From Limosilactobacillus coleohominis 101-4-CHN (GTDB taxonomy: Bacteria > Bacillota > Bacilli > Lactobacillales > Lactobacillaceae): a stretch of 64,000 nt of DNA. Every line of letters starts with the position of its first letter. The first letter of the stretch is position 1. This document shows, in pieces, positions 1 to 64,000 of this stretch. The notes under the pieces are model-generated. The model saw nothing but the letters and a program-made list of their open reading frames with translations. It was not told where the DNA came from and made no database searches. The translations under genes and the position numbers were made by a program. The stretch covers positions 82,853 to 146,852 of the forward strand of contig NZ_GG698806.1 of the NCBI RefSeq assembly GCF_000161935.1, in the 5' to 3' direction.

Positions 1-17
1 TGATGAGGCCGGTTTTG

Positions 18-33
18 TGTTTCACGTGAAACT
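18..33. other. parS: parS-like ParB-binding site 1
   Basis: A 16-bp near-palindrome, TGTTTCACGTGAAACT, matches the Firmicutes parS consensus TGTTNCACGTGAAACA at every position but the last. It sits just downstream of the LysE-family stop codon. It is one of three such sites in the window, about 48 kb from dnaA. ParB loading here would help chromosome segregation; parB itself is not in the window. Confidence 0.8.
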
Positions 34-645
34 TTAAAAGATTTGTTCAAGACCATTCATAATTAAAAAGCCACCGTAGCCCAAAACAATGATGCCACTC
101 ACTAGGTTAATGCCAACCAAGAGCTTAGCCGGCATCCGATGACGTAAGAGATTAAACGCACTCGTCATCCCAAGATCCCACACAAATGACGATGTAATAA
201 CCCCAATAATAAAGAAAATACTTTCCGCAGTGGTTAATGTACCCCGACTGGCGCCCAACATCATCGTTCCATCAATTAATGCTTGCGGATTAGCCCAACT
301 AACCACAATGGCCGTCATGATCGCTTGTCGTAAGGTAATCTGATGATCATCACTCGTTAGTGCCCGTTGATTAGCGGAACGAATGATATTATAGCCAATG
401 TAGACGGTCAATGCGCCACCCAAAAGCATTACACCCACTTTGATAAATTGGTTATGACTGATCAAAGCACCAATTCCATAAAAGGCAGCAAAACAGAATA
501 ATGCATCAAATAGCCAAACAAAAAACGTATACAGTAGCGCCCGTGATAGTCGATACGATAGTCCATTATTGAACACATAAATATTTTGCATTCCAATTGG
601 CGCCACAAATGCTAATCCAATTAATAATCCTTGACAATAGGCCAT
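34..645 (-). CDS. LysE/ArgO-family amino acid exporter
   Basis: A 203-residue integral membrane protein of usual LysE length. It starts with a hydrophobic helix carrying the family-typical GLLIGLAFVAPIGMQNIYVF segment (residues about 6-25, Gly-Pro-Ile/Gly-x-Gln pattern) and has about six hydrophobic segments. The motif SWANPQALIDG (residues about 116-126) is also typical. The family exports basic or other amino acids by proton antiport; the substrate here is not known. The start ATG is preceded by an AAGGAG-like ribosome site. It is a monocistronic gene on the minus strand, divergent from the downstream dipeptidase. Confidence 0.88.
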   Translation of the reverse strand: MAYCQGLLIGLAFVAPIGMQNIYVFNNGLSYRLSRALLYTFFVWLFDALFCFAAFYGIGALISHNQFIKVGVMLLGGALTVYIGYNIIRSANQRALTSDDHQITLRQAIMTAIVVSWANPQALIDGTMMLGASRGTLTTAESIFFIIGVITSSFVWDLGMTSAFNLLRHRMPAKLLVGINLVSGIIVLGYGGFLIMNGLEQIF

Positions 646-752
646 TGGATCGCTCCTTTCCCCCTTTTATTTTAGTATATTTAAGCATTTATTTTTCAAA
701 ACCACAACATCAATTCCACTAAACGGGATATACTGTCATTAAGGAGGTTGAT

Positions 753-2174
753 ATGATGCGAAACTCAGCATGTACGTCCATCATGGTTGGCAAGAAGGCT
801 TCCATTGATGGTTCCACATTTATTACTCGAAACGAAGATCGGGTCAAAGCTGTTGAACCCAAACAATTTCTCATTCGCCCTGCTGTAACCGGGCGTCATG
901 AAACCTACGTTTCCCCTTATAACAAATTAACTGTGCCCCTCTCTCAAAACGCAATGCGGTACAGTGCTACTCCTCATCTAGATCAAAGTATGGGGCCGAA
1001 CGAGGAAGATGGTTTTAATGAAGATAACGTCGGTGAAAGTGCCACCGAAAGTGTCTACGCTAATGGTCGCGTTCTGGCTTATGATCCATATATTAAAAAT
1101 GGACTCGCCGAAGATTCCATGACTACGCTAGTTCTTCCCTATATTCACTCTGCCCGTGAAGGTGTTGAATACCTCGGTAAATTAGTCGCAACCTATGGTT
1201 CTGCCGAAGGTAATGGAGTTCAATTTATCGACCAAAACGAAGTCTGGTATATGGAAATCGTTACCGGTCACCAATGGGTGGCAGTACGGATTCCTGATGA
1301 TTGTTATGCAGTTGCTCCAAACCAGGTCATGATTGAAAAAATCGATTTTAATGACCCAGATAACTATATGTGGTCCAGTGGCATTCGTGAATTTGTGACT
1401 GAACATAACCTTAATCCAGATCCTGATCAATGGAACTTCCGACACATTTTTGGGACGTGCACCCGTAAAGACCGGCATTATAATACGCCTCGGCTTTGGT
1501 ATGCCCAACGTTATCTCAGTCCCCAGGCCACTGTCCATCAACAGCCTGAAGATATGGACATGCCATTCATCCGAAAGGCTGAACGAAAGATTGCGGTTGA
1601 AGATATCCAACATGTCTTAGGATCACACTTTAATGAGACCAAGTACGATCCCATTGGTGAAGGCGATCCGGTCGATCGGCGTCGCTACCGATCCATTTCA
1701 CTATCCCGGACTGCTCAGTCACATATCCTGCAGGTTCGGCCCCATGCTACTGGGACCCAAGCTATTCAATGGATTGCTTTTGGAATTCCAACTTTCTCAG
1801 CATATGTGCCATTCTTCGCAAATGCTAATGATACGGATGAAAGCTATAAGAACGTTCCACAAACTATGGACTTCGATCACGCTTTCTGGTTAGATGAAGC
1901 GCTAGCGGAAATCGTTGAAGCCCACCTGACAGAATTTGCAGAAGACGACTTTGCTTTCATAAAGGAAATGCACTCGTGGACTCGACAAAAGATTCATGAA
2001 GTCGATCTCGCAAGTACCCAGAAGTCGGCTAATGAGTTAACGAACTTCCTCACCCAACAAAACCATGAAATCGCTCAATATTGTAACCAGAAGACCCGTG
2101 AACTAATCTTCAAGTTACTCACAAAGGGGACGGAATTATCTAAATTAACTTTTAAGATGGATCCGAATCTCTAG
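753..2174 (+). CDS. pepD: C69-family dipeptidase (PepD)
   Basis: A 473-residue peptidase of family C69. The N-terminus carries SACTSIMVGKKASIDGST, in which Cys7 is the expected N-terminal nucleophile after removal of the short leader; NEDR follows at residues 27-30 as in the family. These cytosolic Ntn-hydrolases cleave dipeptides and support peptide use in lactobacilli. The length is normal. AAGGAGG lies 5 nt before the first of two adjacent ATG codons and 8 nt before the second, so the start could be 3 bases later. A hairpin terminator follows directly, so it is a single-gene unit. Confidence 0.93.
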   Translation: MMRNSACTSIMVGKKASIDGSTFITRNEDRVKAVEPKQFLIRPAVTGRHETYVSPYNKLTVPLSQNAMRYSATPHLDQSMGPNEEDGFNEDNVGESATESVYANGRVLAYDPYIKNGLAEDSMTTLVLPYIHSAREGVEYLGKLVATYGSAEGNGVQFIDQNEVWYMEIVTGHQWVAVRIPDDCYAVAPNQVMIEKIDFNDPDNYMWSSGIREFVTEHNLNPDPDQWNFRHIFGTCTRKDRHYNTPRLWYAQRYLSPQATVHQQPEDMDMPFIRKAERKIAVEDIQHVLGSHFNETKYDPIGEGDPVDRRRYRSISLSRTAQSHILQVRPHATGTQAIQWIAFGIPTFSAYVPFFANANDTDESYKNVPQTMDFDHAFWLDEALAEIVEAHLTEFAEDDFAFIKEMHSWTRQKIHEVDLASTQKSANELTNFLTQQNHEIAQYCNQKTRELIFKLLTKGTELSKLTFKMDPNL

Positions 2175-2192
2175 AAGAACAAGCTATCACTG

Positions 2193-2224
2193 CCTCACTC
2201 GAAAGAGTGGGGTATTTTTTTCTT
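2193..2224 (+). terminator. Rho-independent terminator after pepD
   Basis: An 8-bp stem CCTCACTC/GAGTGGGG with a GAAA tetraloop is followed by a T-rich tract. Confidence 0.85.
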
Positions 2225-2249
2225 GCTATTTTCGTTATTTAGTTATATA

Positions 2250-2271
2250 GTTAATTACACAAGTAACTAAC
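2250..2271 (+). promoter_or_regulatory. Candidate GntR/YtrA operator
   Basis: A 9-4-9 inverted repeat GTTAATTAC-ACAA-GTAACTAAC has one mismatch between its arms. It lies 6 bp before the ribosome site of the downstream GntR gene. YtrA-type regulators bind inverted repeats in front of their own operons, so autoregulation is the natural reading. Binding is inferred. Confidence 0.55.
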
Positions 2272-2294
2272 CAACTAAGGAGGGATGATCTGAA

Positions 2295-2678
2295 ATGCAC
2301 TTTGAATTTGACCAGTCTTCGCCAATCTATCAGCAATTAGCGGACCAGATGGAAGAAATGATTTTCTCAGGGCTCTTTCCAGAAGGCGACCAAGTTCCTT
2401 CCACCACGCAGTTATCACAAGAGTTACATATCAATCCAGCAACTGTGCTGAAAGGAATGAACATGCTAGTTGATCAGCAGTTATTAGAAAAACGTCGTGG
2501 TCGTGGCATGTTCGTGACCGCTGGTGCACAGGAGAAAATTATGGAAAAACGTAAAGAAGGCTTTTATCAAAACTATGTTGCAAGTCTGATTCAGGAAGCA
2601 ACGAAGCTCGGGATTACCGAAGATCACCTACTAACACTTATTCAACGGGGGTATCAAAATGGCAACACTCAAAATTAA
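2295..2678 (+). CDS. GntR-family regulator, YtrA subfamily
   Basis: A 127-residue protein with an N-terminal winged helix of the GntR type (residues about 8-75, including SPIYQQLADQMEEMIFSG and VPSTTQLSQELHINPATVLKGM). A short helical C-terminal part follows instead of a large ligand domain, which is the YtrA pattern. Such regulators usually repress the ABC transporter encoded next to them. AAGGAGGG precedes the ATG. The gene overlaps the following ATPase gene by 20 nt, so the two are probably translationally coupled. An inverted repeat just upstream is a likely operator. Confidence 0.9.
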   Translation: MHFEFDQSSPIYQQLADQMEEMIFSGLFPEGDQVPSTTQLSQELHINPATVLKGMNMLVDQQLLEKRRGRGMFVTAGAQEKIMEKRKEGFYQNYVASLIQEATKLGITEDHLLTLIQRGYQNGNTQN

Positions 2679-3522
2679 TCAACTCACAAAACGCTTCGGG
2701 CGACACACCATCCTAGATAATCTGGACTTTACAATTGAAGCGAACAAAATCTATGGATTACTTGGGCGTAACGGTGCGGGAAAAAGTACCTTGCTCAACA
2801 TCATTAATAACCGCAACTTCCCTACTGATGGTGAAGTCTTGCTTGATGATGCTTCAATTAACAATAATTCGGCTGCGCTTCAACAACTTTACTTAATGAG
2901 TGAAACAAACATGTACCCAAAACGCACTCGGGTTAGCGATATGTTCCGCCTTGCTGATGATGGTTATGGTCAATTCAACTTTGCACTGGCGCATCGCCTT
3001 ACGAAAGCGTTTGACGTCCAAGAAAAAGCACATCTTAGTAATCTTTCAACTGGGTTGACTACAATCGCTAAGTTAATTACCGCGCTCTGCGTTAACGCAG
3101 ATTTCATTTTTCTGGATGAACCGACGCTGGGGTTGGATGCCGGTCACCGAGAGTTATTCTATCGCGAATTATTGAAGACCTACGAAGAACGGCCACGGAC
3201 ATTTGTCTTATCGACCCACCTCATTAGCGAAGTTCAGCCACTAGTTGAGCACGTCTGGATTCTTGATGATCATCAGTTCATTTGCAACGAAAATGTTGAT
3301 GACTTACTAGCGAATGCGTACGCCATTAGTGGACCAGCAGAGTTAGTTGATGAATACACAACGGAGCTAAAAGTCCTCGATCACCAAACAATTGGCAACA
3401 TTAAAACCGTCTACGTTGTTCAACCACTTGATGAAACAAAAGTGATCCCTGATCGGGTTAAAATTGAACACATTGATTTACAAAAGGCCTTTATGGCTTT
3501 GACAAATGGGGAGGAGAATTAA
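2659..3522 (+). CDS. ABC transporter ATP-binding protein
   Basis: A 287-residue ATPase of the YtrB/EcsA-like group. It has Walker A GRNGAGKST (Lys42), a degenerate signature LSTGLTT in place of LSGGQ, Walker B FIFLDEPTLGLD and the H-loop STHL. The C-terminal 70 residues form an extra domain common to regulator-linked exporters. It overlaps the GntR gene by 20 nt, and its stop codon lies 1 nt before the permease start. With one ATPase and one permease it likely forms a homodimeric exporter, perhaps for an envelope-active compound; the substrate is unknown. Confidence 0.9.
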   Translation: MATLKINQLTKRFGRHTILDNLDFTIEANKIYGLLGRNGAGKSTLLNIINNRNFPTDGEVLLDDASINNNSAALQQLYLMSETNMYPKRTRVSDMFRLADDGYGQFNFALAHRLTKAFDVQEKAHLSNLSTGLTTIAKLITALCVNADFIFLDEPTLGLDAGHRELFYRELLKTYEERPRTFVLSTHLISEVQPLVEHVWILDDHQFICNENVDDLLANAYAISGPAELVDEYTTELKVLDHQTIGNIKTVYVVQPLDETKVIPDRVKIEHIDLQKAFMALTNGEEN

Positions 3523-3523
3523 A

Positions 3524-4198
3524 ATGAAAAAATTACCAATGGTTTATCGACAATCAATGCGCTCTTACTTCATCGTCTTCGGCATTGCCCTCGCCACAGT
3601 TTTTGGCTTACAACTATTGAGCTTAATCTTTGCAGGAAGCCATATCGACCTCAACATCAATAATTTCATCGATGCGTTCAGTGGACAACTTATCGGCATT
3701 GCCTTTGGAATCTATGGACTCTTCTACTTAGTGATCCCCTATCGTGAATTCAAACTTGGCATTCAAAATGGTCAAACCCGTTGGCAGATTTGGCTGAGTG
3801 ACCTGCTGGGAATTGCTACGATTACTCTAATCACTTTTATTATCTGGTTGATCAGCGTCGGATTCCAGCACCAGGATTGGTTAACAATTACCGGTATGTT
3901 GTTATTGATGCTCGACGGAATTACTTTTTCCTATGCAATCGGTAGTGGCTTTGGCCTGCTACCACGTAAATGGAAAATCATTGTGGCAATTGCCCTACCA
4001 ACCATTTTTATCTTTGTCTTGATCCAAATCATTCGTTTAATGGTCAACCTGTGGCATCCAAGCGAAGCAACCTTGAACACTTTAGCAAATATTTTCAACT
4101 GGCAGGGTTCATGGGCGCTATTTGGCCTGCTCTGGTTAGCAATCATGCTCGGGATCAGCTACCTGTTCACAATGCACCAACAATTACGGCGAGACTAG
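3524..4198 (+). CDS. ABC transporter permease (YtrA-linked)
   Basis: A 224-residue hydrophobic protein with about six membrane segments (for example LPMVYRQSMRSYFIVFGIAL at the N-terminus and WALFGLLWLAIMLGISYLFT near the end). The start chosen is the ATG 9 nt after GGAGGAG; a longer frame opens 18 nt earlier but its ATG falls inside the ribosome-binding site. It is the last gene of the GntR-ATPase-permease operon and is followed by a terminator. No substrate motif is visible. Confidence 0.85.
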   Translation: MKKLPMVYRQSMRSYFIVFGIALATVFGLQLLSLIFAGSHIDLNINNFIDAFSGQLIGIAFGIYGLFYLVIPYREFKLGIQNGQTRWQIWLSDLLGIATITLITFIIWLISVGFQHQDWLTITGMLLLMLDGITFSYAIGSGFGLLPRKWKIIVAIALPTIFIFVLIQIIRLMVNLWHPSEATLNTLANIFNWQGSWALFGLLWLAIMLGISYLFTMHQQLRRD

Positions 4199-4226
4199 AC
4201 CGCTCGTAAATTAAATACAATTTCTT

Positions 4227-4255
4227 AAACTCGTCGCTTGATGGCGAGTTTTTTT
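4227..4255 (+). terminator. Terminator of the GntR-ABC operon
   Basis: A 9-bp stem AAACTCGTC/GGCGAGTTT with a 7-nt loop, followed by a T run. Confidence 0.88.
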
Positions 4256-4295
4256 GTTCATAATGATCATAATCTGCTAGAATAGACACTGAATC

Positions 4296-4368
4296 GGGCC
4301 ATTAGTTCAGTTGGGAGAATGTCTGCTTCGCATGCAGGAGGTCGCGAGTTCGAATCTCGCATGGTCCA
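4296..4368 (+). tRNA. tRNA-Ala (anticodon CGC)
   Basis: A 73-nt cloverleaf. The acceptor stem GGGCCAT/ATGGTCC contains the G3-U70 wobble pair that marks alanine tRNAs. The anticodon loop TTCGCAT reads CGC and decodes GCG. The T loop is TTCGAAT and the discriminator base is A. The 3' CCA is not encoded. Confidence 0.93.
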
Positions 4369-4381
4369 TTGGGAATAAGGT

Positions 4382-4415
4382 CAACGTTTCTACTTTAATA
4401 GATACGTTGGCTTTT
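4382..4415 (+). terminator. Terminator after tRNA-Ala
   Basis: The hairpin CAACGT...ACGTTG, extended inward by TCTA/TAGA, is followed by CTTTT. The T run is short. Confidence 0.6.
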
Positions 4416-4443
4416 AGTTTCTTCCCTAAGGAGTTGATTACTA

Positions 4444-5187
4444 ATGACTGAAGAACAATTAACAACGCCCCAAGTGGGTTCAAAACTGCGTCACCAAATT
4501 TTACGCATGCCCGCAGCCGTTAAAGAAGCAACCGGAATTTCAATCTACGGACGGGTTATTCGGAGCCTCATCTTTTCAACTGACCTCGCCATCATTAAAA
4601 ATTGCGATGCTGATGCTGTCTTCGCCGTTTACCCATTTACGCCACAGCAAGCCATTAGTAGAGCCATCATCGAGGCAGCTGATGTTCCCGTTTTCTGTGG
4701 CTGTGGTGGCGGTACCACCAAGGGTGTTCGAACCGTTTCGTTGGCCAAAGATGTTGAAAGTCAAGGCGCCTTGGCAGTCGTTTTAAATGCTCCGATCACT
4801 AATCTCAACTTACGGACTGTAACCCAGAACATTGATATTCCAACGGTGATTACAGTCGTTAGCCCTGATACGGACATTGACGCACGGATCCGCAACGGTG
4901 CGGCGATGATTAACGTTGCCGGTGGTAAAAATACTGCAGCCATTGTTGCGAAAATTCGGCAAAATCATCCTAATCTGCCAATTATCGCTAGCGGTGGCAA
5001 AACCGAAGAAAGTATTCAAGAAACTATCAAAGCTGGAGCAAACGCGATTACCTATACCCCGCCGACCAGTGCTGAACTCTTCTCATCTATGATGGATACC
5101 TATCGCGACCCGGCAGTCAAACAAAAGCTTGGCATCTCAATTCCCAGACGCATTCAAAATAATCTTAAAAAGCATTTGCATAAGTAA
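4444..5187 (+). CDS. TIM-barrel protein of unknown function
   Basis: A 247-residue protein with alternating beta strands and helices and a phosphate-site-like end, PIIASGGKTEESIQETIKAGANAI (residues about 182-205), as in HisA/thiazole-synthase barrels. Gly-rich loops occur at VPVFCGCGGGTTKGV and MINVAGGKNTAA. Homologues are annotated only as hydrolase or beta/alpha-barrel proteins; I cannot assign a substrate. It has an AAGGAG ribosome site and sits alone between tRNA-Ala and a rhamnosidase remnant. Confidence 0.6.
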   Translation: MTEEQLTTPQVGSKLRHQILRMPAAVKEATGISIYGRVIRSLIFSTDLAIIKNCDADAVFAVYPFTPQQAISRAIIEAADVPVFCGCGGGTTKGVRTVSLAKDVESQGALAVVLNAPITNLNLRTVTQNIDIPTVITVVSPDTDIDARIRNGAAMINVAGGKNTAAIVAKIRQNHPNLPIIASGGKTEESIQETIKAGANAITYTPPTSAELFSSMMDTYRDPAVKQKLGISIPRRIQNNLKKHLHK

Positions 5188-5189
5188 AT

Positions 5190-5572
5190 AGTTTAAGCCC
5201 CCGAAGCCATTTCTGGGATGATGAAAAAAACTTTCATTGATAGTTACGAATCTGTCAAACGCCATGTATGGTGATCCATTTGGTAAAAGCCTTTGCCATG
5301 CCTGGGGTGGTAGTCCTGTCTATTTACTGGGGCGGTACTTCATGGGCCTTCAACCCACCACTCCTGGATATGCAACATTTACCATTCATCCTCACCTATC
5401 GATGTTTAACGAATTAAAATGCTCTTTGCCATTAAAAAATGGCTCCGTCCACTATCATGTTCACGATGGGAAAATTGCTATCCGAACTGATCGATCTGGC
5501 GGGACCGTAATTACCGACTCGGGAATGATTGAGTTACAGCCACATCAAACCGTTACGATTGCTAATAACTAA
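5190..5572 (+). pseudogene. Remnant of an alpha-L-rhamnosidase (GH78) C-terminus
   Basis: About 100 residues (from 5249) carry the end of a GH78 rhamnosidase: DPFGKSLCHAWGGSPVYLL, then a beta-sandwich-like tail ending in VTIANN. Full GH78 enzymes have 700-1000 residues, so the catalytic barrel is gone. Just upstream, at 5205-5236, a different frame reads SHFWDDEKNFH, which resembles the FWE/FWD segment that precedes this region, so a deletion plus frameshifts is likely. There is no ribosome site; the frame opens with TTG. I regard it as non-functional. Confidence 0.75.
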
Positions 5573-5574
5573 AT

Positions 5575-5616
5575 AAAATGGACAGAGAATGTTGTTGTGC
5601 ATTCTCTGTCCATTTT
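5575..5616. terminator. Bidirectional terminator
   Basis: A perfect 17-bp stem (AAAATGGACAGAGAATG and its complement) with an 8-nt loop and A/T flanks lies between the rhamnosidase remnant and the convergent LPxTG gene. Confidence 0.88.
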
Positions 5617-5644
5617 CGCTTAATCCATTAAAGGTAGGTCGCCA

Positions 5645-7768
5645 TTATTCCTTACGCTTTCTTGCTAATCCGGCAAGACCAAACATCCCAAGTAAACTAG
5701 CTGCTCCGAGTCCAACTAAAGCAACGTTACTTTGATTACCAGTCTGTGGTAATTGCTTACTCTGATGATCGGTCTTAGTAGTTACTACTGATGAACTCTT
5801 GGAATCCTTTAATGAGTCTGATGTGATAACCTCCACGGATGCTGATTTCCGTTCATCATCAGATTCACTAGGTTGTTCAATTGGTTTAGTCGGCTTTGTA
5901 TCATTAGTTATTGGCGTGTCAGCTACCACTTCTACTACCTGTACTGGTGTTGAGCTATTAATCTTCAATACCGGAGTTTGTCCTACAAAGTGGTAACCAT
6001 CTGGAGCACTTAACGTAATTGAATCGCCATCTTGACCTGTAACCTTATCAGTCTTAACCGTCTTTCCGTTTTCATCAACGTAGTTAATGACATTTAAAAC
6101 ATCCTTATCACTCGTTACTGGCGCACCAGTTTCCGACTGATCCTTAATGACTGTAAAGATTTGTTCTGGTTTTTGGTCATCAATTGTAACATCGACACTA
6201 TGACCCTGGTTTTTAGTGTGATAGCCATCCGGAACCTTAACGTTATGTTTATCACCAGTCTTACCAGAAACAACCGTGTGCGATACTTCGTTCCCGTCAC
6301 CATCAATAAACTTAACAATGTTGGCAATATCTTTATTCGAAGTTACTGGATCATCACTTTGACCTGCTTTCTTTGTAACTTTAACAAGAATATCTTGATT
6401 ATGGTCACCGTTAAAAGTATAAGTTTTTGGTAGCTCTCTATTATCGCTAATAAAGTAACCGTCAGGTGCTTTGTACACAGTATCGACCGTTTGATCGGTA
6501 ACTCCTGATACTTCTTGCTTACCAACAGTCTTTCCTTCGTCATTCTGATAGATTATATGAATCGACTGTGACAACGCTTTGTACACGACATTATCAATGA
6601 TAACATACGGATCCTTCGAAGAATCATCTGGGTTAATACTGTAAGCCACTGTTTCAGTTGTCTTTTCACCATTAATATAAGTATCATAACCGGGTTTAAT
6701 ATACGTTCGTGGTTGTGTCCAACCAATATTATCGCCTTCCCACACTGGAACACCACCAGTTTCATCTGTATTGTGTTCTTTAGTAAAGTGGTAATCATGC
6801 CTATAGTCTTGCTTGCCATCCACATTTATAATATAGGTAATCGTCTTCTTTTCTGTCCAATGACGAATTTTGGGCTTTACTTTAACGGTAATTGGGGCAG
6901 CTTTCTCATTAGTTATGTTTGCGTATTGTGGTTGGGAATCTTCGTTTACTGGTTCATATTTTTCAGGATATTGGTAGTCTATTTGATAGGAATAGCCGGG
7001 CTTACCAGTAATCTTCTGTTCTCCTACTTTTTTTCCTTCCTCATCCACATAATTAATGGTAACAGAAGGATCATCGATTATATAGTCAACCGTATAATCA
7101 TAATCTTCATCATTACTATTAATAGTCATACTGTCGATGGTCTTAGGGGTATATGGCTTAGGCAATGTTAGCGTATAAGATCCATCATCATTCTGACTAA
7201 TTGTTGCATTAGGCTTAAGCGGCGTGTTTACGTTTTCAACCTTTGGGGTGTAACCCTCAACCTTCTTCAATTGTATTGGCTTAAATAATTGTTGCTCATC
7301 ATGATTATCAGTCAATGGTACACTATCTTCAACTACCTGCTGATCTCCTGGATAATTAATAGTTACTTTACTAAAGTAATTATAGCCTACTTCCACCGGA
7401 GTTGGCTTCAAATCACTTGGCTTGTCTGTATTTCCACCCGATACCGAAGTCAATTCAGAGCTTGGTTTGACTGGATCAAATGGCTTTATTTCTACTTTGG
7501 AAGACGTTAGTTGTTTTGGAGTCGAAGTTGATCCAAGCTCTAAAGTTTTGGTATTTAGGTTATTTGTTTCGCTCTTCTGATCACTAGTCGGTGCAACAGT
7601 ATCCCCATTTTCATTTTGGGCATTAGCACTTACTGATGTGTTATAGCCCGCAAATGTCAGACCAACTAAAACAGAGGCCACCCCAACAGTTAGCTTCCGC
7701 AATGCAAATCGTTGCTTGGTTGTCGCGTTTTGTTGCAACATCACTTTTTGATTATGTCTTGATAACAT
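5645..7768 (-). CDS. LPxTG-anchored MucBP-repeat surface protein
   Basis: A 707-residue secreted adhesin-like protein. The N-terminus has a YSIRK-type signal (KQRFALRKLTVGVASVLVGL, residues 18-37, cut near SANA). The C-terminus has the sortase motif LPQTG, a hydrophobic segment and RKRKE. In between are at least four MucBP-like units with the pattern [VI]xY-x-D-x-x-G-x-x-V...G...PxGY: INYVDEEGKKVGEQ (near 238), IIYQNDEGKTVGKQ (near 407), VKFIDGDGNEVSH (near 487) and INYVDENGKTVKT (near 568). The family binds mucin or other host glycoproteins; binding here is inferred. GGGAGGG precedes the ATG. It is monocistronic. Confidence 0.92.
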   Translation of the reverse strand: MLSRHNQKVMLQQNATTKQRFALRKLTVGVASVLVGLTFAGYNTSVSANAQNENGDTVAPTSDQKSETNNLNTKTLELGSTSTPKQLTSSKVEIKPFDPVKPSSELTSVSGGNTDKPSDLKPTPVEVGYNYFSKVTINYPGDQQVVEDSVPLTDNHDEQQLFKPIQLKKVEGYTPKVENVNTPLKPNATISQNDDGSYTLTLPKPYTPKTIDSMTINSNDEDYDYTVDYIIDDPSVTINYVDEEGKKVGEQKITGKPGYSYQIDYQYPEKYEPVNEDSQPQYANITNEKAAPITVKVKPKIRHWTEKKTITYIINVDGKQDYRHDYHFTKEHNTDETGGVPVWEGDNIGWTQPRTYIKPGYDTYINGEKTTETVAYSINPDDSSKDPYVIIDNVVYKALSQSIHIIYQNDEGKTVGKQEVSGVTDQTVDTVYKAPDGYFISDNRELPKTYTFNGDHNQDILVKVTKKAGQSDDPVTSNKDIANIVKFIDGDGNEVSHTVVSGKTGDKHNVKVPDGYHTKNQGHSVDVTIDDQKPEQIFTVIKDQSETGAPVTSDKDVLNVINYVDENGKTVKTDKVTGQDGDSITLSAPDGYHFVGQTPVLKINSSTPVQVVEVVADTPITNDTKPTKPIEQPSESDDERKSASVEVITSDSLKDSKSSSVVTTKTDHQSKQLPQTGNQSNVALVGLGAASLLGMFGLAGLARKRKE

Positions 7769-7807
7769 ATTTACCCTCCCAATTTAAGTTCCATTAGTAC
7801 CATAATT

Positions 7808-7840
7808 ATTATAACATTAATTATACTACACTTAAAGATG
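7808..7840 (-). promoter_or_regulatory. Candidate promoter of the LPxTG gene
   Basis: On the minus strand TTTAAG, a 17-nt spacer and TATAAT lie about 40 nt upstream of the ribosome site, in an AT-rich 190-bp intergenic region that holds no other recognisable feature except the pepC terminator. Confidence 0.45.
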
Positions 7841-7918
7841 AAAGGTACACTAATTTACACAGTGATATATATTTAGGCCTTTAATGTTCAATTTATGTTA
7901 AATTTTTTGATAATAATT

Positions 7919-7953
7919 AAAAAATCCCGAACCGGCTGGTTCAGGATTTTTTC
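7919..7953 (-). terminator. Terminator after pepC
   Basis: The hairpin AAAATCCCGAACC/GGTTCAGGATTTT has one C-A mismatch and a GGCT loop, with a T run in the minus-strand direction. Confidence 0.85.
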
Positions 7954-7956
7954 TAT

Positions 7957-9279
7957 TTATTGTAGCGAATCCCAAGCAGCCAATTTAATTGGCGCTTGGT
8001 CCGCAATTTGTTTAATTTCATCCGTCAAATACTTTTTATTAATGACCGCTTCATACGTATACTGTTCAAACCAGTCCTGACTCATTACAAAGTAACCCTG
8101 GTCGCCATTTTTCTCACCCCAACTATTTTCAATCTTCCATCGGTCCGGTTGACCATCAACCAGGTTATAACCAGTTAACGTCATAGCATGGGTAACTTCT
8201 GCCTGGTGCGTTTCTAAACGTTCTTTTTTACTCATCGTGAAATCAATGCCAAGTAATTCCTCACGATGATATAGTTTAGCGTCCATCAAGCCGCGTTTCC
8301 GATCCATTTGTTGGAGAATATCATTACCAACCCAGATTGTTTCATCATGGTCCAGTTGGTTAATGACCACTTCTTGGAGTTTCTTGAATGGCACGTTTGC
8401 AAACTGAATTGGAATCCCACCATTGACATTGTCCTGCGATGGTAATGAATATAATTTCCCATATTCATGGTCTGGCGCATTAGTAACGACTACATAATCA
8501 TGCAAGTCAGTTTTAAAATACTGATGGTAGAATTCAAGAGGTGTTAAGTTAGCCTGACGATGGTATTTATGGTCATCATCACGATACTCTAAATCAAACT
8601 TTGCCGGCGGCTCACCAAATGCATAGGCACAAGCACGATAGACATCGCTCATCATCTGTTGTCGAGTTTCCTGAATTTCCTCATTACCGGCTTTTTCATG
8701 AACCAAACGACGCAATACTAACGCGTCCTTCTTCATTAGATAAGTTAAAACTTCCGCAATATCGGTCGTATCTTCAGTATTAAAAGTGTCTGGCATGACA
8801 TAGTGCGGAATTACCCCATACTTTTCAATAATGGAAGCCGCGTTCGCCCATTGTCCCCCATCACTTTCTGCAGATCTTAAATAATAATCCACTAGCCGAT
8901 CATGCAGATCGCGATCAGCCGTTGCTAAAATATTGTCGAAAAACTTATTGGCTCGTTCAATCCGATCCCAGAAAAATAAATAATTCTGAGATAGTTCAAA
9001 ATCTTTCACCTTGTGAGTCAACGCAAACTGGTGACGTAAAGTGTTTAGCGTGGCAAAAGACCAGCACCGACCACTGTGCTTTTGATTACTAACTTTGCCA
9101 GTTTTAATCTCATGTGAAAATACACGATGTAAACGTTGGCTCACTGCTGGATCTTCACTGGTGGCTTTAATACCATTCTTGCGGATCGCCCGTTCCAATA
9201 CTTTGGCTGTTCCACGTGAAACATAATTATCATGGAACTTAGCAATCATTTCCTTCGTGACGACTGTATCCTTATTCAT
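7957..9279 (-). CDS. pepC: C1-family aminopeptidase (PepC/bleomycin hydrolase type)
   Basis: A 440-residue cytosolic cysteine aminopeptidase. The catalytic Cys is in QKHSGRCWSFATLN (residues about 63-76), the His in VTHAMTLTGYN and the Asn in IENSWGEKNGDQGYF, the order seen in papain-fold bleomycin hydrolases. The length fits PepC/PepG/PepE. The C-terminus ends AAWDSLQ, near the active cleft in hexameric relatives. These enzymes release N-terminal residues from peptides. PepC and PepG-like endopeptidases cannot be told apart from this sequence alone. A parS site lies inside the coding region. Confidence 0.92.
   Translation of the reverse strand: MNKDTVVTKEMIAKFHDNYVSRGTAKVLERAIRKNGIKATSEDPAVSQRLHRVFSHEIKTGKVSNQKHSGRCWSFATLNTLRHQFALTHKVKDFELSQNYLFFWDRIERANKFFDNILATADRDLHDRLVDYYLRSAESDGGQWANAASIIEKYGVIPHYVMPDTFNTEDTTDIAEVLTYLMKKDALVLRRLVHEKAGNEEIQETRQQMMSDVYRACAYAFGEPPAKFDLEYRDDDHKYHRQANLTPLEFYHQYFKTDLHDYVVVTNAPDHEYGKLYSLPSQDNVNGGIPIQFANVPFKKLQEVVINQLDHDETIWVGNDILQQMDRKRGLMDAKLYHREELLGIDFTMSKKERLETHQAEVTHAMTLTGYNLVDGQPDRWKIENSWGEKNGDQGYFVMSQDWFEQYTYEAVINKKYLTDEIKQIADQAPIKLAAWDSLQ
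9208..9223. other. parS: parS-like ParB-binding site 2
   Basis: TGTTCCACGTGAAACA matches the consensus TGTTNCACGTGAAACA at all fixed positions. It lies inside the 5' part of pepC, as parS sites often do. Confidence 0.87.
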
Positions 9280-9311
9280 TAGTGATATCTCCTTTATTGG
9301 TATCTTGCTAT

Positions 9312-9339
9312 ATTATATCTCGTTAGCTAATCCACATAA
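9312..9339 (-). promoter_or_regulatory. Candidate pepC promoter
   Basis: The minus strand reads TTATGT, 16 nt, TATAAT, about 30 nt before the pepC ATG. The -35 is weak. Confidence 0.45.
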
Positions 9340-9395
9340 AAACTCCCCTAGAGTAATTACGAAATATATATTTCGTTTTCTACCATAAGGAGAGC
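9338..9395 (-). terminator. Terminator of the bgl operon
   Basis: In the minus direction an outer stem CTCTCC/GGGGAG followed by TTTTT encloses a perfect palindrome ACGAAATATATATTTCGT. Confidence 0.65.
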
Positions 9396-9423
9396 ATATC
9401 AATTATTTTCCGCAAAATTTTTA

Positions 9424-12809
<3,386 letters not shown>

Positions 12810-12826
12810 TTCTAGGACTCCTTTAC

Positions 12827-12871
12827 AAAAAAATGACCTAAATAGTCTCTTTTTGAAACTACTTAGGTCAT
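12827..12871 (-). terminator. LicT-controlled attenuator before the PTS gene
   Basis: The minus strand has a long stem ATGACCTAAGTAGTTTC/GAGACTATTTAGGTCAT with an AAAAA loop and a T7 run. Its 5' arm overlaps the 3' arm of the RAT element, so RAT folding excludes termination. Confidence 0.9.
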
Positions 12872-12892
12872 GCTCAATTAAGATAACACCCT
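12865..12892 (-). promoter_or_regulatory. RAT antiterminator element A
   Basis: The RNA begins AGGGTGTTATC, has a CTT/GAG mini-hairpin and ends GCATGACCT. The conserved GTGTTA and GCATGA internal-loop segments and the outer stem AGG/CCT fit BglG/LicT RAT architecture. It starts 2 nt after the licT stop codon. Confidence 0.85.
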
Positions 12893-12894
12893 AA

Positions 12895-13740
12895 TTATAA
12901 ATTTTTAACTAATCGTGCAATATGAACTGTTAAATACATTACTTCTTGATCAGAAATTGTAAATCGATACTTTCGTTGAATGAAATCGTGCACTTGTTGT
13001 GCACAAGTCAATGCCTTGGGATAACGACGACTTAGGCTTTCCATTAATTCACGGTCAGTATCATCATCGGGATAGTGAGTATCCGTCAAAATTCGTTGTG
13101 CAAAAAATTTTAGATGTGTAATAAAACGAAAATAGTTCAATGATTGTTCATCAAATTCCGTATGAAAAAAATCTTTAACAATTTTTTCCACTTCTGTCAC
13201 TATCTGCGTCATCTGATAAGCATTATTTTGTTCGTTACCACCCGTTGATTCAACGTCCAAAAAACTTAATGCAATAAATGCGGCCTCATCATCTAAAAAG
13301 TCAATTCCTAACTTCCTTTTAACTAACTCCACCGCTTTCATCCCAACATCATATTCATCAGGATAAAGACGTGCGATATCCCACTTGAGCGGATTAGTGA
13401 GCTTAATTCCTGACCGATACCGTTCAATGGCACCATGTAAATGATCAGTGAGATTAACATAAATAATTTCGTTCAATTTCCGTCCAAGTTTAATCTTAGC
13501 GTAATTAATGATCCGTTCCGCAATCAAGACTTCGTCCATTGGTGCATCAATCACAACTTCTTTAAATTTATTGAGGGTATCCGGATTTTTTAATAGAAAG
13601 GTTTGTTCAACCTTACTAATATCGACGTCTTGTCCACGCTTTTTATTCCAGGCAATTCCTGATCCCATTAAAAGAACTTCGACTCCGGAATGGTTTTCCG
13701 AAATCACCGCATTGTTATTTAGGACCCGTTTAATTTGCAA
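12895..13740 (-). CDS. licT: BglG/LicT-family transcription antiterminator
   Basis: A 281-residue antiterminator. The RNA-binding CAT domain (residues 1-55) opens with QIKRVLNNNAVIS and contains MGSGIAWNKKRGQ. PRD1 follows with the regulatory His segment LTDHLHGAIERY, then PRD2 with VHDFIQRKYRF. The TTG start is chosen because AAAGGGGG lies just upstream and homologues begin at this point; the open frame extends 6 codons further to an ATG that overlaps that ribosome site. It binds RAT RNA when the PTS permease is transporting and prevents termination in the two leaders. Confidence 0.92.
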   Translation of the reverse strand: MQIKRVLNNNAVISENHSGVEVLLMGSGIAWNKKRGQDVDISKVEQTFLLKNPDTLNKFKEVVIDAPMDEVLIAERIINYAKIKLGRKLNEIIYVNLTDHLHGAIERYRSGIKLTNPLKWDIARLYPDEYDVGMKAVELVKRKLGIDFLDDEAAFIALSFLDVESTGGNEQNNAYQMTQIVTEVEKIVKDFFHTEFDEQSLNYFRFITHLKFFAQRILTDTHYPDDDTDRELMESLSRRYPKALTCAQQVHDFIQRKYRFTISDQEVMYLTVHIARLVKNL

Positions 13741-13760
13741 ACCGCCGCCCCCTTTCAAAA

Positions 13761-13812
13761 CAAAAATGGCTTACTACATGGTATAGTACAACGAATACCA
13801 ATAGTAAGTCAT
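13761..13812 (-). terminator. LicT-controlled attenuator before licT
   Basis: The minus strand has a stem ATGACTTACTA/TAGTAAGCCAT continued inward by GGTAT/ATACC and followed by TTTTTG. Its 5' arm overlaps RAT element B. Confidence 0.85.
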
Positions 13813-13839
13813 GCTCTTTTAAGTTTAAGATAACACCTT
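13806..13839 (-). promoter_or_regulatory. RAT antiterminator element B
   Basis: It has the same conserved segments as element A, AAGGTGTTATCTT and GAGCATGACTT. The outer stem is AAG/CTT instead of AGG/CCT, which is a compensatory change, and the apical loop is longer. Confidence 0.82.
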
Positions 13840-13858
13840 ACATTATTCACACAATTAA

Positions 13859-13899
13859 GTAGCTATCCATGCTTACCCAAAGTAATAACACCTAACTAC
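13859..13899 (-). promoter_or_regulatory. RAT-like element C at the operon 5' end
   Basis: The conserved GGTGTTAT and AAGCATGG segments enclose a TTAC/GTAA hairpin, inside a 7-bp outer stem GTAGTTA/TAGCTAC (one G-T pair). No T-run terminator follows it. It would form the very 5' end of the transcript predicted from the promoter upstream. Confidence 0.65.
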
Positions 13900-13906
13900 A
13901 CTGTTC

Positions 13907-13935
13907 ATCTTATCCCTCTACGAAAGCGCTGTCAA
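13907..13935 (-). promoter_or_regulatory. Promoter of the licT-bglP-bglA operon
   Basis: The minus strand reads TTGACA (13935-13930), a 17-nt spacer and TAAGAT (13912-13907). Transcription would start near 13900. Confidence 0.85.
13921..13934. promoter_or_regulatory. CcpA cre site
   Basis: CGAAAGCGCTGTCA matches 12 of 14 positions of the ideal cre TGAAAGCGCTTTCA. It overlaps the -35 box and spacer of the bgl promoter, the position expected for carbon catabolite repression. Confidence 0.78.
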
Positions 13936-13950
13936 TAATTTCTTTAAAAC

Positions 13951-15417
13951 TTATAAAATTGGCGACAACAATCGCGAAGCCGTCTGCTTAAAACGTAACC
14001 ATCGTGGTTGTTGGGCAAACATTGCTGGCGTAACTACATGACTATGCCGAACATCTTCCATAAAAATTTGTTCAAGCTGATCAGCAATCCGTGAATCATA
14101 GATAAAACTGTTGATTTCAAAGTTTAACTTGAAACTCCGGTAATCAAGGTTGGCAGACCCAACCGAAGCCATTTTGCCGTCAATCATGACGGTTTTAGCA
14201 TGCATGAAGCCATTGTCATAGTAGTAAATCGTGACCCCTTCATTGGCGAGCATCCATGCATAGTATTGCGTTGCGCGGTAAACAAATGGGTGATCAGGCT
14301 TGCACGGAATCATAATCCGGACATCAATTCCTGAATGGGCAGCTACCTTTAGTGCATCAATCATACTGTCATCCGGAATTAGGTATGGTGTTTGAATCCA
14401 AATATGGTCCTGAGCTGCATTAATGAGTCGCAAATAACCAAGTTTAATCGTTTCCAACTGTGTATCAGGACCGCTGGAAACAATCTGCATTGGGGTGGTC
14501 CCATTTTCAACCTTAATTGGTGGGAAAAAGCGCCGATAGTGTAGGATTTGTTTGTCAGTTCCCTGCATTGTGGCATTCCAGTCACGAATAAATCGTTGTT
14601 GAAGTGAATAAACCGTCCCTCCAATCAGCCGGAGGTGAGTATCCCGCCAGTAGCCAAACTTCGCTACCCGGCTCAGGTATTGATCACCAACGTTGAAGCC
14701 ACCAACATAACCGATGCGGCCATCAATTGTGACAATCTTTCGGTGATCCCGATAATTAATCCGGAAGTCAAAAAGGTTACTCCGCGTCATTAAGAATTGT
14801 GCAGCTTCGCCACCGTTTTCGCGTAGATGGTTATAAAAACTCGGCTTGACGCCTCGGGAACCCCAAGAATCATAGAGAACCCGTACTTCGACCCCTTCTG
14901 CGGCTTTCTGTTCCAGAATCGTCCGCAACTGATTACCGATTTGGTCATTATAAATGGTGTAAAACTCGATATTAATGCTCTTTTTCGCTGCTTCAATATC
15001 TTTAAACATTTGGCGAAATAACTTGTGCCCATCATTAAAGATCTCAACATTATTATGCCGGGTAAAAAAAGCATCATCGAGGTTTTGAAATAACATCACC
15101 GTCCGCCAATAGGTGCGCCGGGTTTGCTTTTTCGGTTTCATCATATTAGCAAACTTCTTTTTTTGTTCTTCAATGGCCTCCGTCAGCTCTAGCTGGGTGG
15201 CACTTTGAATTCTTTCCATCCGATGGCGGGTTGGTTTTCGACCGAGAAAGGCGTACGCAATAAATCCAATTACTGGAATGAGTGTCAAAACAAGGAGCCA
15301 TGCCCAGGTTGCCGCGATATCTCTTTTTTCCCGAAAGACGGTCAAAAGCGCCGCCACTTCGTTCACCAGCACAATAATAATGAGGACAACACGAATAATA
15401 TTCCACGTCAATACCAT
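13951..15417 (-). CDS. cls: Cardiolipin synthase
   Basis: A 488-residue membrane-bound phospholipase D-type enzyme that condenses two phosphatidylglycerols. Two N-terminal membrane helices (residues about 5-60) precede two PLD domains. The HKD motifs are HRKIVTIDGRIGYVGG and HAKTVMIDGKMASVGSANLD. The length is normal. The bgl promoter begins only 16 bp past its stop codon and no separate terminator is visible, so the attenuator before licT may also stop cls read-through. Confidence 0.95.
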   Translation of the reverse strand: MVLTWNIIRVVLIIIVLVNEVAALLTVFREKRDIAATWAWLLVLTLIPVIGFIAYAFLGRKPTRHRMERIQSATQLELTEAIEEQKKKFANMMKPKKQTRRTYWRTVMLFQNLDDAFFTRHNNVEIFNDGHKLFRQMFKDIEAAKKSINIEFYTIYNDQIGNQLRTILEQKAAEGVEVRVLYDSWGSRGVKPSFYNHLRENGGEAAQFLMTRSNLFDFRINYRDHRKIVTIDGRIGYVGGFNVGDQYLSRVAKFGYWRDTHLRLIGGTVYSLQQRFIRDWNATMQGTDKQILHYRRFFPPIKVENGTTPMQIVSSGPDTQLETIKLGYLRLINAAQDHIWIQTPYLIPDDSMIDALKVAAHSGIDVRIMIPCKPDHPFVYRATQYYAWMLANEGVTIYYYDNGFMHAKTVMIDGKMASVGSANLDYRSFKLNFEINSFIYDSRIADQLEQIFMEDVRHSHVVTPAMFAQQPRWLRFKQTASRLLSPIL

Positions 15418-15500
15418 GCTTGCTGTCCTCCTCTACCCGATAAAATCACTTATAATAATTTTAACGCATTCCTCACCCTGAACCAAATCACTAATTCATG

Positions 15501-15506
15501 TATAAT
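15501..15506 (+). promoter_or_regulatory. Candidate -10 box of the small membrane gene
   Basis: TATAAT stands 29 bp before the start codon at 15535. No good -35 box is visible. Confidence 0.45.
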
Positions 15507-15534
15507 AGTTCAAAATCAAACGAGGTGGTTATTT

Positions 15535-15660
15535 ATGTTTTCAGAATTGGCCGTTGGTCAAATCCGCGCTTTTCATATGCTGTTTAACCAAAACCCAGTA
15601 CTGGCCATCATTGTGCTGGTCGCTTTAATTGCCTTAGCCTACTACTTTAAGAATCATTAA
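15535..15660 (+). CDS. Small membrane protein (41 residues)
   Basis: A 41-residue protein with one hydrophobic helix, AIIVLVALIALAYYF (residues about 24-38), ending in KNH. GAGGTGG lies 8 nt before the ATG and a TATAAT box further upstream. The open frame extends leftward but only this start has a ribosome site. A strong terminator follows at once, so it is its own unit. I do not recognise a family. Confidence 0.6.
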   Translation: MFSELAVGQIRAFHMLFNQNPVLAIIVLVALIALAYYFKNH

Positions 15661-15662
15661 CC

Positions 15663-15714
15663 AAAGGGATCATCACCGAAGTCGTGAACGTGACTTGCGG
15701 AGATGATCCCTTTT
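15663..15714. terminator. Bidirectional terminator between the small gene and tatD
   Basis: A 12-bp outer stem AAAGGGATCATC/GATGATCCCTTT has an inner CCGAAGTC/GACTTGCGG stem. It serves convergent genes. Confidence 0.85.
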
Positions 15715-15715
15715 G

Positions 15716-16426
15716 CTAAGCAAAAAACTGCTGCCAATTTTGTTCAATTTGTTGTTCTAATTCAATTGCGGTTAGCTTTCTCAAATGAGCCACCTCATCA
15801 TACAGACGCTGCATCGTCTGCCAATAATCAATTTCATCAAGCGGTTTGTTCTGCGCCCAGGAAATTCCTTCTAAGCCATCACTCTCAATAAAAATCAGCT
15901 CCGCAGGAACCTGTTGAGCAACTTTTTGAACTGCCGAATCATTAAAGACATCAGGGCCTACCGAAAACCAAGTATTCGGCACTGCTAGATACTGTTGTAG
16001 GTAACGTTTTGATGAATACCAGTGAACCAGCTTATGAACATCTGGAAACTCATGAATCCCCTCCAAAAGTTCCCGCTCACAACCCTTAACATGCAAAACA
16101 ACTGGTTTATGATTCATAGCTGCTAATTCCAATTGTTTTTGAAATACTGGACGTTGAATAGCTAACGGCACTTCTGTTCACGTCGTATCCAGTCCGATTT
16201 CACCAATCACTGAAACACTCGCTAATAAATCCGTGTCGATCGTTTCCTGCCTTGCTTGCCATGGATGAACACCATAACTTAATTTTTGTTGAGCATTAGC
16301 AACTTGCCGATTTCTTTCATACTCTGCGTTACTTGTCGAACTAATCGTACTTTTCATTTGATGTTGCTGCTGCACCTGAATAATCTGCTGATGCTCATCG
16401 TTATGACAATGGATATCAATTAACAT
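15716..16426 (-). pseudogene. TatD-family hydrolase gene with internal TGA
   Basis: The frame encodes about 236 residues of a TatD-like metal-dependent hydrolase: N-terminal IDIHCHNDE metal motif, SYGVHPWQA, and IGEIGLDTT, followed by a TGA codon at 16178-16180. The same frame then continues PLAIQRPVFQKQLELA, VVLHVKG, and ends with ESDGLEG. A Trp codon (TGG) would restore a normal TatD reading. GTG at 16171 could restart translation but has no ribosome site. The ATG overlaps the upstream ykoE stop as TAATG. It may be a nonsense mutation or a sequence error. Confidence 0.85.
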
Positions 16427-17004
16427 TAACGAACCTCAGGGGACAATGCCCGGTCCAGTAAATTCATAATTAACTTTACAAGCACCCCATCAAAGACTAA
16501 TGAGGACAGTGCTCCAGTAATAAACATCGCCATTTGTAAACTCACACTGAAGTGGTTCCACCCATAAATAAAGTACGACGGGATAAAGCCACCCAAGTGG
16601 GCACCAAAGGACCCCAAAAGGACACTCCCCCAACTGCACCGTTCATAACGGGACTTTTTCGGAAAGAATCCTAATTCATTTCCGGCCCCTTGAATTAAAC
16701 CTTCCATAATCGTCAATGCTCCCCACTGACCGCCAAGAAACATTTCCACCATGGAAGCAATCGTCTCACCAACCACGGCAGACCCAATTGTTGGCACTAA
16801 ATAGATTGCAATTGGTCCAGCCATATACCACAATCCCGAAAGTATCGTATCAACTAACGGTCCAATGCCGAATGGAGTTAGGAGTAATTTAACGGAGTTA
16901 TAAACTGTATTAATCAACAACATATAGATAACTCCAAATAGGATCCCGACTAGGGCTACCCGAATAACTGATGCTAAATTCCAATGTGTATAACGTTTAA
17001 ACAT
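16426..17004 (-). CDS. ykoE: ECF transporter substrate-binding subunit YkoE (thiamine precursor)
   Basis: A 192-residue hydrophobic S component with about five or six membrane segments. Family landmarks include GPIAIYLVPTIGSAVVGETIA and MEGLIQGAGNELGFF. YkoE proteins take up thiamine or hydroxymethylpyrimidine together with an ECF energizing module, which is not encoded next to it here. A TPP riboswitch with its own terminator precedes the gene, which supports the thiamine link. The stop codon overlaps the next start (TAATG), so the TatD-family gene would be translationally coupled. Confidence 0.9.
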   Translation of the reverse strand: MFKRYTHWNLASVIRVALVGILFGVIYMLLINTVYNSVKLLLTPFGIGPLVDTILSGLWYMAGPIAIYLVPTIGSAVVGETIASMVEMFLGGQWGALTIMEGLIQGAGNELGFFPKKSRYERCSWGSVLLGSFGAHLGGFIPSYFIYGWNHFSVSLQMAMFITGALSSLVFDGVLVKLIMNLLDRALSPEVR

Positions 17005-17040
17005 AAAAATCTCCTTTGCATACTAATAACGTTGATACTT

Positions 17041-17072
17041 AAAAAGGCTCCCCCATCACGGAGAAGCCATTA
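17041..17072 (-). terminator. Expression-platform terminator of the TPP riboswitch
   Basis: The minus strand has GGCTTCTCC, GTGATG, GGGGAGCC and then TTTTT, placed between the aptamer and the ykoE ribosome site. Confidence 0.88.
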
Positions 17073-17097
17073 TTGGATATTTTCACATCAAATAATT

Positions 17098-17172
17098 GCT
17101 GTCTCCCTCCGCTAGTATTAACTAGATCAGGTTCTATGGGTATTTCTCAGCTAACTAAATAGCACCCCAGAC
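17098..17172 (-). promoter_or_regulatory. TPP riboswitch (THI box)
   Basis: On the minus strand the thi-box landmarks occur in order: GGGGTGC, CTGAGAAATACCC, GAACCTGATCTAG, TTAATACTAGCGGAGGGA. Thiamine pyrophosphate binding is expected to favour the downstream terminator and shut off ykoE. Confidence 0.95.
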
Positions 17173-17216
17173 AGGTTAACTTTTTTACAACGATGATCAT
17201 ACCACATCGCAGAGCC

Positions 17217-17266
17217 AAAAAAAAGAGTGGGAAAGAACTAGCTTGCCTAGTTCGTTTCCCCACTCC
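17217..17266 (-). terminator. Terminator after clpL
   Basis: A long minus-strand stem (AGTGGGGAAACGAACTAG against CTAGTTCTTTCCCACT) is followed by T8. Confidence 0.9.
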
Positions 17267-17280
17267 CTTATCATTAACGA

Positions 17281-19476
17281 CTAGTCTTGGTCGTCAGCCT
17301 TTTGATCATCTTTCTTTTCGTCGGCCTTGTATTGATCACTGTCGTCATCAGCAGCATCCTTGGCGTCAACTATTTCCAGCTTGCCATCCTTCATTTCAGC
17401 AACTAGGTGCTTTGCATCAAGGTGGTCAAGGTAGTAATCCGTAACCTTGTCACGAATTTGTTGTTCGATGACCCGCCGCAGTGGACGTGCACCCATGGCT
17501 TCGTCGTAACCTTCGTCAATCAAGAACTTCTTTGCCGTTGGTGTGACCTTAACGTCCATATCCTTCTTAGCCAACGTCTTGTTTACATCCGCAATCATTA
17601 AATCAACAATCTTTTGCAAATCGTCCTTTGTCAAACTGTGGAATTCAACAATCGCGTTAAACCGGTTCAAGAATTCTGGACGGAAGTAAGTGGTCAACTT
17701 CTTGATCAAATCTTCTTCATCCTTTTCGTCACCGAGCTTAACTGGTGCATCGTTGGAGTAACCGGCATTGGATGTCGCAATGATGACCGTGTTCTTGAAG
17801 TCAACGGTGTTCCCTTGACCATCAGTTAACCGACCATCATCTAAGACTTGGAGAAGTAAGGTGATAACTTGTGGGTTTGCCTTTTCAATTTCATCCAAGA
17901 GAATGATGGAGTATGGGTGACGACGAACCTTTTCAGTCAAGGTGTTGGAGTTATCATCGTAACCTACGTAACCAGCAGTCGTACCAATTAGCTTAGAAAC
18001 CGCATTCCGGTCAGAGTATTCTGACATATCCAGCCGGATAATATCATTCTTAGAACCAAACATATCAAGGGCTAATTGCTTGGCAAGTTCGGTCTTACCA
18101 ACCCCAGTTGGACCAACGAAGAGGAAGCTACCAATTGGCCGATTGCCTTCGTCAAAGCCGGCCCGATTCCGCCGAATAGCCCGGGCAACAGCTTCAACAG
18201 CTTCGTCTTGACCAATGACCTTACCTTCAAGCCGCTTGTCCATTTCCTTCAAGCGTTGAACGTCACTAGCACCGATCTTAGAAACTGGAATACCCGTCAT
18301 TTGTTCAACTGCGGCAGCCACATCTTCTGGTGTAGCAGTGACTTCTTCTTGCTTGGAGTGATCTTTAATTTGCTTCTTCAAATCAGCGATCTTGTCCTTA
18401 GCTTCTTGAGCAGCCTTGTAGTCTTCCTTCTTAGCAGCGTCCTTTTGCTTCTTTTCTTCCTTTTCAATTTCCTTTTCGATTTCCTTAACGTCCTTTACCG
18501 GGTGCTTAGCAGCCAGGTGAGCAGCCGTCATATCAATCAGGTCAATTGCCTTGTCAGGAAGTGACCGTTGTGGAATGTATTGAACAGAGTAGTCAACTGC
18601 TGCTTGAAGAACGTCATCTGGTAACTTAACGTTGTGGTGACGTTCGTACAAGTCACGAATTCCCTTCAGGATAGCAAGCGTGTCTGCCTTGCTTGGAGCG
18701 TTGACAGTTACCGGGTTAAACCGCCGGGCTAAAGCAGCATCCTTCATAATGGTGTTTCGATATTCATCCTGGGTGGTTGCCCCGATTACCGTGATTTCAC
18801 CCCGTGACAATGCTGGCTTAATAATGTCAGCCATTCCTTTAGAGCCACTGTCAGAACCAGTCGAACCAGCACCGATGATTTGGTGAATTTCATCAAAGAA
18901 GAGAATAACATTGCCAGCCTTTTTAACTTCGTCAATCAGCTTTTGCATATTTTCTTCAAAGCTGCCCCGGTATTGCGTACCAGCTTCCAGTCCGGAAATA
19001 TCAATACTGATAATTTCCTTATCTTTAATTGGTGCTGGAACATCACCAGCAACAATTGCCTGAGCTAAGCCTTCAACAACCGCGGTCTTACCAACCCCGG
19101 CATCACCAACAAGTACAGGGTTGTTCTTAGTCCGCCGACTTAAAATTTCAGCAGTTTCTTGAATTTCTTTATTCCGGCCAATCACTGGGTCCAATTCGCC
19201 TTGGCGCGCCTCTTCCGTCAAATTCCGGCCAAGCTTGTGGAGCATACTGTCCTTGCCTTCATTTGGCTGTGGTCCTGGTTGACCAGGTTGTTGTGGAGCT
19301 GCTCCACCAGGTAATTGGCCAGTTTGGCGATATTGAGCAAATTCTTCAGGAGTAACTTCACGGCCGTTAATCAAGTAACGACGGTTATCTGAATTAAAGC
19401 CGTTCATCCCTCCCATTAATTGGTTAAAAATGTCATTCATGTCGTTGTCAAATGGGTCTCTTGGGTTTTGTGCCAT
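17281..19476 (-). CDS. clpL: ClpL chaperone ATPase (Hsp100)
   Basis: A 731-residue double-AAA+ ATPase. There is no Clp_N repeat domain and no zinc finger; instead residues 1-75 hold the ClpL-type DIFNQLMGG and [20 protein letters not shown] segments. AAA1 has Walker A GDAGVGKT and Walker [10 protein letters not shown] charged coiled coil rich in Lys/Glu spans residues about 330-385. AAA2 has GPTGVGKT and IILLDEIE. The C-terminus is an acidic Lys/Asp tail. ClpL acts without ClpP as a disaggregase in heat and acid stress. I see no clear CtsR or CIRCE site. It follows a small HTH gene by 75 bp. Confidence 0.92.
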
Positions 19477-19551
19477 AATACTTTCCTCCCTATTTGTTTA
19501 ATTGCTTTTTTAATTACATCCGAATCAACTTCATCATACAGCTAACCCGAA

Positions 19552-19779
19552 TTAGTCGTCCAATAAATAGTGTTCTTCTAAATCGCGTAAAACTTGCCAC
19601 ATCTGTCGATGCTGTGCACGCGCAATTGCATCCAGATCTCGTAAGTTCAATGACGTGGCTTTTGATTGCTGTTTGTTAAACGACTTATGTAAGGTTGTGT
19701 AGCCGTATCCGGAAGTCTTTGCAACCTGATAAATCGTCAGGTGATTTTCATTAAGATAGCTCTTAATATCAATCCGCAT
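19552..19779 (-). CDS. Small helix-turn-helix protein
   Basis: A 75-residue protein whose N-terminal half looks like a Cro/XRE-type HTH (LTIYQVAKTSGYGYTTLHKS, residues about 14-33); a short helical tail ends in HYLLDD. AAGGAAG lies 9 nt before the ATG. It precedes clpL on the same strand with no terminator between them, so co-transcription is likely. A palindrome overlaps its promoter. A role as a local regulator is inferred. Confidence 0.7.
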   Translation of the reverse strand: MRIDIKSYLNENHLTIYQVAKTSGYGYTTLHKSFNKQQSKATSLNLRDLDAIARAQHRQMWQVLRDLEEHYLLDD

Positions 19780-19812
19780 TACCGCTCACTTCCTTCACAC
19801 TTTATGTTTTTA

Positions 19813-19840
19813 TTATACCATATTTGTGATATACCACAAG
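19813..19840 (-). promoter_or_regulatory. Promoter of the HTH-clpL unit
   Basis: The minus strand reads TTGTGG, 16 nt, TATAAT, about 30 nt upstream of the HTH gene. Confidence 0.65.
19825..19840. promoter_or_regulatory. Palindromic operator candidate over the -35 box
   Basis: TTGTGATATACCACAA is an inverted repeat of TTGTG/CACAA with a 6-nt centre. It overlaps the -35 of the HTH-clpL promoter. It is too short in the middle for a Rex site. The HTH protein itself is the obvious candidate ligand. Confidence 0.5.
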
Positions 19841-19912
19841 TGTAATATGACAAAAAAGTGGAATAAATTTATATTTTTTTATGATACTTTCCTGTGAATT
19901 TTAAATTTTATG

Positions 19913-19940
19913 TTGACATTCATTAGATTTCGATTAGAAT
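19913..19940 (+). promoter_or_regulatory. Promoter of the araT operon
   Basis: TTGACA, 16 nt, TAGAAT, with a start expected near 19947, 25 nt before the leader peptide ATG. Confidence 0.8.
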
Positions 19941-19971
19941 GTACTTAATCAAATTAAATGAGGTAACACAA

Positions 19972-20040
19972 ATGACTGCATTAAATTATTCTCAATTGAA
20001 TAATGCGTTTAGCTACTGGTTCTGGAACTCCATCTCCTAG
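19972..20040 (+). CDS. Aromatic-rich leader peptide
   Basis: A 22-residue open frame with ribosome site GAGGT 7 nt before the ATG. It contains Tyr6, Phe13, Tyr15, Trp16, Phe17 and Trp18; the core is SYWFWNS, followed by ISI-type residues and a TAG stop. Six of 22 residues are aromatic, including two Trp codons two positions apart. It lies between a good promoter and a terminator that precedes an aromatic-type aminotransferase operon. It is most likely a regulatory leader read by the ribosome; a product function is not expected. Confidence 0.8.
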   Translation: MTALNYSQLNNAFSYWFWNSIS

Positions 20041-20168
20041 AGTCAGTAACCTTTTGTGATGGCTTCTAGGATTCATACATCCGGAAGCTGACCAACCTTA
20101 ATTTGGCATACTACCATTTAAGAAACGAGCGCTCCCGGGTGTTGCAGAAATGCAATTCCCGGGTTTTT
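20018..20168 (+). promoter_or_regulatory. Attenuator of the araT operon
   Basis: Hairpin P1 (20018-20051) pairs the Trp-Phe-Trp-Asn codons, GGTTCTG and ACTC, with GAGTCAG and AACC beyond the stop codon. Hairpin P2 (20062-20088) is GCTTC-GGAT/ATCC-GAAGC. The terminator CCCGGG-TTGCA-GAAA-TGCAA-CCCGGG plus T5 spans 20134-20168. CCGGAAGC (20081-20088, in P2) can also pair with GCTCCCGG (20131-20138) across the terminator's 5' arm (7 of 8 pairs), and GTCAG (20042-20046) with CTGAC (20088-20092). Mutually exclusive folds are therefore possible. No T-box sequence is present. Confidence 0.75.
20134..20168 (+). terminator. Terminator before araT
   Basis: CCCGGG arms with inner TTGCA/TGCAA, a GAAA loop and a T5 run, immediately upstream of AAAGGAGG. 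Confidence 0.9.
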
Positions 20169-20189
20169 ATTTAAAGGAGGAACTTTTCA

Positions 20190-21371
20190 ATGCCAAAAAT
20201 GAAAGCTAGTCTTAGTCAACAATTCAATCCCAACCTCTCTAGAGTTCAACCAACGCCCATCCGGGTGTTTGATAATCAAGCTAGTCAAATTCCCGGGATC
20301 GTGAAATTAACCCTTGGTGAACCGGACTTCAATGTTCCAGAAGTTGCTAAACAGGCTGCGATTGAGAGTATCAAAGATAATGACTCGCACTATTCAGCTG
20401 GTTCAGGAACCCCGGCTTTACGTGAAGCAATTTCAAACTATCTAAAGAAGCATTATGATCTCGATTATGATGCCACAACTGAAATTGCGGTCACGATTGG
20501 CGCAACCGAAGCTATCTACGCCGCCCTGTTTGCCATTATCAAACCTGGTGATCAAGTCTTGATCCCAACACCAACCTTCCCACTGTATGAAGCAGTCGTT
20601 AACCTTCTTGGTGGTGAAGCAATTAATCTTGACACCAGCAATAACAACTTCGTACTATCACCGGAAGCCTTGCAAACTGCCTTAGACCAGCACGAAAATG
20701 TTAAAGCAATTGTTTTAAACTACCCATCAAACCCAACCGGGGTTACTTATTCAGCTGACCAACTAAAGGCTCTTGCAGACGTCTTAGCAGATACGAACCT
20801 GATTGTGATTGCTGATGAAATCTACTCTGAGCTAATTTATGGTGGTCAACACACCTCCATTGCTAAATTCCTTCCTGGACAAACCATCGTCCTCAATGGT
20901 GCCTCTAAGTCTGGAGCCATGACTGGTTACCGGATTGGTTTCATGGCAGCCCCGGCAGAATTGATGAAACGATTAGGGATGGTTCACTCAATCATGATTA
21001 CTTCCCCTTCTGATCCAGCAATGGCTGCTGCCGTTCCAATCTTTGATAGCGAAGCAGGACATCAAGCTACCCTTGATATGAAAGCAGCCTACGAAAAGCG
21101 GCGAGACTTCTTAGTAGCTGCATTGCATGATCTTGGCTTCGGTGTTGCAACTCCAAATGGTGCTTTCTACGTTTTCGCTAAATTACCGGCCAAATATGGT
21201 ACTGACGACGAAGCCTTTGCTACTAAATTAGCTCAAGAAGGTAAAGTTACCGTTATTCCTGGATCATATTTCGGTGATGGCGGTGAAGGTTACTTAAGAA
21301 TGAGCTACGCTACCAGCATGGACAACCTGAAATTAGCTGTCGACCGGATCAAAAACATGTTAAATAACTAG
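20190..21371 (+). CDS. araT: Class I/II PLP aminotransferase, aromatic/AraT type
   Basis: A 393-residue fold-type I aminotransferase. It has the substrate segment LTLGEPDFNVPE near the N-terminus, NYPSNPTG, VIADEIYSELIY, the PLP-Lys in NGASKSGAMTGYRIGFM and a C-terminal Arg segment GYLRMSYATS. The length is normal. Such enzymes move amino groups from aromatic or branched amino acids to 2-oxoglutarate. The next gene is a D-2-hydroxyacid dehydrogenase, and an aromatic-rich leader precedes it, so conversion of Phe/Tyr/Trp to 2-oxo acids and then to phenyllactate-type products is the likely job. Confidence 0.85.
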   Translation: MPKMKASLSQQFNPNLSRVQPTPIRVFDNQASQIPGIVKLTLGEPDFNVPEVAKQAAIESIKDNDSHYSAGSGTPALREAISNYLKKHYDLDYDATTEIAVTIGATEAIYAALFAIIKPGDQVLIPTPTFPLYEAVVNLLGGEAINLDTSNNNFVLSPEALQTALDQHENVKAIVLNYPSNPTGVTYSADQLKALADVLADTNLIVIADEIYSELIYGGQHTSIAKFLPGQTIVLNGASKSGAMTGYRIGFMAAPAELMKRLGMVHSIMITSPSDPAMAAAVPIFDSEAGHQATLDMKAAYEKRRDFLVAALHDLGFGVATPNGAFYVFAKLPAKYGTDDEAFATKLAQEGKVTVIPGSYFGDGGEGYLRMSYATSMDNLKLAVDRIKNMLNN

Positions 21372-21384
21372 GAGGAATTCAATT

Positions 21385-22380
21385 ATGACAAAAATTTTAA
21401 TGACTAGTGTCCGCCCTGATGAGCAAAAAGCGATCAACGATTTTGCCGAACAGCACCAGATCGATGTTGTAACTACCTCTAAGCCATTTATCGACGATGA
21501 AGCCATCGCGATGACTAAGGGAATGGATGGATTAGTCATCCAGCAACACGCCAAAGTTCCTGACAACGCCTACGCTGCTTTAAAAGCCAATGGGCTTAAA
21601 CAAATTAGTACCCGAACAGCTGGTGTTGATACGATCAATGTTCCATTAGCACATGAAAACGGTCTAAAAGTAACTAACGTTCCAGCATATTCACCACGTA
21701 GCGTTGCAGAACATGCTTTAATGCAAATCTTCCGCCTTTTGCGTAAATCATATGCATTTGACCACCGGGTTGCTCAAAACGATTACCGGTGGGCTGGTCT
21801 GCAAGCCACTGAAATTCATTCCGCAACCATTGGGATCATTGGTGTTGGTCGAATTGGGGGAACCCTGGCTAAATTACTAAAGGCGTTAGATGCACGAGTG
21901 CTCGGCTACGATGTCAAACCACGAAAAGAAATGGATGGGATTGTCGAATACGTTTCAAAAGAGGAACTCCTGCAACAATCTGACGTTGTCTCATTGCACG
22001 TAGACTTAAACGATACTTCCAAAGGCCTGCTTACGCTCGATGATTTCAAGTTAATGAAACCCACTGCCGGATTGGTCAACGCTAGTCGTGGTCCTGTTGT
22101 CGTCACCCAAGACCTAGTCACCGCGCTTAAAGATCAAGAAATTGCTGCGGCCGCCCTCGATACGGTTGAAGGCGAAGAACACATTTTCAATCAAGATCAT
22201 CGCGAGGACGGTTTAGATGCTGTCCCATTAGTCAAAGAACTTCATGCGATGGACAACGTCATTCTGACCCCGCACATTGCATTTTTCACCAACATTGCAG
22301 TACAAAATATGGTTGAAATTGCCTTAACGGATGTCTTAACCATCCTTGATGGTCAATCATCACCTCACGAATTCAATTAA
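21385..22380 (+). CDS. D-2-hydroxyacid dehydrogenase
   Basis: A 331-residue NAD-dependent dehydrogenase of the D-lactate/D-2-hydroxyisocaproate group. The Rossmann motif is GIIGVGRIGGTLAKLLKA followed by the Asp in LGYDVKP that selects NAD. Catalytic segments are VNASRGPVV (Arg), an Asp/Glu region DTVEGEE and ILTPHIAFFT (His). It starts 13 nt after araT with an AGGAGG site, so they form an operon. It probably reduces the 2-oxo acids made by the aminotransferase; whether the substrate is phenylpyruvate, another oxo acid or pyruvate cannot be read from sequence. Confidence 0.88.
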   Translation: MTKILMTSVRPDEQKAINDFAEQHQIDVVTTSKPFIDDEAIAMTKGMDGLVIQQHAKVPDNAYAALKANGLKQISTRTAGVDTINVPLAHENGLKVTNVPAYSPRSVAEHALMQIFRLLRKSYAFDHRVAQNDYRWAGLQATEIHSATIGIIGVGRIGGTLAKLLKALDARVLGYDVKPRKEMDGIVEYVSKEELLQQSDVVSLHVDLNDTSKGLLTLDDFKLMKPTAGLVNASRGPVVVTQDLVTALKDQEIAAAALDTVEGEEHIFNQDHREDGLDAVPLVKELHAMDNVILTPHIAFFTNIAVQNMVEIALTDVLTILDGQSSPHEFN

Positions 22381-22400
22381 GATAAGGAGAAATTACAATT

Positions 22401-23431
22401 ATGAAAGCCAAGCTCAAAGAATTAACGATGGCCACGCTTAACGGAAACGCCATTGCCATCGTCATTGCGCTAATTCCGAGTGCATTGCTCTCTCAATTAC
22501 TACAATTTTGCCCGGTTAACTCGGTTACCACTGGGATTACCCACATGATTAACCTCGCGCAAGCCGCCTTCCCCTTCATTGCCGCTTTTGCGGTGGGGAT
22601 GATCTTAAAGTTCACCACTTTACAAGTCGGTTCGATGGCACTGGCGACCTTCGTAGCTGCCGGTAACGCAGTCCCCCACAAGGCGCCTTTATCATTAGTG
22701 GTTCTGGAATTATTTTGAACATTATGTTAACAACCTTCATTGCCTCCATTGTGGTGATCTTTTTAGATCAATTTCTTGGTCAGTTCAAAATGATTTTAGA
22801 GTCACTATTAGTATTACTGATTGCTGGTGGAATTAGCCTTCTTACCATGCCCGTAATGGTTGCAATTCAAAACGCAATTGGGCAGGTAGTCCAAGCTGCC
22901 ACTAATATGTCACCACTATTAATGGGGATTGTCCTCGGAATGTTATTTGGTGTTCTGATTGTCTCCCCAATTTCCTCCGTTGCTATCGCAATGGCAATCT
23001 CGCTTTCCGGCGTTGGATCTGGGGCCGCAAATGCTGGAATCGTTGCCTGTTCCTTTACTTTGGCATGGATGGGAGCAACTGTGAACCCGATTGGTGGAAC
23101 CCTGGCGCACTTCTTAGGTTCACCCAAGATTCAAATGGCCAACATGCTTGAAAAACCGAAACTATTCATCACAGTCATTATTGCTTCAGGTATTTCTGGT
23201 TTGTTCGCAGCACTTTTCCAAATGAATGGTACACCATTCTCCGCTGGATTTGGTTTTTCGGGATTAATCGGTCCACTAACTGCTTACCAACATTCCACCG
23301 GTTCATTCCTCCTGCTACGGGTAATCCTGGTGTTTGTAATCATCCCGGTAATCTGTGCTTGGCTCATGAATTTCGTCTTTGTTAAACGCACTACTTTTGT
23401 TCAGCCAACTGATCTAAAACTAAACCTATAA
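22401..23431 (+). pseudogene. PTS_EIIC_2/PfoR-like membrane protein, frameshifted
   Basis: Two consecutive frames together encode one membrane protein of about 340 residues. Frame 1 (22401-22718) ends in ...FVAAGNAVPHK and then drifts. Frame 2 reads GAFIISGSGIILNIM before the next in-frame stretch and runs to 23431. A lost base at about 22682 (CACAAGGCGCC, where AAGGGCGCC would keep the frame) explains the break. The downstream half has family-like runs such as IVSPISSVAIAMAISLSG. It is the third gene of the araT operon. Transport of related acids is only a guess. Confidence 0.8.
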
Positions 23432-23447
23432 TGTTTCATGTGAAACA
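23432..23447. other. parS: parS-like ParB-binding site 3
   Basis: TGTTTCATGTGAAACA differs from the parS consensus at one central base (C8 to T). It lies between the operon stop codon and its terminator. Confidence 0.65.
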
Positions 23448-23450
23448 CAC

Positions 23451-23483
23451 AAAAAAGGTGATCGAAATCGATCACCTTTTTTT
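23451..23483. terminator. Bidirectional terminator, araT operon and adh
   Basis: AAAAAAGGTGATC and its complement GATCACCTTTTTT enclose a short GAAATC loop between convergent genes. Confidence 0.9.
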
Positions 23484-23504
23484 GTGTTATCAAGTATTTT
23501 AATT

Positions 23505-24677
23505 TTAGTAAATGCCGTCGTAAGCCTTTTGGAATAGCTTAACAACTTCTTCAACAGTTCCCTTCCGTGGGTTGGAGAATGCATTACCATCCTTTAATGC
23601 ATTCTTGGCCATTAATTCAAAGTCTTCTGGCTTAGCGCCAATAGCCTTAATTGAATCCGGAATACCGATTGACTTAGCTAATTCACGCATCCCATCAATT
23701 GACTTGTGGGCAGCTTCCATAGTCGTCATACCAGTTGTGTCATAACCCATGATTTGGGCTAATTTAGCAAAACGGTCTGGGCAAGCAATGATGTTCCATT
23801 CTTCAACTACTGGAAGCATCAAAGCACAGCAAACACCATGAGGGGCATCATATTGACCGCCCAATTGGTGCGCCATTGCATGAACATATCCCAAGTTAGC
23901 GTTATTGAAGGCCATTCCGGCAAGCATTTCCCCTTCGACCATCTTGGTCCGTGCTTCAACATTGTGACCATTCGCAACCGCTTCTGGTAAGTATTGTTGA
24001 ATAATTTGAATAGCCTTTTCACATTGGCTATCAGTAATATCATTGTGGTCAACTGAAACGAATGGTTCAACTGCTTGAACATAAGCATCCAAACCAGTTG
24101 CGGCAGTCGTTGCTTGTGGAATATCCAGCATTAGCATTGGGTCATTGAATGAAACCAATGGAATGTTCCGCCATGAAACAACCACAAACTTCAGATGGGT
24201 ATCTTCATTGGTAATTACTGCGTGCCGGGTCAGTTCAGAACCGGTACCAGCAGTCGTGTTTACCGCCATCAATGGTGGCAACGGCTTATCTAGCGTTTCA
24301 ATTCCGGCAAGTTTAGTAATATCGTCACCATTCGTAAGAATAATTCCAATTCCCTTACCACAGTCATGAGCGGAGCCACCACCAACAGTGATGATGCTAT
24401 CACAACCTTCATCCAGATAGATTTGCTTACCCTTCTTAATATCACGAATCTTGGGGTTTTCTTCTGCACCATCAAAGATGACGTATTCAACGCCGGCCTT
24501 CTTCAATGAGTTAACAGTTTGATCAACTGGTCCATTTTCGATTTTGCCAATGTGGCCACCAGTAACCACGAGGACCTTGTGCATTCCAAGCATCTTAGCC
24601 CGATCACCAATTTTAGCAATTACTCCCGGGCCAAAGAAGTTTACACTTGGCATTAAGAAATCAAATTGTCGTTCCAT
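23505..24677 (-). CDS. Iron-containing alcohol dehydrogenase (1,3-propanediol dehydrogenase-like)
   Basis: A 390-residue group III alcohol dehydrogenase. The NAD region holds VVTGGHIG and the GGGSAHDCGKGI motif. Metal ligands fall in TGLDAYVQAVE and HAMAHQLGGQYDAPHGVCCALMLP (Asp and His residues). The N-terminus MERQFDFLMPSVNFFGPGV resembles lactobacillar 1,3-propanediol dehydrogenases, which use NADH to reduce 3-hydroxypropionaldehyde; lactaldehyde or other aldehydes are possible too. A Rex-like site upstream fits an NADH-consuming enzyme. It is a single-gene unit. Confidence 0.88.
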   Translation of the reverse strand: MERQFDFLMPSVNFFGPGVIAKIGDRAKMLGMHKVLVVTGGHIGKIENGPVDQTVNSLKKAGVEYVIFDGAEENPKIRDIKKGKQIYLDEGCDSIITVGGGSAHDCGKGIGIILTNGDDITKLAGIETLDKPLPPLMAVNTTAGTGSELTRHAVITNEDTHLKFVVVSWRNIPLVSFNDPMLMLDIPQATTAATGLDAYVQAVEPFVSVDHNDITDSQCEKAIQIIQQYLPEAVANGHNVEARTKMVEGEMLAGMAFNNANLGYVHAMAHQLGGQYDAPHGVCCALMLPVVEEWNIIACPDRFAKLAQIMGYDTTGMTTMEAAHKSIDGMRELAKSIGIPDSIKAIGAKPEDFELMAKNALKDGNAFSNPRKGTVEEVVKLFQKAYDGIY

Positions 24678-24725
24678 GCTATTGCCTCCAATAAGTTAAT
24701 TACAGTATTGATTGTAATACCAACT

Positions 24726-24743
24726 TTGTGAAAATCAACACAA
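24726..24743. promoter_or_regulatory. Rex-like redox operator
   Basis: TTGTGAAAATCAACACAA fits TTGTGAANNNNTTCACAA at 12 of 14 fixed positions. It lies about 50 bp upstream of the alcohol dehydrogenase start. Confidence 0.55.
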
Positions 24744-24829
24744 TTTTAAAGGAAACTAAACATTTTTATCAATCTGTTTCATTTGAATCCTGAGTTATAA
24801 ACTAATTGTACCTTGTAAAATCAATCACA

Positions 24830-25309
24830 TTACTTATGGTAAGGTAAGCCGTTAATAATCGTAAATGCCCGATAGATTTGTTCCGTGAGGACCAACCGCA
24901 TCAATTTGTGCGGGAGCGTAAACCGTCCAAAAGAAATTTCAGTATTCGCCCGTTTCAAAACAGCTGGACTTAATCCTAGTGATCCACCAATCACAAAAGT
25001 GAGGTCGCTATGTCCATAGGTGGTTAACTGATTAATCTCCTTAGCAAATTCTTCTGAGGAACGTTCCTTTCCCTTAATCGCCAACGCGAATACGTATTCG
25101 CGATCTTTAATCTTACTAAGGATCCGCTCCCCCTCCTTGGCCATTACCTCAACCATTTCATTTTGGCTAAGTGATTCAGGAGCCGGTTCATCGGCGACCT
25201 CAACAATCTTAAATTTGCAAAACCTCCCAAGGCGCTTTTGGTATTCAGCAATTCCATCTTTAAAATACTTTTCTTTGACTTTCCCCACACCAATAATTTT
25301 AATATTCAA
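24830..25309 (-). CDS. rlmH: 23S rRNA pseudouridine-1915 N3-methyltransferase
   Basis: A 159-residue SPOUT methyltransferase of exact family length. It begins [16 protein letters not shown], has [17 protein letters not shown], the SAM knot [11 protein letters not shown] and the conserved end [21 protein letters not shown]. It methylates the pseudouridine in helix 69 of 23S rRNA. The start is TTG with only a weak upstream AAGGA. Genes of this family lie near oriC in many Firmicutes; here it is followed upstream by a DnaA-box-rich intergenic region. Confidence 0.95.
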
Positions 25310-25377
25310 AATTCTTCATTCCTTACCTTTTTCTTGCTATTTTACCATCATGTTAATAACTAGAACTTTTCAACAAT

Positions 25378-25659
25378 TTTTCCACAAGTTATCCACAGAA
25401 GATCGTGGATAAATCGGGAAGTTCGTTCTTCTATCTTTGGTCTACCCCGAATTGACAACTTAAGTTATCCACATTAGCAACAAAAACAATCGTTCGCTCG
25501 TCTTAATTCGATGACCTGATATAGCAACGTTTATGACGGTCTTAATTAAATTTAATCCACTTATCAACAAGTGTGGATAAAACCTGTGGATAACTTTTTA
25601 CACAAGAAAAATCGTTGAAATAACAACTATCAACAGCCTGTGGATAATTATGTGGATAA
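25378..25659. other. DnaA-box cluster between rlmH and htrA
   Basis: In this 540-bp gene-free stretch (25310-25849) there are six exact TTATCCACA boxes: plus strand at 25389 and 25465; minus strand at 25572, 25585, 25639 and 25651. At least three more have one mismatch (25378, 25404, 25561). No DnaA-trio row was found beside them. The remaining gap holds an AT-rich patch, rlmH leader sequence and the htrA terminator. Confidence 0.85.
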
Positions 25660-25813
25660 CTTTTCCACGGTTTGTTATTAATCACCAATCTTTAGACAGA
25701 TTATTCGCTTTTCATTTACATTCGATGATTTTGGTAAACTTTTATGTCAAATATTCTATCATTAACGAACTATCTCTCTTTACTTAACCGTCAAGGTTCT
25801 GTCCTTGACAGGA

Positions 25814-25848
25814 TAAAAAAACTGGTGCTTTCTAAGCACCAGTCTTTT
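25814..25848 (-). terminator. Terminator after htrA (wal operon end)
   Basis: The hairpin ACTGGTGCTT/AAGCACCAGT with a 3-nt loop is followed by T7 on the minus strand. Confidence 0.9.
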
Positions 25849-25849
25849 T

Positions 25850-27145
25850 CTAGAATCCCGCATCATCATTATCTTGACTTTGCTGATCCTGATCACTTTC
25901 CTGTTGAGAAGACTCTGAATCTGAACTACTGTTAGCTGAACTATCGTTTTCAGTTAACTTAACGGTAACTGTGTGGGCCTTCCCATTTCGATAATATGTG
26001 ATTTTAGCTGATTGACCGACCTTATACTTATACAATGCAGTTCGTAATGAACTAACATCCGTTACTGACTTATTACCAATCTTCGTAATGACATCATATT
26101 TTTTAATACCAGCGTTTTTAGCGGCACCACCGTCCGTGATGGTCATCACAACTGCCCCTTTAGTAACGCTAGAAGGTAATTTTAAGACTGAAGATTGTTG
26201 ATCTTGCGAAACGCTGCTTAGGTCAATTAACCCCACTCCCAGTGAAGGACGAGTGATTTTACCGTTCTTAACTAATTGATTGATAATCCGTACAACTTCG
26301 TTACTTGGAATGGAGAAGCCCATCCCTTCAACGTTGCTTCCGTTAGTATCAGAAGCTAACTTCATTGAATTGATTCCGATCACTTGGCCAGCCATATTGA
26401 TGAGGGGACCACCAGAATTCCCTGAATTAATAGCTGCATCAGTTTGAATAACACTAGTTGCTGCAGCACCAGACTTCGCTCGAATTGTCCGATTCTTTGC
26501 AGAAATAATCCCTTTGGTAACCGTATTTGCGTATTCACTACCCATTGGGGAGCCAATCGCTAGCACATCTTGTCCTGCTTCAATGTCATTAGAATTACCA
26601 AAGGACGCAACAGTTTTCACATTTGCTGCACTAATCCGTAAAACTGCTAAGTCAGTGGTGGAATCTGTCCCAACAATCTTAGCAGAAACTTCCTTACCAT
26701 TACTCATGATAACTTTGAGCGCATTTGAACCGGAGACCACATGATTGTTAGTCACAATATAGGCAGAGCCACCACTCTTTTTGTAGATGACCCCAGAACC
26801 TTCGCTAACCGTTTGCAGTTTTCCAGAGCTGCTCTGACCACTACTTTGTCCAAACAAACTATAAATACTACTTGAGCTTTGCCGATTTTGTAAATTAATT
26901 ACCGACACTACTGAATCTTTAACTGACTTATAAGCCTTCGTCGATTCATTATTTAAATTCGCCTTATTCTTGGCAACGGATGTCCCACCTGCTTTATTCG
27001 AACCAGCGGGAGTCCGCATGGCAATTCGGTCACGAATACCACTAACCACATTGCCGATTCCTAATGATAATCCCCCACCAATCAAACCAGCAATTAAACC
27101 AACCACAGCAACTTTTATCCAAAATTTATTATTTTTCTGTTGCAT
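25850..27145 (-). CDS. htrA: HtrA/DegP-family serine protease
   Basis: A 431-residue membrane-anchored protease. One N-terminal helix (WIKVAVVGLIAGLIGGGLSL) is followed by a Ser/Asn-rich linker, then the trypsin-like domain with catalytic His in YIVTNNHV, Asp in STTDLAVLRI and Ser in GNSGGPL. A PDZ domain lies at residues about 300-390 and an Asn/Ser/Gln-rich tail ends the protein. It degrades misfolded secreted proteins. It is the last gene of the walR-walK-walH-walI-walJ-htrA cluster, 75 bp from walJ, a common arrangement in lactobacilli. Confidence 0.95.
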   Translation of the reverse strand: MQQKNNKFWIKVAVVGLIAGLIGGGLSLGIGNVVSGIRDRIAMRTPAGSNKAGGTSVAKNKANLNNESTKAYKSVKDSVVSVINLQNRQSSSSIYSLFGQSSGQSSSGKLQTVSEGSGVIYKKSGGSAYIVTNNHVVSGSNALKVIMSNGKEVSAKIVGTDSTTDLAVLRISAANVKTVASFGNSNDIEAGQDVLAIGSPMGSEYANTVTKGIISAKNRTIRAKSGAAATSVIQTDAAINSGNSGGPLINMAGQVIGINSMKLASDTNGSNVEGMGFSIPSNEVVRIINQLVKNGKITRPSLGVGLIDLSSVSQDQQSSVLKLPSSVTKGAVVMTITDGGAAKNAGIKKYDVITKIGNKSVTDVSSLRTALYKYKVGQSAKITYYRNGKAHTVTVKLTENDSSANSSSDSESSQQESDQDQQSQDNDDAGF

Positions 27146-27220
27146 GATACGTCCTCCTATTTAGTTTTCATTATAGAAACCAAATATGAATTATTTTTGA
27201 AATTTTTATAACATTTTTCA

Positions 27221-28030
27221 TTATAACGTCATTAGTTTACTAGCGTGATCTTGCTCAGCATCATCTAGTTGAAAATCATGATCAACACCAAAATCACGTT
27301 GCTCTAACAACGTGGCAACCGTCAAGTGTGCTAATGATCGGGTATTATTTTCGTGACTGCGGTGGCCAATAATAACTTCTTTCGTATGACGACCAATCAC
27401 GCTCGTGAGTGCTTCTGCGCCATCCTCATTAGAGAGGTGCCCTTCATCACCCAAGATTCGTTGTTTTAAGGGCCACGAGTACTTGGTTCCATTTATTAGC
27501 ATTTCAGTATCATGGTTGCACTCCATCAAATAAGCATCTGCATCTCGGATCGTCCCTGCCACTCGCTCAGAAACATACCCGGTATCAGTTAAAATACAAA
27601 ACGCTTTATTATCGTGATGAACCTGATAAAACTGTGGTTCTGCTGCATCATGGGAAACCGCAAAGCTTTCAACCTGAAGATCACCAAAGTCCTTAACCGA
27701 TCCTGGTGCAATCAAGTGCTTTTGGTCTAAAGGAACCTTACCAATTTTATTATCCATTGCTTGCCAAGTACCGCGATTAGCATAAATATCCAGGCCATAC
27801 CGACGCGCTAACACCCCCACACCATGACTATGGTCACTGTGCTCGTGCGTAACGAAAATGGCCTCAACGTCCTTCAACGAGCGGTTAATCGCTGCCATCC
27901 GGGCTTCAATTTGTTTACCACTTAATCCTGCATCAATTAAAATTCGGTGGTGGGCAGTTTCAATATATGTAGAATTACCCTTACTGCCACTGGCTAAAAT
28001 ACTGTAGTGTAAATTATCCGTTGTTGCCAC
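27221..28030 (-). CDS. walJ: Metallo-beta-lactamase-fold hydrolase WalJ (YycJ)
   Basis: A 269-residue MBL-fold protein with the metal motif FVTHEHSDHSHGV (residues about 59-71), a second Asp in LTDTGY and later His residues in ECNHD and IIGHRSHENN. WalJ/VicX/YycJ proteins are exonuclease-like members of the family tied to WalRK cell-wall control and replication-repair. It is 17 bp downstream of walI in the same operon. The length is normal. Confidence 0.92.
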   Translation of the reverse strand: MATTDNLHYSILASGSKGNSTYIETAHHRILIDAGLSGKQIEARMAAINRSLKDVEAIFVTHEHSDHSHGVGVLARRYGLDIYANRGTWQAMDNKIGKVPLDQKHLIAPGSVKDFGDLQVESFAVSHDAAEPQFYQVHHDNKAFCILTDTGYVSERVAGTIRDADAYLMECNHDTEMLINGTKYSWPLKQRILGDEGHLSNEDGAEALTSVIGRHTKEVIIGHRSHENNTRSLAHLTVATLLEQRDFGVDHDFQLDDAEQDHASKLMTL

Positions 28031-28047
28031 AACTATCCCTTTCTCTA

Positions 28048-28854
28048 CTAATTATCACCATTCATTTTAAAAAGCGTTCCACTAAAGGCATTCACCCGCA
28101 AATTTTGGGTATTATCACCAGTTTTGCTTTTCACATTCACATTCCAAATTGGAACATACACAAGCTGATTACCATTCTTCTTAATCTTATCATAGCCAAA
28201 CAGGACATAGCGGATTCGCGAATTATTAGCAATCTGGTTATGCCGATAGAGCCAAGTCACTGCCTGTTGCTGTGAAACCGTCAGGGAGCGTGGTCGCAAA
28301 ATCGTAAAATGATTTAAATAATTCTGCGTATATCCTGTGACTTCGTTACTATCATTAATATGTAAACGCAATTGTCCCGCATTATCTAAAATTGGCTGTC
28401 CATGAACTGTTTGGGCATAGACAACCTGACGTTTATTTGATAACTGCGCACAATAAGTATATTCCTGTCCATGAATAATCCGTTTGGAATGAACGAGCTT
28501 ATCCAGTTGTTGCTGTTGGTTAACTTGATTATGAATTTTAATCGGTTTTTGAAATGTACTTGTGACTGTCCCGTTGTTCAGATGAGAACTCTGATTTTTT
28601 AACGATGTCACTCGTGAATTACTGGTCCACTGATTATTATCTTGAGCCGCAATGTAATAACCGTCTTGTCGATGATTGGAGAGCGACCCAAAACTAATCA
28701 TGTCATTCTTCATTTCTTTCATCGTAATTTGTGACTGGCTTTGTTGCCGACCACTATTATGAAACTGCGTCCCCATTAATAACGAAATACAGAGTCCAAT
28801 ATCAAGAAGGACAAAGGCAATTATGAAAATCCACTGAATTCGTTTAAAATTCAT
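28048..28854 (-). CDS. walI: WalRK regulator WalI (YycI)
   Basis: A 268-residue protein with one N-terminal membrane helix (WIFIIAFVLLDIGLCISLLMG) and an extracytoplasmic YycI domain, ending with KLVYVPIWNV-type strands near VKSKTGDNTQN. Together with WalH it is a membrane partner of the WalK sensor kinase. It lies between walH (11 bp) and walJ. Recognition rests on the topology, this position and the typical YycH/YycI end pattern. Confidence 0.9.
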   Translation of the reverse strand: MNFKRIQWIFIIAFVLLDIGLCISLLMGTQFHNSGRQQSQSQITMKEMKNDMISFGSLSNHRQDGYYIAAQDNNQWTSNSRVTSLKNQSSHLNNGTVTSTFQKPIKIHNQVNQQQQLDKLVHSKRIIHGQEYTYCAQLSNKRQVVYAQTVHGQPILDNAGQLRLHINDSNEVTGYTQNYLNHFTILRPRSLTVSQQQAVTWLYRHNQIANNSRIRYVLFGYDKIKKNGNQLVYVPIWNVNVKSKTGDNTQNLRVNAFSGTLFKMNGDN

Positions 28855-28865
28855 TCCAGTCCCTC

Positions 28866-30176
28866 CTAATTATCGATTAAACTCTTATAATTTTCCCAAC
28901 TATTCCGATAACGAATGTAATAAGTCGGTGTTAACGTTACCGTTTTAGTATTTTGATCTGTCTTCCACTGATAACCAATGCGAATTCCCGTAACTTCCTT
29001 CAACTTATTAACTGATCGGAGGCCATTAAAGACCACCGCTGATGATGGTAGAACGGTCTTTTTATTATTTACGGGCACCGGCACCTGCAAACTGTAGGTG
29101 GAAAAGTGGTAGCGTTCCGCACCATCATGATTATTCTGGATCTGGACGGTTCCATAACCATCATCATTAAAGATGGGGAATCCTTCTACGAAACTGCGGT
29201 AAGTAATTGATTCACTTTTTCCATTATAGGAATCATAGCGAAGTGAATCCAATGGAATACTCGTGCTAGCTAACTGGTTATAAATATGCCCAAAAATCTG
29301 TTGGTAGCTAAAATTGTCGGACCGCCCAACGTAATTTTCATAGTCAAGTGCACCCTTTGCTGGATCATATACCAACCGTTTACTGGTTCCTGACTGATAA
29401 ACAATATGGTTATTTTCCTGTTGTGACGTGACCGTCGACTGCTTTGATGAGTTATTCATTAACGTTTGGCTTACGCTATCCGGATTAATCTTACTAATTT
29501 GATAACCAAAGTTCGGTAATTTTACCCCATGCGGGTAGGTAACCATCGGATGACCACCATAAATCTTATGGTCAACGCTAATTGATGACCCACCCCTTAA
29601 AGATTCTCTAATCGACTTAATATTAGCGTTATCAACCTTAACTCGGAAGACCCGATAGTTATTATCGCTCAACAAATAAATCCGGTTAATCCGATTGCTT
29701 TTATTTAATGGGATAACAATATGATCAACCCGACTAAGATTATTATAATTGAGATTTTGATTGAAACTATCGTTAAAGATCGTCATCGGCACACTCGATG
29801 GGTACGACAACATTACCGAATTATTTAAACGCAGATAATTAAGATAATTATTTTGCCGACCAGACTCAATTCTCGTTAACCGGTGCATTCGCCAACGTTC
29901 AATACTTTGACGAGCCGTTAACACAGGATTTTTAGCTTGCCCATAAAGGAGCTTTTGTCCTTGATCACCATTCGTTTTGATAACCTGCGTTGGTAAATAA
30001 ATATCGCGCATCGATTGGGTTGCGACTTGTCTTCCTGTACTCGTTCCAGAATCACCCAAAAAACGATGATCCGACCGATATGGGTTTACCCAAACAATTC
30101 CAGAGAGAATAAGACTAATAACCACCACAATGGTTAAAATTATGGCTAACCAGTTATCTTTAATCTTCGCTAGCAT
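28866..30176 (-). CDS. walH: WalRK regulator WalH (YycH)
   Basis: A 436-residue protein with one N-terminal helix (WLAIILTIVVVISLILSGIVW) and a large extracytoplasmic YycH domain with Asn/Ser-rich strands. The start is taken at the ATG 9 nt after AAGGAG; an open frame runs 31 codons further upstream inside walK but has no ribosome site there. It overlaps walK by 17 nt, consistent with translational coupling. WalH and WalI modulate WalK activity. Confidence 0.9.
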   Translation of the reverse strand: MLAKIKDNWLAIILTIVVVISLILSGIVWVNPYRSDHRFLGDSGTSTGRQVATQSMRDIYLPTQVIKTNGDQGQKLLYGQAKNPVLTARQSIERWRMHRLTRIESGRQNNYLNYLRLNNSVMLSYPSSVPMTIFNDSFNQNLNYNNLSRVDHIVIPLNKSNRINRIYLLSDNNYRVFRVKVDNANIKSIRESLRGGSSISVDHKIYGGHPMVTYPHGVKLPNFGYQISKINPDSVSQTLMNNSSKQSTVTSQQENNHIVYQSGTSKRLVYDPAKGALDYENYVGRSDNFSYQQIFGHIYNQLASTSIPLDSLRYDSYNGKSESITYRSFVEGFPIFNDDGYGTVQIQNNHDGAERYHFSTYSLQVPVPVNNKKTVLPSSAVVFNGLRSVNKLKEVTGIRIGYQWKTDQNTKTVTLTPTYYIRYRNSWENYKSLIDN

Positions 30177-32022
30177 TCCATTCATCTCCTTCATCGTATG
30201 GTACATATGGTAGGGAAATGTAGAAAGTTGATCCTTTGCCTTCGATACTATCAACCCAGATTTGACCACCTAATAGGTTAACCACTTCTTTTGAAATTGC
30301 TAATCCTAGTCCGGTCCCACCTTGTTTCCGCGAACGCGCCTTATCAACCCGGAAGAACCGATCGAAAATATGTCCGATGTCCTTCCGTGGAATACCAAGC
30401 CCTTGATCCGCAATACTCATAATGACATGATTCTTAGTCTCCATCAGACGAGCAGTGATTACACCACCATCAGGTGAGTATTTGACGGCATTATTCATAA
30501 TGTTATCAATCACTTGGGTAAATGTATCGGTATCGATTTCAACCCAGAGATCCTTCTGAGTAATTTTTCGTTGAATCGTATACTTTTTTTGCTGTGGATC
30601 AGTTTCTTTTTTCAAAATCATATCAAAACGGTCCAGAATATAATTAAAAAGTTCGTTGATATTAACGTATTCAAGATTTAACTTTACCGTCCCGGAATCC
30701 ATTCTGGATAGACTCAGTAAATCATTAATCATTCTAATCATTCGGTCGGTTTCATCTTGAACCACCTTTAAAAATTGGGGAGCAATCTCTGCATCCTTCC
30801 AAGCACCATCACTCAATGCTTCGACGTAACTTTTAACACTCGTTAATGGCGTCCGTAATTCATGCGAAACGTTCGAAACAAATTGTTTACGTTCCTGATC
30901 TTCCTTCTGTTGACTAGTAACATCATGCAGAACACAGACAAACCCACTGACAAATCCAGACTCACGCTGCACAACTGAAAAGTAAGCAGAAAGAATCATG
31001 CCGCTGGTATCACTATTATCTATCAGAATCTGTTGAACATCATCATCAACCAATTCACGCATTGTGTAATCTTTTCTGATTCCCAGAATGTCCAACAACG
31101 ATTTACCAATGACGTTATCATCATCATTGACATCCAACAGTTGTTGAGCAGTTTCATTAATAATTGTAATATTTCCCCGACGATCAGTTGCCAGAACACC
31201 ATCTGACATGTGAGAAAGTACGCTATTCAACCGCCGTTGCTCCGCTTCGGAAACTTCTTGACTTTCTTCCACCCGCACCGACAAGTTATTAATTGCACCA
31301 GCCAGTTGGCCCAATTCATCATTACCCATTACCGCAACTCGACCAGAATAGTCACCACGGGCAATTCGAAGGGTTTGCTTACGCATTTCCTCAATTGGTC
31401 GGGTTATTTCCCGGGAAATAATAATCGTAATTCCCAAACCAATAATAATTGTTACCAAAGCAGCAAACACATAGATCAAGGAAATATTATTGATCGTTGA
31501 GTAAACGCCCTCTAAGCTAGCCCGCATATAAACGGCTCCAACAACATTATTGGCATTATTATTGCTTAATAGCGGGACAACATTTACGTAATAACGATTA
31601 TGGTTATCATTATCATAAACATTTTTATTGTGCGAACGGTTAGTAGCTAAAACATTTTTTACCGTACTATCCGTTGTTCGCTGGCCAACCATATTGCGGT
31701 TACTTGGATTACTACTTCCACGAATTATTCCCTTATTATCAATAACCCGAATTTCAGAAATGTTGTTATTATTTACTTCTGTCAGGATTTCACGAATTTG
31801 ACGATTAGCCTTTTTCGTATTTTTTCGTCCAAGTTGTGTTGCTAATGAGTTATCAATATATGATGGCAGTTCTATTTGCTGGCGGAAATTAGAAAGATTC
31901 TGCCGTTCCAATTGACGCACAAAAACCGCCCCAACAATTTCCAGCGTCAACATTGACATCAACGCAAATACTAGGGCGATTTTAAAATGAATAGATTGAT
32001 AAAATTTTAGTTTGCTATTCAC
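30160..32022 (-). CDS. walK: Sensor histidine kinase WalK
   Basis: A 620-residue membrane kinase. Two membrane helices (residues about 12-32 and 180-203) enclose an extracellular Cache-like sensor. HAMP (about 203-258) and PAS (about 265-370) domains follow. HisKA carries the phospho-His in FVSNVSHELRTPLTSVKSYVE. The ATPase domain has NIMNNAVKYS (N box), IADQGLGIP (G1) and GGTGLGLAI (G2). WalK phosphorylates WalR to control cell-wall hydrolases and is usually essential. A perfect Noc-site-like palindrome lies within the gene at 31406-31419. Confidence 0.96.
   Translation of the reverse strand: MNSKLKFYQSIHFKIALVFALMSMLTLEIVGAVFVRQLERQNLSNFRQQIELPSYIDNSLATQLGRKNTKKANRQIREILTEVNNNNISEIRVIDNKGIIRGSSNPSNRNMVGQRTTDSTVKNVLATNRSHNKNVYDNDNHNRYYVNVVPLLSNNNANNVVGAVYMRASLEGVYSTINNISLIYVFAALVTIIIGLGITIIISREITRPIEEMRKQTLRIARGDYSGRVAVMGNDELGQLAGAINNLSVRVEESQEVSEAEQRRLNSVLSHMSDGVLATDRRGNITIINETAQQLLDVNDDDNVIGKSLLDILGIRKDYTMRELVDDDVQQILIDNSDTSGMILSAYFSVVQRESGFVSGFVCVLHDVTSQQKEDQERKQFVSNVSHELRTPLTSVKSYVEALSDGAWKDAEIAPQFLKVVQDETDRMIRMINDLLSLSRMDSGTVKLNLEYVNINELFNYILDRFDMILKKETDPQQKKYTIQRKITQKDLWVEIDTDTFTQVIDNIMNNAVKYSPDGGVITARLMETKNHVIMSIADQGLGIPRKDIGHIFDRFFRVDKARSRKQGGTGLGLAISKEVVNLLGGQIWVDSIEGKGSTFYISLPYVPYDEGDEWNASED
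31406..31419. other. Noc-binding-site-like palindrome 1
   Basis: ATTTCCCGGGAAAT matches the Bacillus Noc site at all 14 positions and is extended to an 18-bp palindrome TTATTTCCCGGGAAATAA. It lies within the HAMP-encoding part of walK. Confidence 0.6.
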
Positions 32023-32035
32023 AACTTATTTACTC

Positions 32036-32743
32036 CTACTCTTGATTAGGATTTGCTAAGTAGTAGCCAACCCCACGCCGAGTTACTAGCCATTGCGGGT
32101 GGCTTGGATTATCTTCAATTTTTTCACGTAGACGACGAACCGTCACATCAACTGTCCGAACATCACCAAAATAGTCATATCCCCAAACCGTTTGTAAGAG
32201 TTGTTCACGCTTGATCACTTGCCCAATATGTTGGGCTAAGTAATGCAGCAATTCAAATTCACGATGAGTTAAATTAATATTGTCTCCGCGTTTAGTGACA
32301 GTATATGCATCGGGGTGAATAGTTAAAGCACCAATTTTAATATCATTATTTTCTGTTTCAGCATTGGGTGTGTTTGCAGCATCTTGACGCCGTAAATTAG
32401 CCTTAACTCGCGCTACCAATTCACGGTTGGAAAATGGTTTAGTAACATAGTCATCTGCCCCTAATTCAAGGCCTAAGACTTTATCAAGTTCTGAATCCTT
32501 GGCAGTAACCATAATAATTGGTGTATTATGCTTAGCCCGCACCCGTTTGGCTACTTCGAGGCCATCAATTTTCGGCAACATCAGGTCAAGAATGATCAAA
32601 TCAGGCTGGTCACTTTCGACCTTTTCCAGGCCTTCTTCACCGTCAAAAGCGGTTACGACTTCGTAGCCCTCTTTCTCTAAGTTGAATTTGATGATGTCTG
32701 AAATTGGTTTTTCATCATCAACTACCAAAACTTTATTGGCCAT
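32036..32743 (-). CDS. walR: Response regulator WalR (OmpR family)
   Basis: A 235-residue regulator. The receiver domain (1-120) has the acidic pair DDE at 9-11, phospho-Asp in LIILDLMLP, Thr in MVTAKD and Lys in VTKPF. The winged-helix DNA-binding domain (about 135-232) ends [20 protein letters not shown]. It pairs with WalK, starts the operon and lies 13 bp upstream of walK. It controls wall-remodelling genes. Confidence 0.97.
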
Positions 32744-32875
32744 GTGAATTCCTCCAATTGATAATGGAACTAATTAAGTCACCGTTAGCAGTGCCTTTTA
32801 TTCCTAATTCATCCGTTTTAATTACTTTCATATTATACCACTTCTCGGTTAATTTAAAAAAATATCAAAAAAGCC

Positions 32876-32904
32876 TTGTCAAAATTTCTAATAACTGATA
32901 TTAT
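32876..32904 (+). promoter_or_regulatory. Promoter of tRNA-Lys copy 1
   Basis: TTGTCA, 17 nt, TATTAT, about 20 nt upstream of the first tRNA-Lys. Confidence 0.7.
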
Positions 32905-32925
32905 ACTTAATGTTCTGATATTTAT

Positions 32926-32998
32926 GGGCAGTTAGCTCAGCTGGCAGAGCAACGGACTCTTAATCCGTGGGTCCAGGGTTCGATCCCCTGACTGCCCA
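32926..32998 (+). tRNA. tRNA-Lys (anticodon CTT), copy 1
   Basis: A 73-nt cloverleaf with acceptor GGGCAGT/ACTGCCC, anticodon stem ACGGA/TCCGT with loop CTCTTAA (anticodon CTT, decoding AAG), T loop TTCGATC and discriminator A. CCA is not encoded. Confidence 0.95.
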
Positions 32999-33008
32999 TC
33001 AGAGGTTT

Positions 33009-33042
33009 ACAGAGATTGAAGTTTTTCTTCAATCTCTTTTTT
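33009..33042 (+). terminator. Terminator after tRNA-Lys copy 1
   Basis: AGAGATTGAAG/CTTCAATCTCT with a T5 loop and a T run. Confidence 0.9.
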
Positions 33043-33135
33043 TATTGCCACAACTTATTTAGCTTTTCATTCTAAATTTTCTCTTGCAAAATCAAACAAG
33101 AATTGATATCATTATTTGTGTTGTCAATATGACAT

Positions 33136-33208
33136 GGGCAGTTAGCTCAGCTGGCAGAGCAACGGACTCTTAATCCGTGGGTCCAGGGTTCGATCCCCTG
33201 ACTGCCCA
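33136..33208 (+). tRNA. tRNA-Lys (anticodon CTT), copy 2
   Basis: Identical over all 73 nt to copy 1, with its own promoter-like TTGCAA, 17 nt, TATCAT upstream and its own terminator. The flanks are unrelated to those of copy 1. Confidence 0.95.
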
Positions 33209-33211
33209 TAT

Positions 33212-33251
33212 TAAAAAAGGACGATCACGAAAGAAGTGATCGTCCTTTTTG
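33212..33251. terminator. Terminator after tRNA-Lys copy 2, bidirectional
   Basis: AAAAAGGACGATCAC/GTGATCGTCCTTTTT with a 7-nt loop; it also faces the end of the MFS gene. Confidence 0.9.
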
Positions 33252-33261
33252 TTTTTCAATT

Positions 33262-33275
33262 ATTCCCTGGGAAAT
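33262..33275. other. Noc-binding-site-like palindrome 2 (imperfect)
   Basis: ATTCCCTGGGAAAT matches 12 of 14 positions of ATTTCCCGGGAAAT. It lies between the tRNA terminator and the MFS gene. Confidence 0.4.
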
Positions 33276-33277
33276 AA

Positions 33278-34478
33278 TTAATATTCAGTAACTAGTTTTT
33301 TCGTTTGCTCTAAGATGATGCTTGCCACTACAACAACCAAAATCAATGCTCCAGCACAGGCAATAAACAATGGTCGATACGATAATCCTTCAATTATCAT
33401 TCCACCAATCGCCGGACCGACCGCTTTACCAAAAGAAATTAGTGCATTTAGTAAGCCTTGATAGCGTCCCTTTTCGTCTGTTGGTGATAACTGATCAACT
33501 ACGGCAGGTACCGTTGGGAAAACCGTAATTTCCCCCCAGGGTGAGAACAACCATTCCAAGCACAAACCACCAATACTGCTTAGCAAACACTAATACAACA
33601 AACGACATCATAATGCCACAAATTCCCACGTAAATCTTTAAATAATCGTTCTTGACGTATTGATTAACAATATTCATCAGCGGCTGTAAAAGGACCACCA
33701 TCAACCCATTAATCGTCCAGAGAAGACTGTATAAGGTCATTGAGATCCCGTGATTAGTAACATATACTGACATATTACTGGACCACTGAGAATAAGCAAT
33801 CCAAATAATCACCATAGCAATAAACATTGTCCAGATCGTAATAAGATTTGGTACCGGTAATTTAGTTGTTTTATCTCTAACAATTTCCTTTTCGTCAACG
33901 GCAGCTGTTCGTTGACGACTAACCTGAACTCGATAAAACTTCGCAACAATCAGAATAAAGAATAAATATAAGAGCCCTGTCAAAAGGAATAATGGGCCAA
34001 CATGATTACGTGCAAACTGATAAAGGGGACCGACGACACTGGTTGCAAAAACCATTCCGAGGTTATTAGAGAAATAGATCATGTTAAATACAAACCGGCC
34101 ATCATGTCCTTTTACCATGGTTCCATATGAATTATGCAGAGTAACTAGCCAACCATTAAAGAAGCCAACCAAGGTTAACATCACGGGATAAATTGGCCAA
34201 TTACTTTTCCAAACCAGAACAAACATCGTGATGACTGCCCCAATCAATCCTTCGATCATCAAAGTACGTGGATTATACCGATCAAAGAGGATTCCGGCAA
34301 TATAACTGCCAACCACATTTGCTCCTGAATAACAAAGAATGACCAATCCGGCAATGGTTAACGATTGATGCAACTGATCATGAATATATACGGTTGTTAA
34401 TGGCCAAACAAAGCTATTCCCGAAGTTAACTAAAAATACTCCGATCAGCAGCCAATGGAGTTTTATCCCCTTATTCAT
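33278..34478 (-). pseudogene. MFS transporter gene with frameshift
   Basis: Two overlapping frames make one 12-helix major facilitator of about 400 residues. The N-terminal frame (to about 33495) starts MNKGIKLHWLLIGVFLVNFG and has the loop motif GILFDRYNPRT. After VVLTLG it runs out of frame. The second frame resumes GEITVFPTVPAVVDQLSP and ends TKKLVTEY. The switch lies in a run of six G on the coding strand (33532-33537); five G would keep VLTLGEITVF in one frame. It is a slippage mutation, phase variation or a sequencing error. Drug or sugar export is possible; the substrate is unknown. Confidence 0.85.
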
Positions 34479-34498
34479 CGTCTGTCTCTCTCCTTTTA

Positions 34499-34529
34499 AC
34501 TAAAGAGGCTGGGATAAACCCAGCCTTTC
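34499..34529 (-). terminator. Terminator after dnaB
   Basis: AGGCTGGG/CCCAGCCT with a short TTTAT-type loop and TCTTT on the minus strand. Confidence 0.8.
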
Positions 34530-34530
34530 C

Positions 34531-35931
34531 TTATTGATCATCATGTTGATAATCAATTGAAGCAAATTTGTTGTATGTTTTATTAAACAATAATTTAACG
34601 GTTCCTCGCGGACCACTCCGGTTTTTATCAATAATGACTTCAACTTCACTTAGACTTGGGACATCCGCTTCCTGTTGGTTGGCCTGCTGATTATTCCCTT
34701 GATCATCATTACCCTCTTCACGTTGATAATAATCATCACGGTACAAAAAACTAACAATATCTGCATCTTGTTCAATGGACCCTGATTCACGAATATCAGA
34801 CAATACCGGACGTTTATCCTGTCGTTGCTCCACTCCACGGGAAAGTTGGGAAAGTGCAATCACTGGGCATTGAAGTTCCTTTGCCAGCTTTTTCAGTTGT
34901 CGAGAAATTTCAGAAACCTCTTGTTGCCGGTTTTCCGAGTTTCCTCCTTCAATCAATTGAAGGTAGTCAATTACAATTAGGCCTAGATTACCAGTTCGTT
35001 TAGCTAATCGTCGACACTTGGCCCGAATCTCCGGTACCCGGATTCCTGGTGTATCATCAATATAAATATCAGCAGCGTCCAGGGTACTTGCTGCTACCCA
35101 TAAACTACGCCATTCATCTTGGGTTAACTCACCCGTCCGTAAGTGATTAGCATTGATACTGCCTTCAGCACACAGCATCCGATTCACTAACGATTCAGCA
35201 CCCATTTCTAGACTAAAAATAGCCACAGAAGTGTTATTTTTAATGGCCACATTTTGGGCAATGTTTAACGCAAAGGCAGTCTTCCCCATCGCCGGTCGTG
35301 CTGCTAAAATCACAAGCTCGTCAGGGTGGAGTCCGGTCGTCATCTTATCAAGTTGCGGATAACCTGTTGCAATCCCAGTAACATCCGATTCTTGGCGAGA
35401 TAATTCAAAAATCTTATTAACTGATGAATTTAATAGGTCACCAATCTTTTGCAGATCAGTATTATTATTACTTTCTGCCACTCCTAAAATTGAGCGTTCC
35501 GCATCATCAAGTAAATCAGTGAGGTCCTCTGTATCATCATAGGTCTTGCTGACAATTTTAGTAGCTGTATCAATTAGCCGACGGGAAGTTGCCTTTTCTT
35601 TGACAATCTTAGCATAGTAAACCACATCAGCTGCCGTGGGCACTGCACCGGCAAGTTTAGCCAAATATTCTACGCCACCAACATTTTCGGTTTGATTTTC
35701 CCGATCCAATTCATTCTTCAATGAAACAACATCAATCGGCACATCACGATCATTTAGTTTGATCATTGTTGAAAATAAAATCTGGTGAGCCCGCGTATAG
35801 AAATCTTCTGGTTGGACATACTCCATAGCTTCAACAATCGCATCTTTAGCCAAGAAGGCCGCCCCCAGAACTGCTTGTTCTGCTTCTAGATTCCGCGGTG
35901 GTGTTCGATTAATTTCTGGCGCGTTATCCAT
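34531..35931 (-). CDS. dnaB: Replicative DNA helicase
   Basis: A 466-residue hexameric helicase (named DnaC in B. subtilis). The N-terminal domain opens with RTPPRNLEAEQAVLGAAF. The RecA-like domain has Walker A AARPAMGKTAFALNIA, Walker B LIVIDYLQLI and the motif ALSQLSRGVEQR, with QDADIVSFLYRD near the end. It unwinds DNA at the fork. It is the third gene after gdpP and rplI in the usual Firmicutes order, 34 bp downstream of rplI, and is followed by a terminator. Confidence 0.97.
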   Translation of the reverse strand: MDNAPEINRTPPRNLEAEQAVLGAAFLAKDAIVEAMEYVQPEDFYTRAHQILFSTMIKLNDRDVPIDVVSLKNELDRENQTENVGGVEYLAKLAGAVPTAADVVYYAKIVKEKATSRRLIDTATKIVSKTYDDTEDLTDLLDDAERSILGVAESNNNTDLQKIGDLLNSSVNKIFELSRQESDVTGIATGYPQLDKMTTGLHPDELVILAARPAMGKTAFALNIAQNVAIKNNTSVAIFSLEMGAESLVNRMLCAEGSINANHLRTGELTQDEWRSLWVAASTLDAADIYIDDTPGIRVPEIRAKCRRLAKRTGNLGLIVIDYLQLIEGGNSENRQQEVSEISRQLKKLAKELQCPVIALSQLSRGVEQRQDKRPVLSDIRESGSIEQDADIVSFLYRDDYYQREEGNDDQGNNQQANQQEADVPSLSEVEVIIDKNRSGPRGTVKLLFNKTYNKFASIDYQHDDQ

Positions 35932-35965
35932 GGATTGCCCTCCTTTTTATGGAATATGTTAATTT

Positions 35966-36418
35966 TTATTTTTCAGCAATATGAACACGCATCTTAGCTT
36001 CAACATCATGGTGTAACTTTACCTTAACCGTTACATAACCCAAAGCCTTAATTGGCGCTGCTAATTCTAGCTTTCGTTTGTCTAACTTAATATTGTATTG
36101 ATCTTGAAGCGCCTTAGCAATTTGTTTGCTTGAAATTGAACCAAACATCCGACCATCAGTGCCGGCCTTGCCCTTCATTTCAAGAACCATATCATCGCTT
36201 TCTAAGGTTTGCTTTAATTTCTTTGCCTCAGCTAATTCTTCAGCTTCTTGCTTTTCCTTAGAACGTTCTTGGCCTTGAACCTCACTTAATGCCGCCTTCG
36301 TGGCTAACTTAGCCTTACCACGAGGAATTAAAAAGTTTTGGGCATAGCCGTCTGGTACATTCTTCACTTCACCGCGCTTACCGCGTCCTTTAACATCTTC
36401 AATAAAAATAACTTTCAT
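35966..36418 (-). CDS. rplI: 50S ribosomal protein L9
   Basis: A 150-residue protein of exact L9 length. The N-terminal domain reads [20 protein letters not shown] and [13 protein letters not shown]; a long helix and a C-terminal domain with [12 protein letters not shown] follow. It binds domain V of 23S rRNA. It starts 6 bp after gdpP in the gdpP-rplI-dnaB operon. Confidence 0.98.
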
Positions 36419-36424
36419 TCTAAA

Positions 36425-38443
36425 TCACTCCTCAGCTGTTTCTGGATCATCACTTGAATTAATGATTTCCATTAGTTGTTGCTTTACATCGGCAATTGGC
36501 TGATCCTTGATTTGGGTCGCAGCGTTTGCTAAATGACCACCGCCACCCATTTTTTCCATAATTAGCTGAACATTGTAATCACCCATTGACCGAGCAGAAA
36601 TTCCAACTACATCGCTAGAACGTCTCGTGATGACAAATGATGCATCGACCCCTTCAACCTGAAGCAGCATATCTGCGGCTTGGGCAGCCGTTACGGGATC
36701 ATATAACTTATCATCTGCACCAACGCACAATGCTATTTTATCATTTAAAAATTCAGTGTTGGAGATTAAATGATTACGTTCCATAAAATCGTCCACATTT
36801 TCTTTCATAAAGTACTGGATCATTAACCCATCAGCACCTGCTGACCGGAGATAACTAGCAGCATCAAACGTTCTCGTCCCGGCATTTTGGGTAAAGTTTT
36901 TGGTATCCACTTCAATCCCTGTCAACATTGCCGTAGCTTCAAGCTTATTTAAGGCTTTCCCCTCTCGTGGTTGGTATTCAAACATTTCTGTAATTAGTTC
37001 ACAGGTCGAGGAAGCATATGGTTCAATATATACCAACAATGGATTTTCTGGGAATTCTTCTCCCCGCCGGTGGTGGTCAAAAATAACCGTCCGATCTTCC
37101 AATCGCGAATAAAGTTTCGGCGCCATTGACAGACTAACCTTCGAATGATCAACCATTACTAACAAACTCTTATCCGTAGCCTTATCTAAGGCTTGTTCAG
37201 GCGTTACCACACAGTCCTCAATGCTTTGATAGTCCTTGAATTGAAAAATCAGCCGCGCAATATCAGAGTGCAGACGTTCTTGATCAAGAACAATCCAACA
37301 TTTTTGACCATTCATTTCAGCAATTCGCCGAATTCCTAGACAAGCCCCCATTGAGTCCATATCAGGATTATTATGCCCAACAACAAAGATCTGATCAGCT
37401 TGGTTCATTAATTCTTGGAATGCATGACTAATTACCCGTGCTCGAACTCTGGTCCGTTTTTCCATTGGATTAGTTTTTCCACCGAAGAAACGAGCCTGTT
37501 CATCTTCTGCCCGGACAACTACTTGATCACCACCACGACCAAGTGCTAAGTCCAAATTTCGTTGAGCGGTATCTGCTAACTTAATAAAGTCAGTTTGACC
37601 ATACGAAATCCCGACACTCAGCGTAACTGGTGAATTCATTTTAGAGGTATTTTCTCGAATCGTATCCAGGATTTTAAACTTCCGTTCCTCAAGCTTATGC
37701 AGATCGATTTCGTGTCCCATCAGAAGATAATTATCGTCATCGATGACTTTCAGCAATAAGTTAAACTTATCCGCCCACTTACTTAATTCAGAGGTAACGT
37801 AATTATGTAGGTTGGAAACATCTGAATCACTCATTCCCTGCGTTAGTTCAACATAGTTATCTAAATAAATATTCCCAAGGAAGAGCCGTTCATTTAAATA
37901 CCGCTTATTGATTCGTTCATACTTCGTAATATCCATCAAATAGAGGTTGTTAAACCGCTTTTGGTAAAAGAATTCGAATTGATGATCATTCCAACTAACG
38001 ATCGTTGGAGCATGATCATCCTGATGTTGGTCAACAATTTCCGCTAATTCTGGGATACTGTTTTCCAGTTTTTCTCCGACAACAATTTGATTGCCAAAAT
38101 ACTTCACCATGTATGGATTGGCCCAACGAACAACTCCCCGTTCATTCATAATGATAATGCCAAGGGGCATTTCAAGAAGGGCTTCCTGCTGGCTATTTTG
38201 GACTTCATAAGTTAAATCGCTAAGGTACTGCTCAGTTTCTCCGGCAAGATGTTGGAGTTGCGTGAGACTCAATATTAAGCCAATAATTCCTAATAATAAT
38301 AGGATTATTCCCGCAACCCAGTTATAGAGAAAGGCCATCACAATCGCAATCGTCGTCGTAGCAAGTAAAAAGAGTGTATTTAGTCGCAACCGACGATTTT
38401 TAAACACTTTTGCAATTGTATTTTGTCCAAACCAAAATCGCAT
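36425..38443 (-). CDS. gdpP: Cyclic-di-AMP phosphodiesterase GdpP
   Basis: A 672-residue membrane enzyme. Two helices at the N-terminus (residues about 17-55) are followed by a PAS domain, a degenerate GGDEF (LGRGGDQVVV replaces GGDEF), then DHH with VGHNNPDMDSMG and DHHA1 with MGGGGHLANAAT. It splits c-di-AMP to pApA. The ATG is chosen because GGAGGTGA stands 5 nt before it; the frame opens 3 codons earlier at a GTG that overlaps that site. It is first in the gdpP-rplI-dnaB operon. Confidence 0.96.
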   Translation of the reverse strand: MRFWFGQNTIAKVFKNRRLRLNTLFLLATTTIAIVMAFLYNWVAGIILLLLGIIGLILSLTQLQHLAGETEQYLSDLTYEVQNSQQEALLEMPLGIIIMNERGVVRWANPYMVKYFGNQIVVGEKLENSIPELAEIVDQHQDDHAPTIVSWNDHQFEFFYQKRFNNLYLMDITKYERINKRYLNERLFLGNIYLDNYVELTQGMSDSDVSNLHNYVTSELSKWADKFNLLLKVIDDDNYLLMGHEIDLHKLEERKFKILDTIRENTSKMNSPVTLSVGISYGQTDFIKLADTAQRNLDLALGRGGDQVVVRAEDEQARFFGGKTNPMEKRTRVRARVISHAFQELMNQADQIFVVGHNNPDMDSMGACLGIRRIAEMNGQKCWIVLDQERLHSDIARLIFQFKDYQSIEDCVVTPEQALDKATDKSLLVMVDHSKVSLSMAPKLYSRLEDRTVIFDHHRRGEEFPENPLLVYIEPYASSTCELITEMFEYQPREGKALNKLEATAMLTGIEVDTKNFTQNAGTRTFDAASYLRSAGADGLMIQYFMKENVDDFMERNHLISNTEFLNDKIALCVGADDKLYDPVTAAQAADMLLQVEGVDASFVITRRSSDVVGISARSMGDYNVQLIMEKMGGGGHLANAATQIKDQPIADVKQQLMEIINSSDDPETAEE

Positions 38444-38553
38444 CTCCCTCACCTCCCAGTAGAATAGTTTAACATTCTTATCTTATCACAAACACTTTAG
38501 TAATTTTGGGTAAAAAAATAGGATATGAGTTAAACTCATACCCCATTTGCAGA

Positions 38554-38790
38554 TTAATCTTCCGCAACAAATGGCAAAAGACCCATAATCCGCGCACGCT
38601 TAATTGCAATCGTCAAACGACGTTGGTTCTTAGCGCTTGTTCCAGTAACCCGGCGTGGTAAAATCTTACCACGTTCAGAGATGAACCGGCGTAATAAATC
38701 AGTGTCTTTGTAGTCAATGTATTCAATGTGGTTTGCGGCGATAAAGTCAACCTTACGGCGACGACGGCCACCACGACGTTGTTGTGCCAT
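38554..38790 (-). CDS. rpsR: 30S ribosomal protein S18
   Basis: A 78-residue S18 with a basic N-terminus ([12 protein letters not shown]), the core [21 protein letters not shown] and the end [13 protein letters not shown]. It pairs with S6 in the platform of the 30S subunit. It is the last gene of rpsF-ssb-rpsR, 24 bp after ssb. Confidence 0.98.
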
Positions 38791-38814
38791 GAAATTTCCC
38801 TCCCCGTTAATTAT

Positions 38815-39480
38815 TTAGAACGGTACATCATCGATTGATGGTTGATCACCAGCATCGTTATCTGATGAACTGTTGTTGTCTTTATTTGTGCTCATTGCAC
38901 TATTATCATCAATATTGATGCCATTACCGTTAGATGAATCATTTGAATCATCGTTATTAAACGGCAGTGTACTCAAATCAACCTGATTATCTTGATTAAA
39001 GACTGGTTGATTATTTGCGGCTGGTTGAGCAGGGTTATTATTGCTAAAATTACCACCGTTATTATTAAATGCATTATTTTGGCTAAAGTTTTGGTTGTTG
39101 TTAAAACCGCCATTATTACCTTGGTTGTAGCCACCCTGGTTGTTAGAACCCTGATTGCTTGACCGTGGTTCCAATAATGCAAAGTTTTCAACGGTTACTT
39201 CAGTTACGTAAACACGTTGACCTTGATTGTTTTCGTAATTCCGCGTTGATAGTCGTCCATCAATGCCGACTAACGAACCCTTATGAGTGAAATTAGCGAA
39301 GTTTTCAGCAGACTTTCGCCAAATGACACAGTTAATAAAGTCAGCATCCCGATCACCATTCTGATTTCTGAACTGACGATCGACAGCAACTGAAAAACTG
39401 CAGACTGCTGTTCCGCTACCGGTATACCGCAATTCCGGATCTCTTGTTAACCGTCCAGTCAATACTACACGATTTAACAT
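38815..39480 (-). CDS. ssb: Single-stranded DNA-binding protein
   Basis: A 221-residue SSB. The OB fold (residues 1-110) opens with [20 protein letters not shown] and has [16 protein letters not shown] long Gly/Asn/Gln-rich linker (residues about 112-190) leads to the acidic tip IDDVPF, the binding point for partner proteins. The linker is longer than in many homologues. It lies between rpsF and rpsR, the standard Firmicutes operon. Confidence 0.97.
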
Positions 39481-39514
39481 CGGACATCACTCCTCTCAAA
39501 ATATTTCGTTAAGA

Positions 39515-39808
39515 CTAACCGCGCTTAACGATCATGTGACGTAAAATGTCGTCGCTGAACTTAGATAAACGATCAAATTCGTTTAATGGTTGGTCGTTAT
39601 CCGTCGTTACGTTAATAACGTGGTAAGTACCTTCTGTGTACTTATCAATTGGGTACGCGAAACGACGAGTTGACCAATCCTTTGAGTCAACAACAGTTGC
39701 ACCATTGTCTGAAAGAACCTTGTCAAAGCGTTCTACTAAAGCACTCTTTGCTGATTCATCAATATCAGGACGAATGATGTAAGTAATTTCATATTTGCGT
39801 GTTTCCAT
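39515..39808 (-). CDS. rpsF: 30S ribosomal protein S6
   Basis: A 97-residue S6 starting [18 protein letters not shown], with [20 protein letters not shown] and the end [11 protein letters not shown]. It is first in rpsF-ssb-rpsR. A 90-nt transcribed leader precedes it and could hold the S6:S18 autoregulatory structure, but I could not confirm the motif. Confidence 0.98.
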
Positions 39809-39901
39809 GAATGTTACACCTCCTTATGGACTCTGGCCCCTTCTCCTCATGAGAAAGAACAAGGAGAGTAGACGTTCTCTAACGTATACTCACAGACTAG
39901 A

Positions 39902-39930
39902 ATAATAGCATAATTACTCCTAAATAACAA
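39902..39930 (-). promoter_or_regulatory. Promoter of rpsF-ssb-rpsR
   Basis: The minus strand reads TTGTTA, 17 nt, TATTAT, with a start about 85 nt before rpsF. Confidence 0.75.
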
Positions 39931-39938
39931 GGATTAAG

Positions 39939-39993
39939 CAAAAAGATCTGAAATTGCGGTCTATTATTTAAAGACGTAATTTCAGATCTTTTG
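39939..39993 (-). terminator. Terminator after gyrA
   Basis: AAAAGATCTGAAATTACG against CGCAATTTCAGATCTTTT, with an AT-rich loop and a T run on the minus strand. Confidence 0.9.
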
Positions 39994-39999
39994 TATTAT

Positions 40000-42510
40000 T
40001 TAATTTTCAGTTTCTGATGTGGACTGAGCATCTTCAGTACTCAAATCTGGTTGTTCATCATCCGCTGCTTCTTCCTTAGCAACCCGGGTCATTGTTGCTA
40101 CTTTTGAACCATCGGTCAACTTAATTAGGTGAACCCCAATTGTGGCCCGCCCGGTTTCAGAGACGGTTTCAACACCAAACCTAATAATGACCCCTTCCGT
40201 TGTCACTAGCATGATGTCTTCATCACCATCAACCGTTGTTAATCCAGCTAACGGACCATTCTTTTCAGTAACATTAACGGTCTTAATTCCTTTACCGCCA
40301 CGTCCCTTAATTGGGTATTCAGCAGCCGGCGTTTGTTTACCAAACCCTTTTTCACTGATGACAAGCACCCGACTATCTGGATTCAATTGACCAGCACCGA
40401 TTACAAAGTCACCCTCACGAAGGCGAACACCACGAACTCCGGCAGCAGCACGCCCCATCGAACGGACTGCACTCGCACTGAAACTAACTGCGTACCCTTC
40501 ATGCGTCCCAATAATCATATTTTGATCATGGTCAATGATTTCCACCGCAATTAATTCATCGCCATCATGCAGGTTAATTGCCTTCAGTCCGTTGCTCCGA
40601 ATATTCTTAAACTCTTCAACTGCCGTTCGCTTAACAACCCCTTGTTTAGTTACAAAGAAGAGATCACGGTCTGCGTCTTCTTCCGCTGTATTAGAAACAT
40701 TAATCACAGCGTTAATCTTTTCTTTAGCATCAATTCCGAGCAGATTAATAATCGGAATTCCTTGTGCCGACCGTCCGTATTCAGGAATTTCATACCCTTT
40801 CATCGAGAAGACCTTACCTGAATTAGTAAAGAACAGCAGCATATCATGAGTTGAACTTGAAATTAAGTGCTCAATGAAGTCGTCACTGTGTACGCCCATT
40901 CCTTTAACTCCACGACCTCCACGATTTTGTGATTTAAATTCATCCACGGGAAGCCGTTTAATGTAACCGTTATGGGTTAAGGTGACCACAATATCCTGTT
41001 GTTCAATTAAATCTTCATCTTCAAGGTTCGTAATATCCCCAACCTGAAGTTCGGTTCGCCGGGCATCACCAAATCGCCGTTGAATTTCTTTCAATTCATC
41101 ATAGATAATTTGTTGAATCCGTTCACGATGAGCAAGGATATCCTTATAATCAGCAATTGCTTCCATTAATTTCTTATATTCGGCTTCAATCTTTTCCCGT
41201 TCCAGACCGGTTAACCGAACTAGTCGCATATCAAGAATTGCTTGGGCTTGACGATCTGACAATCCGTACTTGCTCATCAATTCGCTCTTGGCCACCTCAC
41301 TAGTTTGTGATTGACGAATGATCTTAATGATTTCGTCAATATGGTCAAGGGCAATCCGCAACCCTTCGACAATGTGGGCCCGACTTTCCGCCTTTTTAAG
41401 TTCGAATTCTGTCCGCCGCCGGACCACTTCTTCTTGGTGTTCAAGGTAGTAGGTCAAGATTTCTTTCAAACTTAAAATCTTTGGTGCACCCTTGACGATT
41501 GCCAACATATTGAAATTGAAGGTCGTTTGCATCATCGTCATCTTGTATAGATTATTCAAAATGACTTCTGCACTAGCATCCCGTCGAACATCAATTACAA
41601 TCCGCATTCCTTCACGGTCAGTTTCATCATTGACATCGGTAATACCATCAATTTCTTTTTCACGTGCCAATTCAGCAATCCGTTCAATCAACTTTGCCTT
41701 GTTAACCATGTACGGAATTTCGTGAACAATTATTTGTTGTCGTCCTGTCTTAGTTTCTTCAATATCAACTTTTGCGCGAACGATAATGGTTCCCTTACCG
41801 GTTTCATAAGCCTTCCGAATTCCTGATTTACCAAGTACCACCCCACCAGTTGGGAAATCTGGTCCTGGCAACACCTTCATCAGATCTTCAGTCGTTGCAT
41901 CAGGGTTATCCATCAATACATGAATTGCACTAATTACTTCACCAAGATTATGCGTTGGGATATTAGTCGCCATCCCAACGGCAATTCCTGAAGCACCGTT
42001 TACCAACAAGTTTGGAAAACGGGCAGGCAAAACTGTAGGTTCCTTTTCAGTTCCATCATAGTTATCTTGGAAATCAACCGTATCCTTGTTAATATCACGC
42101 AACATTTCAACGGCGATTTTACTCATCCGCGCTTCGGTATACCGCATTGCGGCCGCACCATCTCCATCGACGGAACCAAAGTTACCGTGACCATCAACTA
42201 ACATATAGCGGTAACTAAAGTCCTGCGCCATCCGGACTAAACCTTCATAAATTGAAGAATCACCATGGGGGTGGAACTTCCCCATAACGTCCCCGACAAT
42301 TCTGGCAGACTTCTTATAAGGCTTATCAGGAGTAACTCCTAATTCATTCATTCCGTATAAAATCCGTCTTTGAACTGGCTTTAAACCATCACGAACGTCT
42401 GGTAACGCCCGTGAAACGATGACACTCATCGCATAATCCAAAAACGAGTTCCGCATTTGACTGGTCAGTTTGACATCTGTAATGCGGTTTGACATTTCTT
42501 CTTCAGCCAC
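40000..42510 (-). CDS. gyrA: DNA gyrase subunit A
   Basis: An 836-residue GyrA. The quinolone-resistance region shows [19 protein letters not shown] (wild-type Ser and Glu positions) and the catalytic Tyr in [11 protein letters not shown]. The beta-pinwheel carries the GyrA box [11 protein letters not shown]. The C-terminal tail is acidic. The start is GTG after GAGGAGG. It follows gyrB by 20 bp and ends the gyrase operon at a strong terminator. Confidence 0.98.
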
Positions 42511-42530
42511 TCGTCTTGTTCCTCCTCAAA

Positions 42531-44501
42531 TTAAAGGTCTAAGTTCTTAACAAATGTTGCATTCTTTTCGATAAAATCACGCCGTGGTCCGACCTTGGTT
42601 CCCATCAGCATTGGGAAAATTTCATCTGCTGCCGCAGCGTCATCCAGATCAACCCGTAACAAGTGCCGATTTTCGGGATCCATTGTAGTTTCCCACAATT
42701 GTTCCGCGTCCATTTCACCAAGCCCCTTGTAACGTTGGATAACTGGTTTGGGACTCGGTTGGAGTGAATTGACAACTTGCTCTAATTCTTCATCCGTTTC
42801 AATGTATTTAACGAATTTTCCTTGCCGAACTTGATACAACGGTGGCTGAGCAATGTAGACATAGCCTTTCTCAATCATCGGCCGCATAAACCGATAAAAG
42901 AGGGTTAATAATAACGTCCGAATGTGCGCACCATCGACATCAGCATCCGTCATGATAATAAGCTTATGGTAATTAGCCTTCGAAACGTCAAAGTCTTCCC
43001 CAAATCCAGTCCCAAGTGCGGTGAATAATGACCGAATTTCATCATTAGCAAGAACCCGATTCAGGCTGGCCTTTTCAACGTTTAAAATTTTACCCCGAAT
43101 TGGCAAGATTGCTTGAGTTAACCGGGAACGTCCCTGCTTAGCAGACCCACCAGCAGAGTCCCCTTCGACGATAAATAATTCTGAAATGCTTGGATCTTTA
43201 CTGGTATTATCAGCGAGCTTTCCAGGAAGGTTACTAATTTCTAGTCCGCTCTTCTTACGAGTAACTTCACGCGCTCGTTTAGCAGCTACCCGTGCCTTGG
43301 ATGCTAACATCCCTTTTTCGACAATCTTCTTCGCCGTATCCGGATGCTCCATCATAAACCGGTTCATTGTTTCACTAAAAATGTGATCAGTCGCCGTTCG
43401 TGCATCGGAGTTACTTAACTTAGTCTTCGTCTGGCCTTCAAACTGTGGATTTGGGTGCTTAATTGATACAACAGCAGTCAGCCCTTCACGAACGTCGTCA
43501 CCAGACAACGTACTGTTGTTTCCCTTCAGTTGGCCACTCTTTCGTCCATAATCATTAATTACCCGTGTCAAAGCAGTCTTAAATCCAGTTTCGTGGCTCC
43601 CACCTTCATAGGTGTGAATATTGTTAGTAAACGTTAATAGATTACAACGGTATCCACTGGTGTATTGCAAGGAAACTTCCACCGTAATGCCATTGTATTC
43701 ACCTTCAACATAAATTGGCGGATCGAAAATCAATTCGTGACCTCGATTCAAGAATTCAACGTAATGACGAATTCCACCTTCGTAATGAAATTCTTGACGG
43801 TTATCTTCATCATTTCGCTTATCTTCAATCGTGATCTTTAGTCCCTTGTTCAAAAAGGCAAGTTCACGAATTCGATCAGTTAACGTCTTAATGTTATAGA
43901 CCGTCGTTTCACGGAAAATGTCTGGATCTGGTTTAAAGTGAACAATTGTCCCATGCTGGGTCTCTGGAAGTCCCTCTTTAATCACCTTCATTGGCGTCTT
44001 AACATGGCCACCTTGAAAGTCCATGTAATACTCTTTACCTTGCCGAGCAACTCGAACATCCAACTCCGTAGAAAGGGCATTAACAACGGAAGCACCAACC
44101 CCGTGCAATCCACCGGAAACTTTATAACCACCGTTGCCAAACTTTCCCCCAGCGTGGAGGACCGTGAAGACTGTTTCAAGAGCAGGCTTACCAGTTTCTT
44201 TTTGAATATCAACTGGAATTCCCCGACCATTATCAGTAACGGTAATACTGTTATCTGGTTCAACAACAACGTTAATTTCATCTGTGAACCCAGCTAACGC
44301 TTCATCGATCCCATTATCAACAATTTCCCATACTAAGTGGTGTAATCCTTGAGCAGTAGTCGAACCAATGTACATCCCAGGCCGCTTACGAACTGCTTCT
44401 AATCCCTTTAAAACTTGGATTTGGCTAGCATCATACTTACTTCCGAGCTCAGCTTTCTTTTCAGCCTTTTCTTCCTGTAGTTCGCGTTCTTTATCGCTCA
44501 C
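42531..44501 (-). CDS. gyrB: DNA gyrase subunit B
   Basis: A 656-residue GyrB. The GHKL ATPase has [20 protein letters not shown] and [20 protein letters not shown] has [16 protein letters not shown] and the metal Asp in [12 protein letters not shown]. The zinc-free C-terminal segment includes [20 protein letters not shown]. The start is GTG and overlaps the recF stop as GTGA, with AAGGAGG inside the end of recF. Confidence 0.98.
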
Positions 44502-45622
44502 GTTGTTTCCTCCTTCGTCAATGTCCCGCCAACAATTTTAAAAATTGTTGGCTGCTTGATTAGTTGCCGTGCAACTCCACTCAAACTAGTAGTTGTTAAA
44601 AACGTCTGAACCTTATCTTGAATTGCCGTTAATAAATGCGTCTGACGATCATCATCTAATTCTGAAAGGACATCATCCAATAACAGCAATGGATATTCAC
44701 CTGTTTGCTCCTTCATCAAATCGATTTCCGCTAGTTTAACTGCCAAGGCAGTCGTTCGTTGTTGCCCTTGCGATCCAAAATGCTGAACATTTTGACCATT
44801 CACGATGAAGTGAATATCATCCCGCTGTGGCCCCGCTAACGTTGTTCCAAGGGCAATCTCACGTTCTAGGTTATCATCAAAAAGTTTTCTTAACTGCGTT
44901 TCAAGATTCTCTCTTGTCGTTTGCTCATCAATTGTGAGTTGAGTTACATACTTGAGCCGTAGTTGCTCCTTTTGCAAAGAAATATGTTCATGCAGTCGCT
45001 GAGCCCACTTTTCTAATTGCTTCAGTAATCTGAATCGAGCCAAAACAATCGCCGCACCGTCCTGTGCTAATTGGTCGGAAATGACCCCGAGCAAGACCCG
45101 GTCTGTCTGCTCACCAGAACGTAATTGTTTTAGGTACTGATTGCGTTGCTGAAGCAATGAATGGTAATGGCTAACGTTGTACAAATAAGCACTACTCATC
45201 TGGCCAAATTCCATATTCATAAATTGCCGACGGACTTGGGGTACTCCCTTAACCAGGGCTAAATCCTCCGGTGCAAAGAGAACAACATTTAAATTACCAA
45301 CATATGCTGATAGCCGGCTTTGATATAAATGATTAACTTTAACCCGCTTACCGCCCTGAGCAAGCTGAATTTCCAACGGAACCCGTTCAACCTGTTTTTG
45401 AACCTTACCAGACAAAAAAGCCTGCTTATGCTTCCATTGGATCAGTTCCCGGTCCTTAGAAGTGCGGTGGCTTTTCGTTAATGCTAAAACATGAATTGCT
45501 TCCAGGAGATTCGTTTTTCCTTGGGCATTCTCACCAATCAAAATATTAATCCCGGGTGAAAATACCACTTTTAACTCATCATAATTGCGAAAATGTTTTA
45601 AATGCATTTCCTGCAGAATCAT
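44498..45622 (-). CDS. recF: Recombination mediator RecF
   Basis: A 374-residue SMC-like ATPase. Walker A is [20 protein letters not shown], the signature is [19 protein letters not shown] and Walker B is [13 protein letters not shown]. It starts with [17 protein letters not shown]. The ATG is 6 nt past the rlbA stop codon; a TTG one codon earlier is also possible. RecF helps load RecA at gaps. It overlaps gyrB by 4 nt. Confidence 0.96.
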
Positions 45623-45628
45623 CAAACA

Positions 45629-45856
45629 TCACTGCTTACTTTCAATTTTGACAGATTCGATGCCAATAATTTCAACTTGATCGTTTGGATAGAGTTTCTT
45701 ACCTCGTCGGTCATCGAGATCACCATTAATTTTGACCTGATGTTCTTTCAAAAACCACTTAGCGGCTCCACCAGTTGGAATAATCCCTTCTTCTTTGAGA
45801 AGTTGACCAAGGGTAATAAAGTCACGATCAATTTGGAAAACTTTACTATTACTCAC
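45629..45856 (-). CDS. rlbA: S4-domain RNA-binding protein RlbA (YaaA)
   Basis: A 75-residue S4-like protein, ITLGQLLKEEGIIPTGGAAKWFLKEHQVKINGD, followed by RRGKKLYPNDQVEI. The GTG start is chosen because AGGTGA stands before it and the length then fits the family; the frame continues 22 codons upstream without a ribosome site. It takes part in 50S assembly in B. subtilis. It lies in the dnaA-dnaN-rlbA-recF-gyrB-gyrA order. Confidence 0.9.
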   Translation of the reverse strand: MSNSKVFQIDRDFITLGQLLKEEGIIPTGGAAKWFLKEHQVKINGDLDDRRGKKLYPNDQVEIIGIESVKIESKQ

Positions 45857-46024
45857 CTTATTCACCTGCTTTACTAATAGTTTATTATAGTCTTTTATCA
45901 CTCCAAAAACAAACTTAAACATCTTCTCAGGCGATTTTAGCGAATTTAGTATCCACGAATGTTTTTAATCAAAATTGGCCTAAATTCGTTGAGAATCGCT
46001 TTATTTATCTTTGAGCCTTTTGGT

Positions 46025-46080
46025 CAATAAAAAAAGAACGTACAAAGAGGTCATTAATGACTCCTTTGCACGCTCTCTCT
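46025..46080 (-). terminator. Terminator after dnaN
   Basis: The minus strand has AACGTACAAAG-type arms (GCGTGCAAAGGAGTCAT/ATGACCTCTTTGTACGT) and T7. The 165 bp between this and rlbA hold no gene. Confidence 0.8.
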
Positions 46081-46093
46081 TTAGCAATCACGA

Positions 46094-47230
46094 CTAAAAC
46101 GTTCGAACTGGTGTAATTAATTGAACAAAATTTTCCTGATCTTCGGTTGGGACTAGCGTAAATGGTCGTAATGGTGAAGTGAATGACAACAAGACGCTGG
46201 CTTGACCAAATGACTTCAAAGCGTCACTCATATAGTCAGGATTGAATGAAATTTCTAACTTATTCCCAGTTAGTTTTTCAAAGCTAACGTCTTCCTCAAC
46301 GTTACCAACATCTGCAGAATCACCACTGATCTTGGCAGTATTTGTATCAGGATCTAATGACAGCTTAACAACATTGTTGTGTCCTTGGTGGGATAGCAGT
46401 GAGGCCCGATCAATTGCTGCCAAGAAATTTCCTGCTTCCAATTCAATCGTTGTATCAGCAGTATCTGGAATTAACCGACTCGTTTCTGGGTACATTCCTT
46501 CCAGTAACCGTGAGTAAAACAAGGCGTTATCGAATTGGAATAAAACTTGATTTTCAGCAATTTGAATTTGAATATCACCTTTGACATCAGCGATCATTCG
46601 CGCTAATTCAGTCATACTATTACCAGGAATGACAACATCATAACTCTGACCATTAGTTGGAACAGTAACTTTCCGTTGTGCCAATCGGTGACTATCGGTG
46701 GCAACTGCCACTAATTGATCATCAGCAAGCCGCATATGAATCCCAGTTAAGATTGGACGACTTTCTTGTTTAGAAACAGCGATTCGTGTTTGTTCAACGA
46801 CATCTCGAAGTAAATCAGCAACAGCTGTAATCGTTGATGCACTTTGAATTTCCGGTAAGTGTGGATAGTTATTAGCATCCTGACCGTTGATTTGAAATTC
46901 TGCAGTTCCCGAAGAAATCTTAGCCTGAAATCCATCATGAACTTCAATTGTTACATCTTGATCAGGCAATTTCTTGATGATTTCACTGAAGAATCTTGCA
47001 GGTAACACAATGGCGCCTGGTTCTTCAATGGTCAAAGCGGTTTTACCATTTTCAGCTGAAAGAGTTGTTTGGATCGTAATGTCTGCATTGCTTCCTGTTA
47101 AGATAACTTGTTGATCTTCAACAACAATTTTAACTCCTGTTAAAATCGGAATCGTTGTTTTTGAAGAAATTGCCCGTAAAACATTATTTAATTGGTTAGC
47201 AAAAACAGAACGATTAATTGTAAATTTCAT
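46094..47230 (-). CDS. dnaN: DNA polymerase III beta clamp
   Basis: A 378-residue three-domain sliding clamp. Landmarks are MKFTINRSVFANQLNNVLRA, VVLPARFFSEIIKKLP, GIHMRLADDQLVAVATDSHR and the end FVQLITPVRTF. It tethers the polymerase to DNA. Ribosome site AAGGAG lies 11 nt before the ATG. Upstream is the origin unwinding region, so its promoter and oriC share space with dnaA. Confidence 0.98.
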   Translation of the reverse strand: MKFTINRSVFANQLNNVLRAISSKTTIPILTGVKIVVEDQQVILTGSNADITIQTTLSAENGKTALTIEEPGAIVLPARFFSEIIKKLPDQDVTIEVHDGFQAKISSGTAEFQINGQDANNYPHLPEIQSASTITAVADLLRDVVEQTRIAVSKQESRPILTGIHMRLADDQLVAVATDSHRLAQRKVTVPTNGQSYDVVIPGNSMTELARMIADVKGDIQIQIAENQVLFQFDNALFYSRLLEGMYPETSRLIPDTADTTIELEAGNFLAAIDRASLLSHQGHNNVVKLSLDPDTNTAKISGDSADVGNVEEDVSFEKLTGNKLEISFNPDYMSDALKSFGQASVLLSFTSPLRPFTLVPTEDQENFVQLITPVRTF

Positions 47231-47243
47231 ATTGAGCTGCTCC

Positions 47244-47273
47244 TTAATATATATATTTAATTAATATTATAAC
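47244..47273. other. Origin unwinding element (AT-rich)
   Basis: Thirty bases of almost pure A/T, beginning TTAATATATATATTTAATTA, lie beside the DnaA-trios, on the dnaN side of the box cluster. Confidence 0.78.
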
Positions 47274-47288
47274 TAGTAGTAGTAATAG
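47274..47288 (+). other. DnaA-trio row of oriC
   Basis: TAGTAGTAGTAATAG reads 3' to 5' as GAT-AAT-GAT-GAT-GAT, running from the DnaA boxes toward the AT-rich element, exactly as in the B. subtilis basal unwinding system. Confidence 0.82.
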
Positions 47289-47301
47289 GGCTTGTGGAAA
47301 T

Positions 47302-47394
47302 TGTGGAAAAATAATAAGAATAGATGGTACTCTTGACTTTTCCACATGTGGATAACTTGTTGAAAACTATGGGATAACTTTAAAATTATCCACA
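47302..47394. other. oriC: DnaA-box cluster between dnaA and dnaN (oriC)
   Basis: Exact boxes lie at 47347-47355 (minus) and 47386-47394 (plus); one-mismatch boxes at 47302-47310 and 47338-47346. Beside the trios and the AT-rich element they form the likely unwinding origin. Confidence 0.85.
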
Positions 47395-47398
47395 ACTA

Positions 47399-48718
47399 TT
47401 AAGGACGTAAATCTTTCTTTAATGAATTAATTTCTTTTTGTAAATTGGAATCTGAAGTCATTTGTTTTTCAATTTTATCGATTGCATGCAGGACGGTTGT
47501 ATGGTCTTTTCCACCAAATTCCTTACCAATTCGTGGTAAAGAGTTATCTGTTAATTCCCGTGATAGATACATTGCAATTTGACGTGGGATCACAATATTT
47601 TTGACACGTTTTTTACCAGTAATATCACTTTGGTTGATGTTAAAGTGAGCAGCCACCTTTTTTTGAATTAAATCAATTGAGAGAGTTGCTGGAGCATCGT
47701 TGCCAATTCCTTGTAGTGCTTCTCGTGCGACCGCTTCGTTGATTGAAGTTTTATGTAAATCAGCAAAAACCCGTACGCGCATGAGAGCACCTTCAAGTTC
47801 CCGTACATTCGTATTAATTTTGGAAGCAATAAAATTGAAAACTTCATTTGGAATACCTTGAAGGTTTTCTTCTTCGGCTTTGCGGTTTAGAATTGCAATT
47901 CGTGTCTCTAAGTCCGGTGCAGTAATTTCAACGGTTAATCCCCAAACGAATCGTGAAACCAGTCGATCAGTCAAATTAGGGATTTCCTTCGGATTTTGAT
48001 CAGCAGTTAAAACGATTTGTTTGTTGTTGTCATGAAGACTATTAAAGGTATTAAAAAATTCTAATTGCGTCCCATTTTTTTCACTGAAGAATTGTACATC
48101 GTCCACCAGGAGTGCATCTAAATCCCGGTATTCCTGCCTAAACTGCTCTTGTGTACCCGTTTTAATAGAATTAATGTAATCGTTCATGAAATTTTCACTC
48201 GTCACGTATTTAATCTTTGCATCGGGATTATGAACGAGCATGTTATTGGCGATGGCTTGCATTAAGTGTGTTTTACCAAGACCGACGTCCCCATAGATAA
48301 GGAGGGGATTGTATAAACCACCTGGTTGCTCGGAAGCGGCAAATGCGGATGCGTACGCAAACTGATTGGTACGTCCTTCAACAAAATTATCGAATGTATA
48401 TTCAGGATTGAGTGGTGTTTGGGTTTTATAAGTTGGTTGATCTGGTGCGGGATCCGCTTTTTTCATTAGATCCTTAGTAAGAACATAAATTGGTTCAATT
48501 TCTTCACCAGTTTTTTCGTGCAAAATATGCTTTAGTTGAATATTTAAACTCTTCTTCCACCAATCAAGATGATAGTCGGTTGGTAAGACAACCGTTAATT
48601 GATGATTTTGAAGAGAGTATGCTTTTGCCGGAGCAACGACGTTTTCGTAAGTCGGTGGAGTGATCGACTGCTTAAACTCGTTTTGGACCGTTTCCCAGAG
48701 AGAATCGAGCTCAGTCAA
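47399..48718 (-). CDS. dnaA: Chromosomal replication initiator DnaA
   Basis: A 439-residue initiator. Domain I starts MTELDSLWETVQNEFKQSI. AAA+ has Walker A YGDVGLGKTHLMQAIAN and Walker B DALLVDDVQFF. Domain IV ends with the HTH LPRIGKEFGGKDHTTVLHAIDK. The start is TTG after GAGGAGG. It is flanked on both sides by DnaA-box clusters. It drives replication initiation and represses its own promoter in relatives. Confidence 0.98.
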   Translation of the reverse strand: MTELDSLWETVQNEFKQSITPPTYENVVAPAKAYSLQNHQLTVVLPTDYHLDWWKKSLNIQLKHILHEKTGEEIEPIYVLTKDLMKKADPAPDQPTYKTQTPLNPEYTFDNFVEGRTNQFAYASAFAASEQPGGLYNPLLIYGDVGLGKTHLMQAIANNMLVHNPDAKIKYVTSENFMNDYINSIKTGTQEQFRQEYRDLDALLVDDVQFFSEKNGTQLEFFNTFNSLHDNNKQIVLTADQNPKEIPNLTDRLVSRFVWGLTVEITAPDLETRIAILNRKAEEENLQGIPNEVFNFIASKINTNVRELEGALMRVRVFADLHKTSINEAVAREALQGIGNDAPATLSIDLIQKKVAAHFNINQSDITGKKRVKNIVIPRQIAMYLSRELTDNSLPRIGKEFGGKDHTTVLHAIDKIEKQMTSDSNLQKEINSLKKDLRP

Positions 48719-48744
48719 AATAATTCCTCCTCAGAATAAAATAA

Positions 48745-49094
48745 TGTGGATAAATAAAAACCAAGAGTAATTTTATCATTAGTTTTTCTAGTTTTCCACA
48801 GGCAGTAAAAAATTTGATCCACAAATTACACAACGCTGTGTGGAAAATACTCACAGGGGTGTGGAAATGTGGAAATATCCACAGAAAATAAAAGATATCC
48901 ACAACTTTTTGTGGATATCAACAGGGCTAAAAGGTGAAAGAATAGTAATTAACAGGATTTTCCACAAGGCTGTGGATAACTTTGTTGACAACCCTGTGAG
49001 TTGGTTATTTTTAGTTAAAAACCCTGTGAATTGGTTCAAGAATCTGATCGTCAAAAAATAACGCTGTGGATTATTTACTTCTTCTTGTGGAAAA
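48745..49094. other. oriC: DnaA-box cluster upstream of dnaA (oriC)
   Basis: This 515-bp gene-free region (48719-49233) between dnaA and rpmH has exact boxes at 48745 and 48971 (minus), and about ten one-mismatch boxes (48792, 48815, 48839, 48875, 48895, 48910, 48958, 49065, 49086 and others). It must also hold the dnaA promoter, which I could not fix. It corresponds to the incAB cluster upstream of dnaA in B. subtilis. Confidence 0.85.
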
Positions 49095-49122
49095 CTAAAA
49101 AGTTTTTTCGGCGAAATCGCCC

Positions 49123-49151
49123 TTTATTGCAGAAAAAAAGTATGATATACT
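49123..49151 (+). promoter_or_regulatory. Candidate rpmH promoter
   Basis: TTTATT, 17 nt, TATACT, about 80 nt before the rpmH start. The -35 is weak. Confidence 0.5.
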
Positions 49152-49233
49152 TTGACAGTATGTTTGAAGAGTTTGTCCATTTTGGACGTTAAACCGAACA
49201 ATTTATTACAATGCCGAGGAGGTGCAAAAGCTT

Positions 49234-49368
49234 ATGAAGCGCACATTTCAACCAAAGAAGCGTCACCGTGCTCGTGTTCACGGCTTCCGCGCTCGGATGA
49301 GCACTAGTAACGGTCGCAAGGTATTGGCCCGTCGTCGTCAAAAGGGTCGTAAAGTATTATCTGCATAA
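49234..49368 (+). CDS. rpmH: 50S ribosomal protein L34
   Basis: A 44-residue L34 beginning [19 protein letters not shown] and ending in [15 protein letters not shown] stands 9 nt before the ATG. It is the first gene right of oriC, in the standard rpmH-rnpA-yidC-jag-mnmE-mnmG series. Confidence 0.97.
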
Positions 49369-49392
49369 AAAAGTCCGTCAAGGCGGCTTTTT
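49366..49392 (+). terminator. Weak terminator/attenuator after rpmH
   Basis: AAG-CCG/CGG-CTT with one bulge and T6. It probably lets part of the transcripts continue into rnpA. Confidence 0.55.
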
Positions 49393-49489
49393 TCTCAGTA
49401 GGGAGCAGGGCCATACACTTTGCTGCAATTTTAATATTGTGGTGTTGTTATGTTCCTTCTCCCTTTTTTAGTTACTGAGGAGATTAATA

Positions 49490-49834
49490 ATGAGAAAATC
49501 ATTTCGAGTAAAAAAAGAGAACGAATTTCAACGGGTCTTTGAAACCCATAATTCCGTTGCTAATCATAAGTTTGTGATTTATCAAATGGAAAAGCCTGGT
49601 CAACCACATTTTCGAGTGGGGATCTCTGTTGGTAAGAAAATTGGGAATGCTGTTCATCGCAATTGGCTAAAGCGGCGTATTCGACAAACGTTGTTAGAAG
49701 TTAAACCACAATTAAAGTCTGAGGTTGATTTCTTAGTGATTGCTCGCCCTGCTGCTGATGGGATGACCATGGCAGAAACCAAGAAAAATTTGGTACATGC
49801 TTTAAAGCGTGCCAACCTATTAATTGAGGATTAA
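49490..49834 (+). CDS. rnpA: Ribonuclease P protein component
   Basis: A 114-residue basic protein. It opens [18 protein letters not shown] and has the RNR-type motif [17 protein letters not shown]. It is the protein cofactor of the RNase P ribozyme in tRNA 5' maturation. It has a GAGGAG site and lies 3 nt before yidC. Confidence 0.97.
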
Positions 49835-49837
49835 AAA

Positions 49838-50671
49838 ATGAAAAAACGTTCAAAAAAACTTGTGAGTTTATTAGGAATTTTAAGTTTAACGCTATTTTTA
49901 GCGGCTTGTTCTAATAAACCAATTACTAGTCATAGTACGGGAATTTGGGATCATTACATTATCTATAACTGTTCCCGATTTATTATCTGGCTCTCTAATC
50001 ACTTTGGTGGTTATGGGATGGGGATTATTATCTTCACCATCATCATTCGGATTATTATTTTACCGTTGATGTATTATCAGACAAAGTCGATGATGCGGAT
50101 GCAAGAATTAGCGCCTGAATTGAAGAAATTACAAAAGAAGTATTCTTCACGGGATCGCGAAACGATGCAGAAACTACAAGTAGAACAACAAAAGCTTTAT
50201 AAAGAAGCTGGAGTTAATCCATTTGCATCTATGCTGCCATTAATTGTCCAACTGCCAGTTATGTGGGCTTTATACCAAGCAATTTGGCGAACAAGTACAT
50301 TACGTCATGGGACATTTTTATGGCTACAACTAGGACGGCCTGATCCATACTATGTTCTCCCAATCTTAGCGGCGTTGTTTACATTTATTAGTTCTTGGTT
50401 ATCAATGGCATCAATGCCAGAAAAGAACTCAATGTCAACTGCAATGACATGGTTTATGCCAATTATGATCTTCTTTATGGCGTTAGGTTTTTCATCTGCT
50501 ATCACTCTTTACTGGGTGGTAACGAATGCCTTTCAAGTTGTCCAAACGTTGCTGTTGCAAAATCCATTCAAAATTAGACGTGAACGGGAAGCAAAGCAAC
50601 GGGCAGAACGCCAACGGAAAAATAAGATTGCCCATGCTAAACGAAATGCAATGAAGAGTAAACGAAAGTAA
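49838..50671 (+). CDS. yidC: Membrane protein insertase YidC (lipoprotein type)
   Basis: A 277-residue insertase. The lipoprotein signal has lipobox LAAC (Cys about 24). Membrane segments include GMGIIIFTIIIRIIILPLMYY, with the catalytic Arg, and LPLIVQLPVMWALYQAI. A charged Lys/Arg tail follows. It inserts membrane proteins. It follows rnpA after 3 nt and is followed by a terminator. Confidence 0.96.
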   Translation: MKKRSKKLVSLLGILSLTLFLAACSNKPITSHSTGIWDHYIIYNCSRFIIWLSNHFGGYGMGIIIFTIIIRIIILPLMYYQTKSMMRMQELAPELKKLQKKYSSRDRETMQKLQVEQQKLYKEAGVNPFASMLPLIVQLPVMWALYQAIWRTSTLRHGTFLWLQLGRPDPYYVLPILAALFTFISSWLSMASMPEKNSMSTAMTWFMPIMIFFMALGFSSAITLYWVVTNAFQVVQTLLLQNPFKIRREREAKQRAERQRKNKIAHAKRNAMKSKRK

Positions 50672-50678
50672 AGCAAAT

Positions 50679-50725
50679 GCCACTAGCCTGGCAACCACTA
50701 GTTGGTTCCGGCTGGTGGCTTTTTT
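50679..50725 (+). terminator. Terminator between yidC and jag
   Basis: Arms GCCACTAGCC and GGCTGGTGGC with an inner AACCACTAGTTGGTT hairpin and a T6 run. Confidence 0.85.
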
Positions 50726-50739
50726 GTTGAGGTGAAATA

Positions 50740-51513
50740 ATGACAATTTTTACGGGAAAAGATGAAACGGTAGCAATCGAAAAAGCGATCAGGCAATTAG
50801 CGGTGACTAAGGAGCAATTAGTAATAAAGGTTTTGCAAACTGCTCACCATGGATTTTTAGGAATTGGCCGTCGTCCCGCTAAGGTTGAAGTTACACTACG
50901 CAGGAAAAATAATGGTCCATCTATATCAGCGGTGAATAGAGATAAGCAGCATGAAGAAAATGAACAACCTAAGAAAACGACTCCAGAGATAACAATGACG
51001 CCAGAAGAGAAGCTGCAAAAACAAATGGCAGAAAATCATCAACATAATTTAGCTAAAGTGAAGAATGCTATGGTGGGATTAACAGACTATCTAATTGATA
51101 TTTATCAACAATTGGGGATTAATGTTAAACCACAGCTTCAAGTAGTAAAGGTTCATCATTGTGAAGTCAGTTTGGCGACCGATCGTCCGGGACAAGTGGT
51201 CGGCTACCATGGGCGGCGAATAAATGCCATTGAACAACTTGGTGTAGCTTTTTTAAACTACCATGGCGTTCGTGAAGTAGAATTAATTCTTAATACAGGA
51301 GATTATCGTGAAAAACGCCGGGCAACGTTGGATAAACTAATGGAGCGGAGCGTAACTCAAGTAATTGCCACGGGGCAAGCAGTCTTTTTGGATCCAATGC
51401 CAGCACGCGAACGTAAATATTTACATAAGCTAGCGGAACAACATGCTGAAGTGCGGACGTACTCGCATGGTCGGGAACCATTCCGGAGTATTGTGATTGC
51501 GCCACAAAATTAG
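50740..51513 (+). CDS. jag: RNA-binding protein Jag/KhpB
   Basis: A 257-residue protein. The Jag_N domain (1-50) contains VLQTAHHGFLGIGRRPAKVE. A charged linker (about 50-100) leads to the KH domain with VVGYHGRRINAIEQLGVAFL, then R3H with PMPARERKYLHKLAEQH. In streptococci KhpA/KhpB (EloR) controls cell elongation. It is 14 bp past the terminator of yidC. Confidence 0.93.
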   Translation: MTIFTGKDETVAIEKAIRQLAVTKEQLVIKVLQTAHHGFLGIGRRPAKVEVTLRRKNNGPSISAVNRDKQHEENEQPKKTTPEITMTPEEKLQKQMAENHQHNLAKVKNAMVGLTDYLIDIYQQLGINVKPQLQVVKVHHCEVSLATDRPGQVVGYHGRRINAIEQLGVAFLNYHGVREVELILNTGDYREKRRATLDKLMERSVTQVIATGQAVFLDPMPARERKYLHKLAEQHAEVRTYSHGREPFRSIVIAPQN

Positions 51514-51586
51514 GTAAGTATTGACATTCAGAACCGGTAAATTTAAAATAGCGGTGTTAATTGAATCGAGCTTGTTAGAGTAGTGA

Positions 51587-51641
51587 AAGTGCTTTGACCA
51601 TCACCAACGGGGAATCGTTGTTGCTGGAGGGGCACTTTTTT
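51587..51641 (+). terminator. Terminator after jag
   Basis: AAGTGC/GCACTT outer arms with an inner CAACG/CGTTG hairpin and a T run. Confidence 0.7.
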
Positions 51642-51667
51642 TATTAAGTTAGAAAGGAAGGAAGACA

Positions 51668-53056
51668 GTGGCAAATTCAGAATTTGATACCATTACCGCA
51701 ATCTCAACCCCGGTTGGGGAAGGTGGAATATCAATTATTCGGGTTAGTGGTGAAGAAGCGATTCCAGTAGTGAAAAAGCTTTTTAAGGGAAAAGACTTAG
51801 CAAAAGTGGCTAGTCATACCATTAACTATGGACATATTATTGATCCCCAGACTAATCAAGAAGTGGATGAAGTCATGGTTTCCGTAATGCGGGCACCTAA
51901 AACTTATACAAAGGAAGACGTTGTCGAAATTAATTGTCATGGTGGCTTACTAGCAACTAACCGGATCTTGCAGTTGACGATTGGTGCTGGGGCACGGATG
52001 GCAGAACCAGGAGAATTTACTAAACGCGCCTTTTTGAATGGACGACTAGACCTTTCACAGGCGGAAGCGGTGATGGATTTAATTCGTGCTAAGACTGATA
52101 AGTCAATGAAGGTGGCGTTAAACCAACTTGATGGGAATTTATCACATTTAATCAAACATCTGCGTAAGGACATTTTAGATGTGCTGGCGCAAGTGGAGGT
52201 TAACATTGATTATCCAGAATATGACGCGGTTGAAGAAATGACCAGCAAGCTTCTACGGGAAAAGGCAATTGAAATTCGTCAAAGAATTGAGGGGCTTCTT
52301 AAAACTGCTAAGCAAGGCAAAGTTTTACGTGACGGTTTAGCAACCGCGATTATTGGTCGCCCCAATGTCGGGAAATCGAGTTTATTAAATTCATTGTTGC
52401 ATGAAGATAAGGCGATTGTAACTAATGTGGCCGGAACCACGCGAGACGTGATTGAAGAATATGTCAACGTTAATGATGTACCACTCAAGTTAATTGATAC
52501 TGCAGGAATTCGGCACACTGACGATACAGTCGAGAAGATTGGGGTAGAAAGAAGCCGACAGGCAATTGATACGGCAGATTTAATTTTGTTATTAATTGAT
52601 AGCTCTCAACCGCTCACGAAAGAAGATCAGCAATTAATCGCACAAACCGCAAATAAGCCACGAATCATTATCTTTAATAAGAGTGATTTGCCAACGAAGG
52701 TTGATCAAGATAAACTGCAAGCGCTCGTTGATGGCGATAAAGTAATCACGGCCTCGATGACTAAGCATGAGGGAATTGATGAATTAAGTGCTGCAATTAG
52801 TCATCTTTTCTTTAATGAAGGAATTGAAAGTAACCAAAATAATGTTATGGTCACGAATGCGCGGCATATTGGGTTACTACGTCAAGCAGATCAAGCTTTG
52901 GGTGATGTATTAAAGGGCCTGGATGATGGGATGCCAGTTGATTTAGTTCAAATTGATATGACACGGGCCTGGGATTTACTTGGTGAAATTACCGGTGACA
53001 GTTACCAAGATGAGCTATTAGATCAATTATTTAGTCAATTCTGTTTAGGAAAGTAG
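51668..53056 (+). CDS. mnmE: tRNA modification GTPase MnmE
   Basis: A 462-residue GTPase. The folate-binding N-terminal domain has [21 protein letters not shown]. The G domain has [15 protein letters not shown] (G1), DTAGIR (G3) and NKSD (G4). The C-terminal catalytic motif is FCLGK. The start is GTG. With MnmG it makes the 5-carboxymethylaminomethyl group on wobble uridines. It is 14 bp before mnmG. Confidence 0.98.
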
Positions 53057-53070
53057 CAAGGAGGTTAGCA

Positions 53071-55008
53071 ATGAAAACAGGAGAAGCAGTTCAATATGAC
53101 GGTGGCAATTACGATGTAATCGTAGTTGGTGCTGGCCATGCGGGATCAGAAGCGGCGTTAGCGGCGGCCCGGATGGGGAATAAAACATTATTAATTACAA
53201 TTAGTTTGGAAATGGTGGCGTTCATGCCTTGTAACCCATCACTAGGGGGACCAGCAAAGGGAATTGTTGTCCGTGAGATTGATGCCCTTGGTGGTGAAAT
53301 GGGCCACAACATTGATAAGACCTACATCCAAATGCGGATGCTTAATACTGGTAAAGGCCCTGCAGTGCGAGCACTACGGGCCCAAGCGGATAAGCATGCC
53401 TACCATCGGCAGATGAAACTAACGATTGAAAAAGAACCAAATTTAACCTTGCGTCAAGGAACGGTTGACGATTTGATTGTTGAAGATGGGGTATGTAAAG
53501 GAGTCATTACCAATACTGGTGCTCGCTATGGAGCAAAAGCGGTTGTGCTAACTGTTGGGACAGCTGCGCGGGGCAAAATCATCATCGGTGAACTCCAGTA
53601 TGAGTCTGGTCCTAATAACTCTAAGAGTGCTACTAAGTTGTCTGAATGCTTGGAGCGTTTAGGCTTTGATCTAGAACGTTTCAAAACCGGGACCCCACCA
53701 CGAATTAACGGAAACACAATCCACTATGATGAAACTGAAGAGCAACCTGGTGATGAAGAACCAAACCACTTCAGTTTTGATACCCCAGACAGTCAGTATT
53801 TAGCGTTATCAGATCAAATCTCTTGTTGGTTAACATATACTAACCTCCATACTCATGACCTCATTCGTGCTAACCTCGATCGTGCACCTATGTTTTCAGG
53901 AGTAATCAAGGGGGTAGGACCGCGTTATTGCCCATCAATCGAGGATAAGATTGTCCGGTTTGCCGATAAGGATCGTCACCAATTATTTTTGGAACCAGAA
54001 GGACGAGATACTGACGAATATTACGTTGATGGTCTCTCAACTTCAATGCCAGAAGAAATTCAGCAAAAAATGCTGCATTCTGTTAAGGGACTGGAAGATG
54101 CGCAACTAATGCGGCCTGGTTATGCGATCGAGTATGATGTGGTGGCACCATACCAATTGCACCCGACACTGGAAACAAAGAAGATTAAGAACTTGTACAC
54201 TGCGGGACAAACTAATGGGACTTCCGGTTATGAAGAAGCCGCTGGGCAAGGTCTAATTGCCGGAATTAATGCTGGACGCCGTGCACTAGGAAAGAGTCCG
54301 TTTGTGTTGAAACGTTCCGATGCCTACATTGGGGTCATGATTGATGACTTGGTTACTAAGGGCACCAAGGAACCATATCGACTATTAACCAGTCGGGCTG
54401 AATACCGTTTGATTTTACGGCACGATAATGCAGACTTCCGGTTAATGGAAAAGGGTCATGCAATCGGCCTTGTCAGTGATGAGCGACTAGCCAAGATGGA
54501 AACAAAGAAGCAGCACGTTGCGGATGAAATTAAACGTTTGGAGAGCTTACGGATTAAGCCAAAGACGGCGGCTGATGAATTTATTCAAGCCAATGGTGAT
54601 AATCCTTTGAAGGATTCCTTAACGGCAGCGGCATTACTGCGACGGCCATATGTAACTTATCAAAAATTATTAGAGTTTATCCCGTCACCAACTACTGCCC
54701 TGGATCGTCAGGAAGCTGAACAAGTTGAAATTCAGATTAAGTATGCTGGTTATATTAAAAAAGAGGAAGTCAAGGTTAACCGCTTGAAGCGGATGGAAGC
54801 GAAAAAGATTCCGGCCAATATCGACTATGAAGCAATTGATGGATTAGCTACTGAAGGTCGTCAAAAGCTCGAAAAGATTCGTCCAGAAACACTCGCCCAA
54901 GCATCACGAATTAGTGGAGTCAATCCGGCTGATTTGGCGATTTTGAGTGTCTATATTCAGCAAGGCCGAATTGCCAAGATCAATCCTGAAGAAAATTCTG
55001 AAAAATAA
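53071..55008 (+). CDS. mnmG: tRNA modification enzyme MnmG (GidA)
   Basis: A 645-residue FAD enzyme. It has the FAD motif [21 protein letters not shown], the region [14 protein letters not shown] and the C-terminal tRNA-binding helices ending [26 protein letters not shown] stands before the ATG. It works with MnmE. In many Firmicutes rsmG, parA and parB follow; here lepB follows instead. Confidence 0.98.
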
Positions 55009-55093
55009 TAAAAGTTCAGACAAGATAGTAGATATTTTAATTTAAAATGTACTATCATTATCCTGAATATTTATGTAATTCGGGGATGGAAGA

Positions 55094-55699
55094 ATGAAAA
55101 CATTACGGCAAATTTTTAGTTGGGTCATTCCGGTAGTAATTGGTTTAATCTTGGCCTTATTGATTCGGCAATTTTTATTTCAAAATGTCCGAGTTGATGG
55201 TCCGTCAATGCTGCCCAATTTGGTAAATAATGAACGGGCGTTTAGTTTTAAACAATCCAAAATTCACCGGGGGAGTGTGGTCGTCTTTAATGCGGATGGC
55301 GTGGATCCCCAAGTTTCTACTAAGACTGATTACGTTAAGCGGGTAATTGCAGTTCCCGGTGATACCGTTAAATCGCAAAATGGAAACTTGTATGTTAACG
55401 GTAAGAAAGCAAACCAAAGCTATATCAAGATGGACCAACGAAAAGCGGGGACTGGTAATTGGACCCTCAAGAGTATTTCTAAACAGAATAATTGGGTCCG
55501 GAATGCTGGCGCAACTAAGGTTCCTAAGGGCGAATATTTCGTGTTAGGGGATAACCGAACAGTTTCTAATGACAGTCGTTACTGGGGTTTTGTACCCAAG
55601 AATAAAGTTGATGGAGTAGTAAAGGTTGGTTTTTGGTCTAAGAATAAGACCCGTAAATACAACGTTAACCAGTTCTGGAAGCATTACTTTGCCAATTAA
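55094..55699 (+). CDS. lepB: Signal peptidase I
   Basis: A 201-residue S26A peptidase. One N-terminal helix (FSWVIPVVIGLILALLIRQF) is followed by the catalytic Ser in VDGPSMLPNL, the Lys in YVKRVIAVPGD and the box GEYFVLGDNRTVSNDSR. It cleaves signal peptides such as that of the LPxTG protein in this window. It has its own ribosome site and terminator, 85 bp after mnmG. Confidence 0.95.
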   Translation: MKTLRQIFSWVIPVVIGLILALLIRQFLFQNVRVDGPSMLPNLVNNERAFSFKQSKIHRGSVVVFNADGVDPQVSTKTDYVKRVIAVPGDTVKSQNGNLYVNGKKANQSYIKMDQRKAGTGNWTLKSISKQNNWVRNAGATKVPKGEYFVLGDNRTVSNDSRYWGFVPKNKVDGVVKVGFWSKNKTRKYNVNQFWKHYFAN

Positions 55700-55702
55700 A
55701 AT

Positions 55703-55751
55703 AAGAGGACGTGATAGAAGCCATTTATAGCTTCTGTCACGTCCTCTTTTA
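55703..55751. terminator. Terminator after lepB, probably bidirectional
   Basis: AAGAGGACGTGATAGAAGC against GCTTCTGTCACGTCCTCTT with an 8-nt loop and a T run; it also faces the convergent cyclase gene. Confidence 0.9.
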
Positions 55752-55790
55752 ATAGCTAATATTTTCAGGAGAGGGGAAGGTTATATTAAT

Positions 55791-56555
55791 TTAATCTGCT
55801 GATTTTTGCTTTGTGGCTGGTGAATCGAAAATCGCGAAGGTGCGAACTGGAAAGCCAGGTGCTTTTTCAGCTTTGGGAACGGAAATTAAAATTTCGGCTC
55901 CAGTTGCTGGTACTTGATCAAGGTTATCAAGGAGTTCTACTTGGTAGTGGCTGTGAGAAAGGACATAATATTCACCAACGAGGCCATCTTGTTGCTGAGT
56001 TGCAGTATCCGTATCAAAAGTTTCGTGACCATTAGCTGCCGCATGGCGAACTTCATAGATATATTTAAGCGCCTCTAAGGACCAGGCTGGATAATGATTT
56101 TGACCATTAGGATCTGGGTTGGCAAATTTTTCTTGAGAAGGCCAGCGTTTACTCCAATCGGTTCGTAAAGCAACGAAAGAGCCTTCCGGAATGTTCCCGT
56201 GAATTTTTTCCCATGCTTTGATGTCTTTGACGGATAGACTAGCATCCGGATCTTTGGCAGCCTGCTGACTGAAATCAATGACCACTAGTGGTAAGACCAG
56301 GTCTTTAAGGGAAAGGTCTTCAACATATCGATCATTGTCCTTATAAAAATGAACTGGCGGATCGATATGGGTACCATATTGACCAGGAAATGTGTATTCT
56401 TTGACGAAAAAGCCGTCAGAATGGGTAAAAATGGTTTTAAATTCTGCAGGATGAAATTGGGGAAAGCGGGGGCTGCCAGGACCAAAGGTGTGCGTTAAAT
56501 CAACCCATTCCTTACTTTTAAGTTGGTTAAATAGTGCTTGAACGGTGTTACTCAT
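55791..56555 (-). CDS. Cyclase-family (kynurenine formamidase-like) hydrolase
   Basis: A 254-residue protein with DLTHTFGPGSPRFP (residues about 19-32) and the metal motif GTHIDPPVHF, and the end VRTFAIFDSPA. This fold covers N-formylkynurenine formamidases and related amide or lactone hydrolases. The substrate here is unknown. It follows the MetE-like gene by 12 bp under the same T-box, so it belongs to a methionine-responsive operon. Confidence 0.85.
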   Translation of the reverse strand: MSNTVQALFNQLKSKEWVDLTHTFGPGSPRFPQFHPAEFKTIFTHSDGFFVKEYTFPGQYGTHIDPPVHFYKDNDRYVEDLSLKDLVLPLVVIDFSQQAAKDPDASLSVKDIKAWEKIHGNIPEGSFVALRTDWSKRWPSQEKFANPDPNGQNHYPAWSLEALKYIYEVRHAAANGHETFDTDTATQQQDGLVGEYYVLSHSHYQVELLDNLDQVPATGAEILISVPKAEKAPGFPVRTFAIFDSPATKQKSAD

Positions 56556-56567
56556 TGTGATCCCTCC

Positions 56568-57710
56568 TTATTTGGTGTTCCAAACTTCAGCGGCAATTTC
56601 TTTAACGAATTTGATCTTATTCCATTGTTGTTCCACGGTTAAAATGTTTCCCTCTTCAGTTGAGGCAAACCCACATTGGGGACTGAGACACAGTTTATCT
56701 AATGGATGGAATTTAGCTGCTTCGTGAATTCGTTTAATAATGGTTTCGCGATCTTCTAGCTCACCGGATTTAGAGGTTACAAGACCAAGGACAACGTACT
56801 TATCTTCAGGAACCTTAGCGAGTGGTTCAAAACCACCTGCCCGATCAGAATCATATTCGAGGTAGAAGGCGTGAACGTTTTCTTGAGCAAGGAGAGTATC
56901 AGCAACTGGTCCATATCCACCAGCGGCTGCCCATGTTGAATGGTAGTTACCTCGGCAGACGTGGGTATTAATGGTTAGATCATCTGGTAAGTTAGCAATC
57001 GCCGCATTATTAACTTTTAAGAACCGTTCTTGAAGTTCCTTCAGTTGTGATGTGTCTGCATTCGGATCTTTCTTTTTCAAATTGGCAAAATTATTGACAG
57101 CGATGCCCCAGGTACAGTCGTCAAGTTGTAAAGTCCGACAACCAGCTGCATACAAATCTTCGATTACTTGATGATAGGCAGCGGCAACGTCATGGTCAAG
57201 TTCATCAAGTGAGGCGTAAGCATTCTTGACGCTCGCTTGGTTTTCGGGCCGAATTAATTCTTCAAGAAATTGAGCTGGCGCGGGAATCGTTTGTTTAACT
57301 TGGATTCCAGCAGTAACATGGTCCCGCACGAATTTAAAATGTTCAACAAAGGGATGATTTTCACCAGAAATTTTACCAACAACCTGAGCTGAATCATTAC
57401 GGGTTTCTTCATCATGGAAGAAATAACCATGTTCAAGCTTGACATGCTTTACGCCCTGTAAACCCCAAAAGAAATCAAGGTGCCAATAACTACGACGAAA
57501 TTCACCATCGGTAACGACCTTGAGGCCCACGGCTTCTTCTTGCTTAATTAAATCAATAATGGCGTGATTTTCGACTTCAGTTAATTCGTCTTGACTAATT
57601 TCGCCATTATTAAATTTTTCGCGAGCGTTTTTTAACTTTTCTGGACGTAAAAAACTGCCAACAATGTCATAACGGAATGGTGATTTAGTGCGAGTTGTAA
57701 ATTCAGTCAT
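56568..57710 (-). CDS. MetE-like cobalamin-independent methyltransferase (YxjG type)
   Basis: A 380-residue protein equal to the C-terminal catalytic half of MetE. It has PFRYDIVGSFLRPEKLKNA, the substrate segment LQLDDCTWG, and zinc ligands in INTHVCRGN and LSPQCGFAS. Such short proteins move a methyl group to homocysteine. The start is the ATG after AAAGGAAG; the frame runs 9 codons further upstream without a ribosome site. A T-box with a Met-type specifier controls the gene. Confidence 0.9.
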   Translation of the reverse strand: MTEFTTRTKSPFRYDIVGSFLRPEKLKNAREKFNNGEISQDELTEVENHAIIDLIKQEEAVGLKVVTDGEFRRSYWHLDFFWGLQGVKHVKLEHGYFFHDEETRNDSAQVVGKISGENHPFVEHFKFVRDHVTAGIQVKQTIPAPAQFLEELIRPENQASVKNAYASLDELDHDVAAAYHQVIEDLYAAGCRTLQLDDCTWGIAVNNFANLKKKDPNADTSQLKELQERFLKVNNAAIANLPDDLTINTHVCRGNYHSTWAAAGGYGPVADTLLAQENVHAFYLEYDSDRAGGFEPLAKVPEDKYVVLGLVTSKSGELEDRETIIKRIHEAAKFHPLDKLCLSPQCGFASTEEGNILTVEQQWNKIKFVKEIAAEVWNTK

Positions 57711-57736
57711 AAATAAAACTTCCTTTCTAAAGTACA

Positions 57737-57785
57737 AAAAAAGTCCCTAGAATCAATGACCATTACTGGTGTTGATTCTAGGGAC
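57737..57785 (-). terminator. T-box terminator
   Basis: GTCCCTAGAATCAA/TTGATTCTAGGGAC with a 13-16-nt loop and T7 on the minus strand. Its 5' arm lies just after the T-box sequence. Confidence 0.92.
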
Positions 57786-58050
57786 GCTGGTTAATCAATA
57801 ATCAATAGCGTGTTACCACCCTAATTTAGTCCAATCTCACGACTGCACTCTCAGTAGGTACTCCACGAAAATGTGGAAGACCCAGGTACGATAACGGGTA
57901 CCACTCCGTAAGCTGCTTGCGAGTGCTCACAACTTCCATCGCTCCGAGACCATCTTCATTAACTTTCCCAACGCTGCTTCCCATCTAACGCAGTTCTCTG
58001 GAGAAGGGGGCATTAACTACTCATCTCTTCATCACGGTTATTTAAATCTT
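57786..58050 (-). promoter_or_regulatory. T-box riboswitch, Met-type specifier
   Basis: The minus strand has the T-box core AGGGTGGTAACACGC (57822-57808), a long Stem I region with an AGTA-type bulge segment (GATGAGTAGTTAATG) and the candidate specifier ATG in GAAGATGGTCTC (57953-57951). Binding of uncharged tRNA-Met is expected to stop termination and turn on the methyltransferase. Confidence 0.85.
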
Positions 58051-58059
58051 GCTTAGAAT

Positions 58060-58086
58060 ATTATAATCGAATTTTAATTTTGTCAA
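58060..58086 (-). promoter_or_regulatory. Promoter of the T-box operon
   Basis: The minus strand reads TTGACA (58086-58081), 15 nt, TATAAT; an overlapping TAATAT gives 17 nt. This region and the T-box fill the gap between the operon and rexB. Confidence 0.7.
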
Positions 58087-58182
58087 CCACCATTTTTGAT
58101 TTTTTTAGAAAGTCGGGGAAGGACCCTTTGTCACAACAGATCAATGATAAAATAAGGACAATAGATAAACGGAGGAATTATG

Positions 58183-61100
58183 ATGAGTACTTTAAAGTTT
58201 ATTCTTGGTCCAGCTTCAAAGGATCATCAGCATGCACTAGTTCAAGAACTACATCAACAACTGGTTGCCCACCCGAACGACCAGTTCTTTTTCCTTGTAC
58301 CAAACCATATTAAATTTTCAACCGAAATTGATGTTCTCAATCAATTGAAAAACTTGGGTGATTCAACCGATGTGTACGCTCAGTCACGGGTTCAAGTTCT
58401 TTCTTTTACCCGATTGGCATGGTTTTTATTGCGCAATGATCCTCATTATCAAACACCCCGGATTTCTGACGTAGGACTAACGATGTTAGTCGCCAAAATT
58501 ATTCGTGAATTGCCAGAAGACGATTTGAAAATGTTCGCGAAGGAGGCACATCGGTACGGTTTTGTGCAGGATCTAACTGCACAACTGATTGAACTACAAA
58601 ATGCCAATGTCGATCCGCAAGACCATGATGCAATTATTGAGCGGGTTCAAAAGTGGGCAGATGAACATCAAGAACGGGTTTCATCGGCATTTTTGGATAA
58701 AATGACGGTGCTCTTTAAAGTTTACGCAGCATTTGAAGAGGGGTTAACAGGACGACTAAATTCATGTGCGGTTTACCAATTACTGATTAAACGGCTTTTC
58801 AAAGATGATTTTTCTCATACGCATTTTTTCTTAAACCGTTATAATGGTCAGTTTTCCGCGATGGAAGAGCAAATCGTAGAGACAATGATTAAAAAAGCAG
58901 CCTCGACCACGATTGGCTTAGTCTTAGACAGACCATATCGAGGGGCAACGCTACCGAATCCGAATAATCTTTTTTATCAATCAGGAATGCAATATCATCG
59001 GTTAGCAGAGTTCGCAGAACAACAACCGGATGTAATGCTGGTAGATGATCAAGTGGTCACAGTAAACCGCGTTAGTGATGGATTAGTTGAAGTTGAAGAG
59101 TGGATGAAAGCTCAGGCGCAATTTACGATCCCAGAGCAACAACCCCGAACCGATCAAGGGGTACATTTTTTTACTGCACCAACGCGGGTTGCAGAACTGC
59201 AGCGGGTTGCCGCTAAAATCCGTCAATTGGTGGCTAGTGGTCAGTACCGTTACCGTGATTTCTTGATTTTAACGCGGCACTTAGATGGTTATACGACAAT
59301 GTTGAAACCAGTGTTTGATGCAAATGAAGTGCCGATTTTTAATGATAACGATCGTTCAATGGCTAATCACCCGTTAGTAACATTACTGGAAGCCATTTTT
59401 AAAATTGCTGACCACTACTTCCAATTGCCAGATGTATTGCAGCTTTTAAAAACGGGGTTAGTGGTACCTCAAGAACGTGATGAAAAAGGGCGGAGTTATT
59501 ATTCAAGCCAACGATTTATGTCAGCAGTGTATACAACGGAAAACTGGTGTTTAAAGTATGGGAAAACTGGTCATGCATGGCTAGAACAAGCGGAATGGGA
59601 ATTTACTCCACACGTGGACCCACAAATTTTGGCAAATAATGAACAATTAAAAAAGCGTGAACAGCAACAAACTAGTCAGATTAATTGGGTCAAAAGTGTC
59701 GTTCGCAATCAATTAGCACCGTTCATTAAACAATTACAAGGTGCTTCTGATGGACAGACAGCAGCTCAAATCTTATATCAAGGATTAATCAATTTAGGAG
59801 TTCGCGAACAACTTGAGCAGTGGGCAAAGGCAGCAACTAAGCGTGGCCAAATGGATCTTGCTCAACAACCGCAGCAAGTTTGGAACACCATGGTTAACCT
59901 GCTGGATGAATACGTAACGGTGTTGGGTAATGAAGGGACATTTTATTTAACTGCATTTGCGGAAGTTATTCAGGTTGGTTTTCAAACTGCAACGTATTCA
60001 CAGATTCCTTCGACGATGGATCAGGTCTTGGTTTCCGAAACGGGAATTGTGCAAACTAACCAACGTAAGGTTGTTTTTATGATTGGCGCAACTGATGACG
60101 TCATGCCAGAAATTAAAATTAGCGAAGGCTTGTTAAGTGATCCAGACAAACAGCTCCTCAGTCAGGGACTAACGGATGGACAATTTTTGCCAGTTTCTGG
60201 AATGCAACGGATTGATAATGAAGCAATGCTGAACTATTTGGGGATGCTTAATGCGCGTGAACAGTTATACTTATCTGCTCCTGTGATGGGTAGCAATGAG
60301 GAGCGGGTCACAATGTCCCCATATTTGGTGGGTTTAGCAACCTATTTCGGTCAGTGGGATGCGGATAATAATCAGTTGCGAAATGACTTACCATTTGCAC
60401 CAGAACCGCGCGCTGATTTTGCAAAGCTAGAGCCATTTGTTAGCGCGCCAGCGGCAACATTAACCAATTACGTCCAAGTGGAGCGGCAGGCAAAAAATGC
60501 TGGTCAAACCGTTAGTGCAGGTTGGCGAAATATTTCCCGGGAAATGAATCATGAACGCCTGGGTTGGTTAAAATCGAGTTTGAATTATCAAAATCAAACT
60601 ACCAAACTGTCACCGGAGATGGCAGCACAGCTCTATGGTCACTTAGATCCGGACGTCTTGAAGCAAGCGACGGCAGCGGGTGATAATTTTGATTGGACGA
60701 CCGTTAGTGATGATCAACGGCATAATACTTTGGCAACCTCCATTTCACAGTTGCAGACGTTTTACCGCAATCCATACGAATATTTTTTGAAGTTTGGCTT
60801 AGATTTGCAAAAACGAGAAGAATTGGAAATTACCAATGCGAATTCAGGAACCTTCTATCATGATTCGTTAGAAGCCTTTGTGCGGTTATTGAAACAGAAT
60901 CAGGTTAAGTTAGCCGAACTTGCTGATGATCAATTAGCATTTTACGTTGCTAAAGCGATGGATTGGGCATTTAGTCGCCAACCGAGTGTGGTTGAACTTG
61001 CGGCAAATTATGAACGAATTGCTTATCAAAAGCATCACCTTGAACAAACGGTCTTAACGATGGCCCGAGTACTACGGAATCAGGCTCAATATTCAGCATC

Positions 61101-61941
61101 CCATCCAGTAACAACGGAACAAAAATTTGGTCATGTTGGGTTGCTAGATGATCGCCATGATTCACAGCCCAGCTATCGAGCCTTAATTTACGAAACTAAA
61201 ATTCGTAATCAAAAATCATCTCAACCGGACTTGAAACGTAAAGTTTACCTTCGGGGCCGAATTGATCGGGTTGATGCAGTCCGTGGTGATCAGCAGGATT
61301 ACCTAACAGTTGTCGACTATAAGTCTGCTAATAAGGAATTTGACTTAGTTGATGCCTACGAGGGGTTAGACCTACAGATGTTAACGTATCTTAATAATTT
61401 GCAGGCAAATTTAGATATTGCTAATCCAGATCGCCAAAGCGCAATTGCGGGTGCATTATACTTACACCTGTTTGATCCGCATTATCAATATAAGAATATT
61501 ATTAAAAAGAATCCTGAAATTACAGAACTTCAAAATCATGAATTCAAAGGAATTTTGTTGAACGATGATGCTGTCTTGCGCCAAATTGACGAAGGATTAG
61601 CAGCGGCAAAACCAAATCCACTTGTCCTTGGGGTTAGCTATACTAAATCTAAGGATCTCATTAAGGCTAAAAAAGGTTCATTATTAGTTGATCAGGAACA
61701 ACTGAAGCGATTGTTGGCGCGGAATAAGCAGTTGATTATTACAGCAGCGCAACAAATTTTTAGCGGAAATGTGGCACTCAAACCATTCCGTCGCGATCAG
61801 CGAACGGGATTAGATTACAGTGATTATCTTGATATTTACCATTTCGATAGTTTACTCGATCAAGATAAGTATCGTGAAATCATTCTGACCGATGATGATG
61901 TGATGAAGAAACTGAAAGATGAGGGGGCAAATAATGAGTAG
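58183..61941 (+). CDS. rexB: ATP-dependent nuclease subunit B (RexB/AddB)
   Basis: A 1252-residue UvrD-related protein. The N-terminus FILGPASKDHQHALV holds no GKS/T, so it is RexB-like with no working Walker A. The nuclease domain near the end has the DxK motif VVDYKSANKEFDL and GALYLHLFDPHYQ. Where AddB has a Cys-rich iron-sulphur end, this protein reads RTGLDYSDYLDIYHFD without cysteine. The chosen ATG is 7 nt from GGAGG; another ATG is 3 bases before it. It overlaps rexA by 8 nt. Confidence 0.92.
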   Translation: MSTLKFILGPASKDHQHALVQELHQQLVAHPNDQFFFLVPNHIKFSTEIDVLNQLKNLGDSTDVYAQSRVQVLSFTRLAWFLLRNDPHYQTPRISDVGLTMLVAKIIRELPEDDLKMFAKEAHRYGFVQDLTAQLIELQNANVDPQDHDAIIERVQKWADEHQERVSSAFLDKMTVLFKVYAAFEEGLTGRLNSCAVYQLLIKRLFKDDFSHTHFFLNRYNGQFSAMEEQIVETMIKKAASTTIGLVLDRPYRGATLPNPNNLFYQSGMQYHRLAEFAEQQPDVMLVDDQVVTVNRVSDGLVEVEEWMKAQAQFTIPEQQPRTDQGVHFFTAPTRVAELQRVAAKIRQLVASGQYRYRDFLILTRHLDGYTTMLKPVFDANEVPIFNDNDRSMANHPLVTLLEAIFKIADHYFQLPDVLQLLKTGLVVPQERDEKGRSYYSSQRFMSAVYTTENWCLKYGKTGHAWLEQAEWEFTPHVDPQILANNEQLKKREQQQTSQINWVKSVVRNQLAPFIKQLQGASDGQTAAQILYQGLINLGVREQLEQWAKAATKRGQMDLAQQPQQVWNTMVNLLDEYVTVLGNEGTFYLTAFAEVIQVGFQTATYSQIPSTMDQVLVSETGIVQTNQRKVVFMIGATDDVMPEIKISEGLLSDPDKQLLSQGLTDGQFLPVSGMQRIDNEAMLNYLGMLNAREQLYLSAPVMGSNEERVTMSPYLVGLATYFGQWDADNNQLRNDLPFAPEPRADFAKLEPFVSAPAATLTNYVQVERQAKNAGQTVSAGWRNISREMNHERLGWLKSSLNYQNQTTKLSPEMAAQLYGHLDPDVLKQATAAGDNFDWTTVSDDQRHNTLATSISQLQTFYRNPYEYFLKFGLDLQKREELEITNANSGTFYHDSLEAFVRLLKQNQVKLAELADDQLAFYVAKAMDWAFSRQPSVVELAANYERIAYQKHHLEQTVLTMARVLRNQAQYSASHPVTTEQKFGHVGLLDDRHDSQPSYRALIYETKIRNQKSSQPDLKRKVYLRGRIDRVDAVRGDQQDYLTVVDYKSANKEFDLVDAYEGLDLQMLTYLNNLQANLDIANPDRQSAIAGALYLHLFDPHYQYKNIIKKNPEITELQNHEFKGILLNDDAVLRQIDEGLAAAKPNPLVLGVSYTKSKDLIKAKKGSLLVDQEQLKRLLARNKQLIITAAQQIFSGNVALKPFRRDQRTGLDYSDYLDIYHFDSLLDQDKYREIILTDDDVMKKLKDEGANNE
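60532..60545. other. Noc-binding-site-like palindrome 3
   Basis: ATTTCCCGGGAAAT matches the Noc site at all 14 positions, within rexB. Confidence 0.55.
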
Positions 61942-64000
61942 TTTTAAACCAACCCCAGAGCAAACGCGCGCGATTAATGATCGGGACCGGGATATTTTAG
62001 TTTCAGCTTCCGCTGGTTCCGGTAAAACGGCGGTCTTAGTTGATCGGGTGGTTAAGCTCTTAAAAGAAAATCGTCATCTAAATATTGACGAGATGCTATT
62101 GGTAACCTTTACGAAGGAAGCTGCTAAAAATATGCGGGAGCGGATTCGTAAGCGTCTGGTTGCTGATAGTAATGATCAGCACATGAAAACCCAGATTAAT
62201 CGGTTAGCACTAGCTAATATCAGTACGATTCACTCCTTTTGTGAACAGGTAATTAAACGTTATTACTATGTGATTGGATTAGATCCGCAGTACCGGTTAG
62301 TTACGGATGCTACCGAGCAGGCGCTTTTAAAAGAACAAGTTTGGAACGATTTACAGGAAAAGCGGTTTAAAGAAGACTATGCGAAGGCTGATCCAAGTAA
62401 ATGGCATTTTAGCCAGTTGGCGGAAAACTTTGCGGATGCAAAGTCAAATGTTGGCGAGGGCCTGCAAGAAGTGGTTGAAAAGCTTTATCAAGAGGCTAAT
62501 GCCCAACCTGATCCGGATCAATGGTTATCACAAACCGAAAGAAACTACCAATTTGGTGATGACCCAATTATCCAAACGACCTTTTATCAACAAACGCTAC
62601 TCCCCATTTTGCGGCAGTTCTTTGACCAATTGATTGCCGATTGGGAAGGGTTGGTTACTAAAGCATCCACCAGTGGGTTTGATAATCTTGCTGAGACGCT
62701 CACGGGTGATTTAATTTTGGTTAAAGATTTACAAAAGTCATTAACAACTGCAACTTGGGATGAGTTGCAAGCCCAAATATCCGGAATCAAATTTGGCAGA
62801 CTGAAAACGCAACGATTTAAGGATGATCCAGATGGTAAAGCACATTATGACGAATTAAAAGATGGGCGTAATGAACTCAAAAAGCGTTTGAAAACCTTAC
62901 AAGATAAATATTTTCAGTATGATGAGCGTGAATTGCGTGCCAAAACAGCTGCTGCTCGGATGATGGTGGAAGAATTGGTCAGCGTCACCAAGGATTTTCG
63001 GCAGTCCTATCAAGAGGCTAAACTTGCTCGTCATATGCTCGACTTTAGCGATTTAGAGCATTATGCTTACCAGATCCTAACTAATCAGAGTGATGCAGGT
63101 AAGCAAGTTTTGAACGAATTACGCCATCACTATCGTGAAATATTGGTTGATGAGTACCAAGATACTAACCGTCTTCAGGATGATTTATTGAATCAACTGC
63201 ATGATCCGCAGCTCAACCATCTTTTTATGGTGGGGGACGTTAAACAGTCAATTTATCGTTTCCGCCAAGCTGATCCAACGTTATTTTTGGATAAGTATGA
63301 ACGTTATCAATCATCATCTAAAAATGATGAAACTATCATATTGGCAGAAAATTTCCGGTCTATGAATAATGTCACAGAATTTACTAATCTGGTCTTTACG
63401 CAATTAATGGATCGGACAGTTGGGGAAATGCCATATGATGATCAAGCGCAATTAAAGTTTGCGGCAAAGTGGTATGATCCAAAGGAAGTTTCTCCTGTGC
63501 CAACTGAGCTGATGGTTTATGATGCAAATGCTGATAATGAAACAATCATAGATAAGGAAGAAAATCAGCAAAGGTATATCAAACTACCGGAGGGATCAGA
63601 TAAGTACGCCGGTGAAGTTTGGATGGTTGCGATGCGCATTCGCCAAATGTTAGATAATCAAGAGCGTATTTATGATCCAGAATTAGGACATGAACGCCCA
63701 ATTCAACCGGCGGACATTGTAATTCTTGAGCGAACCAAAAGCCCAAACAACCGAATTGTAGAACAATTTGGTCAATTAAACATTCCGGTGGTGGTTCAAG
63801 ATGTACAAAATTATTTCAAAGCGACTGAAGTGCGTACGATGATTTCGTTACTGAAAGTTATTGATAATCCTTATCAAGATATTCCGTTAGTTGCGGTATT
63901 GCGCTCGCCGATTGTTGGATTGACGGAACCGGAAATGGCTTACCTGCGGATTAATCATCGTTATGGTAATTTTTATGAAGCTGTTCAATTTTTTACTCAG
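61934..64000 (+). CDS. rexA: ATP-dependent nuclease subunit A (RexA/AddA), 5' part
   Basis: Open from the ATG at 61934 to the window edge, 689 codons. It begins MSSFKPTPEQTRAINDRDRD and has Walker A VSASAGSGKTAVLVDRVV, LVTFTKEAAKNMRERI, the helicase motif LVDEYQDTN and GDVKQSIYRFRQADP. The C-terminal nuclease part is outside the window. AddAB/RexAB resects double-strand breaks up to a Chi site and feeds RecA. It overlaps rexB by 8 nt. Confidence 0.95.
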   Translation, partial: MSSFKPTPEQTRAINDRDRDILVSASAGSGKTAVLVDRVVKLLKENRHLNIDEMLLVTFTKEAAKNMRERIRKRLVADSNDQHMKTQINRLALANISTIHSFCEQVIKRYYYVIGLDPQYRLVTDATEQALLKEQVWNDLQEKRFKEDYAKADPSKWHFSQLAENFADAKSNVGEGLQEVVEKLYQEANAQPDPDQWLSQTERNYQFGDDPIIQTTFYQQTLLPILRQFFDQLIADWEGLVTKASTSGFDNLAETLTGDLILVKDLQKSLTTATWDELQAQISGIKFGRLKTQRFKDDPDGKAHYDELKDGRNELKKRLKTLQDKYFQYDERELRAKTAAARMMVEELVSVTKDFRQSYQEAKLARHMLDFSDLEHYAYQILTNQSDAGKQVLNELRHHYREILVDEYQDTNRLQDDLLNQLHDPQLNHLFMVGDVKQSIYRFRQADPTLFLDKYERYQSSSKNDETIILAENFRSMNNVTEFTNLVFTQLMDRTVGEMPYDDQAQLKFAAKWYDPKEVSPVPTELMVYDANADNETIIDKEENQQRYIKLPEGSDKYAGEVWMVAMRIRQMLDNQERIYDPELGHERPIQPADIVILERTKSPNNRIVEQFGQLNIPVVVQDVQNYFKATEVRTMISLLKVIDNPYQDIPLVAVLRSPIVGLTEPEMAYLRINHRYGNFYEAVQFFTQ

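Follow-up and report, generated by a model that had tools for sequence, protein, structure and literature searches.

The operon encoding an AraT-type aminotransferase in Limosilactobacillus coleohominis 101-4-CHN is preceded by a short reading frame ending in a run of aromatic codons and by a series of RNA segments able to pair in two mutually exclusive ways, an arrangement that probably (at roughly 0.78, judging from sequence comparison) constitutes a ribosome-mediated transcription attenuator sensing charged aromatic tRNAs. Lactobacillaceae are generally taken to control their amino acid genes by T-boxes and repressors, and operons of the araT/2-hydroxyacid dehydrogenase type are usually assigned to a catabolic route that yields phenyllactate-type products. 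The original prediction of an aromatic leader peptide and attenuator at this locus, made from the letters of a 64,000-nt stretch of DNA (the window, to which all coordinates refer), is upheld by the comparison with relatives described here.

Organization of the araT leader

All parts of the locus lie on the plus strand. The sigma-70-type promoter (TTGACA-16-TAGAAT, 19913..19940) matches the consensus at 11 of 12 bases and lies at the position originally given; of 104 leader-bearing loci, 96 have a loose promoter pattern, with 8–12 of the 12 bases, upstream of the leader. In many Limosilactobacillus leaders, a motif resembling ATTARAA recurs, by eye, within the 16-base spacer and the −10 box (19919–19940 in the window), and a second, protein-based control is possible. 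The leader frame, MTALNYSQLNNAFSYWFWNSIS (19972..20040), comprises 22 codons and a TAG stop (20038–20040), with an ATG start at 19972 and a GAGG upstream of it (19960–19963); the peptide ends in FSYWFWNSIS, and its aromatic run is kept in relatives.

The RNA falls into six segments. Segment 1 (20014..20026), the Tyr-Trp-Phe-Trp codons, is identified by pairing and covariation as the 5′ arm of hairpin P1 (helix 1:2), the 3′ arm of which is segment 2 (20035..20048), with the stop codon inside it; here, 20014–20026 pair with 20035–20037 and 20039–20048. The Trp-Phe-Trp codons are therefore paired as first proposed, but so is the Tyr codon, while the Asn codon contributes a single base, and the 3′ arm, originally placed past the stop codon, in fact straddles it and lies only partly beyond. 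In the second hairpin, P2 (3:4), 20061–20067 and 20069–20072 of segment 3 (20060..20072) pair with 20079–20089 of segment 4 (20077..20089). The terminator (5:6) is formed by 20134–20146 of segment 5 (20131..20146) and 20151–20163 of segment 6 (20151..20168), which ends in TTTTT, and the araT start codon (20190) follows 21 bases further on. The 22-codon leader with its SYWFWNS core, P2 and the terminator were all present in the sequence as described.

Helices 1:2, 3:4 and 5:6 are mutually exclusive with two others. In 2:3, which was absent from the earlier description, 20036–20045 of segment 2 serve as the 5′ arm and pair with 20060–20070 (20060–20063 and 20065–20070) of segment 3. In the antiterminator, 4:5, 20077–20088 pair with 20131–20142 through 11 base pairs and one mismatch; the double pairing proposed for CCGGAAGC, within P2 or with the terminator arm, is thus real and longer than claimed.

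Downstream of the terminator, the operon encodes a PLP aminotransferase of the AraT type (393 aa, 20190..21371; PF00155), for which the families matched are generic and the name araT comes from the original prediction, a D-2-hydroxyacid dehydrogenase (21385..22380; PF02826, PF00389) and a PTS_EIIC_2-type membrane protein (22401..23431; PF13303). The last is split into two overlapping frames (22401–22718 and 22715–23431), which match PF13303 positions 1–79 and 95–326, and the split is either a frameshift or a sequencing error. In the nearest relative (L031, with an araT 97% identical), the PTS_EIIC_2 region is open throughout the stretch compared. Elsewhere in the window, a TPP riboswitch lies on the minus strand (17087–17179) before a membrane-protein-like ORF (16426–17004).

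Distribution of the leader among relatives

We searched for comparable leaders with a strict criterion, namely a frame of 12–45 codons with four or more aromatics out of six close to its end and a terminator before araT. Such an arrangement was found for 106 of 233 araT-type genes, a total that takes in loci fetched for their leader pattern, as against none on the reverse strand and a mean of 0.8 in dinucleotide shuffles. This criterion replaced a looser one (four aromatics in eight codons at any upstream place), which proved useless, since it marked 75 of 137 genes but also gave 34 with shuffled sequences and 19 with the reverse strand. AraT homologues were also fetched regardless of any leader: the best 30 from 301 genomes of the family and more from 50 genomes of the genus, and a further 80 regions picked from the matches listed, which rank highest among at least 590 candidates. 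Among AraT-homology loci only, the strict criterion marked 64 of 135 genes in one set, including two false frames, and 27 of 81 genes, including one false frame, in the set of these 80 highest-ranking candidates, the genomes of which overlap with those of the first.

In most of the first thirty loci and the further genus loci, the frame ends alike and at a similar position (AYAFWFSD, YYFWFS, CWFWK, FYFWYFG, NFYFKYFG and the like), the exceptions being L012, L013, L017, L028 and L127. In L127, a Limosilactobacillus relative, the leader is absent, through either rearrangement or loss, and araT comes directly after a small gene, similar by eye to the window ORF at 19552–19779. Leaders occur in Limosilactobacillus, Leuconostoc, Lactiplantibacillus, Furfurilactobacillus, Lacticaseibacillus, Lentilactobacillus, Secundilactobacillus and Agrilactobacillus, and in one Sporolactobacillus locus (L240, found by AraT homology), with the leader-like frame KNYYYCFRLFR and hairpins that by eye are Lactiplantibacillus-like. 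Both the leader frame and the hairpins are thus kept in relatives, and the lack of conservation that would have spoken against an attenuator was not what we saw.

Once false frames and duplicate upstream regions had been taken out of the 106, 83 distinct leaders were left, in which Phe is present in 83, Tyr in 82 and Trp in 75. Three TTG-started frames, L091, L098 and L251, were rejected as leaders, each being by eye the end of an upstream gene; together with L106, they were removed by hand from the set of 80 leaders used below, which also leaves out L068 and L239 (motif filter) and L240 (by hand). The residue counts were taken from the 83 because L068, L239 and L240 have no Trp and L239 has no Tyr. 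Real leaders recognizable by eye in L035 and L046 escape the strict test, L009 was excluded because of stops in its araT, and some P1 assignments among the 80 are wrong (in L001, for example, the local fold took another partner).

A search of the 301 genomes with the codon pattern [FY][FY]FW[FY]F yielded many chance or coding matches among those listed. FYFWFFFA-like matches ahead of a gene that by eye resembles rpoB in two genera were rejected as leaders, being mostly without an in-frame start. The conserved FYFWFFFA or YYFWFFF stretch just before this gene in the two genera (L143–L152, L155 and L158) is probably a T-rich RNA element rather than an ORF. The pattern with one codon and a stop as additional requirements had matches in 21 of the 246 genomes searched from the order. 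Most of the 17 pattern matches outside Lactobacillaceae are devoid of an in-frame start codon, which is present in L186, L188, L199, L200, L203 and L204, with surroundings judged by eye only.

Linkage of the leader to one operon

The 85 leader-marked proteins (two of them, L091 and L098, owing to false frames) all fall into one part, of 126 rows, of a tree built from 198 distinct AraT proteins; 41 of these rows are unmarked by the strict test, and a leader is found in 0 of 69 members of the paralogous clade. The SH-aLRT support of the two forks is 90 and 89 in a quick search, and the leader label requires 18 changes on the tree as opposed to 64 in shuffles. A relative of the dehydrogenase and/or PTS_EIIC_2 protein lies downstream on the same strand for 95 of 100 leader genes but only 7 of 120 leaderless ones, counted for genes with at least 400 bases downstream, with the window proteins as references and over rows that are related and in part duplicate. 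The leader thus goes with the araT/2-hydroxyacid dehydrogenase/PTS_EIIC_2 operon. One further locus, L176, has the leader MTTSNVTNQPQVKYYFWYFGFSN (L176:900-2000 region), with hairpins and a terminator recognized by eye, directly before a PTS_EIIC_2 gene; araT is absent from the 3 kb examined there.

Compensatory changes in the helices

Covariation was counted in two alignments, A1, with 12 Limosilactobacillus leaders, and A3, with 15 leaders of Leuconostoc and its kin, each against 500 shuffles. All five helices contain at least two two-sided compensatory pairs in both. In A1, helices 1:2, 3:4 and 5:6 together have 12 two-sided pairs, as compared to 6.1 in shuffles that ignore kinship among the sequences (0 of 500 as high) and 3–6 with slid partners, and the alternative helices 2:3 and 4:5 have 10, as compared to 4.4 (0 of 500) and 1–3. 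The corresponding values in A3, measured against the same kind of kinship-blind shuffles, are 13 versus 6.2 (0 of 500), with 3–5 for slid partners, and 9 versus 3.8 (0 of 500), with 0–7 for slid partners. P1, P2 and the terminator, the three hairpins of the original prediction, taken together show compensatory changes above shuffles in relatives. Counting further pair types instead gave no excess over shuffles for 2:3 and 4:5 in A1 or for either helix set in A3.

The clearest case of covariation comes from five Leuconostoc leaders in which a Trp codon has been replaced with Lys (TTTTGG to TTTAAG). In the same leaders, segment 2 has changed from CCAAAA to CTTAAA and segment 3 from TTGG to TAGG, a three-way change predicted to keep both 1:2 and 2:3. 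In a third alignment (A2, 23 Limosilactobacillus leaders), 1:2 and the core of 2:3 are nearly invariant, and the latter shows no covariation; this MAFFT alignment has P2 and 4:5 out of register in some rows and was excluded from the formal counts.

The decisive evidence is conservation rather than folding energy. The whole leader folds at −65.9 kcal/mol, compared to −45.7 ± 4.1 for shuffles (z −4.9); the P1–P2 part on its own reaches a z of −1.4, equalled by 15 of 200 shuffles. The duplexes of 4:5, compared with shuffles sequence by sequence, have p ≤ 0.05 in 35 of 80 leaders (p = 0.24 in the window), and the window terminator was not among the results of a simple terminator scan.

Predicted switch and direction of the response

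We propose that the ribosome would follow RNA polymerase along the leader. With charged aromatic tRNAs at hand, it would get to the stop codon within segment 2 and cover this segment, or depart and let 1:2 form; 3:4 would then form, leaving segment 5 free, so that 5:6 would terminate transcription and the operon would be off. With aromatic tRNAs scarce, the ribosome would stall at the Tyr-Trp-Phe-Trp codons, over segment 1 but not 2; 2:3 would form first, segment 4 would be free to pair with 5, the terminator would be blocked, and araT, the 2-hydroxyacid dehydrogenase and the PTS_EIIC_2 gene would be transcribed.

The locus has the parts such a switch calls for, that is, a short ORF with a start codon, a Shine–Dalgarno sequence and clustered regulatory codons, and mutually exclusive terminator and antiterminator helices. 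In silico, the antiterminator is freed by a stall on these codons and blocked once the ribosome has moved on to the stop, yet 4:5 stays possible at equilibrium. With 20035 as the limit of a mask that mimics a ribosome on the aromatic codons, and with the 3′ half of the terminator absent, the predicted fold contains both 2:3 and 4:5 (−32.4 kcal/mol). Masking up to 20052, as for a ribosome at the stop, makes 2:3 impossible, and the equilibrium fold of the window leader without segment 6 keeps 4:5; once segment 6 is present, the terminator prevails in the computed folds. Because the equilibrium fold retains 4:5 while the ribosome occupies the stop, the off state would require 3:4 to be in place before segment 5 has been transcribed, as we infer from the order of synthesis.

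In the 69 leaders that could be scored (11 of the 80 could not), the RNA able to keep segment 3 from segment 4 has a median energy of −18.7 kcal/mol if the ribosome stands on the aromatic codon third from the end, −13.2 kcal/mol if it stands on the last one and −4.4 kcal/mol if it stands on the stop. From the third-last aromatic to the stop, the loss amounts to 13.5 kcal/mol versus 4.4 in shuffles, with z above 2 in 51 of 69, and between the last aromatic and the stop 60 of 69 leaders lose at least 3 kcal/mol, the other nine less.

The original prediction left two directions open, a response to starvation as in trpL and one to plenty as in tnaC. In the latter, the nascent peptide would sense free aromatics and arrest the ribosome, and their excess would switch a catabolic operon on. 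We consider this unlikely, although it is the best placed of the alternatives. A stall inside the aromatic run gives the ON fold whatever its cause, and an aminotransferase combined with a 2-hydroxyacid dehydrogenase is usually taken to degrade aromatics to aryl-lactates. The leader resembles tnaC in being a predicted aromatic-sensing frame before an apparently catabolic gene. However, the arrest peptide encoded by tnaC keeps a fixed distance from the stop codon, whereas neither fixed residues nor a fixed distance from the stop was found here: the last aromatic codon lies 0 to 9 residues from the stop in the 80 leaders, Phe, Tyr and Trp are interchangeable among leaders, and Trp can be Lys, which is unlike a sequence-specific arrest peptide. 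In addition, arrest at the stop would leave segment 2 under the ribosome and so favour the OFF state, which, together with the variable distance, makes tnaC-like arrest at the stop unlikely. The floating stop, the interchangeable aromatics, the compensated Trp-to-Lys change and the covering of segment 2 at the stop are the reasons why induction by starvation, as in trpL or hisL, is favoured over tnaC-like induction by this comparative anatomy.

It is also conceivable, if somewhat less probable still, that the terminator is read by a tRNA (as in a T-box), by a protein such as TRAP or by an unknown ligand, with the ORF only tuning the response. The genome that harbours the window is rich in T-boxes (24 matches, seven of them above the cut-off), and a means of sensing tRNA without a leader peptide is accordingly available to this host. 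At the leader itself, no Rfam family was found at gathering score, and a search at E values of up to 5 returned four chance-level matches, none of them to the T-box covariance model, which agrees with the earlier statement that no T-box is visible before araT; moreover, the coding run is itself segment 1 of the switch. Within the window, a T-box match of 82.5 bits, below the Rfam cut-off and hence missing from the scan at gathering score, lies on the minus strand at 57777–58041, corresponding to 140629–140893 of the contig.

Least probable of all, at long odds, is that the frame encodes a functional small peptide (membrane or secreted, for example) followed by an ordinary terminator region, for, although its aromatic C-terminal part is kept across many genera, the N-terminal halves are by eye not conserved, neither the length nor the C-terminal tail is constant, compensatory changes maintain the pairing of the codons with RNA further downstream, and the leader is tied to one operon.

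Relation to known attenuators

In its layout, the predicted attenuator agrees with hisL of enteric bacteria, which combines a leader of regulatory codons with six segments, A–F, pairing as A:B, C:D and E:F or, alternatively, as B:C and D:E. The araT leader differs from it in having aromatic instead of His codons, in its phylum, and in its operon of aminotransferase and hydroxyacid dehydrogenase genes. In trpL and pheL, too, the translation of aromatic codons decides between terminator and antiterminator, but these leaders have four segments and precede biosynthetic genes, whereas the araT leader mixes Phe, Tyr and Trp codons.

Among Firmicutes, His leader attenuators are known, those in the first of the two reports cited having a terminator and an antiterminator; as far as the cited parts of these reports go, they precede the his operon in the B. 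cereus group, Eubacteriales and Erysipelotrichales and hisS paralogues in bacilli (PMC9413887, PMC2965389). They are of the ribosome type, like the araT leader, but carry His codons, and in the same parts of these reports none stands before araT (PMC9413887, PMC2965389). The candidate uORFC-13-1, described in the cited part of another survey from Acholeplasma and environmental sequences (24 representatives), precedes aroF (DAHP synthase); like the araT leader, it combines aromatic codons, here one or more for Phe, with a terminator and stands before a gene of aromatic metabolism, albeit a gene other than araT (PMC8632094). A leader attenuator before araT was not found in searches of the open-licence literature. 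By analogy, the araT leader would represent a new family, the mechanism of which would be the known one of trp and his attenuators.

Aromatic metabolism of the host

In the genome that contains the window, we found no match to prephenate dehydratase, the tryptophan synthase alpha subunit (TrpA) or chorismate synthase, for which controls were positive in 14 of 14 genomes, nor to type I dehydroquinase, for which they were positive in only 7 of 14. Going by these missing matches, the host very likely cannot make aromatic amino acids. Prephenate dehydratase is encoded in 30 of the 301 family genomes and in three of the 51 leader-bearing genomes counted among them. The only two members of the genus with this enzyme among the 301 (G130 and G215) have no relative of the window AraT at an E value of 1e-130.

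A predicted starvation switch placed on an aminotransferase, a dehydrogenase and a carrier in a host devoid of the biosynthetic matches suggests salvage of aromatic keto or hydroxy acids. Tentatively, then, the operon may serve aromatic salvage in auxotrophic lactic acid bacteria, in which, under Phe or Tyr starvation, the PTS_EIIC_2 protein would act as a carrier importing aromatic 2-hydroxy or 2-keto acids and the enzymes would convert them to the amino acids; we regard this as a possibility that is rather less likely to be right than wrong.

The araT leader would extend an attenuator of the enteric leader-peptide type to several genera of lactic acid bacteria, where it is tied to a single operon. 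Through it, a PTS_EIIC_2 membrane protein that is so far uncharacterised becomes connected with aromatic metabolism, and it predicts that an aryl-lactate operon, relevant to food and gut metabolites, would answer to aromatic starvation.
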